From the NCBI GenBank assembly GCA_030068525.1, contig JASJOS010000006.1, positions 248,001 through 312,000 on the forward strand: a DNA stretch of 64,000 nt, read 5' to 3'. A program made the translations under genes and the position numbers. Shown here one piece after another: positions 1 to 64,000 of this stretch; positions within the stretch are counted from its first letter, which is position 1, and the number at the start of each line of letters is the position of its first letter. Under the pieces are notes generated by a model. The model saw only the letters and a program-made list of their open reading frames with translations. It was not told the DNA's origin and searched no databases. This stretch comes from Xanthocytophaga flava (GTDB taxonomy: Bacteria > Bacteroidota > Bacteroidia > Cytophagales > 172606-1).

Positions 1-908
1 TCAACTGTTTCCTTCACCAGTTTTTTCACTTCTTCCAGGTGTGTTTCAGGTACTAATAACCGTGTACCTGCTACACAGGCTTGTCCACTATTCATAAACG
101 CTGCCTGAACCGCTAATGGAACAGCCGTTTCAAAATTAGCATCTTCCAGGATAATATTAGGTGATTTGCCACCCAGTTCCAGCGTAATTCGTTTCATGCT
201 ATCCGCTGCATTTCGGGCAATGGATTTACCAACCTGAGTAGAACCTGTAAATGAAATCTTGGCAATGTCCGGATGGCGACTGATTTCAGCGCCTACTACA
301 TCCCCACGGCCATTTACAATGTTACACACTCCAGCAGGCAAACCGGCTTCATGCAAACATTCTGTAAGGATCTGCGTTTGCAGCGCACTCATTTCGCTAG
401 GTTTGATCACTGCGGTGCATCCTGCTGCGATGGCGGTCGATAATTTGTTAGAAATAAAACTATTGCTTGCATTCCAGGGTGTAATGATACCTACTACACC
501 AACAGGTTCCATATGCACCTGCGATTGGCCTACAGTTCGTATTAGCTCTACTTGTTTTAGCGTCTCCATCGCACTTTGAATACTGTTTAGTGCATTGAGT
601 GTACTCATTTTGGAGAATTGCAGCGTGCCCCCATATTCCTGAATCATCACATCAGTAAGTTCATCCTGGCGCTTGGCTATGGCATCATACATCTTTTGCA
701 GATATTCCAAACGTTGTTCTTTGGTTGTTTTTGAAAAGGATTTGAAGGCAGCTTTGGCGCTGGCAATGGCTTTACGGGTATCTTCTACATCACCGAGTTG
801 GACAGTACCAATTACTGTATTATTGCTTGGGTTAATCAGTTCAGCAACTTCTGTTCCGTGTAGAGTTACAAAGACTCCGTTTACATAAATTTTATCAATT
901 GTTTTCAT
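1..908 (-). CDS. Aldehyde dehydrogenase family protein (C-terminus cut by window edge)
   Basis: About 302 N-terminal residues of an NAD(P)-dependent aldehyde dehydrogenase, which oxidises aldehydes to carboxylic acids in the cytoplasm. The cofactor-fold segment GIITPWNAS, the FTGS turn, the general-base motif LELGGKSP and the catalytic cysteine segment NSGQACVAGTR are all present in the expected order. The family is usually 460-490 residues, so roughly 160-180 residues (end of the catalytic domain and the oligomerisation strand) lie outside the window. The start is ATG at 906-908 (MKTIDKIYVNGVF). It is on the same strand as the glutaredoxin/DapA-like/cupin cluster but separated from it by the DinB gene and an RNA gene, so common control is not evident. 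The substrate cannot be told. Confidence 0.93.
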   Translation of the reverse strand, partial: MKTIDKIYVNGVFVTLHGTEVAELINPSNNTVIGTVQLGDVEDTRKAIASAKAAFKSFSKTTKEQRLEYLQKMYDAIAKRQDELTDVMIQEYGGTLQFSKMSTLNALNSIQSAMETLKQVELIRTVGQSQVHMEPVGVVGIITPWNASNSFISNKLSTAIAAGCTAVIKPSEMSALQTQILTECLHEAGLPAGVCNIVNGRGDVVGAEISRHPDIAKISFTGSTQVGKSIARNAADSMKRITLELGGKSPNIILEDANFETAVPLAVQAAFMNSGQACVAGTRLLVPETHLEEVKKLVKETV

Positions 909-1238
909 CGAGTTGATTGTTTTTGTTTTTACAAAGGTCGCCGGATAATGGTGGGCTTACTTTGCTAAAAAGTTCAATGTTGCTTTGTTATAAAGTTCAA
1001 CTTCAATGTTTACCCAAGAATAAATCTTTACTGTTGAGTTTATGTAAAGAAGGTAGGCAAAGCAATCTCTAATGTGAGAAAATAGTCATAAACTACACTT
1101 TGGTATGTCAGAACGAAGATAATTGAAGGTGGTTTATAAAGATATAAGTTTGATTTCTAATGATTTATCTACTTTGTGACTTCTTTTTTGAATAAAAGAA
1201 AAAAAGGTATATGTGTATGGTAATGAACAAATTATGAC

Positions 1239-1268
1239 TTTACAGGTGGGATGGATGTAGTATCTTTG
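1239..1268 (+). promoter_or_regulatory. Bacteroidota-type promoter of small RNA copy A
   Basis: TTTA at 1239-1242, an 18-bp spacer, and TATCTTTG at 1261-1268, which fits the TAnnTTTG minus-7 box of Bacteroidota housekeeping promoters. The same promoter, with a 20-bp spacer, precedes copy B. The upstream AT-rich stretch from about 1207 is also conserved between the two copies. Confidence 0.65.
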
Positions 1269-1272
1269 TATT

Positions 1273-1391
1273 GTAAGTCAAGCAGATATATCCTCAGATA
1301 TCAAGTCTGATTAAAATATAAAAATACGAATTTAGGTTGTAAGTGGTTTGTTACTGAAATTCTCCGAAGGTCTCCCTCGGAGAATTTTTGT
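1273..1391 (+). ncRNA. Putative small RNA, copy A, ending in an intrinsic terminator
   Basis: A transcript of about 120 nt is predicted from just after the TATCTTTG box to the U-tract after 1386. It contains a small hairpin (TCAGA 1294-1298 with TCTGA 1306-1310), a long conserved unpaired core (about 1311-1357) and a terminator hairpin (1358-1386, AATTCTCCGA paired with TCGGAGAATT) followed by TTTTTGTTTTT. A second copy lies on the minus strand at 56901-57017. The unpaired core is identical in the two copies, while the hairpins vary. No open reading frame of note is inside. The family is not recognised. It lies in an otherwise gene-free stretch (909-1531) in which nothing else was identified. 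Confidence 0.65.
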
Positions 1392-1531
1392 TTTTAGAAG
1401 TGTAAAGTATTGTTTATCTATCAACAAATGATCAGATAAAACATTTGTTGTCGCAATTCCACCCATACTTTGACGGATATACACAGCATGCAATGAAGTA
1501 GAAATGGTGAACTTTGTGAAAAAAGATCACT

Positions 1532-2053
1532 ATGATACCTACATCAGAAAAAGATACACTTTATGAGGCATTGGCAGAAGCCTTTGAAGCCTTTATCTCA
1601 ACGATTTCTCAATTTGATGAATCGGTTGTAAATACTGCTCCCTTTACTGGAAGCTGGACTCCAGCTCAGGTAGTTACACATATTTTGCTAGCTACAGATG
1701 GTCTTCCCGACAACAAGACAACGTCTACAAATCGTGTGTATGATTCCTGTCTTCCTCAGATTCGTCCTAGATGGGAGGACTTGAACCAAAAATTTCAGTC
1801 ACCTGAAAGCCTTGAACCAGATAGTCTGCCTCATGAAAAAAGCGAACTTGTCACTGAACTAAAACGTGTGAAGGATAAAGACCTGGCTATTGTCAGAGAA
1901 AAAGATCTGAGTATTATCTGCCAGGATTTTGAGTTGCCCAGCATTGGGTATCTTACCCGGTATGAATGGCTCTGGTTTATCCAGATGCATTTGAAACGTC
2001 ACCAGTTTCAGTTGGAAAATATAGTAAACAGAAGTCTTGAGGCAGGAAGATAA
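1532..2053 (+). CDS. DinB-like (DinB/YfiT superfamily) protein
   Basis: A 173-residue cytoplasmic protein with the features of the DinB-like four-helix-bundle superfamily, members of which bind a metal with three histidines and often act as thiol-dependent transferases. Visible signs are the motif GSWTPAQVVTHIL near residue 50, which gives the first histidine, and the C-terminal helix WLWFIQMHLKRHQFQLENI, which gives the His-x3-His pair. Length is typical. The start is ATG at 1532 preceded by the A-rich leader GAAAAAAGATCACT. It stands alone, ending in a strong hairpin terminator. Substrate and partner thiol are unknown. Confidence 0.8.
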   Translation: MIPTSEKDTLYEALAEAFEAFISTISQFDESVVNTAPFTGSWTPAQVVTHILLATDGLPDNKTTSTNRVYDSCLPQIRPRWEDLNQKFQSPESLEPDSLPHEKSELVTELKRVKDKDLAIVREKDLSIICQDFELPSIGYLTRYEWLWFIQMHLKRHQFQLENIVNRSLEAGR

Positions 2054-2099
2054 AAAACTTCAATACCTATTTTATCCAAGTTCACAGTTTCTGGCAAAT

Positions 2100-2143
2100 A
2101 TGAAAGCCCTTCATTTTCAGGAAATGGAGGGCTTTCATATTTT
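2100..2143. terminator. Bidirectional intrinsic terminator
   Basis: ATGAAAGCCCT and AGGGCTTTCAT form a long stem with a further paired inner part (CATTT/AAATG) and a T-rich run on the plus side (ATATTTTAAT). It sits between the convergent DinB gene and the glutaredoxin-like gene. Confidence 0.75.
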
Positions 2144-2159
2144 AATCATGTAATGACTA

Positions 2160-2390
2160 TTATTTTAAATCTTCTATCGAAGCACCAAAGTTAATGTGCA
2201 ACACATTTCCATTGGGTGTTACCAAGGCAGGAACAGATTTTACACCTGCGTTTTCGGCCTCTGTAACTTTTGATTTGGCTGTTCCCAGATGAATTACTTC
2301 AACTTGTTCGGACGGAATAAGAGTTAATATATCCTGTTCTGCACTTACGCAAACGGGACAACCTGCATGATAAAAAACGGATTTTGTCAT
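2160..2390 (-). CDS. Glutaredoxin/thioredoxin-like small redox protein
   Basis: A 76-residue protein with the thioredoxin-fold minimum: an N-terminal strand, the redox motif CPVC at residues 11-14 (after FYHAG), and a cis-proline segment SVPALVTP near residue 53. The length fits glutaredoxin-like or NrdH-like proteins. It likely handles dithiol-disulfide exchange in the cytoplasm. It is the last gene of a three-gene minus-strand cluster (cupin, DapA-like, this gene), with only 5 bp between it and the DapA-like gene, so the two are surely cotranscribed. A link between the redox protein and the aldolase reaction is not obvious. Confidence 0.8.
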   Translation of the reverse strand: MTKSVFYHAGCPVCVSAEQDILTLIPSEQVEVIHLGTAKSKVTEAENAGVKSVPALVTPNGNVLHINFGASIEDLK

Positions 2391-2395
2391 TTTAT

Positions 2396-3280
2396 TTACT
2401 TGTTAAGTAGTGAAAGAATAGTTTGTAATTCTGCTGATTCATTATCTGTCAAGGGTTTTAACGGACTTCTCAGCTGTCCTCCGTCTTCTCCCAGGATGTT
2501 TAAGCCAGCCTGGATAGATCTTGGCAATCCTTTGGATACGATAAATTTCAATAGGTCTAGTTGTTGATAGAAAACACGTTGTGCTTCAGCCAGGTCATTA
2601 TTTTGAATAGTATTGTACAACTGCGTCGTTAATTCCGGTATCAGATTAGGAGCTGCGGTACACCAACCGTTAGCACCTGCTGCAAAAGCAGCTAGGGCCA
2701 GCGGATTGGAGCCATTGTAAAAGGCAACATCTTCACCTAATTCCTTTCGTAAATAGTGCATTCTCTGTACATCGCCTGTACTTTCCTTAATCATTGTCAC
2801 ATTGGGAATTTTCAGCAAACGTTTCAGCAATGCTGGTGACATATCTACCCCTCCGGTTGCCGGGTTGTTATATACCATGATAGGGATGGATAGCTTGGAA
2901 GCAACTGCATCATAATGTTGTACAATCTCATCATCAGTAAGTTTCCAGTAGCTCATTGGGATAATCATTACTGCGGTGGCTCCTGCTTTTTCTGCAAAAC
3001 GTGCATGATAAATAGTTTTATCTGTTGTAAGATTAGATACACCTACCAGAGTAGGTACTCGGTTTGCCACTTGTTGCATAGTAGCTTCTGTGACAGCTTC
3101 CTTTTCTTCATCTGTCAGATAGGGTAATAAACCTGTACTTCCCAAAGGAGCAATACCATGTGCTCCTGAAACAATTAGCCGATCTACCTGTTTTTTGAAC
3201 AAAGGAACATCAACTTTTTCCTGATTGTCAAAGGGAGTGATTGGGTAGGCTATTATGCCTTTGAATGGAATGGACTTCAT
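2396..3280 (-). CDS. Dihydrodipicolinate synthase/N-acetylneuraminate lyase family aldolase
   Basis: 294 residues forming a complete DapA-superfamily (beta/alpha)8 barrel. The Schiff-base lysine is in MIKESTGD, the conserved tyrosine in MVYNNP, and the pyruvate-carboxylate loop is GSTG rather than the GTTGE usual in true DapA. That suggests a catabolic pyruvate aldolase or dehydratase (for example of sugar acids or hydroxyproline) rather than lysine biosynthesis. It lies between a cupin gene and a glutaredoxin-like gene and faces a MocR-type regulator, which fits a regulated catabolic operon. The exact substrate cannot be read from the sequence. Confidence 0.88.
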   Translation of the reverse strand: MKSIPFKGIIAYPITPFDNQEKVDVPLFKKQVDRLIVSGAHGIAPLGSTGLLPYLTDEEKEAVTEATMQQVANRVPTLVGVSNLTTDKTIYHARFAEKAGATAVMIIPMSYWKLTDDEIVQHYDAVASKLSIPIMVYNNPATGGVDMSPALLKRLLKIPNVTMIKESTGDVQRMHYLRKELGEDVAFYNGSNPLALAAFAAGANGWCTAAPNLIPELTTQLYNTIQNNDLAEAQRVFYQQLDLLKFIVSKGLPRSIQAGLNILGEDGGQLRSPLKPLTDNESAELQTILSLLNK

Positions 3281-3334
3281 TTGAAACGTTGTGGATAAGA
3301 ATAAGAATTCTTTAAAAGAAGGTTTTGATCTGTA

Positions 3335-3832
3335 TTACAAATCTCTGCCTTCTTCCTCACGAAGGGCAACCCCTAGATTTTGCAGTTGTGGAGCATTCTC
3401 ACAGGCAAGGTATTTTGCAGGTTCTGTATCGCTCAGATTCTGATGTCTATGCCATGCCCAGGATGGGATATATACAGCATCACCTGCCTGCCATTCAATA
3501 CATTCATCTTCAATCTCAGTCCATCCTTTCCCTTCAATCACATATAAGACTGTTTCATAGGTATGGCGATGGCGATTGGTTACTTGTCCAGGTAAGAGTC
3601 CGCCAATGGTCATGCTTACATTTTTGCTGGGTAAATCTACAAAGTAAACAGGGTGTTTTCGTTCGGTTGAGAACTGATTATGCTCACCTGCATTCTCTAC
3701 ATTCCTGTGAATAAAATGGGATGGCTTTACATATACTGGCCGTGCATAGGTTTTATGAAAATCCTTGGAGCTGAATTGTTTTTGTTCTTCCTGAATTTCC
3801 ATTGCTGCTGAAGTTGTTTCTAGTTTAGTCAT
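3335..3832 (-). CDS. Cupin-domain protein
   Basis: 165 residues with one cupin_2 barrel. The first metal motif is seen as HRHTYETVLYVIEGKG (residues about 87-102) and the second as GDAVYIPSWAWHRHQN (about 119-134), giving His/His/Glu and His ligands. The N-terminal third resembles the lead-in of gentisate-dioxygenase-like cupins, but a single short barrel does not prove a dioxygenase. It is the first gene of the minus-strand cluster; 54 bp separate it from the DapA-like gene. Start ATG is at 3830-3832. It could be an isomerase, dioxygenase or sugar-acid-binding cupin. Confidence 0.83.
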   Translation of the reverse strand: MTKLETTSAAMEIQEEQKQFSSKDFHKTYARPVYVKPSHFIHRNVENAGEHNQFSTERKHPVYFVDLPSKNVSMTIGGLLPGQVTNRHRHTYETVLYVIEGKGWTEIEDECIEWQAGDAVYIPSWAWHRHQNLSDTEPAKYLACENAPQLQNLGVALREEEGRDL

Positions 3833-3881
3833 AGCAGAGTTTATTTTATGTTTTTTGCCTTATTACCTTACAAAAATAGAG

Positions 3882-3930
3882 TACCTTTGGACTATTATAC
3901 TGATACAGTTTTACTAAAAACAGGTAGTCC
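3882..3930. promoter_or_regulatory. MocR gene promoter and candidate operator
   Basis: The divergent gap between the cupin and MocR genes carries TACCTTTG at 3882-3889, a match to the TAnnTTTG minus-7 box reading toward the MocR gene. A 6-bp inverted repeat follows, GGACTA at 3889-3894 and TAGTCC at 3925-3930, lying over the predicted start of transcription. This is a plausible site for autoregulation, as is common for MocR/PdxR proteins; that it is the operator is inference. Confidence 0.4.
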
Positions 3931-3932
3931 AG

Positions 3933-5351
3933 ATGCTTCGACCATGGAAATTGGAAATCCAGTTAGATTATACTGCGGAGAAGGCTATTTACCTCCAAAT
4001 AGCTGATGCCATTATTGCGGATATACAATCAGGAAGAGTAAAGGGAGGTACTGCCTTACCAGGGAGCAGGGTACTGGCTCAAGAGTTAAAGGTAAACCGA
4101 AATACAATAGTGGAAGCGTTGAATGTACTGCTGACAGAGGAATGGCTCGTTTCTAAAGAACGAAAAGGAACTTTTGTTGCAGATACATTGCCGTCCCTTG
4201 TTAAAACTCCATATAATACTCCTTCTGCTGCAACTAAGGAGAAAGTACCCAATGTGTTTCGTATAAATTTTGATGATGGACATCCGGATAGCAAGATTGC
4301 TCCTGTGGGAGAACTAGCCAGAGCTTACCGTCAGATATTTAATCGAAAAGCCCGGTGGCAGATGATGGGATACAGTAGTGAACTGGGAGATATAGAGTTT
4401 AGAAAATCAGTAGTCCAGATGCTCAATCACCAACGGGGAATGCAGGTAGATGAACATTCCATCTGTATAACCAGAGGTAGCCAGATGGCGATGTATTTAA
4501 CCGCCCACTGTCTGCTGGAAAAGAACAAATACATTTTGGTGGAAAATCCCGGATACAAACCTGCCTGGAAAGCATTTGAACAAACTGGGGCCAGGCTATT
4601 GCCTGTTCGGGTAGATCAGGACGGATTGGTTATCGAAGATGTAGTAGCCCACTTAAAATCAGGTAAAAAGATAAATGCTATCTATACCACACCACACCGG
4701 CAATATCCAACTACAGTAACACTAAGCCTTCAGCGAAGGCTTGAACTTATTCGATTATCGAATGAGTATGGTTTTAAGATTATTGAGGACGACTATGATA
4801 ACGAATTTCATTTTGGCTATCGGCCTGTATTTCCATTATCTAGTTTTACAGAACTAAAAAACTATGTATATATTGGAACACTGAGCAAAGTCGTAGCACC
4901 AGCATTGAGAATCGGTTATCTGGTGAGTAACGACAGCGCTTTAATTAATCGGGTTGGATCTTTACGAAAAATTATAGATGTACAGGGTGATGTTATAATG
5001 GAACAAGCTGTTTTGCAACTTATTAAAGACGGTACTATAAAGAGGCATTTGAAAAAAGCGACCCATTATTACAAATCAAAAAGAGATTTTATGACAGAAC
5101 TACTAAAAAAGTATCTGTCGGAGAAAGTTGATTATACTATTCCGGATGGTGGATTGGCTTTTTGGGTTGTTCCCAGAATAGAAGTAAACTGGGAACAGGT
5201 TTCTGCCCAACTTCAGACCAAAGGAATTAAAATCATTACACCTGACGACTACAGTTTTGATAGTTCTGTAAACGGTATTCGTTTAAGCTATGGTTCATTG
5301 TCAGAAGAAGATTTGGAAAGAGGAGTTCAAACGTTGGCCTTGTTACTTTGA
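3933..5351 (+). CDS. MocR/PdxR-type transcriptional regulator (GntR HTH plus aminotransferase domain)
   Basis: 472 residues: an N-terminal GntR-type winged helix (residues about 14-80, IADAIIADIQSGRVKGGTALP then VNRNTIVEALNVL) fused to a fold-type I aminotransferase domain (about 115-472). The PLP lysine is in GTLSKVVAPALRIGYL and the cofactor aspartate in EDDYDNEFHF, so PLP binding looks intact. MocR proteins sense PLP adducts of amino acids or amines and control nearby metabolic genes; here the divergent cupin/DapA-like/glutaredoxin cluster is the natural target. The start ATG at 3933 is close to the TACCTTTG promoter. Its end is convergent with the serine hydrolase gene. Confidence 0.92.
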   Translation: MLRPWKLEIQLDYTAEKAIYLQIADAIIADIQSGRVKGGTALPGSRVLAQELKVNRNTIVEALNVLLTEEWLVSKERKGTFVADTLPSLVKTPYNTPSAATKEKVPNVFRINFDDGHPDSKIAPVGELARAYRQIFNRKARWQMMGYSSELGDIEFRKSVVQMLNHQRGMQVDEHSICITRGSQMAMYLTAHCLLEKNKYILVENPGYKPAWKAFEQTGARLLPVRVDQDGLVIEDVVAHLKSGKKINAIYTTPHRQYPTTVTLSLQRRLELIRLSNEYGFKIIEDDYDNEFHFGYRPVFPLSSFTELKNYVYIGTLSKVVAPALRIGYLVSNDSALINRVGSLRKIIDVQGDVIMEQAVLQLIKDGTIKRHLKKATHYYKSKRDFMTELLKKYLSEKVDYTIPDGGLAFWVVPRIEVNWEQVSAQLQTKGIKIITPDDYSFDSSVNGIRLSYGSLSEEDLERGVQTLALLL

Positions 5352-5380
5352 TGTTTCATGTCGCAATTTATCTGGATTAA

Positions 5381-6862
5381 CTATGACGCAATAAGGTCAG
5401 ATTTCCTGGCTTTGGTAAGCAGGATAAGTTGTCCGCATGCAATCAGTATATTCATTATGGCCACTATCCCCAACCAGATTATTATCTCAGGCATCATAAG
5501 AAAAATACCTTCCCAATGTAAAACTCTGCCAGATGCAAAAGTGATAAGGTGAGGTATGAATAGCAACAGACTGCATGGTATCAATCGTAAGGAAAGAACG
5601 AACCAGGATCGCAATTTAGAGCCTTTTGAATAATTGACTATCCACTTGGAACTGTCATAAAGTCTGTATATCCCCATTCCTATCGCTATTCCTATCGCCA
5701 ATATACTTAGTATAACATATGAATTATTTGAAAGACCAGATGCCTCTACTGGTTGATTGCGTAAAAGTGTAGTTATCCCTTCCATAAATCCATGAAAATC
5801 CTGAAAGGCATTGATACCATTGTTACACAACACTACAATCCCATAGCCTTCCTTTATTAACAGTGTTTGCTCGGATTGGTAAGTCCAGAGAATACCACCA
5901 TGAGATAGTTCATCATCGTTGCCTGCTTTCCATCCCATGGCGTAGTTACTTTTCACATCGGTTGGAGGGGTATGCAAGATTTGTATTCCCTTCGAGCTTA
6001 GTAGTTGTGTGTTATCAATTGTTCCATTGTTGAGATGCAACCTCAACCAATTGGCCATATCATTTACTGTAGAAACCATTCCGGCTGAGCCTGAGACAAA
6101 CCAATCTGGTTCTTCTTTAGCCAGAGAAGTTCCAAATAAAGAGTAGTATCCTTTTGTCAGGTTGCCTCCCGTTTTTGTATAAAGTTCCTGAGTATGTGTC
6201 ACATTTACTGTATGATCCATATGCAGGGGAACAAAGATGTGTTTTTTCAGATAGGTTGAAAATTCTTCTTGACTACCTACTTCTACCAAACGGGCGAGGA
6301 TCTGGTAATTGGGATTGTGGTAATGGTATTTTTGTCCGGGACTACTGCTTAGATGTGCCTGCTGAAGACGTACCATTGCTTTTTCCAGCGAATGAGGTTG
6401 ATCGAGTTTCATATCCGGAAAACCCAGATCAGACAATCCACTGGTTTGGTAGAGCAATTGCTCTACAGTAATTTTGGACCCTTCTGGATCGTGTATCCGA
6501 AAAGTAGGGAGGTAATGGGCAACCGGAAGTGTAAGTTTGATCTTGCCTGCCTCTACCAAATGTATTATAGCCAAGGCAGTAAAGGATTTGCTTAAGGATG
6601 CAATGGCAAAAGGTGTGTTGCCAGTAATTATATGATTATTACTGGTTTGTCCATATCCTTTTGTGAAAAGAGTTTTGTGTTTGTCTACAATGGCAACTGC
6701 TATACCTGAAATATTGGTTTTTTGTAGGTACTGCTGAATAAAGGTATTAATACCCACAGTATCAATCTGAGTTGGAGAAGGTTGTGTTGGAGTTCCTAAT
6801 GTAACTTGTATCAGAGATAGCCAATAACTGAAAAAGAGAAAGAATGTAAGAGCGGTTTTCAT
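5381..6862 (-). CDS. Serine beta-lactamase-like hydrolase with C-terminal membrane helices
   Basis: 493 residues. A signal peptide (about 1-23) is followed by a class C beta-lactamase/DD-peptidase-type domain: SLSK at residues 89-92 (nucleophile and lysine), YHN at 181-183, and HGG in the LSHGGILW segment. After residue 375 there are about three hydrophobic spans (for example VILSILAIGIAIGMGIY and IIIWLGIVAIMNILIA), so the catalytic domain is tethered to the membrane on the periplasmic side. Such proteins are esterases or peptidases of the cell envelope; real beta-lactamase activity is not implied. It is 89 bp downstream of a Crp-type regulator on the same strand. Confidence 0.88.
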   Translation of the reverse strand: MKTALTFFLFFSYWLSLIQVTLGTPTQPSPTQIDTVGINTFIQQYLQKTNISGIAVAIVDKHKTLFTKGYGQTSNNHIITGNTPFAIASLSKSFTALAIIHLVEAGKIKLTLPVAHYLPTFRIHDPEGSKITVEQLLYQTSGLSDLGFPDMKLDQPHSLEKAMVRLQQAHLSSSPGQKYHYHNPNYQILARLVEVGSQEEFSTYLKKHIFVPLHMDHTVNVTHTQELYTKTGGNLTKGYYSLFGTSLAKEEPDWFVSGSAGMVSTVNDMANWLRLHLNNGTIDNTQLLSSKGIQILHTPPTDVKSNYAMGWKAGNDDELSHGGILWTYQSEQTLLIKEGYGIVVLCNNGINAFQDFHGFMEGITTLLRNQPVEASGLSNNSYVILSILAIGIAIGMGIYRLYDSSKWIVNYSKGSKLRSWFVLSLRLIPCSLLLFIPHLITFASGRVLHWEGIFLMMPEIIIWLGIVAIMNILIACGQLILLTKARKSDLIAS

Positions 6863-6951
6863 AGGTATAGGTGAAAAAGAGTATAGCTACAAAATACACC
6901 TAAAAAAATGACGGATTTATATACATATGTAAAGAAATCCGGTCTTTGAAA

Positions 6952-7524
6952 TTAGGATAGAAGTTTCCTTCGGATACGGCTTAGCTGGGTAGGGGTGATG
7001 CCTAAAAAAGAGGCAATATGGTATTGGGAGATTTGTTGTTCTAAACCGGGATAGTCTTTCTGAAATTGTAAATATCGCTCATCCGCATTAAGCACAACAA
7101 TTTCTACTTCTTTCTTTTCATTCTCTACAAAATAGTTTTCGGCAAACTTTCGGGCGAGCCTCTCCAAATCCGGATATATTAGATATAAGCTACTAATGGT
7201 TGCATAGTCAGCTTTCAGGATCTGGCAATCGGTTAAAGCTTGCTGAGTAAACAGGCTGGGTGTGCCGGTTATTAGAGAGGCATAACTACCAATCATAGAT
7301 GGGCATGTAAAAAATCGTTTATTATACTCAGAACCATCCCTGTTTCGATGAAAGGCTCTTACTACACCTTTTTGTAATAAGGCAAACTCTTTGGCTATTT
7401 GCCCCTCCTGAATATAATAAGCTCCTTTTGGTAGGGCAGAATAGCTAAAATGAGGTTGGATAGCCTGCCAGGTATGTTCCTGAAGTGGAGAAATTGCATT
7501 CAAATAAGCCTTGAGTGATTCCAT
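6952..7524 (-). CDS. Crp/Fnr family transcriptional regulator
   Basis: 190 residues with an N-terminal cyclic-nucleotide-binding-type beta roll (LPKGAYYIQEGQIAKEFALL at about 33-52) and a C-terminal winged helix whose recognition helix is seen in HIASFLGITPTQLSRIRRKL. The usual cAMP phosphate-binding arginine motif is not evident, and no Fnr cysteines are present, so the ligand is unknown. This short form is very common in Bacteroidota. It lies upstream of the serine hydrolase gene on the same strand and may control or be cotranscribed with it. Confidence 0.9.
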   Translation of the reverse strand: MESLKAYLNAISPLQEHTWQAIQPHFSYSALPKGAYYIQEGQIAKEFALLQKGVVRAFHRNRDGSEYNKRFFTCPSMIGSYASLITGTPSLFTQQALTDCQILKADYATISSLYLIYPDLERLARKFAENYFVENEKKEVEIVVLNADERYLQFQKDYPGLEQQISQYHIASFLGITPTQLSRIRRKLLS

Positions 7525-7630
7525 GAGATTGAACCTGTATTACAAATATCAAATGTAAAGGTTAGCAGTATTGGGAATGTGATCAGTAAATTTATCAGTA
7601 ATCGAAATAATGTTGAATCCGAAAAAATAT

Positions 7631-7713
7631 CTGTTCACTTTGATCAATAACTGGAGTTCCAGTAGCTTTGTTCGCTGACCATACTTCCAGTCAATAGGTA
7701 CCTATGTTCTTTG
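7631..7713. repeat. Short palindrome cluster related to the one at 40.6 kb
   Basis: The gap between the Crp and AraC genes holds ACTGGAGTTCCAGT (7650-7663), TGACCATAC (7676-7684), TTCCAGT (7685-7691) and AATAGGTACCTATG (7694-7707). The words CTGTTCACTT, ACTGGA/TCCAGT and TGACCATAC all recur in the intergenic cluster at 40583-40854. No gene was found here. Confidence 0.5.
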
Positions 7714-7766
7714 GAGATGTTCTATCTTCTGAAATCGGATGGAATTTATTTTGTAGATGGTTTTTA

Positions 7767-8615
7767 CTACATGGGAAAGCTATTTATTCTTCTGAAATCA
7801 GACGGGTTCATGCCTTTGTATTTTTTAAAGGCTCTATTCAGGTGGCTTTCGTCTGTAAAGTTAAACTCATAGGCAATCTCATTAATCCGCATGGCACTGT
7901 GCAGTAGTCTTGTTTCTACTAACCGCATTTTATAGTTGACTATGTAGTTTTGCAGGGTGTCACCTGTTTGTTTTTTAAAATACCGACCTAAATAAGTAGG
8001 GGAAATATTAAAATGTTGGCTCAGTTTCTGTGCTTTCAGATTTTTGGGCTCGAAGATATTCTGCTGAATGTAATTTAGCATTTCCAGGATAGGTTCACCT
8101 GTTGATTCATTGATATTCTTGGGCAATTTTAATGCAATATTTCTGGCAACAATCGTAATGATTGTATTAATGATTTGTTCAGATATACGATTGTAATAGA
8201 GCTGTTGATTGGTTTGTTCATTCAAAATACTCTCTACAAGCATAGCAATGAAAGGTTTGTCTACTTTGTTTTTTAGTATACAGCCCGGACGGTGACTGGC
8301 ATTTTGCAGGATATATTCTACCTGTTTGACTATGTCTTTATCTTTGCTGATATTATCCTTCACATACAATTCATTAAACCTTAGGAAAAAGAACGTTGTA
8401 GTGGTATCAATCACAAAGGAGTATTCATCCTGAGGTGTCAGTAAGAACAAGTTTCCCTTCCGGTAAGTAAAACGATTTTTATTGACAGTCTGCACTCCTG
8501 TTCCAGCAACGACATAAATCAGTTCAAAAAAATTGTTACGCTTTGTTGTTCGGGTATAGCGTTGTAATTCCTTCCATTCGATTTCGTATTGCCTATATAA
8601 TGTTGCTCCATACAT
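7767..8615 (-). CDS. AraC family transcriptional regulator
   Basis: 282 residues: an N-terminal cupin-like sensor (residues about 20-100, FFELIYVVAGTGVQTVNKNR) and a C-terminal double helix-turn-helix (about 185-280) with ISPTYLGRYFKKQTGDTLQ and INEIAYEFNFTDESHLNRAF, the standard AraC signature. It acts as a DNA-binding regulator in the cytoplasm. It is divergent from the exported lipocalin-like gene at 8842 and may control it; 226 bp lie between the starts. The ligand is unknown. Confidence 0.92.
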   Translation of the reverse strand: MYGATLYRQYEIEWKELQRYTRTTKRNNFFELIYVVAGTGVQTVNKNRFTYRKGNLFLLTPQDEYSFVIDTTTTFFFLRFNELYVKDNISKDKDIVKQVEYILQNASHRPGCILKNKVDKPFIAMLVESILNEQTNQQLYYNRISEQIINTIITIVARNIALKLPKNINESTGEPILEMLNYIQQNIFEPKNLKAQKLSQHFNISPTYLGRYFKKQTGDTLQNYIVNYKMRLVETRLLHSAMRINEIAYEFNFTDESHLNRAFKKYKGMNPSDFRRINSFPM

Positions 8616-8841
8616 GGTTGTATAATACAGAATAAGTGTAAAGTTTTACAAATAGCGAAGGAAAGCAAATGTATACTTTTGTCTTAATAAACTCTAAAAC
8701 GATAAGCGAATTAGTAATAAGAAGAAGAGTACAAGCTATAGCTGCTTTTAGAGAAATACTTATATGTATGAACAAAGATTGTTTTTAAGAACACTTTAAT
8801 CAACCTATACTTCAATGGATTTTAAACCACAAAAAAGCAAC

Positions 8842-9423
8842 ATGAACAAACTATTCACAGTGATTTTACTGTTTGTATCTGTATATTCGTCAATAGCTCA
8901 AACCAAGAGCAAGCAAGTAGCGAAAAAAGGAGAGAAGAAGTCTGTCGATGTATCAGTCTCAGAAGACCAGGATGCTGGGTTTCCTCTTGCCGGAACTTGG
9001 ATGTTAAAGGCAGCACAGGTACTTCTTCCGGATGGAAGTCTGGTTACAGACACCGCCTATGGGAAAAACGCAAAAGGTATTTTGATGATTGATTCCGATG
9101 GACAGTACTCCTTGCAGATTTTTCGACCAGATCGTCCTAAGTTTGCCTCAGGGGATAAGAAGCGAGGAACGCCTAAGGAATATGAATCTGCTCTTTTAGG
9201 AATCAGTACGCATGTAGGGCATATCAAAATGGATACTGTGAATAAGTTATTAACATTTCAGATTGACAATGCTGCTTATCCAAACTGGGAGAATACAACG
9301 CAAACTCGACAGTTTAGACTTTCGGATGATGAATTATACTATCAAGTGCCATCCACAGCCGCTGCCGGTACAACTGCTGTGTCGGTTTGGAAACGTGTAA
9401 AAAAAAGTAAAGCAAGAAAATAG
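8842..9423 (+). CDS. Exported lipocalin-like domain protein
   Basis: 193 residues. A signal peptide (MNKLFTVILLFVSVYSSIAQ) is followed by a lysine-rich linker and a lipocalin-like beta-barrel domain (PLAGTWMLKAAQVLLPDGS, then KGILMIDSDGQYSLQIFRP) of the kind often annotated as lipocalin_4. The start at 8842 is preferred because it gives a compact signal peptide and has an A-rich leader (CACAAAAAAGCAAC); an in-frame ATG at 8815 would add nine residues. Lipocalin-like domains bind small hydrophobic molecules; the ligand is not known. It is divergent from an AraC regulator. The reading frame remains open for 58 codons after its TAG stop (see the next feature). Confidence 0.75.
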   Translation: MNKLFTVILLFVSVYSSIAQTKSKQVAKKGEKKSVDVSVSEDQDAGFPLAGTWMLKAAQVLLPDGSLVTDTAYGKNAKGILMIDSDGQYSLQIFRPDRPKFASGDKKRGTPKEYESALLGISTHVGHIKMDTVNKLLTFQIDNAAYPNWENTTQTRQFRLSDDELYYQVPSTAAAGTTAVSVWKRVKKSKARK

Positions 9424-9600
9424 GTTTGTTGGTTACTGATTTCCTATCTCCTTTTCCTGGGATCGTTTGTCGGATGGCTATTTCCCATTCATAAAAAACA
9501 TTACTCCTTTAGAAATACCATTTCGACTACAACTTATGCATTATTGGCTACTTTTTTATTTGTAATCGTTGTGACCTTTGCCTCATCACAAAATCAATAA
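9424..9600 (+). pseudogene. In-frame remnant of a small membrane protein
   Basis: Directly after the TAG of the lipocalin-like gene and in the same frame there are 58 open codons ending in TAA at 9598-9600. They encode two convincing membrane spans (WLLISYLLFLGSFVGWLFPI and YALLATFLFVIVVTFASS) joined by a basic loop. No ATG, GTG or TTG is available at its front, so it is probably the C-terminal end of a lost membrane gene left by a deletion, or a rare stop-readthrough extension. Confidence 0.4.
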
Positions 9601-9615
9601 AAAACGTAGAATACT

Positions 9616-10356
9616 ATGGAACGTACATTGGAAGGTAAGGTCATTGCTATTACAGGGGCTAGTAGTGGTATAGGTGAAGCAACTGCATTGTTGCTGGCAG
9701 AAAAAGGAGCTAAGGTTGTATTGGGGGCACGCAGAACGGAACGTTTGCAAAGTCTCTCGGATCGTATTGAGTCAGCAGGAGGATCTTGTATCTGGTTAGA
9801 AGCAGATGTAACCCAGCGGAACGATCTCCAAAAGCTGGTGGATCTGGCTTGTGAACGGTTTGGAACACTGGATGTGATAATCAATAATGCCGGGGTAGGA
9901 CAGTTGTCGCGTATAGATGAACTGGATATAGAAGGGTGGGAGCAAATGATAGATGTGAATCTGAAAGGGGTATTATATGGAATTGCAGCCGCTATGCCTG
10001 TGTTTCTGAAACAAGGCTCAGGGCATATAATAAATGTAATCTCTACATCGGGAATTAAAATTGTACCTACACAAGGTGTATATGCCGGAACCAAAAATGC
10101 GGTTCGTACTATTACAGAAGCGCTACGGCAGGAGTCGGCTGGACAGGTACGGGTAACAGGTATTTCTCCTGGATTTGTTCAGACAGAGATGCCCAATGCT
10201 ATGAAGAATGCAACCATGAAAAATGCGATTAGAGATACCATGGAATCAATTGCCATTTCTCCTCAGGCTATTGCCCAAGCTATTGCGTTTGCCATTGAGC
10301 AACCATCAGATGTAGAAATCGGAGACCTTGTCATTCGGCCTTCTGTACAGAATTGA
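9616..10356 (+). CDS. Short-chain dehydrogenase/reductase (SDR)
   Basis: 246 residues, a classical SDR: the cofactor motif TGASSGIGEA at about 14-23, NNAG at about 91-94, the catalytic serine near STSG, and the YAGTK Tyr/Lys pair at about 155-159. The residue pattern after strand 2 (GARRTERL) has the arginines that favour NADP(H). It is a cytoplasmic oxidoreductase of unknown substrate. The AraC gene 64 bp downstream on the same strand probably shares its transcript or regulates it, a common pairing in Bacteroidota. Confidence 0.92.
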   Translation: MERTLEGKVIAITGASSGIGEATALLLAEKGAKVVLGARRTERLQSLSDRIESAGGSCIWLEADVTQRNDLQKLVDLACERFGTLDVIINNAGVGQLSRIDELDIEGWEQMIDVNLKGVLYGIAAAMPVFLKQGSGHIINVISTSGIKIVPTQGVYAGTKNAVRTITEALRQESAGQVRVTGISPGFVQTEMPNAMKNATMKNAIRDTMESIAISPQAIAQAIAFAIEQPSDVEIGDLVIRPSVQN

Positions 10357-10420
10357 GCGTATTGTTGCCCGGTAGGCTGGGGAAACTTCCTCCTTATATG
10401 TTATTGCTACTATTTCAATT

Positions 10421-11332
10421 ATGAAAACAACAGCAGAACAACCTTATATTTTTGAGAATATCTCTGATCTGATGCGGCGCCTGGAGCAGCCTAAGCCTTT
10501 ACACCCGTTGGTAGCATTAGTAAACTATGGTAGCATTAAAGTAAATGTGGCAGATGTTGGACAACGGTTTGGGTTAAATTTTTATAAGATTTCCTTTAAA
10601 ATAGATTTCAAAGGACAGGTCAGGTATGGACAAGGATATTATGATTTTGAAGAAGGAGGATTGGCATTTCTGGCTCCCAACCAGATTGTTACTGCCTACG
10701 AACAAGAGAAAACATATGAAGGGTATACCTTTTTCTTTCATCCTGATTTCATCCGGAATCACCCCTTGGGAAAACGCATTCATACCTATGGTTTTTTCTC
10801 CTATGCTGTTTCCGAGGCATTGTTTTTATCAGAAAAAGAAAAAGAAACTATTAGGTCTGTTTTTAACCATATTGCATTGGAACTGGAAAATAATATTGAT
10901 CAGTTTAGCCAGGATGTGATGATTTCACAGATAGAATTGTTACTCAATTATAGTAACCGATTTTACCACAGACAGTTTCTTACTCGTAAAACAGTGCACA
11001 ATGAATGGCTGGAACAAATGAATAGTTTTTTAGCTGATAGACTCGATAATGCGGTGTTGAGTGGTTTGCCCAATGCACACGAACTGGCTGATTACTTGAA
11101 AGTGTCACCACGCTATCTGACAGATATGCTGAAAACACTAACAGGCCAGAATACACAACAGTATATTCATGGCTTGTTAATGGAAAAAGCCAAAGATCTG
11201 CTAAGCATCAGTCAACTGAGTATATCAGAAATAGCCTATAAACTGGGATTTGAACATCCCCAGTCTTTTCATAAACTGTTTAAACAAAAGATGGGGATGT
11301 CACCTGTGGCATTCAGGCAGTCGTTTGAGTAA
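10421..11332 (+). CDS. AraC family transcriptional regulator
   Basis: 303 residues with an N-terminal sensor domain of the cupin type and a C-terminal AraC double helix-turn-helix (residues about 205-300; PNAHELADYLKVSPRYLTDM and ISEIAYKLGFEHPQSFHKLF). It follows the SDR gene closely in the same direction and so likely controls it. The start ATG at 10421 is the only strong choice. Confidence 0.92.
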   Translation: MKTTAEQPYIFENISDLMRRLEQPKPLHPLVALVNYGSIKVNVADVGQRFGLNFYKISFKIDFKGQVRYGQGYYDFEEGGLAFLAPNQIVTAYEQEKTYEGYTFFFHPDFIRNHPLGKRIHTYGFFSYAVSEALFLSEKEKETIRSVFNHIALELENNIDQFSQDVMISQIELLLNYSNRFYHRQFLTRKTVHNEWLEQMNSFLADRLDNAVLSGLPNAHELADYLKVSPRYLTDMLKTLTGQNTQQYIHGLLMEKAKDLLSISQLSISEIAYKLGFEHPQSFHKLFKQKMGMSPVAFRQSFE

Positions 11333-11371
11333 TAATAATGTTGTTTTAATATAACTTTGTTTCGTTTACAT

Positions 11372-12382
11372 TCATGACAACTCCTGCATAATCTCAGCAA
11401 AAATCCGATAGGAGTTTAACCGATCCTCATGGTGGTAAATATGTGAGGCAACCATGATCTCATTTACCCCTGTTTGTTTCAGAAACTCAGTTGTTTGTTG
11501 TTTTACTGTTTCTTTGCTACCTACAAAAGTATATTTTAACATACGTTGCAGGGCAGGATCATGAGAAAGCTGGCGTAACTGAGGTGTCATGTCAATCGGT
11601 TCCTGCATGTAATCACTTTGTCCGGTAAGTACACCAACAATCAGACGGATTAATGTAGTAGAGATACGTTCAGCTTGCTGATCCGTTTCTGCCGCAATGA
11701 CATTGATACAGGCAATAGTATACGGTTCCTGTAAGAATGACGAAGGCTTAAACTCATTGTAGTATATATGCAAAGCCTCGAATAATTGGGCAGGGGCAAA
11801 GTGGCTAGCAAACGCATAGGGTAATCCCAATTTGGCTGCCAGATGGGCACTGTCAGTGCTTGATCCCAATATATAGATAGGAACAGAAACTCCTTCTGCG
11901 ACTGTTGCACGAACTTTAGCACCCTTATTGTTTAATGAAAAATACTGCTGAATCTGCTTAATCTCTTCCGGAAACTGGTAGACAGATTGCATCCTGTCTG
12001 AACGGATAGCATGCGCTGTAACCTGGTCTGTACCTGGTGCTCTACCCAGACCAAGATCAATGCGATCAGGGTATAGAGAGCCAAGGGTGCCGAATTGTTC
12101 AGAAACAATAAGGGGAGAGTGATTGGGTAGCATCACACCTCCTGAGCCTACCCGTATTTTTTTAGTACCTCCGGCAATATGGCCGATTAGTACTGAAGGG
12201 GCTGAACTGGCAATACTTACCATGTTGTGGTGCTCGGCTAGCCAAAAACGTTTATAACCCAGTTCTTCGGCTTTTTGCGCAAGGTCAAGGCTTTTTTCGA
12301 ATGTTTGGGCTGGAGAATTGCCACTGGCTACACTGGCTAGTTCCAATATAGAATAAGAGAGAGACTTTCGGTTACTTGTCAT
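11372..12382 (-). CDS. LLM class flavin-dependent oxidoreductase (luciferase-like)
   Basis: 336 residues of the bacterial-luciferase-like monooxygenase superfamily: KRFWLAEHHNM near residue 45, VGSGGVMLPNHSPL near 80 and DLGLGRAPGTD near 112, which mark the F420/FMN-binding barrel. The closest type is the MsnO8/YhbW-like subgroup. It uses reduced flavin and oxygen on an unknown substrate. It is divergent from an HxlR gene, 115 bp away, and HxlR proteins usually control an adjacent redox or detoxification gene. Confidence 0.92.
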   Translation of the reverse strand: MTSNRKSLSYSILELASVASGNSPAQTFEKSLDLAQKAEELGYKRFWLAEHHNMVSIASSAPSVLIGHIAGGTKKIRVGSGGVMLPNHSPLIVSEQFGTLGSLYPDRIDLGLGRAPGTDQVTAHAIRSDRMQSVYQFPEEIKQIQQYFSLNNKGAKVRATVAEGVSVPIYILGSSTDSAHLAAKLGLPYAFASHFAPAQLFEALHIYYNEFKPSSFLQEPYTIACINVIAAETDQQAERISTTLIRLIVGVLTGQSDYMQEPIDMTPQLRQLSHDPALQRMLKYTFVGSKETVKQQTTEFLKQTGVNEIMVASHIYHHEDRLNSYRIFAEIMQELS

Positions 12383-12450
12383 TTTTCACTGATTTGAAAA
12401 AAAGAAACTGTTGCTCTTTAGTTACACAAAGGAACTAAGGTTAGTTCGGA

Positions 12451-12486
12451 TTTGTAACCATTTATAATCTGATAGTGGTAACTTTG
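12451..12486 (+). promoter_or_regulatory. Candidate promoter of the HxlR gene
   Basis: TTTG at 12451-12454 and TAACTTTG at 12479-12486 fit the Bacteroidota minus-33 and minus-7 boxes, though the 24-bp spacer is long. GTTAC (12421) and GTAAC (12454) form an inverted repeat and GTAAC-like words recur near 12478 and 12490, which would suit an HxlR dimer site between the divergent genes. The operator assignment is inference. Confidence 0.35.
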
Positions 12487-12497
12487 AAGTAACTAAA

Positions 12498-12881
12498 ATG
12501 AATCGCGAAAAATTTGCCTACAGTTCCTGTCCACTGGTAAAAGCTATGACAGCTCTGGGTTCCAAGTGGAAACCAATTATTGTATGCGTGATTCGGGATA
12601 AGAAAGTCCGCTTTGGACAACTGGCAGCTATTATGGATGTCATCTCCCGAAAAGTTCTTACCGACCAATTGCGTGAACTAGAGGCGGATGGTATTCTGAT
12701 TCGGGAAGAATTTAAGGAATTGCCACCTCGTGTCGAATATAGCCTTACACAGAAAGGACTGGATTTGTTACCGATTTTCTCTTTGCTGGAAGAGTGGGAG
12801 ACCAAATATGATCCACAATCAGAAGTGATACATTCGGCAGTGCATTCGTTACATGAGCCTATGCTTGCCGAAAAGGACTAA
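12498..12881 (+). CDS. HxlR family transcriptional regulator
   Basis: 127 residues with the HxlR-type winged helix: CPLVKAMTALGSKWKPIIV near the N-terminus, FGQLAAIMDVISRKVLTDQL as the recognition region, and RVEYSLTQKG as the wing. The cysteine in SSCPLVK matches the redox- or quinone-sensing cysteine known in several family members. It lies divergent from the LLM oxidoreductase gene, its probable target. The start ATG lies only 11 bp after the proposed minus-7 box, so the leader would be very short. Confidence 0.92.
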   Translation: MNREKFAYSSCPLVKAMTALGSKWKPIIVCVIRDKKVRFGQLAAIMDVISRKVLTDQLRELEADGILIREEFKELPPRVEYSLTQKGLDLLPIFSLLEEWETKYDPQSEVIHSAVHSLHEPMLAEKD

Positions 12882-13086
12882 AGGTATCAGTACTTGTGCT
12901 CAACTTAATTCTTTCCGGAATAGAGTGTACTACAAAATCAACTTAAATAGATGTAATAGTTTGTCGGTTTACTTTTTCATAAAAGGAGGAACCAGATTTC
13001 TGATCGGTTTGTGTGGCACAGTTCTTTAGTAGGTGTTAGCATAGTTTAACTATTTAACCATATTTACAATTTAAAATAATACAACT

Positions 13087-13356
13087 ATGGGACTTCTGAC
13101 CTGGATTATTTTCGGACTTATAGCTGGTGCCTTGGCAAAATTGATCATGCCAGGTGACCAATCAAATAGCTGGCTTACTACTATCTTATTAGGCATTGTA
13201 GGTGCCGTTCTTGGTGGATTTATTGCGTCTGCCATTGGCTGGGGAAGCGTGGATGGCTTCAATTTTAGAAGCCTGCTGATAGCCATTGGAGGATCATTGG
13301 TGTTACTTTGGATTTATGCGATGGTTGCCAAACCACGTAGCCGAACCAGAGTATAA
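13087..13356 (+). CDS. GlsB/YeaQ/YmgE family (transglycosylase-associated) membrane protein
   Basis: 89 residues, almost wholly three membrane helices with small-residue motifs (LTWIIFGLIAGALAKLIMPG, ILLGIVGAVLGGFIASAIG, LLIAIGGSLVLLWIYAMV). This is the GlsB/YeaQ/YmgE family of inner-membrane proteins linked with envelope and general stress. It stands alone and is closed by a clear terminator at 13371. Its biochemical role is not known. Confidence 0.9.
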   Translation: MGLLTWIIFGLIAGALAKLIMPGDQSNSWLTTILLGIVGAVLGGFIASAIGWGSVDGFNFRSLLIAIGGSLVLLWIYAMVAKPRSRTRV

Positions 13357-13370
13357 GCATACTCTATACT

Positions 13371-13416
13371 AAATAAGCCACTGAGTATCTAAGGATAGTT
13401 AGTGGCTTATTTGTTT
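13371..13416 (+). terminator. Intrinsic terminator of the GlsB-like gene
   Basis: A perfect 12-bp stem, AAATAAGCCACT (13371-13382) with AGTGGCTTATTT (13401-13412), followed by TTTGTTTCTT. Confidence 0.8.
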
Positions 13417-13502
13417 CTTATCTAGTGCAAACAGGCTGCCTGGATTGAAAGAAAGCTTGGCTTGATATACAAACCTAAGATTCTAAATGACCAGATCTGA
13501 CA

Positions 13503-14297
13503 ATGAATAATGTAAATATAGTTAATAAAGAAGATACAAACAGTTTGAATGCAATCCCAAACCTATATATAGGCACGTCAGGCTGGAGTTATCGCTGGAA
13601 AGAACTATTTTACCCACTTAACTTAGCATCTTCTGACTATTTACCTTACTACGCCACTCGATTTAATGCCACCGAAATCAATAGTAGTTTCTACCACTTT
13701 ACTATGACTAAAACTATTGAGAAATGGTTACATAGTACCCCTTCTACATTTCAGTTTGCGGCAAAATTGCATCAGGAAATTACCCATAAACGCAAGTTTG
13801 TTGATTGTGCCCAACTATTGGAAAAGTTTATGTCACGTTATCAGCTAATGGGTAACCGACTGGGGCCAGTACTGATTCAGCTTGCATCGAGTTTTCACTT
13901 TGATAAATCTCTAACTGAAGATTTTTTTTCCCTGCTACGGGAAAAATATCCTACTCAACCTTTTGCACTGGAAGTTCGTCATAAATCATGGTTTGTGGAG
14001 GACTCTCTGGACCTGATGCGGGATAGAGAAATCAGCTTTGTTATTTCGAGTGGTGGTAAGCGGTTTCCAGGTCTTGAAATTACTACTACAAATACTGTAT
14101 ATATGCGTTTACATGGAGATGAGGTGTTGTATTCCTCTTCATATTCGGACGAGAAACTGGAAAAATATGCCTTAATGATCAAGGATTGGCTGTTGGATGG
14201 AAAAGAAATCTGGGTGTTTTTTAATAATACTATTCAGGGACATGCTATTACAGACTCCAGGAGATTATATACTATGATAGAAGAGCTTACCCAATAG
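13503..14297 (+). CDS. DUF72 domain-containing protein
   Basis: 264 residues of the DUF72 (YecE-like) TIM-barrel family: IGTSGWSYRWKELFYP near the N-terminus, NATEINSSFYHF near 57, FALEVRHKSWF near 155 and the C-terminal VFFNNTIQGHAITDS. The core positions are intact, so it looks functional. The family has no settled reaction, although its fold and conserved acidic residues suggest a nuclease or lyase. It stands convergent with a GNAT gene. Confidence 0.92.
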   Translation: MNNVNIVNKEDTNSLNAIPNLYIGTSGWSYRWKELFYPLNLASSDYLPYYATRFNATEINSSFYHFTMTKTIEKWLHSTPSTFQFAAKLHQEITHKRKFVDCAQLLEKFMSRYQLMGNRLGPVLIQLASSFHFDKSLTEDFFSLLREKYPTQPFALEVRHKSWFVEDSLDLMRDREISFVISSGGKRFPGLEITTTNTVYMRLHGDEVLYSSSYSDEKLEKYALMIKDWLLDGKEIWVFFNNTIQGHAITDSRRLYTMIEELTQ

Positions 14298-14344
14298 TTA
14301 GTAGCAAGCTCTCTACTGTTTATAGCTAATAGAAGATAGAGTTA

Positions 14345-14941
14345 TTAGTCTAAAACAGTTACTCCCAGCATTTGAAGCAGATGTGCCTTAACATGTTGCC
14401 AATCCTGATCAATGATACTATAGGACGCTGAATTCCTTTTGGTTCCATTATCCCGGACCATATCATTTCGGATAATACCTTCAAACTGTCCTCCAATCTT
14501 CTCAATTGCTTTTCTTGACCTTATATTCGTTTCATCTGTCTTAATATGCACTCTTTGAATATCCAGATATTCAAAGCAATACTGCAAAAGGAGAAATTTA
14601 CATTCTGTATTAATACCGCTTCCCCAATAGTCCGACTGCATCCAGGTAAAACCTATTTCCAGCTTTTTGTGTTTGGGCTGAATATCCATATAGCGTGTGC
14701 TTCCTATTATTTGCTCCTTGTAGAAAATAGTAAAGGGAAATTGGCTTCCCCTTTCTCTTTCTTCCAATGCTGCTGGTAAGGTGGCTTTAAAATTTTCAGG
14801 ATTAGCGAGGTCAAAGGGATAAAATTGCCAGATTTTTTCCTCTGAGGCCAGCTTTTCCAGCGCATCAAAATGAGCTTTGTCTAAGGAAACAAGTTCTATC
14901 AGTTGGCCTTTTAGTACCAGAGGTGTTTTTATAAGATTCAT
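14345..14941 (-). CDS. GNAT family N-acetyltransferase (RimJ/RimL-like)
   Basis: 198 residues, an acetyl-CoA-dependent N-acetyltransferase of the type acting on ribosomal or other protein N-termini. Signs are EIGFTWMQSDYWGSGINTE (pyrophosphate-binding loop region) and IQRVHIKTDETNIRSRKAIEKIGGQFEG, which is the conserved RimJ-like end. Length is typical. The substrate is unknown. The gene is convergent with the DUF72 gene. Confidence 0.9.
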   Translation of the reverse strand: MNLIKTPLVLKGQLIELVSLDKAHFDALEKLASEEKIWQFYPFDLANPENFKATLPAALEERERGSQFPFTIFYKEQIIGSTRYMDIQPKHKKLEIGFTWMQSDYWGSGINTECKFLLLQYCFEYLDIQRVHIKTDETNIRSRKAIEKIGGQFEGIIRNDMVRDNGTKRNSASYSIIDQDWQHVKAHLLQMLGVTVLD

Positions 14942-15628
14942 ATTTTTTTATTGATGATCGGATTCAGAAGTGGATACTATACCAATACTGATGAAAACTA
15001 CATATAAACCTACTATTCTGGAAGATTTTTCAAAAACTAACTTGCTAAAAATTAGTATAATAGTTTAATAAACATGTTGCCTGAATGAAATATAAATCTG
15101 GTTAACTGAAACACTAGCTACCATAAATCGTATTCATGTAAATATTATCACAACAAGTTAATCTTTCCCCATTCTAAAAGTTAATATTTTTTCAGTAGAG
15201 AAGAAGATATATCCTGTTGTTTTGAGTTTTTAAACTTATAGTTTGCTAGTAGTCAAATAGTTTGTCTTCTTTTTATATGAGTAGTTTATATTGAAATTAA
15301 TAAAATAACCTGAAAGGCTGAAAAGCAAAAGAAAAAGTAGGAATTATGTGAATTTAGAAATTCCTTACATTTTATACTGTTTATACAGAAACCGGTAACA
15401 GCATGAATACGCTTTTTTTTTAGATAAAAACAAATTCTGACCAGATGAAAAAAGAGCATACGTTTATAAATAGGTATTGGATTGATAGTTTTACTTAAAA
15501 CTATTACACTCAATAGATACAATGCATTTGTGAAAAGATTACCATCTCTCTTTGCTCTACTTTTGTCTTCTACCAGATCGGGATAAAAGATCTGTTATAG
15601 TGTAGCTTCAGTCAATTTGTGGAAGGGT
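14942..15628. other. Gene-free AT-rich stretch upstream of the chemosensory cluster
   Basis: About 690 bp of AT-rich DNA. A 78-codon open frame on the minus strand at 15286-15522 has an unlikely composition and is not accepted. The only other feature seen is the possible promoter near 15558. The length suggests a long leader or control region for the cluster. Confidence 0.5.
15558..15565 (+). promoter_or_regulatory. Possible minus-7 box of the chemosensory operon
   Basis: TACTTTTG fits TAnnTTTG and lies 63 bp upstream of the cheY start. A TTTG at 15527-15530 is 27 bp away, longer than usual, so the minus-33 partner is uncertain. Confidence 0.35.
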
Positions 15629-16000
15629 ATGAAAAAAACAGTACTTGTTGTGGAAGATTTCGCAAGCATTCGCGACTTCGTTTGTGAGATATTAGAAAAG
15701 AAGGGGTATCATGCTATTAAAACAACAAATGGCAATGAGGCTCTGGAAGTACTTTCTCGTCAGGCAGAAGAGATAAGTCTTGTATTATCAGACTATAACA
15801 TGCCTGAATGTACTGGGATGGAACTCTTAAAAAAGATCAAAGCCAAGCCGGCAACCTTCCCTATTCCTGTTGTCTTTCTAACCACAGAATCAGATCCGGT
15901 CAAAATGCGCACGGCAAAAGATGCCGGCCTGGCGGCCTGGGTAAGAAAACCTTATAAAGCAGATACCTTCTTTGCCTTGCTTGAAAATCTTTCCAGATAA
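15629..16000 (+). CDS. cheY: CheY-type single-domain response regulator
   Basis: 123 residues, a stand-alone receiver domain. The acidic pair is ED (residues 9-10), the phosphorylated aspartate is D55 in LSDYNMP, the switch threonine is in FLTTES and the lysine in VRKPYKA. The ATG at 15629, preceded by GGAAGG, is chosen over an in-frame TTG at 15617. Its stop codon overlaps the cheA start (TAATG), showing translational coupling. It should carry the signal from CheA to the output, which in gliding Bacteroidota need not be a flagellar motor. Confidence 0.92.
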   Translation: MKKTVLVVEDFASIRDFVCEILEKKGYHAIKTTNGNEALEVLSRQAEEISLVLSDYNMPECTGMELLKKIKAKPATFPIPVVFLTTESDPVKMRTAKDAGLAAWVRKPYKADTFFALLENLSR

Positions 16001-17994
16001 TGGATAAGAATCAGCAGCGGTTTGTGGCGGATGCACTCGATCTGCTTAACGAACTAGATGAGGGACTAATGCAACTGGAGGCAACCCCCTTTGCAACTGC
16101 ACCTCTTGAACAGGTTTTTCGTACGATGCATACACTGAAAGGTGGTGCCAACATGTTCGGTTTTGATAATATTGGTCAACTAGCTCATCAGTTGGAGACT
16201 ATATATGATTTTGTTCGACAAGGTAAGTTACAGGTCACAGATCGGCTAATTAGTATTACGCTTAATTCGTTTGACAAAGTCAGATCTTTGTTACAGGAAA
16301 AGGATTTTGCTAAAATTACCCATATTGATGCCTTAAAAGAATCATATCAGGCTGCCCTTGGTTTTTTGCATCAGTTTCAGGCAGACTCTCTAACTTCTTT
16401 TTCGGCTGTACCATCCAGTGAAGGAATGGCAACCTATCTGATTCAAGTAAAGCCTACTATTGCTATTACAGAAGATGGTACACATCCATTGATATTTATA
16501 GTTCAGGATATTGCAGATCTGGGACCAACGTTGATTTATCTGGCAAAAAAAGAAAATGGAGAAATAGACTATTGGAATATTTGTATCAGCACAACAGTTT
16601 CGCAGCCTGAACTGGAGAGTTATTTTATTTTCGTTGAAGATGAATCTCAGGTTATATTTACACAGATTGCTTTCACTAATGCCCTGGAGGATGAAAAATT
16701 TCGTTCTTATATAGAAAGTTATTATCGTGGTGAGTTAAGTCTGGAAGAGCTGACCGTTATGGTGAGTCAGTTTTCGACTCAGAGCTCTGTTTCTTTGGAT
16801 GAAACCGAAATTGAAAGTGCTGGTTCTTCTCAAAAAGGAGATTCGGATACGATCATCAAAGTAAGCAAACGTAAAATTGATGAGTTACTTAATCTGGTTA
16901 GTGAACTAATCATCCTGCAGGCGCAGCTTTCTACCATCAACTCCCATCTGAATGCCCATAGCTTAAATCATGTAACCGAACAACTTGAACTAGTCACCAA
17001 TCGGCTGCGAGATACATCTCTGGAGATTGGTCTTGTACCTATTGAAACATTGGTTACCCGTTTTAAACGTTTGGTACGGGATGTTTCCAAAACCTTGGGA
17101 AAGAAGATAAATTTTCTCTCTGAAGGCACAGAAACAGAGATGGATAAAGATGTGATTGAGGTAATGGCAGAGCCGATTATGCATATCATCCGAAACAGTA
17201 TTGATCATGGAGTTGAATCTGTAGAACAACGGAAAGCAGTAGGTAAGTCAGAGTATGGTTCTGTCAAGTTAAAAGCATTTAATTCTGGCGGATTTATACA
17301 TATCCATATCAGTGATGACGGAAAAGGGATTAATCCCGAACGTGTGTTACAGAAAGCCATTGAAAATGGACTGGTTCAGGCTCATGACTCATTATCAGAA
17401 GAAGAAATTCTCAAATTTATTTTTCATCCCGGTCTTTCTACCGCTACCCATGTTTCGGATATTTCCGGACGGGGTGTAGGGATGGATGTGGTCAAACAAA
17501 AGATTACCGAATTGCGGGGTAGTATTGTGATTAAAAATAGGATTGGACAGGGTGTCAGCTTTCAGATTAAACTCCCGCTATCTCGCTCTATCATCGAAGG
17601 GTTGTTAGTCAAAGTCGCACAGACTCATTATATAATTCCACTGAACCTGGTTGAACAGATCAACCGACTTCCCTATGAATCATTGAATCGGGACAATCAT
17701 CTCAACAAGACCATTCTGGTAAATGAAGAGTTGTTGCCCGTTTTTTCCCTTTCCCGGCAGTTTCACCAGGATAGGATTCCACCCAAAACCGCAGATGTCA
17801 TTACTATACTGGCTAATGGCAGGAAAAAAGGATTGGTCGTAGACCGTACTGAAGGCAAAATCCAAGCCGTATTAAAGCCTCTGGGTGATGTATACCGACA
17901 GCAGGATTTTATTGCTGGTAGTTCCATTCTGGGAGATGGCAGCCTGGCCTTTGTACTGGATCCGGATCGTCTTTTCCAATTAGAATCTATCTAA
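16000..17994 (+). CDS. cheA: Chemotaxis histidine kinase CheA
   Basis: 664 residues. Domain order: HPt (residues 1-110) with phospho-histidine H44 in MHTLKGGANMF; a middle region (about 140-270) that does not look like enteric P2; dimerisation helices (about 290-355, IKVSKRKIDELLNLVSELII); HATPase (about 360-520) with N box HIIRNSIDHGVES, G1 ISDDGKGI and G2 GRGVGMDVV; and a CheW-like P5 domain (about 525-664). All catalytic parts are intact. It is coupled to cheY by a one-base overlap and followed by cheW after 35 bp. Confidence 0.96.
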   Translation: MDKNQQRFVADALDLLNELDEGLMQLEATPFATAPLEQVFRTMHTLKGGANMFGFDNIGQLAHQLETIYDFVRQGKLQVTDRLISITLNSFDKVRSLLQEKDFAKITHIDALKESYQAALGFLHQFQADSLTSFSAVPSSEGMATYLIQVKPTIAITEDGTHPLIFIVQDIADLGPTLIYLAKKENGEIDYWNICISTTVSQPELESYFIFVEDESQVIFTQIAFTNALEDEKFRSYIESYYRGELSLEELTVMVSQFSTQSSVSLDETEIESAGSSQKGDSDTIIKVSKRKIDELLNLVSELIILQAQLSTINSHLNAHSLNHVTEQLELVTNRLRDTSLEIGLVPIETLVTRFKRLVRDVSKTLGKKINFLSEGTETEMDKDVIEVMAEPIMHIIRNSIDHGVESVEQRKAVGKSEYGSVKLKAFNSGGFIHIHISDDGKGINPERVLQKAIENGLVQAHDSLSEEEILKFIFHPGLSTATHVSDISGRGVGMDVVKQKITELRGSIVIKNRIGQGVSFQIKLPLSRSIIEGLLVKVAQTHYIIPLNLVEQINRLPYESLNRDNHLNKTILVNEELLPVFSLSRQFHQDRIPPKTADVITILANGRKKGLVVDRTEGKIQAVLKPLGDVYRQQDFIAGSSILGDGSLAFVLDPDRLFQLESI

Positions 17995-18029
17995 TTCTTA
18001 CTATATATACACTAAGTACATATATATCC

Positions 18030-18482
18030 ATGGAGGCAAAAGCGTATCTGACGTTTGTACTTGGCAATGAGAAATTTGCCATAAGCGTAGACCGTGTACA
18101 GGAAGTGATTGAGTTCGAAAAGGTTACCAAAGTGCCTAATGCCCCTGACTACATGTTGGGTATTATCAATCTTCGGGGCCGATTGCTACCACTGCTTGAC
18201 ACCAAACTAAAGCTGGGTTTACCCAGAACAGAAATCACTCGTAAAAGCCGGATCATGGTTTTGCTGATCCCCGGTATTGATGAGAAACAAATGGAAATTG
18301 GTGCTCTGGTAGATCTGGCCAGAGAAGTAGTTGAAATACGTGAAGATGAGACACAGCCAGCACCCGAATTTGAAAACTATTCGACCAATGCCCCTATCAG
18401 TAGGATACTCAACAAACAGGGAGAGGTGACTATGCTTATGGATATTGAAAAGGTTTTCTCTTCACAAGATCTTACCCTTTAG
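18030..18482 (+). CDS. cheW: Chemotaxis coupling protein CheW
   Basis: 150 residues, a single CheW SH3-like domain: FVLGNEKFAISVDRVQEVIE at the front and APDYMLGIINLRGRLLPLLD in the middle, both typical. It couples the receptor to CheA in the signalling array. It stands between cheA and the receptor gene, all on the same strand with short gaps. Confidence 0.95.
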   Translation: MEAKAYLTFVLGNEKFAISVDRVQEVIEFEKVTKVPNAPDYMLGIINLRGRLLPLLDTKLKLGLPRTEITRKSRIMVLLIPGIDEKQMEIGALVDLAREVVEIREDETQPAPEFENYSTNAPISRILNKQGEVTMLMDIEKVFSSQDLTL

Positions 18483-18605
18483 TCAGACTATTAGCTCTGA
18501 ATCAATACATATTACAGTCAATACAGTTAGAAATCAACCAAAAAAGAAATCAACCGAATAGTAAATATCCGTGCTGCATGGCAGCATTGTTAAACAGATG
18601 CAACT

Positions 18606-20747
18606 ATGATACAAAATCTACCCATTCGAACCAAACTGATTCTTGCCTTCTCTCTGTTGATCCTGCTTATGGGGGTCATATTGAGTATTTCCTTTTTCCG
18701 CCTGCGCGAAATGAATCAGCGCATGGAAGCCATTGCCGATATCACTACCCGAAAGTTACAGTTGATAGGCCTGCTGCAAAATGATGTTACTGAGATTTCA
18801 CGTGATCAAAGAAAAATTATCTGGGAATCTGAAGATCAGAAGATGAATGATATTGCCAGAGAAATCACCAAGAACTTTGAAACAATGAAAGTAAATACAG
18901 GAGAGCTTGAGAAGATTAGTGAAGGCCAAGCAGATGAATATATTAAACAACTGGTTGCTAAGATGGATGAGTATGCGAAGATATCAGATGATATTGTAGC
19001 TCTTGCCACCAAAAATACAGAAAACAAAGCTAGTAATCTTTCGTCCAATGAAGGTTATTCTGAGTATTCAAAGGCCGTAGCTATTCTGGAAGAACTAATC
19101 TCTGTTCTGAATACTAGCGGTACCAAAGAGCAGATCAATCAGGCTGGTCAGGTCAGAGATATGCTCACCAAACTAGTCAGTCAGGAAAAAATAATTATTC
19201 TGGCAGAAACTAAAGCCGAGAGGGACGTTCAAGCTAAAGAAACTGCTTTAATTGAACAAAAACATGATCTGGCTACAGCTCGGCTGTCTACCTCCCTTAC
19301 AGGTGAAGCTAAAATATTGCTGGATCGGTATATGCTGCAATTCTCTAGTTTTTATGATACACACTCGGAAGCCATTAGTTTGGGAAGAGAAAGTTCCAAC
19401 GATGTAGCTGCTGAACTAGCTAACGGACTGGCTGAACAAAAAGACGATGAAATTGATCAGGTATTGGATCAGATTGTTGCCATTATCAATACACAATTGG
19501 AAGATGACCGTCAGGATACCGATGAAATGTACATCAGTACATTGTTAACAATGAGTATTTCCATCCTGGTTGCAGTGGGGATTGCTGTGTTCAGTGCAGT
19601 ATGGTTAATCAAAGATATCACAGCTTCCCTGAAGGTAGCCATCAATGCTATTAAGACCCTGGCTGCCGGTGATTTCTCTGCAGATGTAAAAACGGATAAA
19701 AAAGATGAGATTGGGGCTATGCTGATAGAACTTCAACACATGATCGAAAAGCTCCGTAACAGTGTAGATGTAGCAAAACGTGTTTCCAAGGGAGATCTGA
19801 CCATTGATTTCAAAGCGCAGAAAAACCATGGCGGAGATCTGGATGAAGCATTGGAACAGATGGTGCATAATCTGCGCGAAATAGCGACTACTATTTATAA
19901 TGGTGCTGAAAACGTAGCCTCTGCCAGCCAGCAGGTTGCTGCTACCTCACAACAGATGTCACAAGGTGCCCAGGAACAAGCCAGTGCTACAGAGGAAGTA
20001 TCCTCTTCTATGGAACAGATGGTAGCCAATATTCAGCAGAATACAGATAACTCACGCGAAACTGAACGCATCTCAAATAAAGCAGCAAACGATATCCAGG
20101 TTAGCATGCAGGCTATATCGGAGTCGGTAGAAGCCATTACCCTGATTGCCGAAAAAATCTCTATCATTGAAGAAATCGCCTCCAAGACCGATCTTCTTGC
20201 TTTGAATGCAGCAGTAGAAGCGGCTCGTGCTGGGGAACATGGAAAAGGATTTGCTGTAGTAGCCGCGGAAGTGCGTAAACTGGCAGAAAGAAGCCAGAAA
20301 GCAGCCACAGAGATCAATGAAATTTCTGGTAGAACCATGAAAGTAGCCAGAGAATCCAAAGAACTGTTTGTCAACATGCTGCCTGATGTGAAAAAAACAG
20401 CCGAACTTGTACAAGAAATTGCAGCTGCCAGCATTGAGCAAAATACAGGTGCAGATCAAATTAACAGTGCTGTACAGCAGCTTTCACAGGTTACACAAGG
20501 TAATGCCTCTGCGGCAGAAGAGATGTCTTCCAATGCGGAAGAACTCAACAGCCAGGCTGAAGAACTCAAAACGGCAGTTAGCTACTTTAAGTTGGGGAAT
20601 ACTGCAACCTTTAGAATACAGAACAAGCGAACTAAACATACAAAGAGTTCACATTCTGAAGGTCCTTCTACCTACCATGTAGGAGAATCCAAAGGTTTTG
20701 ACCTCAAATTCGATGAAGTATCTGACCAAGGCTTTGCAGAGTTCTAA
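18606..20747 (+). CDS. Methyl-accepting chemotaxis protein
   Basis: 713 residues. Membrane span 1 is at about 12-32 ([18 protein letters not shown]), followed by a helical sensor domain of the four-helix-bundle type to about 310. Span 2 is at about 313-335 ([20 protein letters not shown]), HAMP follows (about 335-390) and the signalling domain runs to about 690, with the hairpin tip [20 protein letters not shown]. Glutamine/glutamate pairs suited to methylation by CheR and CheB are present in the adaptation helices. The C-terminus carries a basic and serine-rich tail without a clear NWETF-like tether. It is the only receptor in the cluster. Confidence 0.95.
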
Positions 20748-20772
20748 TCTACTTCTTGTTCATTAGGATTAT

Positions 20773-20803
20773 CCTGACAACTGTATTCTATGTAGTTGTC
20801 AGG
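20773..20803 (+). terminator. Intercistronic hairpin between the receptor and TolC-like genes
   Basis: A perfect 10-bp stem (CCTGACAACT 20773-20782, AGTTGTCAGG 20794-20803) sits 26 bp after the receptor stop. There is no strong T-run behind it, so it is better read as a partial attenuator or RNA-processing/stability hairpin than a full terminator; it may lower expression of the downstream half of the cluster. Confidence 0.5.
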
Positions 20804-20912
20804 GTAGCTATTTATTTGGATACCTATCGGATATGCAATTACCAGATGCATATCTCTAGTCTCATTTTATAATGCATTTATAAAACAGATCATTTGTGTA
20901 TTTACTACCCTT

Positions 20913-22184
20913 ATGAGACACCCCCGTCTTTTTAAAAATATTGCATGTAGTGGCATAGTGCTTTTGCTATGTACACAGGTCATAGCTCAACAAACGCCTC
21001 CCACTCGTATTTCCTGGGATAGATTCCTGAATACAGTCATGCAACATCCTGATATAGTAAAAGAAAAAGAGAAAGTTAATCTGACCCGGTTGGATATTGA
21101 TGTGGCTAAGATTAAACCCGATCCAGAACTGGAATTTGGGAATGCTTGTGGTGATATCCGTGGCATCAACATGGCTCAACAATGGTATGTAGGCGTTAAT
21201 TATACGATAGAGACAGGAAACAAACGCAAATACCGAATACAATATGCCCGAAGTTCAGTTCAACTGGAAGAGGCTGAATTTGAGTTGTTTGTGCTTGATT
21301 TTGCCCGGTCTGCCTTGAAGCAGTACTATCAGTGCTGGGTACTGGAGCAAAAAATTAATCAATTAAAGCATTATCATCGCCTTTTGCCTCCCATAAAGTC
21401 GGGTTTAGTATCTGATAGCCTGTCACACCTTCGTCAGTTGATTATGCTTGAGCATGATAAACTAGCATTGGCCGATGCACAACATCAGTATGAAGAATCC
21501 ATTCAGGCATTACAAGGATTTGTAGATTATCTGTATCCGGATAGCATGGTTCTTCCTGATACAGCTATCAATCCAGAATACATATTTTCCATGAATGATG
21601 TAAGTCAACAGTATAGCATAAAGAATCATGCTGAGCTAAAGGTAAAGTCAATGATGGAACAAATGGCAAACGATGAATTACTCATGACACAACACAATCG
21701 GATTCCAGATATCTCTTTTTCATTGGGAAACAACTTCATAGCCAGAGCAACTAATCCGGAAGCGCCATCTCCGGCCTACAATGCCATTACAGCTACACTG
21801 TCGGTTCCACTTAAGTTCTCAAACATGAATAAATCAGAACTTAAAATCATACAGTATAACAAGGAGGCAGCCATGGAAGAGTTACGTAATGAATGGGATG
21901 AAAAAGAAGATGAACTTTCTGACCTGCAATATCAGCTCCGCCGCCTTGATACCCGAATTAAGCATGTAAAGGTGCTGATAGAACATCAGTCCTCCCTTGT
22001 TGAAAAAATTGGAAAAATCAATCCTCTTTTGCTTGATGAAGAATACCAGCGACTAAAGCATTACCACCAGTTGTATTGGGAAAGTACTGAAAAACTAATT
22101 GGAGTACATCTGGATTTGTCTTTTATGACAGGGCGTTACGAAAAGCTGATTGGTTCTACTGTAGCTGGCATGCCTACCGATTAA
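20913..22184 (+). CDS. TolC-family outer membrane protein in the chemosensory cluster
   Basis: 423 residues. A signal peptide (about 1-26, ending VIAQQ) precedes two repeats of long amphipathic helices with beta segments, as in the outer-membrane efflux (TolC/CusC) family: RISWDRFLNTVMQHPDIVKEK at the front and the second half from about 230. Length is close to the family norm. It would form a trimeric outer-membrane channel, but no inner-membrane pump or adaptor gene is nearby. It lies between the receptor and cheR genes on the same strand, only 14 bp before cheR, which implies a role tied to the chemosensory output or sensing. The family call is fairly sure; the role is inference. Confidence 0.75.
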   Translation: MRHPRLFKNIACSGIVLLLCTQVIAQQTPPTRISWDRFLNTVMQHPDIVKEKEKVNLTRLDIDVAKIKPDPELEFGNACGDIRGINMAQQWYVGVNYTIETGNKRKYRIQYARSSVQLEEAEFELFVLDFARSALKQYYQCWVLEQKINQLKHYHRLLPPIKSGLVSDSLSHLRQLIMLEHDKLALADAQHQYEESIQALQGFVDYLYPDSMVLPDTAINPEYIFSMNDVSQQYSIKNHAELKVKSMMEQMANDELLMTQHNRIPDISFSLGNNFIARATNPEAPSPAYNAITATLSVPLKFSNMNKSELKIIQYNKEAAMEELRNEWDEKEDELSDLQYQLRRLDTRIKHVKVLIEHQSSLVEKIGKINPLLLDEEYQRLKHYHQLYWESTEKLIGVHLDLSFMTGRYEKLIGSTVAGMPTD

Positions 22185-22198
22185 CATTGTTTGTTTTA

Positions 22199-23083
22199 AT
22201 GTCATTAGTAAAACCTTCTTATGTGTTGTGTATGAATGTACTGGAAGAAAATCCCTATATACTGCAAATGGATACTGCCAGTTTCCAGCGGATTTCTGCT
22301 TATATAAGTAAAGAATATGGAATCAAGCTTCCTGAGAGCAAAAAACCTATGCTTCAGGGAAGGCTTAATAAAAAGATCCGTAGTCTGGGAATGACTTCTT
22401 ATAAAGAATTTATTGACTATATTTTCAGTGAAGAAGGTAAAAAACACGAATTGTATAATGTAGTTGACTTAATTACTACCAACAAGACTGATTTTTACCG
22501 CGAATCTGCCCATTTTCATTTTCTTACCAACGAGTTTTTGCCTCGTTATCAGAGCAAACGAGGCAGGAGCCCATTGAAGATCTGGTCATCCGCTTGTTCG
22601 ACTGGGGAAGAACCCTATACGATCATTATGGAAATGGAAGAGTATAAAAAGCGGTATCCTGATTTTTCGTATAGCTTGCTGGCCAGTGATATTTCCATTC
22701 GGGCATTACAGGCAGCCTATCAGGGAATATATGAGCAATCCAAAATTAGTTCTATTCCTTTAGACATACGGCGAACCTATTTTCTGCAAAGTAAAACCGA
22801 TCCTCAAGTATTTAGAATCAAACCCGTTTACCGGAAAAAGATTATATACAAACGGATCAACCTTATGGAGGACTCCTTTGGGCTGCTCAAAGCGGATTAT
22901 GATATTATATTCTGCCGGAATGTACTTATTTATTTTAATAAGCTAACTCAGGAAGAAGTTATTGGAAAACTTTGTCAGCACCTGCGACCGGGCGGATTGC
23001 TGTTTCTGGGACACAGCGAATCGATTCTGGGGATGCAACTGCCATTGAAACAAATCAAACCAACACTTTTTCAAAAAGTATAG
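22199..23083 (+). CDS. cheR: Chemotaxis protein methyltransferase CheR
   Basis: About 294 residues. The N-terminal helical domain begins near FQRISAYISKEYGIKLP and the SAM-dependent methyltransferase domain shows WSSACSTGEEPYTI (cofactor loop) and IIFCRNVLIYF. It methylates receptor glutamates. The start is uncertain: ATG 22199, 22232 and 22268 are all in frame, and a TTG at 22187 extends further; the N-terminal domain is complete in all cases. It is 14 bp from the TolC-like gene and 54 bp before cheB. Confidence 0.93.
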   Translation: MSLVKPSYVLCMNVLEENPYILQMDTASFQRISAYISKEYGIKLPESKKPMLQGRLNKKIRSLGMTSYKEFIDYIFSEEGKKHELYNVVDLITTNKTDFYRESAHFHFLTNEFLPRYQSKRGRSPLKIWSSACSTGEEPYTIIMEMEEYKKRYPDFSYSLLASDISIRALQAAYQGIYEQSKISSIPLDIRRTYFLQSKTDPQVFRIKPVYRKKIIYKRINLMEDSFGLLKADYDIIFCRNVLIYFNKLTQEEVIGKLCQHLRPGGLLFLGHSESILGMQLPLKQIKPTLFQKV

Positions 23084-23137
23084 GAATTTTCGTAAGACCT
23101 ACACAACCAGGTAGCTAAATGCATACTATTTATTCCA

Positions 23138-24265
23138 ATGCGAAAACTAAAAGTGCTCATTATTGATGACTCTGCACTGGTTCGCCAGACGTTGACTGAA
23201 ATTATTAATGCTGATCCGATGCTGGAAGTCATGGCAACAGCAGCTGATCCATATCTGGCTGCTCAGAAAATCAAGCAGTCCATTCCGGACGTAATTACAT
23301 TGGATATTGAAATGCCTCGTATGGACGGACTTACCTTCCTGAAAGCACTCATGGCTCAGTATCCGCTACCTGTAGTCATCATTTCGAGTCTGACACAAAA
23401 TGGAAGCTCACTGGCTTTGCGGGCATTGGATTTGGGTGCCGTAGAGATCATTGCCAAATCCGAAATCCGCAATACCAGAGAATACCTGGAAGAATCCACC
23501 ATCCGTATTACGGATACCATTAAGGCCGCTTCTATGGTTCATGTACGAAAACGAAGTATTACCTCTGTTGCTTCTACCAGTCAGATGGGTTCTGATCAAA
23601 CTATTGCTAACCACCCTGGTTCAAAAAGTTCTGGTCATAAAAATATAGATTCTGTCAATCCAAAGATATACAGTACTACAGATAAAGTTATTGCCATAGG
23701 TGCTTCTACAGGAGGCACAGAAGCAATCCGCTTTCTGCTGAAAAACATTCCTGCCAACTGTCCTGGTATTTTGATTGTGCAGCATATGCCTGCTGGCTTT
23801 ACACGTTCCTTTGCCGAACAAGTAAACACACTTTGTGATATCAATGTAAAAGAGGCTCGTGATGGGGAACGGGTTATGAGAGGCCATGCCTATATTTCTC
23901 CAGGTGACAAACACATGCAACTGGTGCGAAACGGTGCTCAGTACACTATACGGTTACGGGAAGGTGAATTGGTAAACCGTCACAAACCCTCTGTAGATGT
24001 ACTGTTTGATTCGGTGGCTGTAAGTGCCGGACAGAATGCATTAGGAATTATCATGACAGGTATGGGTAAAGATGGGGCCAGTGGACTATTAAAAATGAAA
24101 GAGGCAGGTGCAAGGACCATTGCTCAGGATGAAAGTTCGTGTGTTGTTTTTGGAATGCCCAAAGAAGCTATCAAACTGGGGGCAGCCGATCAGATTATTA
24201 GTTTAACAGATCTTCCTAAAAAGATTCTGGCTCACTTTGGAACACCGTTTGTTTCATTGTGCTAG
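23138..24265 (+). CDS. cheB: Chemotaxis response regulator protein-glutamate methylesterase CheB
   Basis: 375 residues: a receiver domain (1-125) with DD at 10-11 and phospho-aspartate D56 in LDIEMPRMDG, a linker rich in Ser/Thr, and a methylesterase domain (about 185-370) with the catalytic serine in GASTGG, histidine in VQHMPAGF and aspartate in TGMGKDGA. It removes receptor methyl groups and deamidates glutamines. It closes the cluster; no CheD, CheC or motor genes follow. Confidence 0.95.
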   Translation: MRKLKVLIIDDSALVRQTLTEIINADPMLEVMATAADPYLAAQKIKQSIPDVITLDIEMPRMDGLTFLKALMAQYPLPVVIISSLTQNGSSLALRALDLGAVEIIAKSEIRNTREYLEESTIRITDTIKAASMVHVRKRSITSVASTSQMGSDQTIANHPGSKSSGHKNIDSVNPKIYSTTDKVIAIGASTGGTEAIRFLLKNIPANCPGILIVQHMPAGFTRSFAEQVNTLCDINVKEARDGERVMRGHAYISPGDKHMQLVRNGAQYTIRLREGELVNRHKPSVDVLFDSVAVSAGQNALGIIMTGMGKDGASGLLKMKEAGARTIAQDESSCVVFGMPKEAIKLGAADQIISLTDLPKKILAHFGTPFVSLC

Positions 24266-24753
24266 GTATAAAATACGAAATGTTTTGAAAAACGGATAGA
24301 AGATCAATTTCATCCACAAAATAGAAGTGCCCAAATCTCTTCTGTTCTGGCTTTGGTATATTAAATCTGGATCTTTGTCTAGTTTTTAGACGAGGTTGAG
24401 TATTTTGACCTACTTTTATACCACAAAATGTATTACTTATCTTAACAATTATAGGTTAGTAGTAATACAAAGCAATATCTGGAATGGCCTCTAATATCAT
24501 TTATAAAACCTACCACTACACTAACTAAAAACATCATTCAGGGTAGTCTGAACATTTTTAGCACTACAATCATTACTGTTTCTTTTATATAATAGGGATA
24601 ATACCTATACATCCGAGATGTAATACATTCTGCTTATGAACTATTGCAAACAGCTTTTGGGTCATTTACGGTGCTATTTTATAAGTCTTCCAGATTCACA
24701 AAAGAGCTTCATACAAACGGTTACAAATTTGAAAACAACTAGTATACCTATTT
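24266..24753. other. Gene-free stretch after cheB
   Basis: About 490 bp of AT-rich DNA on which no reading frame, strong hairpin or promoter match could be supported. Confidence 0.5.
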
Positions 24754-25425
24754 ATGAGCCATAACTTAAATTTTTGGAAGTCTTTTTCTGTAATAGGAAG
24801 AACGGGAATCTTATCAGTTTTGGGTTGTATTGTTTTCAGTAGTAATATGATTGTATGTAATCATGCCATGGGACAGACTATAGCACAGACTATATTTCAA
24901 GATTCGGGACCTCAGATTACAGATAGAGACCTCAACACAGCACAGGTAGACTCGGTAATTACTCCTATTCAAAGAGCCAGTCCCATTGCTATTGCCACCT
25001 ATAAAAAAGCTAAAATCTATATCAAAGTAACCTATGGACAACCTTCGAAGCGAGGGAGGGATATTTTTGGAAAACTAGAACCCTACGGTCAGATATGGCG
25101 TACAGGATCGAATGAAGCCACAGAAATAACCACTATTCAGGACTTACAGATTGGTAATAAAGTATTAAAAGCGGGTACTTATACATTGTTTACCGTACCT
25201 GATAAAGACAAGTGGAAGATCATTTTTAACAGTGACTTGGGGCAATGGGGTGCATACACATATGATCCGTCAAAAGATGTACTAACCACTGAAGTATCAT
25301 CAACTAATGCCGAACAGCTTTATGAAGCATTCTTCATCGCATTTAATCAAATTACAACTGGCGTCGAAATGATTCTGACCTGGGATAAAACCAAAGTAGT
25401 CATACCTATGACTTTTGTAAATTAA
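24754..25425 (+). CDS. Exported DUF2911 domain-containing protein
   Basis: 223 residues with an N-terminal hydrophobic export signal (about 8-45) and the DUF2911 beta-rich domain: VTYGQPSKRGRDIFGKLEPY, IWRTGSNEATEI and LKAGTYTLFTVPDKDKW are hallmark segments. The family is common in Bacteroidota, often exported, and of unknown function. The gene stands alone. Confidence 0.9.
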   Translation: MSHNLNFWKSFSVIGRTGILSVLGCIVFSSNMIVCNHAMGQTIAQTIFQDSGPQITDRDLNTAQVDSVITPIQRASPIAIATYKKAKIYIKVTYGQPSKRGRDIFGKLEPYGQIWRTGSNEATEITTIQDLQIGNKVLKAGTYTLFTVPDKDKWKIIFNSDLGQWGAYTYDPSKDVLTTEVSSTNAEQLYEAFFIAFNQITTGVEMILTWDKTKVVIPMTFVN

Positions 25426-25525
25426 AAGACTACACCACCTATTAAAAGCTTAAACATCTCTAAAATAGTCTTAAAATTTGAGGTGGATGCAAAAGGAGAG
25501 ATGCCCTTCAAAAACTCAGGCAGGT

Positions 25526-25560
25526 ATAAAAAAATAGCCAGGTTAATTTTCCTGACTATT
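25526..25560 (-). terminator. Intrinsic terminator of the NHL-repeat gene
   Basis: On the minus strand AATAGTCAGG pairs with CCTGGCTATT (one mismatch) and is followed by a run of seven T. It lies 28 bp after the stop of the large T9SS gene. Confidence 0.7.
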
Positions 25561-25587
25561 GCTAACATATTAATCTTGAGTAAGTTT

Positions 25588-28500
25588 TTACTGCACTACC
25601 ACTCGTTTTACAGAAGTACCCTTATTGGTGTGTATTTGAATCAGATACATACCTTTTGGTTTGCTTTGCAGGTTTATTTCCAGTGCTTGAGGATGGGTCT
25701 GCGAGAGTGTAACAGTCTGTCTCTCCCCTAATAAATTAGATACAACTACCTCTTGTATGGCAATAGAAACATCAGACGTCTGAATCCACGCCCGATGTTG
25801 AGTAGGATTTGGGTAGATGCTTAGTTTCCCTTTCAAAGCTTCAGGCTCAGAAGCCATTACTTTGTCAATAATGGAATCACTCAATTGATTGACAGGGTTT
25901 ATTACTTTTGGCACATCATACAGGATATTTGCAGTAGTATTTGTGCGAATCGGTTCATTATAGTCAAAGATAATATCGGCAAAGTTTTCGATCAGTGATT
26001 TTTCTGGTAGACTAGCTTTGGGCTTGATAGAGAATTGAATGAATCCGTTGCTTCCTGCCTGATCACGAGTGCTATCGGGAAGGTTGATATTATTGAATGT
26101 CCAGATAAGAATCGGTCTGCCTTTGCCACTTACCTTCAACGAATAGCTATGTGTAGCAGCGCCAATTTGTAAAGTAGCGATATCCAGCTTTTCTGACAAC
26201 GTATCAATCACTGTAACCTTATAGGCATAGTCAGTCCCTGTATTCTGGAAACGGATGGTATACTTTAATTCAGTACTTGTTGGGGTATAGTGGTCAGTAG
26301 GTGTGCCAGCAGGACTTACCAGTTTATCATTCGGATCAAAAGAGTCAATGATTTCTAGACATTGGATAGCTACTTCGGGTTCGGCATCATCCTGTGGGAG
26401 GAGATCCACGTATCCTTTGCTAACCACATCACTGGTAGAGGCTACACACCCTTCAATAGTCAGGTTAGTTTGAGATTTACGTGGGTGATCAGGACGCTGA
26501 TCAGCTTCCAGACGAATAGTTTTTCCGTTAGCAGGAATTTTTAAGACTAGGCTGTCTCCTTTTTCTAATTTATAGTTTCTACGAAATGCCAGTTGGGCAT
26601 TGAGCAATATACGAAACTCCGCACTATCGGCCATTGCCTGCCCTATATTTTTAATGACCATTTGTACTCTTCCATTTTCAATACACTTACCTGTGAGTAC
26701 AATGTCTGAGTTGTCCCATTGCGAATTATCTGGTAAAGTATAGTCATTAGCAGGTGTAATCCATACCTTGGTACATTGGGTCAGTCCGCGTACACTGTTT
26801 ATACAAGCTACAGAATCAGTGATGGTAATCACACCTGAATGCAGAGCGTTTAGAGTATCAATAGTGAATACATAATTAGAATCCTTGTCAATGGTATAAG
26901 GCTTATCTGCAGACTTGAAGATTACATACTGAGGCATTTTTACATATATCTTTACATTCTTTGCATCTCCATATCCTGTATTGGCGTAATTGACAATCGT
27001 AGTGTTAGTCATACAGCGGCGACGGCGGTTTGAGCTAACATTGGTGTTCAGATGTGGCAGAGATATAATTTTGTTGGCAAAATTAATGTTCGAAATAATA
27101 CTGCCTTTGGTTTTAAGTGTAACCGGATCGGACACATTATCAGAAGGACAGCTTACTTGTAAGATACTATTTTTTTCAACCCCAAGTACCTGACTAACGG
27201 TATAAGTACCTGTATCTACAGCAATCTCATAGTTCCCCTCTGCATCTGTAACTCCATAATACTCTCCCGGTTGTGCTACCATGACTATCTGATCCAGCGG
27301 CTTGTCAGAGCTATCAAAGGCACAATTCTGATTTTCATCTGAATAGACACGGCCGGTAATAAGGGTTTGAATCTCATGTTTGCTGTATACCATTACTCCT
27401 GCATAAGCATCTGCCCAATATAGATCTCCAGATCTGTCAAATTTCATAGAGGCTAAATTTGCCATAGGAAAATATCTGGTTGATAAGCGCTTTCCTGTAG
27501 CATCAAATGTCTGCACTCTGTTTCCGAATTCATGAACCCATATATTTCCTTGTTGATCAATCTCAATCACATCTGGGGCCTGAAATAATTTACTTCCATC
27601 GGCATCATATTGGATTTTCTGCAGGAACTTTCCATTTTTATCAAATTTCTGTATTCGGTGATTTCGACTGTCCGTGATCCAGATATTCCCCTGACTATCT
27701 AAAGCCATGTCTGTTGGAGCTCCTAGCTTTCCATCTTCTGATCCATAGTCGCCAGTGGAGCCAAATTTGAATAAAAACTTTCCATTTTTATCAAACTTCT
27801 GAACTCGTTGATTTCCAGGATCCAATACCCAGACATTTCCCTGTTCATCTATAATTATATCAAGTGGTTGATAAAACTGGCCATCTGCTGATCCAAATGA
27901 GCCAATTGTAAGTAAGAATTTTCCGTTTGTATCAAATTTTTGAACTCTCTGATTTGTCTTATCAGCAACCCAAATATTCCCTTCCTCATCTGTAGTAATA
28001 CCTGCTGCTCTAAACATCTGACCATTATCAGATCCTGGAGATCCAAACTTGAATAAAAATCTACCATTTTTATCAAACTTCTGAATTCTTCCGTTTTCCG
28101 AATCTACCACCCAACTATTTCCTTGTTTGTCTATGTGTAAGCCGACAGGATCAGAAAACTTTCCGTCTGAACTGCCAGGTCCACCATATTCACTCAGATA
28201 TTTTCCATTGGAATCGCATTTGCGAATTCCAAAGCCTGAATAATCTATAAACCAGACATTATCTGAACGATCAATTGTTAAGCCCCAGGCATTATTAATT
28301 GTTCTGCCATTTGCTATAGTAGGTCCAACTTTGAGTAGGAAGTTGCCACTTGAATCAAACTTCTGAATCCGGCTATTGGATTGTTCAGCTACCCAAACAT
28401 TACCTTTATCATCTGCTTCAATATCTCTTGGTCGGTTAAATTGCCCATTGGCGGAGCCTTCAGTCCCAACTTTAAGCAAGAACTTTCCAGCTTTATCAAA

Positions 28501-29091
28501 TTTCTGTATTCGGTTGTTACCTGCATCTACTATCCAGATGTTACCCTGATTATCAACAGTTATACCTTCTGGTTGAGACAGTTGTCCATCCTTTGAACCT
28601 GCTGTACCAAATTCCAGAAGAAGATTTCCTTTTGAGTCAAATTTCAGAATGTGTGTGTTTGTATTAGCTACATCAACCAGCCAGATATTATTCTGGTAAT
28701 CTATTTCCATACCTTTAAAGTAAGGATTGGGATTTGATCCTTTTAACTGAAGCGATTGAAGAAGTTTGCCATTGGTATCATACTTTTGAATGATAGTACT
28801 ACCTTCATTACAAACCCAAATATTTTCCTCTTTATCCAAAGCAAGATAACCTATCCCTCCACTCATAGGAATAAAAAACACAATTTGATTATTGGAATCT
28901 ATTTTTGCGAAGTAATCATTATTACTAATTACATACATAAATCCTTCCTTATCTACTACTACATCACTGCAATATGATAAGATAATTTGGCCTATATGTT
29001 TTTTAAATGAATAATCCTGAGCAAGAGCTGTTGGAGAGATAACCAAAAAAGAGAGGTAAAATAAAATGGTGGTACGTAAAATTTTGATCAT
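25588..29091 (-). CDS. Secreted NHL-repeat protein with type IX secretion C-terminal domain
   Basis: About 1167 residues. A signal peptide (MIKILRTTILFYLSFLVISP..ALAQ) is followed by some eleven NHL/beta-propeller repeats of roughly 48 residues with the pattern DxQGNIWVxD..RIQKFDKNGKFL (about 40-580). Next come an SdrD-type B domain (GRVYSDENQNCAFDSSDKPL), CARDB/DUF11-like beta domains and a DUF7619-like domain starting SFDPNDKLVSPAG. The last 75 residues are a Por-type T9SS sorting domain (LSIYPNPTQ ... KGMYLIQIHTNKG). It should be exported through the T9SS and anchored at, or released from, the cell surface. The start used is the downstream of two tandem start codons; see the repeat at 29083. 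Confidence 0.93.
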   Translation of the reverse strand: MIKILRTTILFYLSFLVISPTALAQDYSFKKHIGQIILSYCSDVVVDKEGFMYVISNNDYFAKIDSNNQIVFFIPMSGGIGYLALDKEENIWVCNEGSTIIQKYDTNGKLLQSLQLKGSNPNPYFKGMEIDYQNNIWLVDVANTNTHILKFDSKGNLLLEFGTAGSKDGQLSQPEGITVDNQGNIWIVDAGNNRIQKFDKAGKFLLKVGTEGSANGQFNRPRDIEADDKGNVWVAEQSNSRIQKFDSSGNFLLKVGPTIANGRTINNAWGLTIDRSDNVWFIDYSGFGIRKCDSNGKYLSEYGGPGSSDGKFSDPVGLHIDKQGNSWVVDSENGRIQKFDKNGRFLFKFGSPGSDNGQMFRAAGITTDEEGNIWVADKTNQRVQKFDTNGKFLLTIGSFGSADGQFYQPLDIIIDEQGNVWVLDPGNQRVQKFDKNGKFLFKFGSTGDYGSEDGKLGAPTDMALDSQGNIWITDSRNHRIQKFDKNGKFLQKIQYDADGSKLFQAPDVIEIDQQGNIWVHEFGNRVQTFDATGKRLSTRYFPMANLASMKFDRSGDLYWADAYAGVMVYSKHEIQTLITGRVYSDENQNCAFDSSDKPLDQIVMVAQPGEYYGVTDAEGNYEIAVDTGTYTVSQVLGVEKNSILQVSCPSDNVSDPVTLKTKGSIISNINFANKIISLPHLNTNVSSNRRRRCMTNTTIVNYANTGYGDAKNVKIYVKMPQYVIFKSADKPYTIDKDSNYVFTIDTLNALHSGVITITDSVACINSVRGLTQCTKVWITPANDYTLPDNSQWDNSDIVLTGKCIENGRVQMVIKNIGQAMADSAEFRILLNAQLAFRRNYKLEKGDSLVLKIPANGKTIRLEADQRPDHPRKSQTNLTIEGCVASTSDVVSKGYVDLLPQDDAEPEVAIQCLEIIDSFDPNDKLVSPAGTPTDHYTPTSTELKYTIRFQNTGTDYAYKVTVIDTLSEKLDIATLQIGAATHSYSLKVSGKGRPILIWTFNNINLPDSTRDQAGSNGFIQFSIKPKASLPEKSLIENFADIIFDYNEPIRTNTTANILYDVPKVINPVNQLSDSIIDKVMASEPEALKGKLSIYPNPTQHRAWIQTSDVSIAIQEVVVSNLLGERQTVTLSQTHPQALEINLQSKPKGMYLIQIHTNKGTSVKRVVVQ

Positions 29092-29118
29092 AGTATAGTT
29101 TTTGATCATAGTATAGTT
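29083..29118. repeat. 18-bp tandem duplication covering the start codon
   Basis: TTTGATCATAGTATAGTT occurs twice with no gap, at 29083-29100 and 29101-29118. On the minus strand each unit contains an ATG followed by ATC AAA, so the NHL-repeat gene has two in-frame starts 18 bp apart and would carry the extra residues MIKNYT if the upstream one is used. Confidence 0.9.
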
Positions 29119-29467
29119 ATAGGTTGTAAAGATACATAAAGCCTGTTTGTTAATTATCTATATGTCTGTTATTTTATTACATAAAAGCTTTTTTTATTCT
29201 TAAATAGGGTGGAAAAGCATATACATCTTAGATTGAGCTATTTTATGTTTGCTACTTTTCAAAGCAGAAAGTGATACACATAAAATTTGTCTGCTCACAC
29301 TTAGTGACAGTCTTGCCTATCCTCAACATAATTTCGTTAACATTGAGCTCTTTTAGAAAATGAGGTTAATCTATCATTTTGCCGGAAAAAGTATATTTTA
29401 GCGCTATCATTTTTTAATGTCCTAAATACACTTAATTAGGCAATCAACTTATTAATTGATCAGACAT
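29119..29467. other. Divergent intergenic region
   Basis: About 350 bp between the NHL-repeat and GH97 genes, which must hold both promoters. Only an imperfect palindrome (CCTAA 29422 with TTAGG 29436) was noticed; no good minus-7 match was settled on. Confidence 0.4.
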
Positions 29468-31522
29468 ATGAAAAAAATCGCTTTTGCTTTGTACTTGCTT
29501 TGTGGGTTTACTCCAACACTGCAAGGGCAAAACAACAAACAAGTATATAGTGTGGTGGAAAAAATAATCGGCAAGCACACTACACCTACTAAAGTTCTCT
29601 CTACAAATATTACCAAACATTCCTATTCAAAGCAGGATACGAACCTTGTTATTATAAGTCCTGATAAACTTTTAACAGTTTCATTGAGTTTGCGAAATAG
29701 GATTCCTACCTATTCTGTTAACTATAAAGGAAAGTTGATACTGGAAGATTCCCCACTGGGACTGATAAGCACCATTGGGGATTTTAGCCAGTCAATGGTT
29801 TTAGTTAGTAAAAAAGATTCCTTTATTGATAAACCCTATACACAAAGTAAGATCAAAAAAACTACAGTACACTACCAGGCAAATGAACTAACCTGTACCT
29901 ATGTCAATCCCCAGAAACAACAGATACAAATTGTTTTTAGAGTAAGCAACAATGATATCGCCTTCCGGTATGTTTTACCTCTGACCGGTGAGACTGCCCG
30001 CTGTATTATCAAAAAGGAAACAACTGGTTTTAACTTCCCTGCATTTACAACGACTTTCTTAACCCCACAGGCTACTCCGATGATTGGCTGGAAGCAAACC
30101 AAGCCAAGTTATGAGGAAGAGTACACTGCTGATTCTCCACTAGGCACGCCATCCAAATACGGTTTGGGATTTACTTTTCCTGGATTGTTTCGTATTGGAA
30201 ATCAGGGATGGGTATTGCTTTCTGAAACAGGTGTAGGAAGTTCGTATTGTGGCTCCCGGCTCAGTGAAGGAACAAAAGATGGATTATTCAACATTGCTTT
30301 CCCTGAAAAAGGAGAAAATAATGGCATTGGCAATTCAGAACCGGGTATGGCTTTACCCGGAGAAACACCTTGGCGAACTATTACTGTAGGAGAGACCCTT
30401 GAACCTATTGTAGAAACCACTATTCCTTTTGATGTGGTAGAACCGCTTTATAAACCATCTATGGAATACAAGTTTGGGCGAGCTACCTGGAGCTGGATTA
30501 TGTGGCAGGATAATAGTGCAAATTATCAGGATCAGATAACATATATTGACTTTGCTGCACAACTGGGATACGAATATGTTTTAATAGATGCCTTATGGGA
30601 CAAACAGATAGGGTATGAACGTATGTCTGAACTATTGAAGTATGCGCAATCGAAAGGAGTGGGTATCTTTTTGTGGTATAATTCGAATGGGTTCTGGAAT
30701 GATGCACCCCAAGGACCCAAACAACGAATGAATACATCGGTTGCACGCAAAAAAGAAATGCTGTGGTTGAAAAACATAGGTGTAAAAGGCCTGAAAGTGG
30801 ATTTTTTCGGTGGTGACAAGCAGGAAACCATACAACTGTATGAAGACATTTTGAGTGATGCCAATGACTATGGGTTAATGGTTATCTTTCATGGTTGTAC
30901 ACTTCCCAGAGGATGGGAACGTATGTATCCCAATTATGTAAGTAGTGAAGCAGTCCTTGCTTCTGAAAACCTGATCTTTAATCAGCATTTTGATGATAAC
31001 GAGGCTTTCAATGCCTGTCTGCATCCCTTTATTCGGAATACAGTGGGAAGTATGGATTTTGGAGGAACTTTACTGAATAAACGCCTCAACCGTACTAATA
31101 ATGGCGGAACGACCCGAAAAACAACTGATATTTTCCAGTTAGCAACGGCAGTACTATTTCAAAGTCCAATCCAGAATTTTGCGTTGGCTCCAAATAACTT
31201 AACTGATGTGCCTGGTTTTGAGATTGATTTCATGAAGCAGGTGCCTACTTCCTGGGATGAAACCCTTTATATTGATGGATATCCTGGTAAATATTGCATA
31301 TTAGCACGTCGTCACGGAGCAAAATGGTATGTGGTAGGTGTAAATGCACGAAAGGAAGCTTTGAAACTAAAACTAAATCTACCTATGCTGAGGAATTCAG
31401 AAGTATCCTACTACTCAGATAAGAAAGACGGGAAGTCAGGCATGGAAAAGGTTCAGATAAAGCAAGCAGGAACTGTAACAGTCGAAATTCAGCCACAAGG
31501 TGGAATAATTTTCACTAACTAA
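29468..31522 (+). CDS. Glycoside hydrolase family 97 protein
   Basis: About 684 residues: a signal peptide (MKKIAFALYLLCGFTPTLQG), an N-terminal beta-sandwich (about 40-300), a TIM-barrel catalytic domain (about 310-590, beginning YKFGRATWSWIMWQDN) and a C-terminal beta domain. GH97 enzymes are calcium-dependent periplasmic alpha-glucosidases or alpha-galactosidases. D445 in KGLKVDFFGGD and E500 in SEAVLASEN are spaced like the nucleophile and acid/base of the retaining alpha-galactosidase-type subgroup as remembered, so a retaining enzyme is favoured. The ATG at 29468 is chosen over a TTG at 29456 because it starts the signal peptide. No SusC/D genes are adjacent. Confidence 0.9.
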   Translation: MKKIAFALYLLCGFTPTLQGQNNKQVYSVVEKIIGKHTTPTKVLSTNITKHSYSKQDTNLVIISPDKLLTVSLSLRNRIPTYSVNYKGKLILEDSPLGLISTIGDFSQSMVLVSKKDSFIDKPYTQSKIKKTTVHYQANELTCTYVNPQKQQIQIVFRVSNNDIAFRYVLPLTGETARCIIKKETTGFNFPAFTTTFLTPQATPMIGWKQTKPSYEEEYTADSPLGTPSKYGLGFTFPGLFRIGNQGWVLLSETGVGSSYCGSRLSEGTKDGLFNIAFPEKGENNGIGNSEPGMALPGETPWRTITVGETLEPIVETTIPFDVVEPLYKPSMEYKFGRATWSWIMWQDNSANYQDQITYIDFAAQLGYEYVLIDALWDKQIGYERMSELLKYAQSKGVGIFLWYNSNGFWNDAPQGPKQRMNTSVARKKEMLWLKNIGVKGLKVDFFGGDKQETIQLYEDILSDANDYGLMVIFHGCTLPRGWERMYPNYVSSEAVLASENLIFNQHFDDNEAFNACLHPFIRNTVGSMDFGGTLLNKRLNRTNNGGTTRKTTDIFQLATAVLFQSPIQNFALAPNNLTDVPGFEIDFMKQVPTSWDETLYIDGYPGKYCILARRHGAKWYVVGVNARKEALKLKLNLPMLRNSEVSYYSDKKDGKSGMEKVQIKQAGTVTVEIQPQGGIIFTN

Positions 31523-31590
31523 AAAAGCCAGCTTAATGAAAACAATAGAGAAGTCGGAAAATAATTGTTATTTACAGCCAGGCTTTTTCA
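31522..31590 (+). terminator. Probable terminator of the GH97 gene
   Basis: AAAAAGCC (31522-31529) and GGCTTTTT (31581-31588) form an inverted repeat across a long loop, ending in a T-run just after the GH97 stop codon. Confidence 0.45.
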
Positions 31591-31603
31591 CATAAGCAAG
31601 TAG

Positions 31604-31650
31604 AACAAAAATCGGATGGTTTTTGGTTTGTTTTAAGAAGCCATCCGATT
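31604..31650 (-). terminator. Intrinsic terminator of the ThuA-like gene
   Basis: A perfect 10-bp stem, AATCGGATGG (31610-31619) and CCATCCGATT (31641-31650). Read on the minus strand it is followed by TTTTTGTT. It therefore serves the ThuA-like gene, which ends at 31743. Confidence 0.65.
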
Positions 31651-31742
31651 AGATATCTATTGATAGAGTAAATTATATTCTAAATCCTATCAATTTACTG
31701 AGGGGTAACTATTTACTGGCGAATAACACTACAATTATCTTT

Positions 31743-32717
31743 TTATTTATCAAACTTCCTCAGTTTGGTTTGTGTTTCTGTAGGAAAATCAGTTGGAATC
31801 GGAATGTCTACTTTCCCAGTAGCAGCCCACTGACTACCCCGTTGAAGGCAAGTGATAAAACCTACACACTCTACTGAGTAGTCAGCATGACCTAATGTCA
31901 TATGGAAGATACGTCCTTTTCCAAAGCGAATAGTTATCAATGCAGGTTCATTACGGTCTGTTCCGTTGTTACTTTTGGGTGAAAATGCTGTAGCTAGTAT
32001 CTGCATGTTTTTAGCCGGGCCCCGTAACCGATCATAGAGTTCATCCCTATTGTGTAACCATTTTTTGGGCATTCCTTTGGTAATGGGATGGGTTGTATCA
32101 CGAAGTGTAATCAGAAAATCAAACTGCGAGCCATGAGAACCCGCTTTGCCAGGTTGTGTATCCTTAACCAGCTTATCATTCTGATCATAATAAACATACG
32201 GACCATCTTTTTCAGTACGATCTCCCCAGCCTCCCAGACCGATCATCTGGTTATAGGCAGGCCATTCCGGAAAGGAGTTATCAGCAGCATGAATGACTAC
32301 CAAACCACCTCCATTTTTCATGTACTTTTCAAAGTCAGCCTGCGTTTTGGCTGTCCATGGAGCTGCATTCCAACCGAAATTACAGATAACAAGGTCATAC
32401 TTTGAAAATTCTGGATGAAACGTTGAATCTACTTTGGACTGAGCTAGTGCCTGTGTTTGTCGTAGACCTTTGATGGGATAGGCTTCTATATATTTATCTC
32501 CCTGCCAGGTAAATTGTGTGCGTTGCACATCTACAGAAAACTTTCCGGTTTGTTCCAGGTATTGTTTCATCATGGCAGTAATCTTGGGCCACTGTTCATG
32601 GTTATTTTGCCCATCTACAATAAGAGCACGTATCCGGGAAGATTGTGCGAACGCTGGCACGAAACAGCTAGCCAGACAAAATATGATCAGAAAAGAAAAG
32701 TGTTTTTTGGTGAGCAT
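31743..32717 (-). CDS. Exported ThuA-like domain protein
   Basis: 324 residues with a signal peptide (about 1-24, ending CFVPAFAQ) and a ThuA-like glutamine-amidotransferase-type fold: RIRALIVDGQNNHEQWPKIT at the front, DLVICNFGWNAAPW, GGGLVVIHAADNSFPEW, and GRIFHMTLGHADYS near the end. ThuA relatives are linked with trehalose and other sugar utilisation, and in Bacteroidota exported versions often sit near glycosidases, as here (convergent with GH97). The catalytic cysteine of true amidotransferases is replaced (HAAD), as is normal in this family. Confidence 0.92.
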   Translation of the reverse strand: MLTKKHFSFLIIFCLASCFVPAFAQSSRIRALIVDGQNNHEQWPKITAMMKQYLEQTGKFSVDVQRTQFTWQGDKYIEAYPIKGLRQTQALAQSKVDSTFHPEFSKYDLVICNFGWNAAPWTAKTQADFEKYMKNGGGLVVIHAADNSFPEWPAYNQMIGLGGWGDRTEKDGPYVYYDQNDKLVKDTQPGKAGSHGSQFDFLITLRDTTHPITKGMPKKWLHNRDELYDRLRGPAKNMQILATAFSPKSNNGTDRNEPALITIRFGKGRIFHMTLGHADYSVECVGFITCLQRGSQWAATGKVDIPIPTDFPTETQTKLRKFDK

Positions 32718-32734
32718 AACGATTTCAATATATA

Positions 32735-32981
32735 GAAGCTGTTTAAACTAATTTATAAAGGCTGCAAAGGCATCTTTTGTGCTACGCTCTTTTCCCGTCG
32801 TTGGTGTTATCACCAACGACCACTTTCCCCTCATGCAAGTTGGTGATAACACCAACTTGGGGATTGAAGCTAAAAGGCATCTTTTAGGCTGCACCTTCAT
32901 AAGGCTGCGCTGGTCAAAATAGGTTCGATTCGCTCCAAAATCTGCTCTTTTCGCTTCTTTATAATTTGTTTAAACAGCTTC
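32735..32981. mobile_element. MITE-like element, 247 bp, with terminal inverted repeats
   Basis: Left end GAAGCTGTTTAAACTAATTT (32735 on) and right end, read in reverse complement, GAAGCTGTTTAAACAAATTA form terminal inverted repeats of about 25 bp with one or two mismatches. ATA flanks each side (32732-32734, 32982-32984), a possible 3-bp target duplication. There is no transposase frame. Inside are two hairpins, 32797-32820 and 32836-32859, whose loops TTAT and ATAA and arms TTGGTG/CACCAA are mutually complementary. A repeated word AAAGGCATCTTTT occurs twice. It is read as a non-autonomous element mobilised by a transposase elsewhere. It fills the gap between the ThuA-like gene and the 33200 gene. 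Confidence 0.7.
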
Positions 32982-33199
32982 ATAGCCAGGGATTTTTGAC
33001 CTTAGTGGTAGTCCAGATTTTTTTAAAGACGCGAAAAGATAGGAGTATTTAATCTGAAATACCAATTTTCGGAATAATCTGATTAGTACTTAACTATTTA
33101 CATTGAAAAAATACTTTATATCCAAATCCTTTTTTGGATAGGATTTGATGTATGGCACATTCTTTTTTCAACTATATATTTCACTACTATCTGAAAATT

Positions 33200-33568
33200 A
33201 TGAGACTGTCAGAAGAATATTTAACGCCTCAGCAAGTAGAACGTGTCCTCTACAAAGAAGATATAAAGTTAGCCTTGCGTAACTATCTGATATATTTGAT
33301 AGAATACAAGCAGCTTCCCAAACAGGAAAGTTCACTTGAGGTGATACGTAAACAGTTTTTTCTCGAAAATAGGGTGGACGTAGCCAAAACTCTGTTTTCC
33401 ACAACTCTGATGACGCATCACTCGCTGCATTTACAAAATGTACATGGGGAAGACTCGCAGGAACAGCATGCAGACCAAAAACTTATCTCGACTTTGGAAA
33501 ACTTATCCGTCTCCAATCTGGAACGTTTACTGTTTATGGTTGATAATATGGAAGAAGTTAATCGTTGA
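33200..33568 (+). CDS. Hypothetical protein
   Basis: 122 residues from ATG 33200 (an in-frame ATG at 33152 would add 16 hydrophobic/aromatic residues that look like leader sequence). The protein is helical and charged, with no signal peptide or membrane span in the shorter form. The first part resembles a helical repeat (LTPQQVERVLYKEDIKLALRNYLIYL) but no family is recognised. It stands alone downstream of the MITE-like element. Coding is supported by its length and ordinary amino-acid content. Confidence 0.6.
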   Translation: MRLSEEYLTPQQVERVLYKEDIKLALRNYLIYLIEYKQLPKQESSLEVIRKQFFLENRVDVAKTLFSTTLMTHHSLHLQNVHGEDSQEQHADQKLISTLENLSVSNLERLLFMVDNMEEVNR

Positions 33569-33623
33569 TAGTCTGAAGACTATTAACAATTAACTTGTCC
33601 CTTGTAAGACTGCAATGATTGTT

Positions 33624-34625
33624 CTAGGGCAACTCGAGCTGGATTTGTGTGCTCTCCCAATTGCCACCATGCGCTGGCACCATTTGTGGAGTTCTACCAA
33701 CAACTGGTGTAAAAAGGATACCGGCAGAGCCTTTGGCTTCGGCAGGCTTCAAACCAAATGCAGGATAGTAGCCTGCATAGGTACCCACTTCACGCATTTT
33801 TAGCTCTCTACCATCAGTGAGTTTAGCCTTGATGGTATACTTTCCTATAGGTATGTTGACAATGATTAACTTAGTATAGCCAATCTTTTTATAGATCTTG
33901 AATGACTTGGTTTCTCCATATAATCCTGGTTCTTGAGGGATAAGCTGTAATTCAATTTCTCCATCCGCAGGTAAGTAGTTAGGAACATTGTGATCCCAGT
34001 CTACCTGATAATCCAGACTAATAGAGCCTCCATAATAGTTGTTGGAATTGCTAGGTTGATGGAGAACCTCCTCTTTATCACCTACACCATAAGACTCAAG
34101 AACAAAATTTTCTACATTCCCTGTTTCTGATGCAAAACCTGAAGTGTTATCATCTGCCGGATGTAAGCCTACTACTGCTCTTCCATCTCCATAATCGATG
34201 GTATAGCCTGTTGCATAATAGTGCACAGGTCCAATAGGAAGGTTTATCTCATAATATCCTTTTTCATTAGTTTCGGCAGAAGCCCCACTGTAAGAGCCAC
34301 CAATTACAGTCACTCGCACTCCTATATAGGCTCCCTTTATCGGTTTTCCACTCAAATCTGCCACATACCCCCGGAGTACCCCTTTTTTAACAGATAGTGA
34401 AGGGAAATTTGGAGTTCGGGGCTGAACATTGCCCATTACATTGACATAAAATTCGTTCCCACTCAGGTGAAAAGTAGCTTCTCCATTGACGACAGGAAGT
34501 GGAGGCTGGCTACCCCAGTCAGGATTTGCAGAATCACCAGGACTTGTCGTGTCAGAGTCTTTTTTGCAGCTACATGCAAATAAGGTGAAGACTAAGGAAG
34601 TTGCAAGTAATACTTTGGTTATCAT
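33624..34625 (-). CDS. Lipoprotein with carboxypeptidase-regulatory-like domain
   Basis: About 333 residues. The start at 34625 gives a lipoprotein signal MITKVLLATSLVFTLFAC with lipid-modified C18 followed by SCKKDSD, a pattern that in Bacteroidota may allow surface exposure. Residues about 80-160 form a carboxypeptidase-regulatory/CarboxypepD_reg-like beta domain (LRGYVADLSGKPIKGAYIGV then TNEKGYYEINLPIGP). The rest is beta-rich with no recognised family. It lies 135 bp downstream of the next lipoprotein gene on the same strand, and both may be one transcript. Confidence 0.75.
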   Translation of the reverse strand: MITKVLLATSLVFTLFACSCKKDSDTTSPGDSANPDWGSQPPLPVVNGEATFHLSGNEFYVNVMGNVQPRTPNFPSLSVKKGVLRGYVADLSGKPIKGAYIGVRVTVIGGSYSGASAETNEKGYYEINLPIGPVHYYATGYTIDYGDGRAVVGLHPADDNTSGFASETGNVENFVLESYGVGDKEEVLHQPSNSNNYYGGSISLDYQVDWDHNVPNYLPADGEIELQLIPQEPGLYGETKSFKIYKKIGYTKLIIVNIPIGKYTIKAKLTDGRELKMREVGTYAGYYPAFGLKPAEAKGSAGILFTPVVGRTPQMVPAHGGNWESTQIQLELP

Positions 34626-34760
34626 AGTCACAGTAGTTAGTATAAATTGAGAATAGATGTTTGCTATAGATTTTGTCGGGCAGGTAACCAATATTGAAAA
34701 GATCTATATATCTAATACAAGTGCTTACTTTAAGCGAATACACTATCCCTGTCAGACCAT

Positions 34761-36863
34761 TTACAAGGCATATTCAGGTTTAGGTGGAAAATTAGGTTTG
34801 ATAGCCTTCCACTCAAGCGTGACTCCAAACTCAGGAATGTTGCCATCCGCATATTCTATTCCAGATCGGTCCAATCCTTTCCCTTCTACTTTTCCGGCTT
34901 TAATTGTAAAGTCCTGGTCAAACTGAAAATTAAATAGCATAAAGCTCTTTCCGGGATTTTCCAGTGTCAAATTATCGTAGGCTTTATCAGAGGTGCCACT
35001 GGATGAACTACAAGTCCAATCATTGTAGACGGAGTTCTGGGAGGACTTTACAGCAATAAAGTTCAATCCACTTAGTTCGAATCCGTTTGTTTTTTCTGTA
35101 CTAATGAGTAAAACACCTTCCTGATTAGGTTTATTTATATCATAAGGTCCAATCTCTCCCTGTTGGGATATCCAGTTGGCATAATAAGTATAGGTACAAT
35201 TTTCATCCTTGTTTACATACTTTGCAGACCCACCAAACTTATAGATTGCTTTACTATCTCTGGCAGGACCCGTAAAAGGAGAGGCGTCTATTTTCACAGG
35301 TGTAAGTCCTGCCGCTTTTCTGTATTGTGCAATGTCTCTTCTCAAATGAACCTTCAGCGTTATTTCTTCCATATAGGACCCTGCAGAAGGTCGTTTGTAT
35401 ACCAATTCTCCTCTCCACTCAGTGAGTATTCTTGGTCGACTTTCATTGCCTTTAACTTTCACGATTACATCTCCTGCAGACCCTTTACCTGAAGATTTGA
35501 TCTTACATTTGATCATCTGTGGTGTCCATTCTAATATCTCTGTTGTTTCCCCATCAATGGTTACAGATCGTTCGCCAGCTCCAGGATCTTCACCAAAAAG
35601 GCCATAAATAAACAGCCAGTCGAAATACTCATATACCTGCATATAGGAAATGGAAGGTCTGAGTAAAATATCTTTATTGGGACCTTCCTGGTATTTCAGA
35701 AAGGCTACCTGATAAGGCCTTGATAAATAGGGTGTTGATTCGACAAGGTTTCTCTTGACCATATCCTTATATACAGAAGGAAAGTCGAAAGACCTTTGTT
35801 TGGGTGTTTCGTGAGGAATCACAGGATATCCTTGTAAATTCACTCCCAGTAATCGGTCAAATACAAAGGAAGTTGCTTTGTGTGCATCATCATCTCCCAC
35901 ATTATCAGACCATCCGATCACAGTACCTGTTCCCTGCGACTTGTTATGAAATGCCCACCAGTAATCTTTTACTCTAAAACTCTGACACAAATCAAGGTAG
36001 ATCAGGCTGTTTTTAGGGAAAGACATGTATTTATCAACGAACTTAGCTGTAATCGCAAAATGGGTTTCAGCTACTTTTTTCCCATTTTCATGTCTGTCAT
36101 AGGCATCCATATACACCAGTTCCCCTGCTTTGATTTCCTGCCTGTATTTCTTTTCTAAGTCTACGGTCACCTTTTCTGTAGTCCATGAGCCATAAATAGA
36201 ATCTTTTGGATTGTCTTTAAATCTTCCCATTCCCCCATGTGAACAGTAATAAAATACCCCTGCATCTTTGATTTCTTTCAGGTTTTTGATGGTTGCATCA
36301 ACAATCGTAGCATTGTACCCTGTCTTTTGTTTTTCAAAGTCGAAAAGGAATTTATAAAAAGGAGTTCCGATATACGAACTCTTAAAATAGTTGCCAACTC
36401 CTTTGAAAATGTAGACATTATTACTTTCAGGAATAGCCGGATATTCATAGGCTGTAGTTCTTTGGCTAGAGGAGGTTTGTTTCAGCTTTCCATAATCAGG
36501 TATAGGAATATCTTTATCTGTGTTCCTGTTATTGACCATCATATAGATAGCTCCATCAGTGAATTGAGCTATGATGTTATCGGAGGTTTCATCATACTCT
36601 ACCTTTTTGAATTCGGGGATCTTTTTCAGATGAGCCAAAATAGCACTTTGTGCCTTGGCTCTATCGTTCCAGGAGAGGTCATTTAAAAAGAGATTGATTG
36701 ATTCAAAGATTTCTACCCTTCGTTCTGCCACAATGGTATCTCCATGGGTAGTATCTGGTTCTTCATCAGGAGGTGGATTATTTTTTAGTACATCATCTTT
36801 TTTGCAGTTCATCAGGCAGAACAACAAAAGGAGTAAGCTTAATAAGGATACATAGTTTTTCAT
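34761..36863 (-). CDS. Lipoprotein with predicted caspase-like (clan CD) domain and IPT/TIG-like domain
   Basis: About 700 residues from ATG 36863, giving a lipoprotein signal MKNYVSLLSLLLLLFCLMNC with C20, then an acidic/proline linker. The middle holds FYYCSHGGMG with H209 and, 84 residues on, LIYLDLCQSF with C293, followed by GTGTVIGWSDNV and a helix ending FDRLLGVN. That is the His/Cys dyad arrangement of caspase, gingipain and CHAT folds. Residues about 440-520 resemble an IPT/TIG beta domain (GEDPGAGERSVTIDGETTEI). The C-terminal part is beta-rich. It is probably a surface or periplasmic cysteine peptidase; the dyad is seen, activity is inferred. Confidence 0.65.
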   Translation of the reverse strand: MKNYVSLLSLLLLLFCLMNCKKDDVLKNNPPPDEEPDTTHGDTIVAERRVEIFESINLFLNDLSWNDRAKAQSAILAHLKKIPEFKKVEYDETSDNIIAQFTDGAIYMMVNNRNTDKDIPIPDYGKLKQTSSSQRTTAYEYPAIPESNNVYIFKGVGNYFKSSYIGTPFYKFLFDFEKQKTGYNATIVDATIKNLKEIKDAGVFYYCSHGGMGRFKDNPKDSIYGSWTTEKVTVDLEKKYRQEIKAGELVYMDAYDRHENGKKVAETHFAITAKFVDKYMSFPKNSLIYLDLCQSFRVKDYWWAFHNKSQGTGTVIGWSDNVGDDDAHKATSFVFDRLLGVNLQGYPVIPHETPKQRSFDFPSVYKDMVKRNLVESTPYLSRPYQVAFLKYQEGPNKDILLRPSISYMQVYEYFDWLFIYGLFGEDPGAGERSVTIDGETTEILEWTPQMIKCKIKSSGKGSAGDVIVKVKGNESRPRILTEWRGELVYKRPSAGSYMEEITLKVHLRRDIAQYRKAAGLTPVKIDASPFTGPARDSKAIYKFGGSAKYVNKDENCTYTYYANWISQQGEIGPYDINKPNQEGVLLISTEKTNGFELSGLNFIAVKSSQNSVYNDWTCSSSSGTSDKAYDNLTLENPGKSFMLFNFQFDQDFTIKAGKVEGKGLDRSGIEYADGNIPEFGVTLEWKAIKPNFPPKPEYAL

Positions 36864-37222
36864 AGTAGTCATAGAAATCCAGTAAGCGGATTGTAAAATG
36901 TGGATGGATTGTATAAGAGGAATGAGTTTCTGCAAAATCCTCTTCTGTTTTTACTTAATGATGCTGCAATGTAGAGTAGAAATGTATATGCATTATTGGT
37001 GCAAAGCCTTCTGTAGACAGATAACCGGATTAATCGTTGAACTACAGAAAGTGAGGTTGAATGACCAGAAAAGAATGATGCATTTGGTAGAATAAGTAGT
37101 AATTTGTTGTCTGTCGACTGAAACTGTTTTATGCCTGTTTAGATTGTCTGGAAAGATTGTACACTGTAAATTTGGAAAAGGCGTATTGTCTCCCAGTTAT
37201 CTTTTCGCGTTATTGACGTGCT
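36864..37222. other. Divergent intergenic region
   Basis: About 360 bp between the caspase-like lipoprotein and the LytS-type kinase genes. A 65-codon plus-strand frame at 36898 is judged accidental. No clear promoter match was fixed. Confidence 0.4.
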
Positions 37223-38341
37223 ATGCGTTCTCTTCTTCATCATTTCAAATGGAGGCAAGTACTTCCGGATATTATATTCTGGTTGGCGGCAACTTTAATC
37301 CTAACCCTGTTTTACAGGCCTACTTTGCCCAGCTACGGATTTGCTTTTAGACTTGTATTGCTGGTTATGCCTATCAATATCCTGTATTATTATGTAGTAG
37401 TGAAATGGTTACTTCCTCAATTTCTGTATAAGAAGAGGTATGTGTGGCTTAATGTAAGTATACTAGGCATGGGGCTGATAGCTGCGTTATTCTTTCGTCT
37501 CAATGAGATTTTGTTATTATATCCACTGATCAGTGATGCCTATATAAAAGCTGGATGGACCTTATCCTATAAAATTCATGAACCCTTTCTGAAACAGTTA
37601 ACAGATCCGGTATATATAGTTAATGCCATTGAACAAAGCAATATCATAGTCTGGATTGCCCTCGGTATTACATTTTTCCGGATGTGGTATGATAGGAGAC
37701 AGGCTGCTATGGAAGCAGAATTAAATTTGTTAAAAGCGCAGATACATCCTCATTTTTTGTTCAATACGCTCAATAATCTGTATTCGCTTACACTGCAAAA
37801 TTCACCGCAATCGCCTGCCATCGTATTAGGTTTATCTGCCATTCTACGCTATATGTTATATGAGTGTAATGCTGAGTCCATATCGCTTGCCAAAGAGGTG
37901 CGGATTCTGGAGAGTTATATGGAGCTGGAGAAAATTCGCTATAAAGAGAGACTGGACCTGAACTTTACTTGCAAAGGCGATTTAATCAGTCAGGAGATTG
38001 CTCCGTTGCTGCTGATGCCTCTCATTGAAAATGCCTTTAAGCATGGTGCCAGTCAGGAAATGAGGCAAGCCTGGATTAATATCGACCTTCAGGTAAAAAA
38101 CAACAAACTGAAATGCAAGGTCTCTAACAGCATCCCTGACAAAGATTTGATGAGACCTAAAGAAGTAGACGATCCTCTTACTATGAAATCGGATGGGATA
38201 GGTCTGGCAAACATTCAAAAAAGATTAGATCTCATTTATCCAGCCGCCCACAGACTTCGTGTCTTTGAGGAGGAGAATATGTTTCTGGCTATTCTGGAAG
38301 TGGAGTTGGATAGGCGGGTGGGTATAGTAAAGGCAGACTAG
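37223..38341 (+). CDS. LytS-type sensor histidine kinase
   Basis: 372 residues: four predicted membrane helices in the first 150 residues, then a His_kinase (PF06580-type) segment AQIHPHFLFNTLNNLYSL with the phospho-histidine near residue 177, and an HATPase with N box PLIENAFKHGASQE and a late glycine box SDGIGLANIQKRL. There is no separate periplasmic sensor, so the membrane bundle is the likely sensor. It pairs with the LytTR regulator 67 bp downstream. Confidence 0.93.
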   Translation: MRSLLHHFKWRQVLPDIIFWLAATLILTLFYRPTLPSYGFAFRLVLLVMPINILYYYVVVKWLLPQFLYKKRYVWLNVSILGMGLIAALFFRLNEILLLYPLISDAYIKAGWTLSYKIHEPFLKQLTDPVYIVNAIEQSNIIVWIALGITFFRMWYDRRQAAMEAELNLLKAQIHPHFLFNTLNNLYSLTLQNSPQSPAIVLGLSAILRYMLYECNAESISLAKEVRILESYMELEKIRYKERLDLNFTCKGDLISQEIAPLLLMPLIENAFKHGASQEMRQAWINIDLQVKNNKLKCKVSNSIPDKDLMRPKEVDDPLTMKSDGIGLANIQKRLDLIYPAAHRLRVFEEENMFLAILEVELDRRVGIVKAD

Positions 38342-38408
38342 ATCCAGTGAATACGGGTAATTTGTGTAGATTTACTTTTTTGTAAATTCACAACTACAAG
38401 AAGAGTTA

Positions 38409-39149
38409 ATGAATGAAGCAGCTATAAAATTAAAAGTGCTACTGGTAGATGATGAGCCTTATGCACTTGATATCCTGGAAACTTATCTTCAGGGTCTTAC
38501 AGAAATGGAAGTAATAGGCAAATGTTCCCATGCACTGGAAGCTTTTCAGATTTTACAGAGAACCTCTGTTGACCTGCTATTTTTAGATATACGAATGCCG
38601 GGGTTACAGGGGACCGAATTAATCAGAACACTTAAAAACCCTCCAAAAGTTATTTTTACTACTGCTTTTGAAAACTATGCATTGGAAGGGTTTGAATTAA
38701 ATGCAGTAGATTATCTGTTAAAACCTATTTCCTTTCCGCGTTTTTTAAAAGCAATAGACAAAGTATTTGCTTTGTTGCATACTAGAAACACTCATACTAT
38801 CAACCAGATAACAGAGCCTTCCCTTTCTGTTCAGGAAGTTTTTATTTACCTGAAAGTAGAAAGAAAAACGATGAAAATTAATGTGGTTGATATTTTATGG
38901 ATAGAGAGTGAGGGTGATTATATAAAAGTAAAGCTGAAAGAGAAGGTAGTAGTTTCAAAACATAAGATCAGTTTACTGGAAGAACTTTTGCCGGAAGATC
39001 AGTTTATACGAATACACAGATCCTATATGGTCTCTATTGTAAAGATTAATAGCTTTCATGCAAATTTTGTAGAAATTGGAGGAGCAAAATTGCCGATTGG
39101 AAGAAGCTATAAGGAAGAATGTAGGAAGCGGTTTAAGACCAGTTTCTAA
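38409..39149 (+). CDS. LytTR family response regulator
   Basis: 246 residues: a receiver domain (1-125) with DDE acidic residues, phospho-aspartate in LLFLDIRMPG and lysine in LLKPISF, and a LytTR DNA-binding domain (about 140-245) with ILWIESEGDYIKVKLKE and FIRIHRSYMVSI. It is the cognate partner of the LytS-type kinase immediately upstream. Its targets are not evident, though the lipoprotein genes across the divergent gap are candidates. Confidence 0.94.
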   Translation: MNEAAIKLKVLLVDDEPYALDILETYLQGLTEMEVIGKCSHALEAFQILQRTSVDLLFLDIRMPGLQGTELIRTLKNPPKVIFTTAFENYALEGFELNAVDYLLKPISFPRFLKAIDKVFALLHTRNTHTINQITEPSLSVQEVFIYLKVERKTMKINVVDILWIESEGDYIKVKLKEKVVVSKHKISLLEELLPEDQFIRIHRSYMVSIVKINSFHANFVEIGGAKLPIGRSYKEECRKRFKTSF

Positions 39150-39407
39150 TAAAAAACAGGGTCCACTCCTGTATTGGTGCAAAGAAAAAATGTAATCTGT
39201 TGTGGGAATTAATTGTAGTTTGTGCCTTTGAACCTGTGAACGCTAGTACTCGAGATTTAGTTCCCATAAAGATTAATAATGAAATTATTTTGCATTTTTT
39301 TTCTGATCAGAAGTCTATACCTTACTAAAAATTCAATAGTAAGAGAGAGTATTAAATTTGATGTATGGTAATAATAAAGGAGCTTCTTAACTCCTTTTGG
39401 CTGTAAA

Positions 39408-39905
39408 CTATTCCTCAAGCTGAAACATGATTTTTGTTTGCCATTTAGCAGGATTAGGTTCAAATTCTGGGTCAACCAGATAAAATTCCGTGCGGCCACC
39501 CCATCGGGTAACGCCTTGAGATGACTGTATTTTTTCTTTCAACCCTTTTTGCCTAATCCAATTTTTCAAGGCCATATGCCCTTGCATCATGTCTTTGAAA
39601 TCACCCGAGTAAATGAGGCTTGCATATTTCCCTTCAGGAAAGCTACCTAAGTGGATATGGTAATTACCTTCAATGGGTACATCAATAGTAAAACCGGCCT
39701 CACATTCAAGCTCATTATTCTCATTGATTGACTTGTATAAGAAAAAGTCAGGACCATTGGGTTCAATCTTATTTGTGTGCATCCATTGTCTGACTTCTGA
39801 AATCAATGGGGGTAGGACTTGGGAAATCTTGTTCATATACACAGTCTTTGCAATGGCTAGATAATAGCGAAGTGTCTGATATTCGATCTTAGGTTCTGAA
39901 AGCAT
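39408..39905 (-). CDS. GyrI-like small-molecule-binding domain protein
   Basis: 165 residues of the GyrI-like/effector-binding (SOUL-type beta fold) family: YLAIAKTVYMNKISQVLPPL at the front, then ECEAGFTIDVPIEGNYHIH and the typical GKYASLIYSGDFKDM segment. It has no DNA-binding domain, so it is a stand-alone ligand-binding protein that may sequester or hydrolyse small toxic molecules. It has no obvious operon partner. Confidence 0.85.
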   Translation of the reverse strand: MLSEPKIEYQTLRYYLAIAKTVYMNKISQVLPPLISEVRQWMHTNKIEPNGPDFFLYKSINENNELECEAGFTIDVPIEGNYHIHLGSFPEGKYASLIYSGDFKDMMQGHMALKNWIRQKGLKEKIQSSQGVTRWGGRTEFYLVDPEFEPNPAKWQTKIMFQLEE

Positions 39906-40243
39906 ATAATGGTTTGTTGTTTGGCAAGTTTACGTAATCGGAAAGTAACTTAAAGGGTGTAGCTCCGGCAAAATAAGTGGTGGATTACGACATAGCTTCT
40001 ATACGGTTGAGTTCTATCGATTGAGTAAGTTGTTTATGATCAGTTAGATAGGCGTGAAATAGTGGGATTGTGAACCCTGCTCCATTCTTCCAATGTATCT
40101 GTGATAGTATTAAAATTTTACATTGCCTTACTTTACCAGCATAGAAAATTTATAAGGCATTCATAAATTTCTGCTCTATTGCATGTTTAAATTATATAAA
40201 CGAATATTGTATAAAACTCACTGTATCCTATCACCGCACAAAA
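39906..40243. other. Gene-free stretch
   Basis: About 340 bp between the divergent GyrI-like gene and the small membrane protein gene. No reading frame or convincing signal was found. Confidence 0.4.
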
Positions 40244-40495
40244 ATGGCAAGTAAAAAACCAAACGAAATGAGCGACGAAGAATTGCTCAAAACTGAGAAG
40301 ACTCTGAAACTATTCATCACGATGGGGATTAGTGCGGCTGTGTTGATGTTGGCAGTTGGCATATGGCTCTCCATAGTAAAACACAAATTTAGTGCTTTGA
40401 CTGCCATTCCGATGTCAATGGGTGTACTAGTTATTGCGAATGCAAACAGCTTAAAGACCATACAGAAAGAGAAAAAGTCCAGAGGCATAGTGTAA
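40244..40495 (+). CDS. Small two-helix membrane protein
   Basis: 83 residues with a charged N-terminal head (MASKKPNEMSDEELLKTEKT), two membrane helices (FITMGISAAVLMLAVGIWLS and ALTAIPMSMGVLVIANANS) and a short basic tail. No family is recognised. Regular architecture and an A-rich leader before the ATG support that it is translated. It is followed by the palindrome cluster at 40583. Confidence 0.65.
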   Translation: MASKKPNEMSDEELLKTEKTLKLFITMGISAAVLMLAVGIWLSIVKHKFSALTAIPMSMGVLVIANANSLKTIQKEKKSRGIV

Positions 40496-40582
40496 AGGCT
40501 TAAAAAATCTCAACTATTTATACTTGCATAAAAGTTGGGTCAGTAAATAGTTTGACTGGTATTCGAATAATTGCCAATTCTT

Positions 40583-40854
40583 ACTGGAAGTCCAGTCACT
40601 GACAAAAGCGACTGGAAGTGTGGTTATTATCAAAGTTGAACAGAATTCCAGTCAATGTTAAAAATGAACAGAGTTTGGATATTTTTTGAAAGCGACCGGA
40701 GTTCCAGTCATTTTGTAAACTGATTCGATTTCTGTTCACTTGCTTCGTTGAACAATTACCTAATCGCTCTGCCATCAATTATCATTTTGACCATACTTCA
40801 GATATTTTTTCTGAATGACCACAATTACGGTCATTCTTATTCGGTGACCATACC
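40583..40854. repeat. Intergenic cluster of short palindromes
   Basis: The 495-bp gap between two small genes holds: ACTGGAAGTCCAGT (40583-40596), ACTGGAAGT (40611-40619), TTCCAGT (40646-40652), ACCGGAGTTCCAGT (40695-40708), TGACC..GGTCA (40816-40833) and GTGACCATACC (40844-40854). Two palindrome types, ACTGGA/TCCAGT and TGACC/GGTCA, are thus interleaved. Words of both types recur at 7631-7713. No gene is seen. It could be a REP-like repeat region or a set of regulator sites. Confidence 0.55.
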
Positions 40855-40990
40855 TATTGGCTTAGAGGGAAAAGATAGGTGGGGACTGATTTGCAGAACC
40901 TAATACTTCTTTATCTAAAACAAGTATTTGTATTTTAAGTACCATAACTACCTTATCTGTCTATAATACATATAAAATACGATTGAGTGT

Positions 40991-41608
40991 GTGAAGTCAT
41001 CTGTAAAGTTCATCTATTATTTCTTTGCCTTTTTATGGTTAGTAAGTCTACTCGCTTGCCCTTTTTTTACTTTTTTTCCCTCTGCTATAAGCTGTGAACT
41101 TCCCTGGTTTAATATCTCTAATGTCATAGTAGATCAGAAGGGAAATACATATATAGGTCTTCCTTTTTATGGAAGAGTACAATCGTATGACAAAGAAGGA
41201 AATTTTCGGAAGCAGTGGCACATTGGTCATGGTAATGGAGGATCTTTTAGATTAATTCTGAGTCCTAACCAATATATTGAAGTTGCTACTGCACAGGGAA
41301 GATCTTTGAATACATTTGACTCAAAAGGAAAGCTAATCAAAGTCAAACACAATACAGATCTATTTCATAGGTTATATGATAAAAGAACTCATCCCTTTGT
41401 TGATAGGAATAAAAACGAATATGGTATCAAGGATAAGTTTCTGATTCCTAAAATTTTTCGGGAGTCTCCTTCTGGTAAAGAGGAATTGGTAGTTATCATG
41501 CCATGGTATCTGTTTTTTGTAGATCCATCTTACACATTTTGCTTCCTTGTTGTGAGTGGTTTGATGCAATGGGTAAATAATAAAAAGAAGGAAAAAGAGG
41601 TGATTTAA
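40991..41608 (+). CDS. Hypothetical membrane-anchored protein with NHL-like segment
   Basis: 205 residues with a GTG start. There is an N-terminal membrane helix (about 7-30) and another near the C-terminus (about 170-193), leaving about 140 residues outside. That part has beta-propeller-like strands (VIVDQKGNTYIGLPFYGRVQ and YDKEGNFRKQW), resembling one or two NHL blades, too few for a full propeller. No family is recognised. A stretch of 400 bp free of genes lies upstream. Confidence 0.6.
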   Translation: MKSSVKFIYYFFAFLWLVSLLACPFFTFFPSAISCELPWFNISNVIVDQKGNTYIGLPFYGRVQSYDKEGNFRKQWHIGHGNGGSFRLILSPNQYIEVATAQGRSLNTFDSKGKLIKVKHNTDLFHRLYDKRTHPFVDRNKNEYGIKDKFLIPKIFRESPSGKEELVVIMPWYLFFVDPSYTFCFLVVSGLMQWVNNKKKEKEVI

Positions 41609-41789
41609 CTAAAGAAACTTTATTTTGTATTGACTAACCTATATATTCCTTTCTTATGTCGTTACTTTATTCTTAAATGAAGTGTTTTAAGGATGCATCT
41701 AAAGTATTGTAATGCGAATACTAACTTTCTTAGTAGTTTCTTCTAAATTTGGACTCCATTTCTTAAATTATTCAATTATCGTACACTCT

Positions 41790-42932
41790 ATGAAAATCTG
41801 GCTACCTGTTTTTTTTCTGGTAACCTTATCTGCTTTTGCTCAAAAAACAAGCGTTAATCCCTATACATCTGTTGATACCAAGGCCTTACAAATTCCAGAT
41901 TCCTTAACCACTACTCCTGATGGCATTGCAGAATATATCAATTTGAACTTTAAAACGGACAAAGAGAGAGTTAGGGCTATTTTCATCTGGATTGCGACCA
42001 ATATCGAATATGATTTTGATAATTTGTTTGCAATAAATCTCTATGAGAAAGAGGAAGATAAGATTTTGTTACCTCTGAAAACACGAAAAGGAATTTGTGA
42101 AAATTATGCGGCTTTATTTTGCCACCTCTGTACTAAAACAGGTATTCGATCCTATCGTATATCGGGGTATACAAAACAAAATGGTTTTGTCGATTATATA
42201 CCACATTCATGGGCGGCAGCTTTGATAGAAAACAACTGGTACCTATTTGATCCAACGTGGGGATCTGGATATGTTTCCAATGATAAATTTTATAAAAGAA
42301 TAGACAATACATACTTTTATGTTACTCCTTCTGTCCTCATTAAATCACATATTCCATTTGATCCCTTATGGCAGTTTCTAAACTATCCAATAACCAATCA
42401 GGAATTTTATGAAGGGAAAATAACCGCAAATACCTCCAAACCTCTTTTTAATTATTCAGATTCTATACAAGTTTATGAAAAGCAAGGCATTATAGAACAA
42501 CTTCAGGCGACCGCTTATAGAATTCAAAAAAATGGAGTAAAAAATGCTATGATTGTGAATATGATACATTATCTGAAAGGTGAGGTTGAAAATGAAAAAG
42601 GTCAGATTTATAATAAAGCTGGAGCTGATTTTAATGAAGCAGTAAAGAACTATAATGTGTTCATTAATTATAGGAATAAACAATTCAACCCTCCTAAAGC
42701 TGATATAGAAATAAAAGTAATGCTTGATACAACTGAGGCCAGCCTACAAGAAGCAAAATATAAATTAAATACTATAAATAGTCCCAATGTTGAGTTACAA
42801 AATCTAATAAACCTTCTCAACAAACAAATCACGGAATTAGCTGACCAGACTAAAGAGCAACAGAATTGGTTGCAAGACTATTTTAGGAAAGGAAAACTTG
42901 GTCGAAGGCTACATTTCTCAATGGGTAAGTAA
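41790..42932 (+). CDS. Exported transglutaminase-like (cysteine protease fold) protein
   Basis: About 380 residues. ATG 41790 is chosen because it starts a clean signal peptide (MKIWLPVFFLVTLSAFAQ); an ATG at 41712 would add 26 residues. The transglutaminase-like core (about 50-190) has the catalytic cysteine in RKGICENYAALF, histidine in HSWAAALIENNWYLFDPTWG and the aspartate in FDPTW, a complete triad. The rest is helical with a lysine-rich tail. It is probably periplasmic and could act as a peptidase or as an envelope-crosslinking enzyme. Confidence 0.87.
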   Translation: MKIWLPVFFLVTLSAFAQKTSVNPYTSVDTKALQIPDSLTTTPDGIAEYINLNFKTDKERVRAIFIWIATNIEYDFDNLFAINLYEKEEDKILLPLKTRKGICENYAALFCHLCTKTGIRSYRISGYTKQNGFVDYIPHSWAAALIENNWYLFDPTWGSGYVSNDKFYKRIDNTYFYVTPSVLIKSHIPFDPLWQFLNYPITNQEFYEGKITANTSKPLFNYSDSIQVYEKQGIIEQLQATAYRIQKNGVKNAMIVNMIHYLKGEVENEKGQIYNKAGADFNEAVKNYNVFINYRNKQFNPPKADIEIKVMLDTTEASLQEAKYKLNTINSPNVELQNLINLLNKQITELADQTKEQQNWLQDYFRKGKLGRRLHFSMGK

Positions 42933-43135
42933 TTGATCTTACGATAAATCCTTCAATAAAAAATCTTTATTGGTTTAATTGCTTATGGATGAGGGTTCGC
43001 ATTGCTGACAACTTAGCTTATTATCATAACAGACTAATGGCTAACCTAATGCTTCTATTTTCATTTTTCTTGCCATTAGTTGAACTATTCTAGCAAAATA
43101 GACCAGAGTATGACATATTCTGTTAAATTGATGAC

Positions 43136-43987
43136 ATGAATTTGTCGTTTCGGCTAATCACCCCACAAGCTAATCGTTCCTATAGCTTTCGCAGAGAGCT
43201 ACTGGGCTTTACTACACTCTGGCATTACCATCCGGAGCTGGAGCTGGTGTATTTTATGAAGGGGAAGGTGAATGCGCTGGTTGGTGATACATTCCGTGAC
43301 TTTGCAGAAGGGGATCTGGTGTTACTGGGTTCCAACTTTCCACATATATTCAAAGAACAACCAGAATATCAGGCAGCTAACCCTACTGTAAATCCGTATG
43401 GCCTAATGCTTCAGTTTCAGGAAAATTTTCTCGGAAAAGAGTTTCTCGAAAAGCCCGAAACCATCAGATTGCGCCATCTGTTTGAGCGTGCCCGTCGTGG
43501 ACTGTTATTTAAACCAAATGTGGTAGAGTCGTTACAACCTGTATTGGAAACACTGCATACCCAGGGAGAAACGCGCCAGTTGCTGATGTTGCTGGATATT
43601 CTCTTCACCATGGCTGAAACTCAAGACTATGATTACCTAACCAATCAGGATTACTTTTTTCATATCAACGACGATGACGAGCATAGGCTGGCTCGTGTAC
43701 GGCAGTATGTATATGAAAACTTTAAGTCCAAGATTACGGTAGCTAAAGTAGCTTCTATTGCCAATATGAGTGAAACAGCCTTTTGTCGTTACTTTAAAAG
43801 TCGTACCTCCAAAAACTTTACCCGTTTTCTGAATGAAGTCCGGGTGGCATATGCCTGTAAGGTGTTACACAAGCCCGATACTACGGTTTCAGACGCCTGC
43901 TTTCGGTCGGGCTTCAATAGCCTTTCCTACTTCAACCGGCAATTTAAAGCTATTATGCAAGTTTCACCTCAGCGATATCTACGCTAA
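43136..43987 (+). CDS. AraC family transcriptional regulator
   Basis: 283 residues with an N-terminal cupin-type sensor (WHYHPELELVYFMKGKVNAL at about 30-49, then FAEGDLVLLGSNFPHIF) and a C-terminal AraC double helix-turn-helix (about 190-283; KVASIANMSETAFCRYFKSR and VSDACFRSGFNSLSYFNRQF). The His and Glu residues in the sensor suit a sugar-binding role. It is 680 bp upstream of the SusC/SusD pair on the same strand and is a candidate regulator of it. Confidence 0.92.
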   Translation: MNLSFRLITPQANRSYSFRRELLGFTTLWHYHPELELVYFMKGKVNALVGDTFRDFAEGDLVLLGSNFPHIFKEQPEYQAANPTVNPYGLMLQFQENFLGKEFLEKPETIRLRHLFERARRGLLFKPNVVESLQPVLETLHTQGETRQLLMLLDILFTMAETQDYDYLTNQDYFFHINDDDEHRLARVRQYVYENFKSKITVAKVASIANMSETAFCRYFKSRTSKNFTRFLNEVRVAYACKVLHKPDTTVSDACFRSGFNSLSYFNRQFKAIMQVSPQRYLR

Positions 43988-44670
43988 GTCAACCAGATAG
44001 TTAATTAAGTTAGTAATTGAATAGTAATCCTTAGCTGCAAGTAATGAGTATACATAATTGAAAATATAAATATTAAAAGAAAAAGTAATATTCAGTAATG
44101 GGAGAGTATATAGTAGATCCAGATTGTCAATGAGTTAAAAATAAATAGGTATGTGTATAAACAGGCACTACTAAATCAGCAGCAGATTGTTATTTTCTTT
44201 GATTCGTCTTTATTTCTGGTCCATCTTCACTTTGAAAAATGTATATAGTTATTGTCTTAACAGTAGTAATTCGTCTTGAAAGCATGTTTAAATTCTATTC
44301 CCTGAGGTAAAAAAATAGGTAAGGAGTCTATTAGTAAAACCTGTTCGCTTGACTCTTCCAACAAGGCTTTCTTTTGTTTAATGAAAATTGTGTTGTAAAG
44401 ACACCTTTTGTGCATTTCTATTTTTTGGGAAGAAGCTACTGAATTGAAGCATCCCGTTGACAACCATACAAGCAAAAGTTTTACACTTTTCAAATCGTAC
44501 TATTTACTTATCAGCAATTTACATCTGTAATCCAACATCTGACAAGTAGCCTAAGATCCTGTAGAAGACTTACCTGGATATGCTACCTGTGATTAGTGGG
44601 TTCGCTATGCTTTTGCCTGAAAGTATCTAGATAATAATTCACTTTCACACCTTTTAAAGCAAAATCTTTT
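43988..44670. other. Long intergenic region upstream of the SusC gene
   Basis: About 680 bp. Apart from the doubtful minus-strand frame at 44257-44493, no gene was seen. It should hold the promoter of the SusC/SusD pair, but no firm TAnnTTTG match was settled. Confidence 0.4.
44257..44493 (-). CDS. Doubtful small exported protein
   Basis: 78 codons with a start like an export signal (MKSVKLLLVWLSTGC) followed by a charged helix. It resembles no known family. The signal-like beginning is the only support; it could equally be accidental in AT-rich DNA. Confidence 0.25.
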   Translation of the reverse strand: MKSVKLLLVWLSTGCFNSVASSQKIEMHKRCLYNTIFIKQKKALLEESSEQVLLIDSLPIFLPQGIEFKHAFKTNYYC

Positions 44671-47600
44671 ATGAAAAAACAATTACCAGATGGCTTGCCA
44701 TCCATTTTGCTATCAACTAATGCCAGGTTGCTGGTGTTAAGCATACTTATCTTCTTTGTATGCTCTACAAGAATACTCGCTCAAAATACCCCCATTAGGG
44801 GAAAAGTACTGGAAGGTACCAGTAAGGAACCCCTGATAGGAGCCAGCGTAACTGTTAAAAGCGAAAGAATAGGAACAATTACAGATGCCAAAGGGGAATT
44901 TAGTTTGTCTGTACCTCCCAATGCTGTGCTTGAAATTTCTTCAATTGGCTATGTAACTCAAAGCGTGACTGTGGGTAACCAGACAATGCTTACAATTTCT
45001 CTGGCTGAAGATTTAACCAATCTGGGTGAGGTGGTAGTTACAGCATTAGGTATTAAGAAAGAACAGAAAAAACTGGGCTATGCAACTTCCACGGTTTCAG
45101 CCGAACAAATCAGCGAGAATCGGTCTCCTAACTTTATCAATACACTTTCCGGCAAAATTGCCGGAGTAAATATTTCATCACTGGGTACAGGTCCTGGTGG
45201 TACAGCCAAAGTCCGGATTCGGGGGCAATCCTCTATTGGTGGACAGAACGGACCACTGATCGTAGTGAACGGAGTTCCCATCAACAATACCAACTTCGGC
45301 TCTAATCAGGGGAATAGTGGTGCTGATAACTCCATTGCCAGTCGCATTGCCACCAATACATCAGACGGTGGAGACGGCCTGTCCAGCATTAACCCAGATG
45401 ATATCGAAAGTATGACTGTGTTGAAAGGAGCAACTGCGGCTGCGCTGTATGGATCACGGGCTAAAGATGGGGTGATAATGATTACCACTAAATCCAAAGG
45501 GGATAAAAAAGGTATTGGTCTTTCGTATAATCTCAATTATACCAACGATACTCCGCTAGACTTTACTGACTATCAATACGAGTATGGACAAGGAGAAAAT
45601 GGTGTGCGACCTACCACAGCTAACCCTACATCCGGGCAATGGTCGTTTGGTGAAAAGTTTGCCCCAGGCATGACTCAGGTTTTATTTAACAACATTACTG
45701 TGCCATATGTACCTGTACATAACCGCATTCGCAAGTTTTACCGGAATGGACAAAATATTTCGCATACAGTTTCTCTATCAACCAATGGTGAGAAAGGCGG
45801 ACTGAATTTATCCATTGCCAATATTGATAACAAGGGCATTGTACCTAACAATTCGTTTAACCGGAAGATTATAAATCTTGGCTTTTCCTATAATCTGAGT
45901 CCAAAGCTGAGCTTTGCAGGTAATATCAACTACTCAAATGAGAAAACCAGAAACGCACCCAATATTTCACAGCAAGACCTGACGATTCCTACCTCTCTAA
46001 TGAATCTGGCTAATTCCATGCCACTAGATTTGTTAGAGGCTAATAAGTTTAATTCAGATGGAAATGAAACCGTATACTCACGGTTTACCAATCGGACTAA
46101 TCCGTATTTTACTTTGTCTGAACGATTTCAGAATGTAACACGAGACCGTGTGTTTGGCAATGTCTCAGTCAAATATAACATTCTGTCCTGGTTGTCTGTA
46201 CAGGCTCGTGTAGGTCAGGATTACTGGTCACGGGATCAGGATTACAACACTCCAACAGGTACTGCATTCCTATCTCCCGCACCAGCAGGATTCGTCAATG
46301 GTAATTATGTACAGGAAACACGTCGTTTCCGTGAAATCAACAAAGACATCCTGATCTCTGCTTCCAAAAATTTTGGAAAATTTGGTATAGATCTTAATGT
46401 TGGTGGAAATCAGCTATATGTACGTCAGGACTACAACTCTGTATATGTACAGGATTTTGTTGTGCGGGGACTGTATACTGTCATGAACAGCCGTCAGAAA
46501 GAACCTCTTTACGTTCTGACGGAACGGGCTGTCAATTCTCTTTACGGATCAGGTGAGTTTTCGTTTAAGAATTTTTTGTTCTTAAACGTGACTGCACGTA
46601 ATGATTGGTTCTCTACTCTTTCCCCAGCCAATCGCAGCATTCTCTATCCATCCGTTTCGCTGAGTTATGTATTGTCTGACTCGTTTGATGGTTTACCACA
46701 ATGGGTCAATTTTGTCAAACTCAGAGCCGCTTATGCTCAGGTAGGTAGCGACACCGATGTCCCTGCTTACTCAAACAACTTATTTTATAACATCAACCCT
46801 GCCTTGTTTGCCAATCCTTCCGGTTCTATGCAGCCGGTAGGAACCATATCTGGTAACACAGTTCCTAATCCCAATCTGAAGCCTATGCGAGTAGACGAAA
46901 AAGAAGCGGGTTTTGAAGTAAAGTTGTTTAATAATCGTGTCAATATTGACTTTGCTATATATAAAAAGATAACTAACGACCAGATAGTAACGGCTCAGGT
47001 TTCGGATGCTTCGGGTTACATAAATACGTTAGTAAACAGTGGTAAAAGCCAAAATATAGGCCAGGAGATGTTACTAAATCTGGTTCCTGTTCAGTCATCG
47101 GCGTTCAAATGGGATATTACTTTCAATGCCTCTCACAACAAAACCAAAGTGTTGAGTTTACTTACTGACAATCCCGGTGAAAAAATTACTGTGGGGACTG
47201 GTTTCTTTGGAGGAGAATTGCGTCAGGTTGTAGGTCAGGAAATGGGCCAAATCTATGCCTTCGGTTTCAGACGAGATGACCAGGGACGACAGGTATTTGG
47301 TTCCAGTGGACTTCCTCTTCGCACTGCCAACCTGATTAGTTTTGGGAGTGCATTACCTGAATGGGTAGGGGGTATTACCAATAGTTTTAATTACAAGGGC
47401 ATTGCACTTTCGTTTCTGATTGACTTTAAGTTGGGCAATACCATGATTTCCAACACCAATATGAATGCCTATCGTCATGGACTGCACAAGGCAACATTGG
47501 TAGGCAGAGAGGGTGGTGTAGTAGGAGTAGGAGTAAATGAACAAGGAGAAACCAATACGGCAAAAGCCAATGCACAGGATTATTATTCCATTCTTCGGAC

Positions 47601-47877
47601 ACAATCCATTCTTGAATGGGTAGTATACAATGGTGGTTTCTGGAAATTACGTCAGATTACGGTAGGGTATGATTTTTCGAAATTTTTACCCAAAAATTCA
47701 CCTATTACAGGTGTTAAGCTAAGCTTTGTAGCGAATAATGTACTTATGCTGAAAAAATGGATAGACAATATTGATCCAGAGTCGTTTGGCAATTCATCTG
47801 ATAACCTTTCCGGTATTGAAATGACAGGTTTGCCTACTACCCGTAGTCTGGGATTTAACCTCAATGTTAAATTCTGA
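44671..47877 (+). CDS. SusC/RagA family TonB-linked outer membrane transporter
   Basis: 1068 residues: a signal peptide (about 1-38, ending RILAQ), a carboxypeptidase-like regulatory domain (about 42-115, IRGKVLEGTSKEPLIGASV), the plug domain starting near GEVVVTALGIKKEQKKLGYA with AALYGSRAKDGVIMIT at about 260-275, and a C-terminal 22-strand barrel ending LGFNLNVKF. It imports oligosaccharides or peptides with TonB energy. Length and domain set are complete. The SusD partner follows after 43 bp. Confidence 0.97.
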   Translation: MKKQLPDGLPSILLSTNARLLVLSILIFFVCSTRILAQNTPIRGKVLEGTSKEPLIGASVTVKSERIGTITDAKGEFSLSVPPNAVLEISSIGYVTQSVTVGNQTMLTISLAEDLTNLGEVVVTALGIKKEQKKLGYATSTVSAEQISENRSPNFINTLSGKIAGVNISSLGTGPGGTAKVRIRGQSSIGGQNGPLIVVNGVPINNTNFGSNQGNSGADNSIASRIATNTSDGGDGLSSINPDDIESMTVLKGATAAALYGSRAKDGVIMITTKSKGDKKGIGLSYNLNYTNDTPLDFTDYQYEYGQGENGVRPTTANPTSGQWSFGEKFAPGMTQVLFNNITVPYVPVHNRIRKFYRNGQNISHTVSLSTNGEKGGLNLSIANIDNKGIVPNNSFNRKIINLGFSYNLSPKLSFAGNINYSNEKTRNAPNISQQDLTIPTSLMNLANSMPLDLLEANKFNSDGNETVYSRFTNRTNPYFTLSERFQNVTRDRVFGNVSVKYNILSWLSVQARVGQDYWSRDQDYNTPTGTAFLSPAPAGFVNGNYVQETRRFREINKDILISASKNFGKFGIDLNVGGNQLYVRQDYNSVYVQDFVVRGLYTVMNSRQKEPLYVLTERAVNSLYGSGEFSFKNFLFLNVTARNDWFSTLSPANRSILYPSVSLSYVLSDSFDGLPQWVNFVKLRAAYAQVGSDTDVPAYSNNLFYNINPALFANPSGSMQPVGTISGNTVPNPNLKPMRVDEKEAGFEVKLFNNRVNIDFAIYKKITNDQIVTAQVSDASGYINTLVNSGKSQNIGQEMLLNLVPVQSSAFKWDITFNASHNKTKVLSLLTDNPGEKITVGTGFFGGELRQVVGQEMGQIYAFGFRRDDQGRQVFGSSGLPLRTANLISFGSALPEWVGGITNSFNYKGIALSFLIDFKLGNTMISNTNMNAYRHGLHKATLVGREGGVVGVGVNEQGETNTAKANAQDYYSILRTQSILEWVVYNGGFWKLRQITVGYDFSKFLPKNSPITGVKLSFVANNVLMLKKWIDNIDPESFGNSSDNLSGIEMTGLPTTRSLGFNLNVKF

Positions 47878-47920
47878 TTTGTTCACTCAAGTATTTTTAA
47901 CCTGCTTAAAAATCAAAACA

Positions 47921-49474
47921 ATGCATACTCTATTTATAAAAATATCCAAAATTCCAGGTATAGTACGGGTACTTTCAGTTCTTATACTGTCAGTCCTGAC
48001 ACTTGTTTCATGTGAGAGTGGTTTTGATCAACTCAATATCAATAAGACGAATCCAACAGCCATCAATCCAGTGTTTAGTCTTAATAATGCGGTAATTAAT
48101 TCGTCCTTCAATCAGTCTTCTATACTTTACGAAATGGGTATTGTCCAGCAGCTGGTCACACCCAATTCTGGGTTTGTAACAGGAGCTAACTTTAATCAGG
48201 ACAACCGGGACCAGACGAATGGAAACTGGGTTAAGTTTTTCCAATCGGCTATTAGACACACTCAGGATGTTTTGAACCAAAAGGCAACCTTGGAAAACCG
48301 TCCAAACCTGATTCAGATGGCCCGCATCCTGCAAGCTTACAATTTTATGGTACTTACAGATACCTATGGGGATATTCCTTATTCTGAGGCAGGCAAAGGT
48401 TATTCAGAACTGATACTTTATCCCAAGTATGACACACAACAATCTATTTATACAGATATCATCAAAGAGTTAAATGAAGCCTCAACAGCACTGGATGCTA
48501 GCAAACCCATCGAATCGGCAGATGTATTGTATGGGGGAAATGTGACTCAGTGGAAAAAATTCGCTAACTCCTTACTTTTACGGGCTGGTATGCGATTAGT
48601 GAAGGCCGATGCCGCACTGGCAATGCAAACTGCCGTAAAGGCGATTGAGGGAGGTCTCATTGATGCAAATGCAGATAATGCAATCATCCGGCATGATGCT
48701 AACTATACAAATCCTATTGGTGTTACACTTAATAGTACTGAGGCTGCAAACCTGTATCTGACTGCTCCGTTTGTCAATCAGTTGAAAAGCACCAATGACC
48801 CTCGCCTGAGAGCCATTGCCGTCCGGTATGTGGGAGCTAAATCCGGACCCGAACAGAAAGCAGCCATTGCCTCTACAGATCCTGCTGTTCAGGTAGGTAT
48901 GCCAATCGGTTACGATAATGCTACCATTGGTACTAAAGTAACAGAACTGAATTTAGCTAGTTTTTATGATTTTAGTCAGGTTGACAGAACACGTATGGCT
49001 AAGATATTAGCTCCTACTTTTTTGGTAACAGCGTCACAAACCCAACTTCTACTGGCTGAAGCTGTACAAAGAGGCTGGACTACAGGTGATGTAGCAGAAC
49101 TATACAACAAAGGGGTAAGATTGCATATGGAACAGATGGCTTTATTTGATGCGAATTCCACTGTTACTACTCAGCAGGCAGATGCATACCTGAACGCCAA
49201 TCCGTTTGATGCCAGCAAAGCCCTCGAACAGATCAATACACAATACTGGATCAGTTCGTTTTTGAATGGCCCAGAGACCTGGGCAAATTTTCGCCGAAGT
49301 GGCTTTCCTGCGTTGACTCCTAATCCGTATCCTGGAAAAACAATCAAAGGAAATTTCATCAATCGGCTGACTTATCCAAATTCTGAAATCTCTGTCAATA
49401 AAACCAATGTTGATGCAGCCATTGCAAGACAGGGAGCTGATGATCTGGATTCTAAAGTGTGGTGGGATAAATAA
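47921..49474 (+). CDS. SusD/RagB family outer-membrane lipoprotein
   Basis: About 517 residues. ATG 47921 gives a lipoprotein signal (IVRVLSVLILSVLTLVSC) and is preferred over 47864, which overlaps the SusC end. The mature part is of the SusD-like_2 type, with LNINKTNPTAINP near the start, tetratricopeptide-like helices in the middle (MARILQAYNFMVLTDTYGDIP) and the typical end ARQGADDLDSKVWWDK. It forms the substrate-capturing lid of the SusC channel. No glycosidase or sigma factor gene is adjacent, so the substrate is open; peptides are possible. Confidence 0.96.
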   Translation: MHTLFIKISKIPGIVRVLSVLILSVLTLVSCESGFDQLNINKTNPTAINPVFSLNNAVINSSFNQSSILYEMGIVQQLVTPNSGFVTGANFNQDNRDQTNGNWVKFFQSAIRHTQDVLNQKATLENRPNLIQMARILQAYNFMVLTDTYGDIPYSEAGKGYSELILYPKYDTQQSIYTDIIKELNEASTALDASKPIESADVLYGGNVTQWKKFANSLLLRAGMRLVKADAALAMQTAVKAIEGGLIDANADNAIIRHDANYTNPIGVTLNSTEAANLYLTAPFVNQLKSTNDPRLRAIAVRYVGAKSGPEQKAAIASTDPAVQVGMPIGYDNATIGTKVTELNLASFYDFSQVDRTRMAKILAPTFLVTASQTQLLLAEAVQRGWTTGDVAELYNKGVRLHMEQMALFDANSTVTTQQADAYLNANPFDASKALEQINTQYWISSFLNGPETWANFRRSGFPALTPNPYPGKTIKGNFINRLTYPNSEISVNKTNVDAAIARQGADDLDSKVWWDK

Positions 49475-49493
49475 TTTTGTTTTACAGACCAGA

Positions 49494-49558
49494 CACTAGT
49501 TATAACCCCAAAATAATGAACTGCCAATCAGTTGATTCTTTCTGGATTATAACTAGTG
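49494..49558 (+). terminator. Inverted repeat after the SusD gene
   Basis: A perfect 12-bp inverted repeat, CACTAGTTATAA (49494-49505) and TTATAACTAGTG (49547-49558), with a 41-nt loop, lies 20 bp after the SusD stop and is followed by CTTTTCAT. It probably ends the SusC/SusD transcript, but the long loop is unusual. Confidence 0.45.
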
Positions 49559-49655
49559 CTTTTCATACTATTCTTTAGTACGGGTTTGTTTTGTTGAATT
49601 CCGGTAAAGTATGTGAGAACACCCTGGCTATTGTTCTTACATGGTATGTAATCTC

Positions 49656-50123
49656 TTATTTTAATCTGGATGCCAGCTCAATAAGGTTACCGTAAGGATC
49701 AGCAAAAAAAGCCATGCGTTTACTAATGGTAGGAAAATCGAACGGTTCACCGAGTACATTTACCCCTCTTCGACGCAACTCAGCAACCGTTTGGTCAATG
49801 TTGAGTACTTCAAGACAAAAGTGATGGTAACCAGCAGGTTGTAAGCTTTCATTCAAGTCAGTATAGTCGGGCTGTGGAAAGGGTTGCCCTCCGCCAAGTA
49901 TTTCTACACAAAAGTTATCGTCGTTTGGCGGTGCGAGAAACGCTAGTTGCAAGTCACCCAAAGGCCATTCCTGTATGATACGAAAGTCTAACTTTTCCTG
50001 ATACCATTTAACTATACCTGCATAATCTGCTGCACGTAGAGCGACATGTCCTCCTCTCATTGTACTAAATTCACTAGCTTCATTCTTTAAAGGATGCTGG
50101 ATTGTGATGTTTGTCTCTTCCAT
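49656..50123 (-). CDS. VOC family (glyoxalase/dioxygenase fold) protein
   Basis: 155 residues with one vicinal-oxygen-chelate module pair: GGHVALRAADYAGIVKWYQE at about 24-43 (first metal histidine), GYHHFCLEVLNIDQTV near 96 (second histidine) and AFFADPYGNLIELASRL at the end (glutamate ligand). It is a metal enzyme such as a lyase, dioxygenase or resistance protein. ATG 50123 has an A-rich leader; an in-frame ATG 63 bp further in is possible. Confidence 0.9.
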   Translation of the reverse strand: MEETNITIQHPLKNEASEFSTMRGGHVALRAADYAGIVKWYQEKLDFRIIQEWPLGDLQLAFLAPPNDDNFCVEILGGGQPFPQPDYTDLNESLQPAGYHHFCLEVLNIDQTVAELRRRGVNVLGEPFDFPTISKRMAFFADPYGNLIELASRLK

Positions 50124-50419
50124 GATGTTGTTTTTTGTATGATTAAAGTTATATTGTCCGTTCCATGCACCTTGATCAATAGAAAAGCATCTACAATGAT
50201 TTTAAAGGATTTGTAATGATTCTGGAAAAATATCCTATGAGTAGCCGCAATATTGATCTCAATGGCATTTGAAATGGACTCGATGATACAAAATTGACGT
50301 ATCTCAAAAAGAGAACCTATCTGCTTGTGTGTAAACTGTTGAAAATCCAAGATCTGACTACACAAATTATCCCTTAACAGTGCATCAGAAAGGGTCTGTA
50401 AAATAGGTGAATTTGGCAA
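50087..50419 (-). CDS. Doubtful open frame between the AraC and VOC genes
   Basis: 110 open codons with only a TTG start (50417-50419), beginning 5 bp after the AraC stop and overlapping the VOC start by 37 bp. The composition is protein-like (IGSLFEIRQFCIIESISNAI) and no other gene fills this 300-bp gap, but no family is recognised and there is no ATG. It may be a decayed gene. Confidence 0.3.
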   Translation of the reverse strand: MPNSPILQTLSDALLRDNLCSQILDFQQFTHKQIGSLFEIRQFCIIESISNAIEINIAATHRIFFQNHYKSFKIIVDAFLLIKVHGTDNITLIIQKTTSWKRQTSQSSIL

Positions 50420-50423
50420 ATTC

Positions 50424-51389
50424 TTATTGTTCGCTGGAATACCTTTTGGGTTTGATGCCTATATATTCTTCGAAAACTCTTGAAAAATGACTAAGATTGG
50501 TAAATCCTAACAGGTAACCTGTCTCAGAAACACTTAGCCGCTTTTCTCTAAGCAATCTGGCAGCTTCCTGCATTCGTACTGATTGGTAATAGTCGAAGAC
50601 CCCTTTTCCAAAAGTTTGTTTGAAAAGCTTTCTCAGTTTGGGTTGACTCATACCTGCTTCCCTTGCTAGAGTTGCAATATGTGGAGGTTCATTCAGATGG
50701 GATTGTAAATGAGTTTTAACAGCATAAATAGCTTTGATATCTTCAATATGCATAACACTTGTAGATACCGCCTCGCGCTGCATCAGTTGCGCAAAAATAT
50801 AGCATAACAATTCTTCACATTTCAATTTATAGAATGTGTTTTCAAGAACTTGCGGGACAGGCTGACGCAACATTTCAGTAGCAGTATGTATAATCTGGGA
50901 GGATAGGGTGGTTTCATAAACGAAGTTGTCTCTGGCTTCCAAAACACTGGCTACTACCGGATGATCTAGCTGTTCAAAAAGCTGATTCAGGTATTGTCGG
51001 GAAACCCTGATTGTCACACTTCCAAATAGGGTGTTCGAAGGCATAGTCATAACGGCAGCAACACCCTGCCTGCAGATTAGGATATTTGCTTGTTCGGTTG
51101 ATAATTGTTTGTCAGACTGTATGAGTGAGGGAAAAACACCACTCAGCAAAAAAATAACATTTTCTTGTCCTTCAGCGAATTCATTGGTCCGTTCAATCAA
51201 AATATCCTCTTTCAGGTGATAATTGCGGATCATTACACTCATATCATTTCCCCACGAAAAGCCGGTGATATAACCTGATCCTTTACTTTCCGGAATGTAT
51301 ATAAAACGTCCGCTGATAGTTGCCCCAATAGCTTTGGCAAATTGCAGTGCGATGCCTGATCCTTGCTTATCAATAACTGATATTTTCAT
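50424..51389 (-). CDS. AraC family transcriptional regulator
   Basis: 321 residues. The N-terminal half lacks a clear cupin signature and fits the sensor type seen in PchR-like regulators; the C-terminal double helix-turn-helix (about 220-320) shows HIATLAREAGMSQPKLRKLF and VSETGYLLGFTNLSHFSRVF. It is divergent from the flavin monooxygenase gene with 96 bp between the starts, and probably controls it, the VOC gene, or both. Confidence 0.92.
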   Translation of the reverse strand: MKISVIDKQGSGIALQFAKAIGATISGRFIYIPESKGSGYITGFSWGNDMSVMIRNYHLKEDILIERTNEFAEGQENVIFLLSGVFPSLIQSDKQLSTEQANILICRQGVAAVMTMPSNTLFGSVTIRVSRQYLNQLFEQLDHPVVASVLEARDNFVYETTLSSQIIHTATEMLRQPVPQVLENTFYKLKCEELLCYIFAQLMQREAVSTSVMHIEDIKAIYAVKTHLQSHLNEPPHIATLAREAGMSQPKLRKLFKQTFGKGVFDYYQSVRMQEAARLLREKRLSVSETGYLLGFTNLSHFSRVFEEYIGIKPKRYSSEQ

Positions 51390-51485
51390 TTAAGACTATT
51401 TTAGTAGCAAACACGGTTATTTTAATCCTAAAGATATATAGAATTTTGTGAGCAGTTAAAAATTACTTATTCAGAAAACAAAGAA

Positions 51486-52652
51486 ATGCTGTTAGAAAAT
51501 AAAAAAGTAGCCATCATCGGCGGTGGTCCTGGTGGCTTGACGCTCGCAAGACTTTTACAGTTGAAAGGAGTAAATGTAAAAGTGTATGAAAGAGATCTTA
51601 CCAAAGATGTACGTGTACAAGGTGCTACCCTGGATCTGCATTATGATTCAGGCTTAAAAGCGATTGAAAACGCAGGATTATCTGAAGCATTCAAAAAAGC
51701 TTACCGACCTGGTGCTGAAAAAGGGCGTGTAGTGGATCAATATGGCAATATAGTTTATGACGAACATAGCAATGCGTCAGATAAAAGCTTTGACAATGAA
51801 TTGTTTAGACCAGAAATTGACAGAGGAGATCTACGGGATATTTTACTGGAGTCTCTCAAACCTGATACGGTTGTCTGGAACTGTCATTTAGTGACTCTAT
51901 CCCAAAATAGTGACGGTTGGAAACTGGAATTCAAAAACGGATCAACGGGCAGTGCAGATATTTTGATTGGAGCGGATGGCGCCAATTCTAAAATACGTTC
52001 TGTTGTCACAACTATCAGGCCATTTTATGCAGGCATCACAATCTTTCAAGGGAATGTCGAAGATGCCCAAATTAAAGCCCCTACTATATACACATTACTG
52101 AAAGGTGGAAAAATCTATGTGCACAGTGGCGGAAAGTATTTACATGTATCTTCAAAAGGGGATGGAAGCATTGATTTTTATATGAGCAGTCAACTAGACG
52201 AAAACTGGGTGAAAAACAGTGGAATCGATTTTACAGACAGATCCCAACTGATGGAATGGTGCCAGAAAGTGCTTGCCGGATGGGCAGATATATGGTTCGA
52301 ACTGTTCGAAAATGTAAGCCTGCCACTATTGATCCGTCCGCAATATTGTGTGCCATTGGATCAGACCTGGGAAGCACACTCAACTATAACTCTGCTGGGA
52401 GATGCAGCCCACATCATGCCACCTTCTGGTGAAGGTGTAAATTTAGCTATGCTGGATGCTTTGGAATTAAGCGAATGTGTTACCTCTGGAGACTTTAAAA
52501 GTGTACAATCTGCTATTGCTGCCTATGAAAAACAGATGCAGGTAAGAGGACTGGCAGAGGCTCAAGCATCACTAGAGATGGTACAATGGATGCATGGTGA
52601 AGGTGCAATGGAGAAAATGGTCCAGCTATTGAGCGAAATGCCAAATGGATAA
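51486..52652 (+). CDS. Tet(X)-like FAD-dependent monooxygenase
   Basis: 388 residues of the class A flavoprotein hydroxylases. FAD motifs: GGGPGG at about 12-17, the DG-type motif ILIGADGANSKIR near 160-172 and LLGDAAHIMPPSGEGVNLAM near 303-322. Several segments follow the Tet(X) pattern: VYERD, GATLDLH, FRPEIDRGDLRDILL and the C-terminal YEKQM region. Of the tetracycline contacts known in Tet(X), the glutamine appears kept (FQGNV), while the arginine and histidine appear as lysine and a non-histidine residue. It thus looks like a Tet(X) relative whose substrate may differ. It is divergent from an AraC gene. Confidence 0.85.
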   Translation: MLLENKKVAIIGGGPGGLTLARLLQLKGVNVKVYERDLTKDVRVQGATLDLHYDSGLKAIENAGLSEAFKKAYRPGAEKGRVVDQYGNIVYDEHSNASDKSFDNELFRPEIDRGDLRDILLESLKPDTVVWNCHLVTLSQNSDGWKLEFKNGSTGSADILIGADGANSKIRSVVTTIRPFYAGITIFQGNVEDAQIKAPTIYTLLKGGKIYVHSGGKYLHVSSKGDGSIDFYMSSQLDENWVKNSGIDFTDRSQLMEWCQKVLAGWADIWFELFENVSLPLLIRPQYCVPLDQTWEAHSTITLLGDAAHIMPPSGEGVNLAMLDALELSECVTSGDFKSVQSAIAAYEKQMQVRGLAEAQASLEMVQWMHGEGAMEKMVQLLSEMPNG

Positions 52653-52764
52653 ATTTTGTATGTGAGGAAAAAGGTAAACATTTCCCTGAATCCTCCTGGT
52701 GTTACTGTTCTCACCAACTTATACGTTGATCCGAGGGCATTATTTGTGATAAGTATACTACCCA

Positions 52765-52872
52765 CTAATAAAAAAAAGTTTTGGTATGTAATTCGGCAGA
52801 GGCGTCATACACATGACTAAGTGTAGACCAATCAATTTGTTGTAAATCTTGTAAGGAAACGTGCTTACCCAT
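52765..52872 (-). pseudogene. N-terminal fragment of a lost gene
   Basis: 35 codons from ATG 52870-52872 to a TAG: the start MGKHVSLQDLQQIDWSTLSH then VYDASAELHTK. The word IDWSTLSHVY resembles the beginning of HEAT-repeat or SMI1-associated bacterial proteins (DWxxLxHAYGxA). The rest of such a gene is missing. The surrounding 330-bp gap holds no other gene. Confidence 0.35.
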
Positions 52873-52983
52873 ATATCAATAGTTTATTGGGAAACGCCGT
52901 TTTATAGCTACTTATTTGATAGTAATATCTATCGCAATTGTAGTAAAAACGACCCAAGAGCATCTAGCGATGACATAAAGATG

Positions 52984-53850
52984 TTAAGTTTTAATCAGCA
53001 TCTCATACAATTTTTTCACAGCTTTCTTTTCATAGGCATCTCTGAGAGAAACGATCATGATAGTCCGCCTCATATTTTTTCCATCAATAGGAATACCTAC
53101 AACATCGGGATCATTTACACTAGTATCACTCAATATGGTATGCCAATTCCCAGTTTTTACGATTTCAAACAGAGTAGGTATATCATTTATTTCCATACAA
53201 ATATTCGGGGCCAGATTTTTTTGACTGAACGATTCCTCAAAAAATTGTATAGTACTGTAACCACTGAAAGGCAAAGCCAATGGAAGCTCGGCTACTTCAT
53301 TAAGTGATATAGTGGTTTTGTGAGCCAATGATGATTTTTTAGCAGTCACCAGCACCATAGTTGACTTCAAAAGTGTCTGATATTTCAAATGAGCTTCGTC
53401 GGATTTTTCATGGAATGTCAGAACAAAGTCAAAATGATGCGAGTTAAGTTTTTCAAGGAGATCTTTTGTGGTACCAAATACCACCTGGATTTTGATATTT
53501 GGATATTCACTGGCAAACTGTATTAACGTTTTGGCAAATAGAATTCGCATGGAGTAAATTACACCAATAGTGATTTTTCCTGTATTCAGATTTTTTAAAT
53601 CCTGTAAAAGCAATAACCCTTCATTTGCTTTATTTATACTCTGCAATGCATATTCACTAAACAGATTACCAGCTTCAGTGAGTTTAATTCTTTTTCCGAT
53701 ACGGTCAAATAAAGGAACATTTAGTTCATCCTCGAGTTGCTTGATTTGCTGTGACAAGGTACTTTGACTGATATTTAAAGCTTTTGCAGCTTCCGTAAAG
53801 TTTAATAACTCTTTGGCTTTTAAAAAATAGTTGAGCTGTCTTAATTCCAT
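52984..53850 (-). CDS. LysR family transcriptional regulator
   Basis: 288 residues: N-terminal winged helix (1-60; MELRQLNYFLKAKELLNFTE, then ALNISQSTLSQQIKQLED) and a substrate-binding domain of the type 2 periplasmic-binding fold (about 90-288). It is divergent from the exported EthD gene 123 bp away, the usual arrangement for a LysR regulator and its target. A possible LysR T-n11-A site was not fixed. Confidence 0.94.
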   Translation of the reverse strand: MELRQLNYFLKAKELLNFTEAAKALNISQSTLSQQIKQLEDELNVPLFDRIGKRIKLTEAGNLFSEYALQSINKANEGLLLLQDLKNLNTGKITIGVIYSMRILFAKTLIQFASEYPNIKIQVVFGTTKDLLEKLNSHHFDFVLTFHEKSDEAHLKYQTLLKSTMVLVTAKKSSLAHKTTISLNEVAELPLALPFSGYSTIQFFEESFSQKNLAPNICMEINDIPTLFEIVKTGNWHTILSDTSVNDPDVVGIPIDGKNMRRTIMIVSLRDAYEKKAVKKLYEMLIKT

Positions 53851-53973
53851 AGTTCTAAATCGGTTTTTTCGATTGTTTTCATCGAATAATAACGTTTTGC
53901 TAATAAAGGCAATATTTTAATATTTACGTAACAATACTCATATCTACCATTTTACCACTTAAATAAACAACTT

Positions 53974-54381
53974 ATGAAAGTAAAACTAATTGTATCGCTT
54001 CTACTTTTAACTACGTATTTTACTGCCTTTAGCCAAAAAAAGCAGAACATGGCTGTTGTTGAAAAAGGTCTCATTAAAATATCCATCATGTACCCGTATG
54101 CTGAAGGTAAAACTTTTAATATGGAGTATTATGAAACCAAGCACATGCCGATGGTAGCTGGGTTTTTAGGATCAAATCTGATTAAATACACTATTGAAAA
54201 AGGGGTAGCCAGTGGTATTCCTAACCAGCCACTACCTTATATGGCTATTGGTACCTTTTATGTAAAAAGCCTAAGCGACTATCAAGCGGCTATTGGACCG
54301 AATAGAGATGCTATTCGTGCAGATTTTGCAAATTACACCAATATCAGTCCTGTCATTTTGGTAAGTGAGGTGGTAAAATAA
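53974..54381 (+). CDS. Exported EthD-domain protein
   Basis: 135 residues. A signal peptide (about 1-20, LLLLTTYFTAFSQ) is followed by a ferredoxin-like EthD domain: KISIMYPYAEGKTFNMEYYE, then the conserved KHMPMV segment near residue 61 and YMAIGTFYVKSLSDYQAAI. EthD-type dimeric alpha-beta proteins are usually cytoplasmic and small, so export is unusual. It is divergent from the LysR gene, its likely regulator. Confidence 0.87.
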   Translation: MKVKLIVSLLLLTTYFTAFSQKKQNMAVVEKGLIKISIMYPYAEGKTFNMEYYETKHMPMVAGFLGSNLIKYTIEKGVASGIPNQPLPYMAIGTFYVKSLSDYQAAIGPNRDAIRADFANYTNISPVILVSEVVK

Positions 54382-54434
54382 ACATTCATCGTCACTAAAT
54401 GGTAGCACAGCAAAACCGCTGACTGCCGCACTTT

Positions 54435-54467
54435 CAACACAAAACACGCACAGTGTGTTTTGTGTTG
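54435..54467. terminator. Strong hairpin after the EthD gene
   Basis: CAACACAAAACAC (54435-54447) and GTGTTTTGTGTTG (54455-54467) form a perfect 13-bp stem with a 7-base loop, 54 bp after the EthD stop. It lacks a long T-run, so it is a weak terminator or stability hairpin, or possibly a regulator site. Confidence 0.5.
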
Positions 54468-54625
54468 TTACAAGGTATTTACCAAGCCTCCAAAAACATA
54501 CCCCAGAGTACACTTTCCGTAAATGGAATTGAGGAATAAATGTCACTACATACTTTCTCCCCAACAGCACCTTTTAAGCTCTCCCAGAATAATTTGACAA
54601 TTATTCTATTCGCACACAATTGTAG

Positions 54626-54873
54626 CTAAGAACGTTTTTATCTAACTCTACTTTTACTGTTTATCCAGGCAAAAATCTGGAAAAACTTGAGAAGTTGGTA
54701 GGCGGTGTATTTTTTCCAACAGACAATATCTGCTTAATCGTGCAGCTGTCATCGATGTCTCCGATTACTTAGGGCGAAAATTTTGGGTAAATGTTTATGT
54801 GTCTCTTGAAGAAAGACATTACAACAAGCAAAGAAAAGACCCTTTCTTTCTCAAAAGGCTTGCAGGAGGATGA
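54626..54873 (+). pseudogene. Frameshifted gene remnant
   Basis: Two adjacent open pieces in different frames read like protein. The first, from about 54626, gives SNSTFTVYPGKNLEKLEKLV then GGVFFPTDN; the second, 54691-54873, gives SNRQYLLNRAAVIDVSDYLG followed by RKFWVNVYVSLEERHYNKQR and ends at a TGA. There is no good start codon. A frameshift near 54720 would join them. No family was recognised. The rest of the 54382-54964 gap holds only the hairpin above. Confidence 0.35.
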
Positions 54874-54964
54874 GTGTCTGAAATCTGTTATTTTTTGTTG
54901 GATGTGGTTGTCCGGATTCTGACTAGTAAATCGTCTTTATGCAGAAAACTAATTTATCTCTGCT

Positions 54965-55303
54965 ATGAACGAATTCGTATTAATTTTCAGAAGCAATGGT
55001 GATCCACATGCCAATCCATCCTCTGAACAGATTCAGGAAAGGATGAAATGGATGAATACTGTAACCGCTCAAAATAAGCTGGCTGACAGTGGAAAACGAT
55101 TGTTTGGCAGTCATGCCACATTGGTGGAATCCGGAAAGAAGGTGACAGCAGTGGATGATCTGACTACTCATTCTTATGTCAATGGTTATATAGTGGTTAA
55201 AACTGCTACTATTGAAGAGGCCATTGAACTGGCTAAAACCAATCCTATACTGGAAATGGGAGGTAGTATTGAGGTTAGAGCTGTTATACCTCCAGTGAGA
55301 TAG
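54965..55303 (+). CDS. YciI-related (YCII) domain protein
   Basis: 112 residues: EFVLIFRSNG at the front, a helix with QERMKWMNTVTAQNKLADSG, and VVKTATIEEAIELAKTNPIL then GGSIEVRAVIP at the end, the standard YCII/DGPF-type ferredoxin-like fold. Members are small cytoplasmic proteins, some with ECF sigma factor links, that may be lyases or degradative enzymes. It stands alone. Confidence 0.88.
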   Translation: MNEFVLIFRSNGDPHANPSSEQIQERMKWMNTVTAQNKLADSGKRLFGSHATLVESGKKVTAVDDLTTHSYVNGYIVVKTATIEEAIELAKTNPILEMGGSIEVRAVIPPVR

Positions 55304-55409
55304 CTTTTATTCTGTAAGTAATTGTTATTGAGTGGTGTGTAGTAAAGGTTACTTTTAAAAGTATCGTTCATTAACTGAGGATTTATCAGCCACTCTGATC
55401 CTCAATTCT

Positions 55410-55898
55410 ATGAATCATAATCTACTTTTTACAGTATTGTTGGTTGTCTCTCCTATAGTCTCTGCTTTTCTGGCCAGTGTCTTTACCTACAGATACCTGG
55501 CCAGATCTCAAAAGAGAGACTATCTGTATCAACAAAGGTATGTTGCTTACAAGGAACTATCATCTCAACTGATAGGGCTTAGAAAATATTGCCTGGATAA
55601 AATATCAGAAGGCGAGTTAAATACTTTGTATCATTCCTATACACTGGATATGGGTTCTGCTCAATATCAGAATGAAATCGTTCATGTAGTAGAAGCCAAT
55701 GCAATGTTTTTGAGTAATGGTATTCAAACAATAGTACAATCTGTTGTAGACAAACTGTCACTTTTATGTAAAGCAGAAACGGTAATTTTAGGGATAGCTA
55801 ATGAAAACGAAAAGCGAACCTATTATTCGTTTTACCCTATTGTACTCACAGAAATAGAGAAATGTCTGCAGGTTTTATCTGCAGAAACAGAGTTGTGA
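55410..55898 (+). CDS. Hypothetical protein with one N-terminal membrane helix
   Basis: 162 residues: one membrane span (about 6-28, LFTVLLVVSPIVSAFLASVF) then a basic stop-transfer (YRYLARSQKRDYLYQQRY) and a helical cytoplasmic part of about 130 residues. Its start resembles that of other short Bacteroidota proteins of unknown function. It is followed by a terminator, so it is a single-gene unit. Confidence 0.65.
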   Translation: MNHNLLFTVLLVVSPIVSAFLASVFTYRYLARSQKRDYLYQQRYVAYKELSSQLIGLRKYCLDKISEGELNTLYHSYTLDMGSAQYQNEIVHVVEANAMFLSNGIQTIVQSVVDKLSLLCKAETVILGIANENEKRTYYSFYPIVLTEIEKCLQVLSAETEL

Positions 55899-55987
55899 TG
55901 TCTGTAAATCAGAATATTAGGCATTGTTTTTTTGCGAGTGGTACTACCACCTCACTGTGGTAAATTGGTTTCGCTGTAGTTGCGAAT

Positions 55988-56024
55988 AAAACCCTGTATT
56001 CGCTGGATGCAGGGTTTTGCTTTT
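55988..56024 (+). terminator. Intrinsic terminator
   Basis: AAAACCCTG (55988-55996) and CAGGGTTTT (56010-56018) pair, with GCTTTT after. It ends the 55410 gene. Confidence 0.7.
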
Positions 56025-56399
56025 CTACCTTCTTATTCAAAGTCAATTTCGTTGCTCTGTGCTTATTCTGAATATGTCCTTACTGTATTTTCTAAAACTT
56101 ATCTACTAGACTTTCTGATGTGAATTTTATACTACAGATTCACAAGTCGCCCTAAGGTGATTAGTACCATAACAGAATTTGCTACACGTTATAATGCATT
56201 TATATTTCTTAAATCGGTCAGGTAAGATGGTTTTATGATAGCAAAGCCAAATGAAATTTTGTTTTGTGTTGGATTCGTAAAATAGACTTTGTACGATTAC
56301 CACTAATGCCTCATAAAAACGGGAAAAATACCCTTTTATATGAGTATGCAAAGTGGTTACTTTGTTGTGTTAATGTACTATACGTTGTTATATACACAT
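56025..56399. other. Gene-free stretch
   Basis: About 375 bp of AT-rich DNA upstream of the small lipoprotein gene. A minus-strand frame of 74 codons here is judged accidental. Confidence 0.4.
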
Positions 56400-56618
56400 A
56401 TGCACCCAACTATTAAATCATTTATATTTCTTGGGGGATTGGTATTGCTGCTGGCATGTGATGGAAGATTTGCTGACCAACAAATTAATAAAAGCAATTT
56501 ATCTACGCTGACTGACTCTATTAAAGATAAGTTCAGCATACTGCCCAAACAGGATCTAATGGCTAACGCCAAAAATGTATCTGCAAAAGCAAGACCTACT
56601 GTCATGCGACCACGATAA
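56400..56618 (+). CDS. Small lipoprotein, hypothetical
   Basis: 72 residues from ATG 56400, which gives a lipoprotein signal (MHPTIKSFIFLGGLVLLLAC, C20) and a short hydrophilic rest ending in a basic tail. An in-frame ATG at 56340 would bury the signal. No family is recognised. It stands alone. Confidence 0.5.
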   Translation: MHPTIKSFIFLGGLVLLLACDGRFADQQINKSNLSTLTDSIKDKFSILPKQDLMANAKNVSAKARPTVMRPR

Positions 56619-56900
56619 GCCATGCCATAGTTTGTCTGATTACGATTGAGGAAATATTGTTATCAAGTATAGCAAATCCAATCGATTAGTTCCCTATCCT
56701 CCAAGTTTTGCCAGCTCTTTTAATCAGCTTTCACTGTTCTTTCTGATTCAAAGTTTCTGTTTATTGAAACAGATCTACTTTTTCTGGTAGTCATCGCTTT
56801 TGTATTCTATTTTAACGGGTAAATATATTGTAGCTGGTTCTGCATGCTTTGGTTTGTAACCCGGATGCTGTAGAAATCGCAAGTCCTATTGGTACAAAAC

Positions 56901-57017
56901 AAAAATTCTCCGAAAGATGCTTTCGGAGAATTTCAGTAACAAACCACTTACAACCTAAATTCGTATTTTTATATTTTAATCAGACATTATGTCTGAGGAT
57001 ATATCTACTTGACTTAC
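56901..57017 (-). ncRNA. Putative small RNA, copy B
   Basis: The minus-strand counterpart of the RNA at 1273-1391, about 88-90% identical over some 185 bp including the promoter. Its hairpin near the 5' end is TCAGAC/GTCTGA (56980-56996) and its terminator is a perfect 13-bp stem AATTCTCCGAAAG/CTTTCGGAGAATT (56904-56932) followed, on the minus strand, by TTTTTGTTTTG. Compared with copy A, bases differ in the hairpins but pairing is kept; the core ATACGAATTTAGGTTGTAAG and its continuation to the terminator are identical. It sits in the otherwise empty gap 56619-57277. Confidence 0.65.
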
Positions 57018-57021
57018 AATA

Positions 57022-57053
57022 CAAAGATACTACATTCATACCCCTCTTGTAAA
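57022..57053 (-). promoter_or_regulatory. Promoter of small RNA copy B
   Basis: On the minus strand TTTA (57053-57050) and TATCTTTG (57029-57022) are separated by 20 bp, the same boxes as in copy A. Confidence 0.65.
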
Positions 57054-57277
57054 GTCATAATTTACTCATTATCATACATATATACCTTCCTTCTGGATTT
57101 TTGAAGAAAAAAAGGGTTTTACAGGTGTAATACATTGTAATAGAGCTATATAGGACCTTTTAAGGATGCAGATAATTGATTGTTTTTTACAACCGTATAG
57201 TGAGATGTACAAAAAGTTACCAAATATGTACACCAGATTGTACGGGTTTGTAAAGGGAAGCTTAGAAAATGAGAGTT

Positions 57278-57808
57278 TCATTTTTGCTCTGATACTGTAA
57301 CTACCAGCACTTTAGCTGTTACAAGCAGTTGCCCTACATGACGCTGAGTATGTTCGGCTGCATGAAAAAGCAAACCTAGTACTGTAGAGGGAACCTGACC
57401 TCTGCCGACTCCGCGTACTTCCGTAAGGGTATTTTCCTTTGTTGTGCACAATTGATCTAAAGCCATTATTAACTGTGTATCAAAAGCTTGTAATAGTTCT
57501 TGTGTAGTAGTGGAAGGAGTAGGAGACTTGCCTTCCAAAGAAAGCGAATGCAATTGTTGTTCGGTCAGTGCTTGTCCTCTGGCATACGTAAACAATCTGT
57601 CAAGTATTCCTGCCAGATGCTGAAGATGGAATCCAACAGATGCTACACCACCAGGACATTCCCAAAGCAAGGTATCTGGAAAATCTTTTAGATAGGTGTG
57701 TATTTCTTCCTGAGCTTGTAAAAGAGCATGAGCCACAGGTTGAAGTAAAGGAGGTACATCCGGTAGTGGCCCTCTGAGCCAGACTTCCAGCTTTTGTGTA
57801 TTGTTCAT
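57278..57808 (-). CDS. DinB family protein
   Basis: 176 residues of the DinB-like four-helix bundle: SVGFHLQHLAGILDRLFTYA gives the first histidine near residue 64, and LLFHAAEHTQRHVGQLLVTA the C-terminal His-x3-His set. The metal site looks complete. Such proteins are often thiol-dependent transferases or stress-induced proteins. It is the second DinB-like gene in the window, and its sequence is not close to the one at 1532. No operon partner is evident. Confidence 0.88.
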   Translation of the reverse strand: MNNTQKLEVWLRGPLPDVPPLLQPVAHALLQAQEEIHTYLKDFPDTLLWECPGGVASVGFHLQHLAGILDRLFTYARGQALTEQQLHSLSLEGKSPTPSTTTQELLQAFDTQLIMALDQLCTTKENTLTEVRGVGRGQVPSTVLGLLFHAAEHTQRHVGQLLVTAKVLVVTVSEQK

Positions 57809-57884
57809 AAACAGAGATCAACGATAATGGACTAAATTTAGGTATTTCCACTTTATCTGCAATGGATAATTAACCTGCCTTTGA

Positions 57885-58556
57885 TCAGATATTTCCTAAC
57901 CAGTTATGTTTATTAGCGAGTTGAATTGCCTCTACTTTGGAATGGACGTGGAGTTTCTGGTAAATATTCTCTGTGTGTTTGCGTACTGTTTTGGAGCTTA
58001 TAAATAATTTATCACCAATCTGCTGATAGGTAAGTCCTATAGCTATGTGTTCCAGAATTTCCAATTCCCGTTTGGTCAGATCAAAACTTTGCGGTGTCAG
58101 AGTAGTTGAAGTTGATGCCGGAGGGGAAGAGTTTCTGAGCCATTGCAGGGTTTTCTGTGCAATGGAGGGTGACATAGGTACTCCACCTTCTACTACTTGT
58201 TCAATGGCATCTACAATCCGTGCACTTTTTTCATCTTTTAGTAAATAACCCGAAGCACCTGCCCGTATTGCTTCAAATATTTTATCATCGTCTGTAAATA
58301 CAGATAAGATGATAATTTTAATATCAGGAAAATATTTGCGTATCAAGGCAGTTGCTGTAATGCCATCCATTGGCTCCATTTCAATATCCATCAGGATCAC
58401 CTGTGGTAGTTCTGCTATATTTTTTAGCTTTTCAAGTACTTCCCCACCATCATAAGCAGTAAACAAAATCTCTATTTCTTCAAAACATACCAGGTTTTGA
58501 CTAATGGAACGGATCAGATACCTGTTATCATCTACTAATGCTATGCTTGTCCTCAC
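57885..58556 (-). CDS. NarL/FixJ-type response regulator
   Basis: About 223 residues from GTG 58556 (MRTSIALVDDNRYLIRS); a GTG at 58595 would add 13 residues not typical of receivers. The receiver domain (1-125) has DD acidic residues, phospho-aspartate in VILMDIEMEPMDG and lysine in LLKDEKSA. The LuxR-type helix-turn-helix lies at about 155-220, with LTKRELEILEHIAIGLTYQQ and KTVRKHTENIYQKL. It is 89 bp downstream of the 7TM histidine kinase and is its cognate regulator. One of three copies of a shared 18-bp motif lies just upstream. Confidence 0.93.
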   Translation of the reverse strand: MRTSIALVDDNRYLIRSISQNLVCFEEIEILFTAYDGGEVLEKLKNIAELPQVILMDIEMEPMDGITATALIRKYFPDIKIIILSVFTDDDKIFEAIRAGASGYLLKDEKSARIVDAIEQVVEGGVPMSPSIAQKTLQWLRNSSPPASTSTTLTPQSFDLTKRELEILEHIAIGLTYQQIGDKLFISSKTVRKHTENIYQKLHVHSKVEAIQLANKHNWLGNI

Positions 58557-58614
58557 AGGGTAAAAAGTTAATGAAGCTAAATGACAAAAATACACCAGAC
58601 AATAGTAGAATAAA

Positions 58615-58632
58615 ATACGGCATTTATCGTAT
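58615..58632. promoter_or_regulatory. 18-bp motif, copy 1 (candidate regulator site)
   Basis: ATACGGCATTTATCGTAT; its reverse complement, ATACGATAAATGCCGTAT, differs at one base from copies 2 and 3. It is 59 bp upstream of the response regulator start, between the kinase and regulator genes. Confidence 0.6.
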
Positions 58633-58645
58633 TTTATTCGCTTGC

Positions 58646-60595
58646 TTATACGGTCATCGTTACCGAAACGGTAGTTCCTTGGTTAAAAGCAGACTGGAGT
58701 TCAAATCGTGCTCCAATACTTTCTGCACGCTTCTGCATATTTTGTAAGCCAAATTTTTCCTGAGCAACAGCTGATGCGTGTATGGAAAAACCAACACCAT
58801 TGTCACCTATTTGCAAGATAAGCTCATTAGTTGTTGAAATAGAGACATAGATCTGAATAACAGAAGCTTGGGCATGTTTGAGTATGTTATTGAGTGATTC
58901 CTGTACGATACGAAATAGATTTAAGGCATCCCCTGGCTTCAGGAGTGGATTTTTATGCAATAAGAAGGTAAGCTGACAGACAGGTTTTTCATTGTAGCGA
59001 AATCGCTGATTGATATAATATTGTAGCCTTTTTACTAATTCTTCGGCAGTAATACTTTCTTTGTGAACAGCCCACATAGTATCCCTTAACAAATGCATGG
59101 TTTCGCGGGCTTGGTTTCCAACCTCTTCCAGAGAGGGTTTCAGTGAGTCTTTTTCGTGTATATGTTCAGAATGGTGGGCTATATAATCAAGATTGGAGAT
59201 TATGAAGGTAAGCTGTGAGCCTACATTATCATGCAGATCTCTTGCGATTCGCTCTCTTTCTGACTGATACAATGTCTGTATTTCCAATGCCCGAAGTTCT
59301 TCCTGCATTCGTTTGCCTTCTTCTTCCTTACCCTTTAGTATAGCTTCATAAGTACGTTGTTGTTCCTTATTTATTTCATGAAGTAGGTTTTCGTTTTTAT
59401 TCTTATATATTTTAAAGCGATAAATCAACCCCATACATAGTACGAAGACTTTACACACTACAGCAAATGGCAATCCTTCAAAAAAGAGGGTGCTATGACT
59501 GATCATATTATAGCTGAGTAATGTTTGACCAATTCCAATAACGACAAAAGGAAGAATTGCAACCAGATAAAAAAGGGCTGGTTTATACCCTTGTATAATA
59601 CGCCAGATAACCAACAGTACTATACTTAACACGATCAGTATAATTAATGTATTCCCAATTTGTAAGAGCAAATGATTGGAAATATGGTAAAACAGATAAA
59701 AATAAATACTGATCAATAAAGCCAGTGTGGCATACATTGCATAGTGGATAAGTACATATACACGGGGATGGGTTTGTGAGCCAATAGAGAGATATAACTG
59801 GGAGAACTTAAGTAAGGCTGCTACTGTCAGGATAGAAAATAATGGACGAGCTTCGCTACCTGTAAGCCAGTCTGGCCCTATAGGAAAAAAATAACGGACG
59901 ATTCCTTCCATCAGATACATAAGGTACATAAATCCTAGTGTATAAAGAGCAAAGTAAAGATACGTCGGGTCCTGAAATGTCAGATATAAAAATAGGCCGA
60001 ATAAGCTCATAAAGAACATAATACCACCAAACCATCCCCACGCTATCATACGTTGATCATCTGCCTGATAAAATCTTTGTTCATCCCATAAAGTCATAGG
60101 GAGCTTTAGTAATCCTACTTTATTGCTTGCCCGAATATATATGGTGTAGTTAATATTGGCTTGTAATTTCAGCGCAGTTATATAGTTACGATGATTGATA
60201 TGTCGCTTGTCTGATGACAATTGCCAGCCCATAGGTCCCCACTGATCCACCAATTGTGTCTGATCTTTTACCAGAAATAGCTGAAGGTTATCAATATAGG
60301 GAAAGTCTATTTCGAGAATCCATCGCTTGGTGGATGGGCTTCTGACATTGAAACGTGCCCAGTGAACACCTCCTGCCCGTCCAAAATTTGGTACAATAGG
60401 AGAACTTGGAATAAAGGAAGAATCTTTTTCGGTAAGTAGGCTGTTGATAGTAGCTGAACTACAAGCATTTGCACAGATGTAAACATTTTTATTCAGGAAT
60501 ATCTCATCGCTGGTGGGAGAAAGTTCAATATATGATTGCTGGCCATAAATAGAAAACAGGGCAAAGAAGAAGAGAAAAGGTAAATAATGTCTCAT
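58646..60595 (-). CDS. 7TM-type sensor histidine kinase (7TMR-DISM with HisKA_3)
   Basis: 649 residues: signal peptide (about 1-18), a periplasmic 7TMR-DISM extracellular beta domain (about 30-175; GRAGGVHWARFNVRSP, WILEIDFPYIDNLQLFL), seven membrane helices (about 180-390), a coiled-coil of charged helix (about 400-445) and a NarX-type kinase core. The phospho-histidine is H455 in ARDLHDNVGSQLTF, and the ATPase ends with GDNGVGFSI. The DISM module often senses carbohydrate-like ligands. It pairs with the NarL-type regulator, cotranscribed downstream. Confidence 0.93.
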   Translation of the reverse strand: MRHYLPFLFFFALFSIYGQQSYIELSPTSDEIFLNKNVYICANACSSATINSLLTEKDSSFIPSSPIVPNFGRAGGVHWARFNVRSPSTKRWILEIDFPYIDNLQLFLVKDQTQLVDQWGPMGWQLSSDKRHINHRNYITALKLQANINYTIYIRASNKVGLLKLPMTLWDEQRFYQADDQRMIAWGWFGGIMFFMSLFGLFLYLTFQDPTYLYFALYTLGFMYLMYLMEGIVRYFFPIGPDWLTGSEARPLFSILTVAALLKFSQLYLSIGSQTHPRVYVLIHYAMYATLALLISIYFYLFYHISNHLLLQIGNTLIILIVLSIVLLVIWRIIQGYKPALFYLVAILPFVVIGIGQTLLSYNMISHSTLFFEGLPFAVVCKVFVLCMGLIYRFKIYKNKNENLLHEINKEQQRTYEAILKGKEEEGKRMQEELRALEIQTLYQSERERIARDLHDNVGSQLTFIISNLDYIAHHSEHIHEKDSLKPSLEEVGNQARETMHLLRDTMWAVHKESITAEELVKRLQYYINQRFRYNEKPVCQLTFLLHKNPLLKPGDALNLFRIVQESLNNILKHAQASVIQIYVSISTTNELILQIGDNGVGFSIHASAVAQEKFGLQNMQKRAESIGARFELQSAFNQGTTVSVTMTV

Positions 60596-60632
60596 GCACA
60601 GTAAGTTATCTTTGGAGGAGCTTTGCTGAAAA

Positions 60633-60650
60633 ATACGACAAATGCCGTAT
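60633..60650. promoter_or_regulatory. 18-bp motif, copy 2 (candidate regulator site)
   Basis: ATACGACAAATGCCGTAT, a partial palindrome (ATACGaC-AAAT-GcCGTAT). It lies in the divergent gap, 38 bp upstream of the kinase start and 113 bp upstream of the 60764 gene. Confidence 0.65.
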
Positions 60651-60763
60651 TGATATATGTATGGAAACTATATTTTTTTGTAGCAGATCTTCAAATGATC
60701 CCACCACTTACCTGATATAGTCTCTCAAGCAAATTTTAGTCTCTTAACTAACTTCCAATCGTT

Positions 60764-62458
60764 ATGTTCTTATCATTACCTTTCAGAGTAGTGTGTGTTA
60801 TCGGTGTGTTTTGTATTCAGAATGCCTTTGCCCAGCAACTGGAAAAAGAAGTCAAACAGGATGTATCCCGAAAGGCGGCCAGAGGGAAACTGAATGAAAT
60901 TGTCAATCATGCCGATACCAAACAGATTGAACTTTCATTTGTGACTAAGTCAACCAACAAAAAAATTAAGTATGAAAGTTATTTTTTTGACTATGACCTC
61001 AACTTCATTAAGGAAGAGAATTCTGAAGATGAATTGGTAAAAGTGAAGAGAGGAAAGTTAAAGAGATACAAAGGGGACTCATACTCTGTTATTGGACTGG
61101 AAGCGAAGGCAGATATGTTCGGTAATGCTGTATTCAAACGCAAGGAAATTACCTATGGCTGGAACTGGATGAAGATGGGCTATAGTAAGAATGTAAAAAC
61201 TCTGGACAAAATAAAGCCCAAAACAGATGATGGAAGTAAAATGTGGTTTTTTGATGCCTATGAAATGGATACCAAAGGGGAAGTGCTGGCATTGGTAGGA
61301 GAAAAGGATAAAAAAGATGCAGCAGCCCGACTGAAAAACTTTAGTGTATTACATGTAAACAAGGATCTGGATATCCTGCACAAAATTGAGCTATCGTTTC
61401 AGTACCTGCAATATCCTATCTATTTTGGAAGTGTGCAATCTGATGAGAGCCATGATGCAGAAGATGTACTGACTGACTATGTGATTGTATTCGCACCTGC
61501 AGAAGGAGCAGGAATGAATAAAAGCAAAGGGGGAGCAGCCAACAACTATACACTGGTTCGCATCAATCCTGATGGTGTATTGGTGGATCGCATTGCATTC
61601 AACAGTAAAGGAAACGACTGGAAAATCGAAGGTATTTATCAGATTGGAGAAAGTCTGGTAGCCTATGGACCTTGTAAGGCCAAAGATGTAACCGAATCAT
61701 ATTTTGACGCTTACAAAGACCCGGCCAAAATGGCTGAGATGGATAAATTCACCCATTTCCAGATGGTAGGATTAAAATCTAAAAGTGTTGGTTTTGTAAG
61801 CCTGTCTTCCATTGAAGATTTTGAGAAGAAAACCAAGACGCCCTCCAATCAGAAAGGACTAAGTTCCTACAATGGCAAACGGGTAGAGATTGCTGAGATG
61901 CGTACTGCTCCCAATGGGGACATGTTTGTACTGGCACAGGATTACAAACTGGAGCTACGGGATAAAGAACGGTTGTATGAAGATGCTTATATTTTTCATT
62001 TTAGTCCAGGAGGAGAGTTGAAAGCGAGTTATAGCATAGATCCTGAATCGAAAAAAGGTGGTTTGACAGGTGGAGGATTAACAGATGCACGACATTATCA
62101 CTGTACATTGGGATTGGTTGCAAACTCTAATGGAGATGTGGTTTTATTATTAAAGTCTCCTCGTGTCATTCAGTCTGAGTCGAATTCATCTACATTCTTG
62201 TCTACTATTACCACCACTTCCTATTACTGGCCCCGGTACCAAATCCGTGCTGCTAGGATTAATATGGCAAATGCATCTATCAGTGATGTAAAGATATTTG
62301 GCAATGACGACTATTATCTGTTTGATGAATATGGCGATTCTGAAGTAGTGATCAGAGAAGGAGGTACTGAAAACGGAGCCGCTAAACTCATTGTGGTTTG
62401 TGAAGGTAGAAAGGAAAAGAAGATATGGTTAGGGAAACTGAACCCTGATAAGTTCTAA
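60764..62458 (+). CDS. Large exported protein of unknown function
   Basis: 564 residues with a signal peptide (about 1-23, ending AFAQQ). The rest is lysine-rich and beta-rich with repeated strand-turn segments (ESLVAYGPCKAKDV, GDMFVLAQDYKLELRD, GDVVLLLKSPRVI) that suggest a beta-propeller-like fold, but no family is recognised. It is divergent from the 7TM kinase gene and flanked by copies 2 and 3 of the 18-bp motif, so it is a likely target of the regulator. A terminator follows at 62559. Confidence 0.75.
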   Translation: MFLSLPFRVVCVIGVFCIQNAFAQQLEKEVKQDVSRKAARGKLNEIVNHADTKQIELSFVTKSTNKKIKYESYFFDYDLNFIKEENSEDELVKVKRGKLKRYKGDSYSVIGLEAKADMFGNAVFKRKEITYGWNWMKMGYSKNVKTLDKIKPKTDDGSKMWFFDAYEMDTKGEVLALVGEKDKKDAAARLKNFSVLHVNKDLDILHKIELSFQYLQYPIYFGSVQSDESHDAEDVLTDYVIVFAPAEGAGMNKSKGGAANNYTLVRINPDGVLVDRIAFNSKGNDWKIEGIYQIGESLVAYGPCKAKDVTESYFDAYKDPAKMAEMDKFTHFQMVGLKSKSVGFVSLSSIEDFEKKTKTPSNQKGLSSYNGKRVEIAEMRTAPNGDMFVLAQDYKLELRDKERLYEDAYIFHFSPGGELKASYSIDPESKKGGLTGGGLTDARHYHCTLGLVANSNGDVVLLLKSPRVIQSESNSSTFLSTITTTSYYWPRYQIRAARINMANASISDVKIFGNDDYYLFDEYGDSEVVIREGGTENGAAKLIVVCEGRKEKKIWLGKLNPDKF

Positions 62459-62470
62459 TGAATAGAAAAA

Positions 62471-62488
62471 ATACGACAAATGCCGTAT
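62471..62488. promoter_or_regulatory. 18-bp motif, copy 3
   Basis: ATACGACAAATGCCGTAT, identical to copy 2, starting 13 bp after the stop of the 60764 gene. It lies downstream of that gene rather than before a promoter, unless it serves the 62685 gene. Confidence 0.6.
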
Positions 62489-62558
62489 GGACTTGCAAAA
62501 GAAAAGTATGGTTCTTTGTTGGAAAGAAGGAATAATTATCTTCTGCTCAGTTAAATGC

Positions 62559-62596
62559 AAAATGCCCGTTGTTCTTGCGACAGGCATTTTTTATTT
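62559..62596 (+). terminator. Intrinsic terminator
   Basis: AAAATGCC (62559-62566) and GGCATTTT (62583-62590) form the stem, followed by TTATTTTG. It closes the 60764 transcript. Confidence 0.75.
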
Positions 62597-62684
62597 TGCA
62601 GGAAATAGTAGCTGCCAAAAGTAACTACCAATAACTTGTTTTGTCAAAAACAGGTTTGAGGCAATACAGAAATTGTTCAAAACA

Positions 62685-63623
62685 ATGAAAGCAATATTAA
62701 AAGACAAAAGCTTCCAACTATCTATTATCCTGACAACTATTTTTATCGGGACAGGAATTGGATTTCTATTTTTAGGACTTGTAGATTATAGTTGGATTCT
62801 TTTTGGACTCCTACCGGTTGTTTTGGGAGTAGCAATAGGAACAATGCATGTTCGAAAATATGCACTTTGGGGAGCAATCATTACAACAATTCTTTTACTT
62901 ATCGCGATTTATATTCCAGGACTTTCTGGGATAATTTGTATTATTATGGCGATTGGCTTGGTTGTTCCATTTATCTTTTTGGGGTATGTTATTGTCAGAC
63001 TTGCCGATCGATACAAGGTTATCAAAGAAACAAATAAGCTATCAGTTTTAATTTTGCCATTACTGCCATTTCTAATTGCAGCACCAACAGAACATTTTCT
63101 TAAAAAAGAGAAGGAAACTGTTATTGAAGTACGAACGGAGAAAGTATTCAACTATACACCTGATGAAGTATATGATGCAATCAAATCGGTGGATACTCTT
63201 GATGCTGAAAAACCTTTTTTGCTGAAGCTTGACCTCCCTATTCCTACCAAATGCGTTTTAGAAAAAGAAGAAGTGGGGGCTATACGAACTTGCTACTTCA
63301 AAGGTGGACGACTAAGCAATGCTGATTTTGGTGGTGGCACAATTACCGAAAGAGTTACACAATTAGAGCGTGGTAAGGTTTTAAAAATGGATGTTATTGA
63401 CTATAACCTAATTGGGCGAAGATGGTTGGGTTTTAAAGAAGCTATTTATTACTTTGAGCCAGTTGAAAGCAATAAATGCAAATTGATACGTATAACCACT
63501 TACACGTCTGTTTTAACGCCTCGCTTTTATTGGGAACCAATGGAGAAATTAGGTGTAAGCCAAGAACACGATTATGTGTTTAATAATTTGGAAAAAGACT
63601 TAAAAACAAAATACAGAAAGTAA
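62685..63623 (+). CDS. Membrane protein with a C-terminal SRPBCC-like domain
   Basis: About 312 residues from ATG 62685 (a TTG at 62673 is the other choice). Four or so membrane helices fill the first 140 residues (LSIILTTIFIGTGIGFLFLG, ILFGLLPVVLGVAIGTM, IIMAIGLVVPFIFLGYVIV, LIAAPTEHFL). The rest resembles a polyketide-cyclase/SRPBCC domain (VFNYTPDEVYDAIKSVDTLD and RWLGFKEAIYYFEPVESNKC). Such a fusion is seen in several Bacteroidota proteins; its role is unknown. Confidence 0.72.
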   Translation: MKAILKDKSFQLSIILTTIFIGTGIGFLFLGLVDYSWILFGLLPVVLGVAIGTMHVRKYALWGAIITTILLLIAIYIPGLSGIICIIMAIGLVVPFIFLGYVIVRLADRYKVIKETNKLSVLILPLLPFLIAAPTEHFLKKEKETVIEVRTEKVFNYTPDEVYDAIKSVDTLDAEKPFLLKLDLPIPTKCVLEKEEVGAIRTCYFKGGRLSNADFGGGTITERVTQLERGKVLKMDVIDYNLIGRRWLGFKEAIYYFEPVESNKCKLIRITTYTSVLTPRFYWEPMEKLGVSQEHDYVFNNLEKDLKTKYRK

Positions 63624-63692
63624 TAGCAGTTAGGTGATAGATTACAAATTATTTGCTGATTTCAAGTGCAACAGCAATTAAACGATAAGGAT

Positions 63693-64000
63693 ATGAGCAA
63701 AGACAAAATTCATACAACAAATTATTTTGACACTTTTATAGAAGTGGCCGAAGACACAAAAGTTAGTTGTGGAACCATCCCAAAATCAAAAGGTGATAAC
63801 AAAACAGTAGCTGAGTTGCAATATGAGTTACTTGTAAATAGCCCTTACACCTTTACTTCTGACGATCTGTTTTTTCAACTTTTTGCAAACAGAAATAACT
63901 TGACAGAGCATGAATATGAAGAAGCAAGAAAAAACTTCTTCTCAAAGGCGCAGCCTTGTTTTCGTTCCTCTCCTTTTACTAAGATATACGGATACGGATT
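63693..64000 (+). CDS. DUF6157 family protein (cut by window edge)
   Basis: The first 102 residues of a protein of the DUF6157 type: HTTNYFDTFIEVAEDTKVSC, then ELQYELLVNSPYTFTSDDLF and the end segment CFRSSPFTKIYGYG. The family is about 130-140 residues, so a short C-terminal piece lies outside. ATG 63693 is the start. It is 69 bp after the SRPBCC-like gene on the same strand. Confidence 0.82.
   Translation, partial: MSKDKIHTTNYFDTFIEVAEDTKVSCGTIPKSKGDNKTVAELQYELLVNSPYTFTSDDLFFQLFANRNNLTEHEYEEARKNFFSKAQPCFRSSPFTKIYGYG

What the first reader, a model, noticed from the sequence alone, without database searches (positions are those of the whole stretch)
1205..1395. Small RNA gene present twice, 55 kb apart on opposite strands
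About 185 bp at 1207-1391 (plus) and 56901-57080 (minus) match closely: same promoter boxes, same predicted start, same 47-nt unpaired core and same terminator position. Neither copy is next to the same kind of gene, so this is not part of a larger duplication. The core, including ATACGAATTTAGGTTGTAAG, is identical in both copies, as expected for a base-pairing or protein-binding region. I do not recognise the RNA.
Basis: partly seen in the sequence, partly recalled or inferred. Interest (0 to 1): 0.8.

Follow-up and report, generated by a model that had tools for sequence, protein, structure and literature searches.

The report
Ten-copy small RNA gene family
A bacterium of the order Cytophagales carries ten copies of an undescribed small RNA gene whose unchanging middle part fits the start sites of many messenger RNAs, so it may hold down the making of many proteins at once, much as a known small RNA family does in gut Bacteroides.

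Summary
The ~190-bp unit occurs 10 times in this genome, not twice, and 10 times at corresponding loci in a sister species; the two other genera held of the family have one to three copies, and Flectobacillus-type genomes one. An upstream element, a TAnnTTTG box, a 24-nt core and a terminator are kept; 12 of 14 terminator pairs show compensatory changes, so it is very probably a transcribed RNA gene. The likely ancestral site lies behind tex. Rfam has no match. The core fits translation initiation regions: of 1,633 start regions 102 pair at -10 kcal/mol or better, against 50 control windows, and 0 of 826 shuffled cores equal that excess. The signal sits on the core's 3' half, recurs weakly in sister genus g3, and is absent from a Cytophagales plasmid without the core. 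Best reading: a multicopy antisense sRNA family blocking translation initiation, working like FopS of Bacteroides, though this genome shows no RRM_1 or Hfq gene. No target was shown to be conserved between genera, and there are no transcript data.

The parts
1205..1395 (+). copy 1 of the sRNA unit (upstream element to terminator)
   Evidence: (self match and 9 further full copies), alignment
1214..1244 (+). upstream element TGTATGGTAA-N7-ATTATGACTTTACA, including the -33 region
   Evidence: 10 matches in G000 and 10 in G002, each in front of a copy, none in G003 and G004; the TGTATGATAA-like part is seen in g2 and g3
1261..1268 (+). -7 box TATCTTTG (TAnnTTTG type)
   Evidence: TAnnTTTG in all 23 rows and in the four g3 loci; the consensus is recalled
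1275..1395 (+). predicted transcript of about 120 nt, without an ATG
   Evidence: fold z -3.15; 5' end inferred from the box
1290..1315 (+). 5' hairpin region, exchanged between copies
1329..1352 (+). core AATTTAGGTTGTAAGTGGTTTGTT (proposed seed)
1357..1387 (+). terminator stem, arms 1357-1370 and 1374-1387, followed by a T run
   Evidence: 12 of 14 pairs with changes on both sides
56896..57088 (-). copy 2 of the sRNA unit
57048..57078 (-). upstream element of copy 2
56938..56961 (-). core of copy 2, identical
1532..2053 (+). neighbour of copy 1: DinB_2 family protein
57278..57808 (-). neighbour of copy 2: DinB_2 family protein

Best explanation
A family of ten closely alike, separately transcribed, trans-acting small RNAs. 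Each RNA has a variable 5' hairpin, a 24-nt mostly unpaired core and an intrinsic terminator. The core base-pairs with translation initiation regions of many mRNAs (membrane, lipoprotein and secreted proteins look somewhat over-represented among the best fits) and blocks ribosome entry. An upstream element found only in front of the copies suggests that one regulator switches them on together, the copy number raising the dose. Shown here: the gene family, its conservation, the covariation, and the excess of complementary sites at start regions. Inferred: transcription, repression, common control and the identity of targets.
For: Ten full copies in each of two species at corresponding loci; one in each of 3 g2 genomes, 3 in G004 and 2 in G006 at E below 1e-10. 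Between L001 and L033 the core columns agree 27 of 28, the terminator columns 23 of 40. Terminator: 94% of cells paired, slid versions 46-65%, 12 of 14 pairs with two-sided changes. Start regions of G000: 102 of 1,633 pair at -10 kcal/mol or better, 52 of 1,631 upstream windows, 48 of 1,634 inner windows; 0 of 826 dinucleotide shuffles of the core reach that difference. G004 with its own core variant: z 0.9, 1.1, 2.3, 2.2 at -8, -10, -11, -12; Persicobacter plasmid: z -0.1 to -1.4. Of 19 windows of 16 nt along the RNA, the two on the core's 3' half reach z 3.2 and 3.6; the next is 2.0, in the terminator.
Against: No expression data. Two candidate genes followed to seven genomes keep no common site: the 14-bp site of a 181-aa membrane protein gene is unchanged in G002, whose start region is the same over the 75 bases shown, but is not at that place in g2 or g3. 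A5C3 permutations such as CAAACCAA (51) and CCAAACAA (49) stand before ATG nearly as often as AACAAACC (52) in 2.06 Mb. Of 61 near-complements of the core, 19 lie at a possible start, against 16% of random places and 18 of 81 sites of shuffled patterns. Without subtracting control windows 8 to 25 of 300 shuffles reach the G000 counts. The negative control is 600 kb of one plasmid of a distant family, 364 ORFs, with low power.
Confidence: 0.66

Rival explanations
1. The core is a binding site for a protein, and the ten copies titrate that protein (as CsrB does for CsrA) or deliver it.
For: The core is kept as a mostly unpaired block with invariant and free columns; a high copy number suits titration.
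Against: It does not predict complementarity to start regions, which peaks on the core. No RRM_1 and no Hfq match in the own genome; other RNA-binding families were not searched.
Confidence: 0.18
2. The core pairs with one other RNA (another sRNA or one conserved mRNA) and not with many start regions.
For: The core is nearly unchanged over genera, which one conserved partner would explain. One-mismatch complements of an 18-base part of the core exist in G003 (two) and G005 (one), though none in G000 and G002 below two mismatches; whether they are orthologous was not checked.
Against: The start-region excess concerns dozens of ORFs.
Confidence: 0.1
3. A short mobile repeat (REP or MITE type) that happens to carry promoter-like and terminator-like parts.
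For: Dispersed, multicopy, short, and exchanged between loci.
Against: All ten sites are filled in both species; the own genome shows only 19-35-base matches beyond the full copies; compensatory terminator changes; the same build behind tex in three genera. Terminal repeats and target duplications were not examined.
Confidence: 0.03
4. A cis-acting leader or attenuator of the downstream gene.
For: Copy 1 and the copy of L010 stand 131 bp before a same-strand ORF.
Against: In 5 of 10 G000 copies (L002, L003, L004, L006, L009) the next downstream ORF of at least 60 codons is on the opposite strand, and the downstream ORFs differ from each other.
Confidence: 0.03

Closest known systems
FopS sRNAs (and GibS) of Bacteroides thetaiotaomicron, PMC11697453
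   Different: Another order of the phylum; the core here lies behind a 5' hairpin, not at the 5' end; no RRM_1 protein of the RbpB kind was found in the own genome; no Rfam match. Whether the sequences are related could not be tested, since the FopS letters are not in the text that I read. A phage carries the FopS sequence; here predicted viral contigs carry only a look-alike core.
Multicopy sRNAs of other phyla (Qrr, LhrC, OmrA/B), as named in PMC11697453
   Same: Paralogous copies thought to act together by a shared seed.
   Different: No sequence relation is claimed; no Hfq gene was found in the own genome.
AATTTAGGTT-AATAATT-GGTTTGG elements in a genome of the same class but another order (G391: L311, L315) and in predicted viral contigs (L319, L388, L395, L396 and others)
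   Same: Both half-sites of the core with a hairpin right behind, whose arms differ between copies.
   Different: A spacer of 7 instead of 6 nt and other letters in it; the viral hits were found with a pattern that already held both half-sites, so the likeness is partly by selection; a T run behind the hairpin is plain in only two of the nine viral contigs (L395, L424). Common descent is unproven.

Membership tests
FopS / GibS family | many paralogous copies per genome | tested here: met
   10 and 10 copies
FopS / GibS family | single-stranded conserved seed followed by an intrinsic terminator | tested here: met
   the core is internal here, at the 5' end there; part of the core pairs in the minimum-energy folds
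FopS / GibS family | sequence of the R1/R1' seed | not testable with these tools
   letters not in the parts of PMC11697453 that I read; Rfam gave no match, and whether the deposited FopS model is in the held release is not known
FopS / GibS family | association with the RRM-1 protein RbpB | tested here: not met
   no RRM_1 match in the own genome at E 0.001; the control rings in Bacteroides ihuae
FopS / GibS family | pairing with translation initiation regions | tested here: inconclusive
   statistical excess; no single target proven
Any of the 4,227 Rfam families | score at or above the gathering threshold | tested here: not met
   0 matches in the window and in 7 loci
REP / MITE repeat | decayed copies and empty sites | tested here: not met
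REP / MITE repeat | terminal inverted repeats or target duplications | not tested
Multicopy base-pairing sRNA (as a kind) | an independent transcript of 50-250 nt | not testable with these tools
   no RNA-seq; only kept promoter parts and terminator

The most novel reading that the evidence does not exclude
AATTTAGGTT-(6-7 nt)-GGTTTG is a wide Bacteroidota seed module: hosts carry it in multicopy sRNA families that act on many mRNA start regions without Hfq or RRM chaperones and are kept alike by gene conversion, and phages carry look-alike copies in their tRNA arrays, joining in or disturbing that network.
Probability: 0.2. Interest if true: 0.82.

Novelty: new member of a known kind. Interest (0 to 1): 0.58.

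Why it matters
What I know of small RNA control in Bacteroidota comes mostly from Bacteroides (recalled; the search listings agree). This would be a second multicopy family, in environmental Cytophagales, with a seed that can be computed on, a core variant in a sister genus as a natural test, and no RRM_1 or Hfq gene beside it. Since ribosomes of Bacteroidia do not recognise Shine-Dalgarno sequences (abstract of PMC9976891 in the listing), an antisense RNA aimed at many start regions makes it testable what such an RNA has to block. The exchange of 5' hairpins between loci while flanks stay orthologous would be a striking case of concerted evolution in an sRNA family.

Tried and rejected
Rfam at gathering and at E 10 gave nothing or noise. 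A search for long complements of the core in five genomes gave 130 hits that are not the copies, against 40 for the reversed pattern; the reversed pattern is a poor control, and of the 61 sites whose surroundings I read, 19 lie at a possible start, so I do not use it as evidence. In the same call the 2.06-Mb sample held 12 such sites, five of them the copies themselves, against a mean of 2.7 (0 to 8) for 30 shuffled patterns. 8-mer enrichment was weakened by the permutation count. Two candidate targets were followed to seven genomes without a site kept beyond the genus; at other places G004 and G006 show fits of -17.4 (membrane protein gene) and -20.0 kcal/mol (FtsW-like gene) with their own core, for which no control was run. 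Of 91 of 390 order genomes with model matches at E 0.05 I take only f1 and the two f10/g122 genomes, all with a match below E 1e-10, as the family. The f19 matches are mostly 3' ends of an RND-type gene with a look-alike element. L310 (E 3e-6) is a terminator without the core. L042, L102 and L103 lack the build and were treated as chance. L360 and L328 match the core but show no terminator. A first regulon search had a wrong spacing and found nothing; the right one is. The ECF sigma genes behind L010 and L043 are only 27% identical, so this is not taken as synteny. The paper search was too loose to count; searches listed no paper on sRNAs of Cytophagales in the held library.

Full report
OBSERVATION. 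The window is bases 248001-312000 of contig C60 of a 9.49-Mb genome. The other eight matches of that search are 19-35 bases long. The sister species G002 also has ten. A third genome of the genus, G001 (72% complete, 4.5 Mb), shows none. Two other genera of the family are held. Three g2 genomes have one core each; the model adds one weak match in G003 (E 5e-4). In g3 the pattern finds two each; the model finds three in G004 and two in G006 at E below 1e-10, and one weaker match in each. Two genomes of f10, genus g122, have one each. In 390 genomes of the order, 10 have a core match within 3 mismatches; one of the 10, G229 (L042), shows no terminator.

NAMES. A scan of 84,980 named genomes with a degenerate core gave 11 loci: Rhodocytophaga aerolata (two), four Cytophagales MAGs, Flectobacillus (two), one 'Cellulophaga' record that reads like Flectobacillus, and two that look like chance (Fictibacillus, MAG SMBSF64). 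The loci of G006 read the same as those of R. aerolata, so g3 is Rhodocytophaga; g122 is Flectobacillus by the same kind of likeness. No call names the own genus; Xanthocytophaga, of the same family, is my guess from genome size.

ANATOMY. An alignment of 20 g1 copies and 3 g2 copies shows a TGTATGATAA-like element, a -33 region, a TAnnTTTG box, a 5' part, the core AATTTAGGTTGTAAGTGGTTTGTT, and a terminator. The core is identical in the 20 g1 and 3 g2 copies. The predicted RNA of copy 1, about 120 nt, holds no ATG. Both window copies fold better than all of 200 shuffles (z -3.15 and -3.88); the minimum-energy folds pair part of the core, the centroid of copy 2 leaves it open. Between L001 and L033 (g1, g2) the core columns agree 27 of 28 and the terminator columns 23 of 40. 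In 29 sequences (25 distinct), chosen from g1, g2, g3 and g122 without L042 and without the third G004 copy, 12 of 14 terminator pairs have changes on both sides; 94% of cells pair, against 46-65% in slid versions. The 31-base upstream pattern, with up to 3 mismatches, matches 10 places in G000 and 10 in G002, each in front of a copy, and none in G003 and G004, where only its first part is seen.

ORIGIN AND EVOLUTION. Each of the ten G000 copies has a G002 counterpart with the same neighbour on at least one side. One g1 copy, the three g2 copies and one copy in each of the two g3 genomes lie behind a tex gene, with about 0.5-0.66 kb between tex and the core (for L095 by a match of 150 residues only), so this is the likely ancestral site. 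I compared each G000 copy with its ortholog and with the nearest of 18 paralogs, which favours paralogs in short stretches. The ortholog is nearest in the 5' flank in 10 of 10, in the promoter in 5 (2 ties, 3 paralogs), in the 5' part of the RNA in 0 (1 tie, 9 paralogs), in the terminator in 8 (2 paralogs), in the 3' flank in 9 (1 paralog). Identical 5' hairpin stretches at non-orthologous loci (L026 and L030; L010 and L031; L006 and L009; L008 and L027) are plain. Gene conversion is the simplest reading.

FUNCTION TEST. I called 1,634 ORFs of 90 codons or more in 2.06 Mb of G000 and scored ungapped pairing of 22 nt of the core with start regions (-40 to +20) and two control windows per gene. 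Windows holding the core were to be dropped, but none did; 1 start window and 3 upstream windows ran off the ends. At -10 kcal/mol or better: 102 of 1,633 start regions, 52 of 1,631 upstream windows, 48 of 1,634 inner windows. The difference between starts and mean control, 52, is reached by 0 of 826 dinucleotide shuffles of the core (mean 7.5, sd 12.3); at -11 by 1, at -12 by 3, at -13 by 28 of 826. Without control windows 8 to 25 of 300 shuffles reach the start counts. Full duplex energies gave 23 against 10.6 at -18 (0 of 40 shuffles) and 1 to 8 of 40 at milder thresholds. In G004 with its own core (334 ORFs) z is 0.9, 1.1, 2.3 and 2.2 at -8, -10, -11 and -12. In 364 ORFs of 600 kb of a Persicobacter plasmid, where the exact core is absent, z is -0.1 to -1.4; its chromosome was not seen, but no Persicobacter came up. 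Along the RNA, of 19 windows of 16 nt those starting at 1336 and 1342 reach z 3.2 and 3.6; the others lie between -1.3 and 2.0. Among the best 20, 40 and 80 start regions 60%, 50% and 43% of proteins have a hydrophobic N-terminal stretch by a crude rule, among all 35%. By eye, not by a family search, the list holds SusD-like, FtsX-like, OmpA-like and efflux-type proteins.

AGAINST. No site is kept between genera in the two genes tried; the 8-mer signal is partly a general A/C taste of start regions; long complements do not sit clearly at starts. No expression data were available.

PARTNERS. The own genome has no RRM_1 match at E 0.001 and no Hfq match at E 0.01. Other RNA-binding families were not searched.

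WIDER RELATIVES. Of 395 genomes across the phylum 7 match the model at E 0.001: the own genome, four of f19, and two of the same class outside the order. Of these two, G391 has two copies of TTCATAATTTAGGTTAATAATTGGTTTGGT with terminators whose two arms differ together. Nine predicted viral contigs carry AATTTAGGTTNATAATTGGTTTG; in several it stands behind a tRNA-like 3' end or before a tRNA-like gene, and in all nine a hairpin follows, with a plain T run in two. Of the 115 viral stretches with the looser pattern 80 were listed and read. The g1 core is in no viral contig, and the whole unit matches no plasmid or phage record.

COMPARISON. FopS of B. thetaiotaomicron (PMC11697453; abstract, sections 8, 12, 14 and 28 and found passages read) is closest in working: 14 paralogs, a single-stranded seed before a terminator, pairing with the susC start region, RbpB as antagonist. 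I do not file this family there: an RRM_1 protein was not found, and the sequences could not be compared. It may work like FopS; it is not shown to be FopS. In the held library one paper holds both 'Cytophagales' and 'sRNAs', and it is on Daphnia microbiomes (listing).

VERDICT. An undescribed multicopy sRNA family, very probably real, probably antisense at mRNA starts. The confidence was lowered by 0.02 on re-reading, because the negative control is weaker than first written.

Noticed in passing
L072-L085, L087, L088, L090, L091, L312, L314 (genomes of family f19): Behind what reads by eye like the C-terminus of an RND efflux protein stands AAGGTTGGTGGTTTTT with a terminator after it, in many f19 genomes: a possible 3' UTR-derived sRNA with a look-alike core.
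   Followed up: partly
L319, L340, L347, L388, L395, L396, L403, L424, L431: Predicted viral contigs, several with tRNA-like genes beside the element, carry AATTTAGGTTNATAATTGGTTTG followed by hairpins of different arms; six of them have the same 23 core letters as two chromosomal copies in genome G391.
   Followed up: partly
L026 and L030; L010 and L031; L006 and L009; L008 and L027; terminators of L023 and L001, of L004 and L002: 5' hairpin stretches and two terminator types recur at non-orthologous loci of the two species, as cassettes would.
   Followed up: yes
G000:C55:498739-499083 and C61:218081-218572; ORF beside the copy in L009: ORFs starting MHFQYLIIHCTATPAG or MKFQYLIIHCTATPAG recur; two have core complements before the start, one of them three AAACC-type stretches.
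   Followed up: no
L261, L262, L269, L277 (genome G003): Repeated CACTTACC-like stretches, in two cases just before a possible start codon.
   Followed up: no
L097, record 'Cellulophaga sp. BC115SP': The core and its surroundings read like Flectobacillus, so the record's genus name may be wrong.
   Followed up: no
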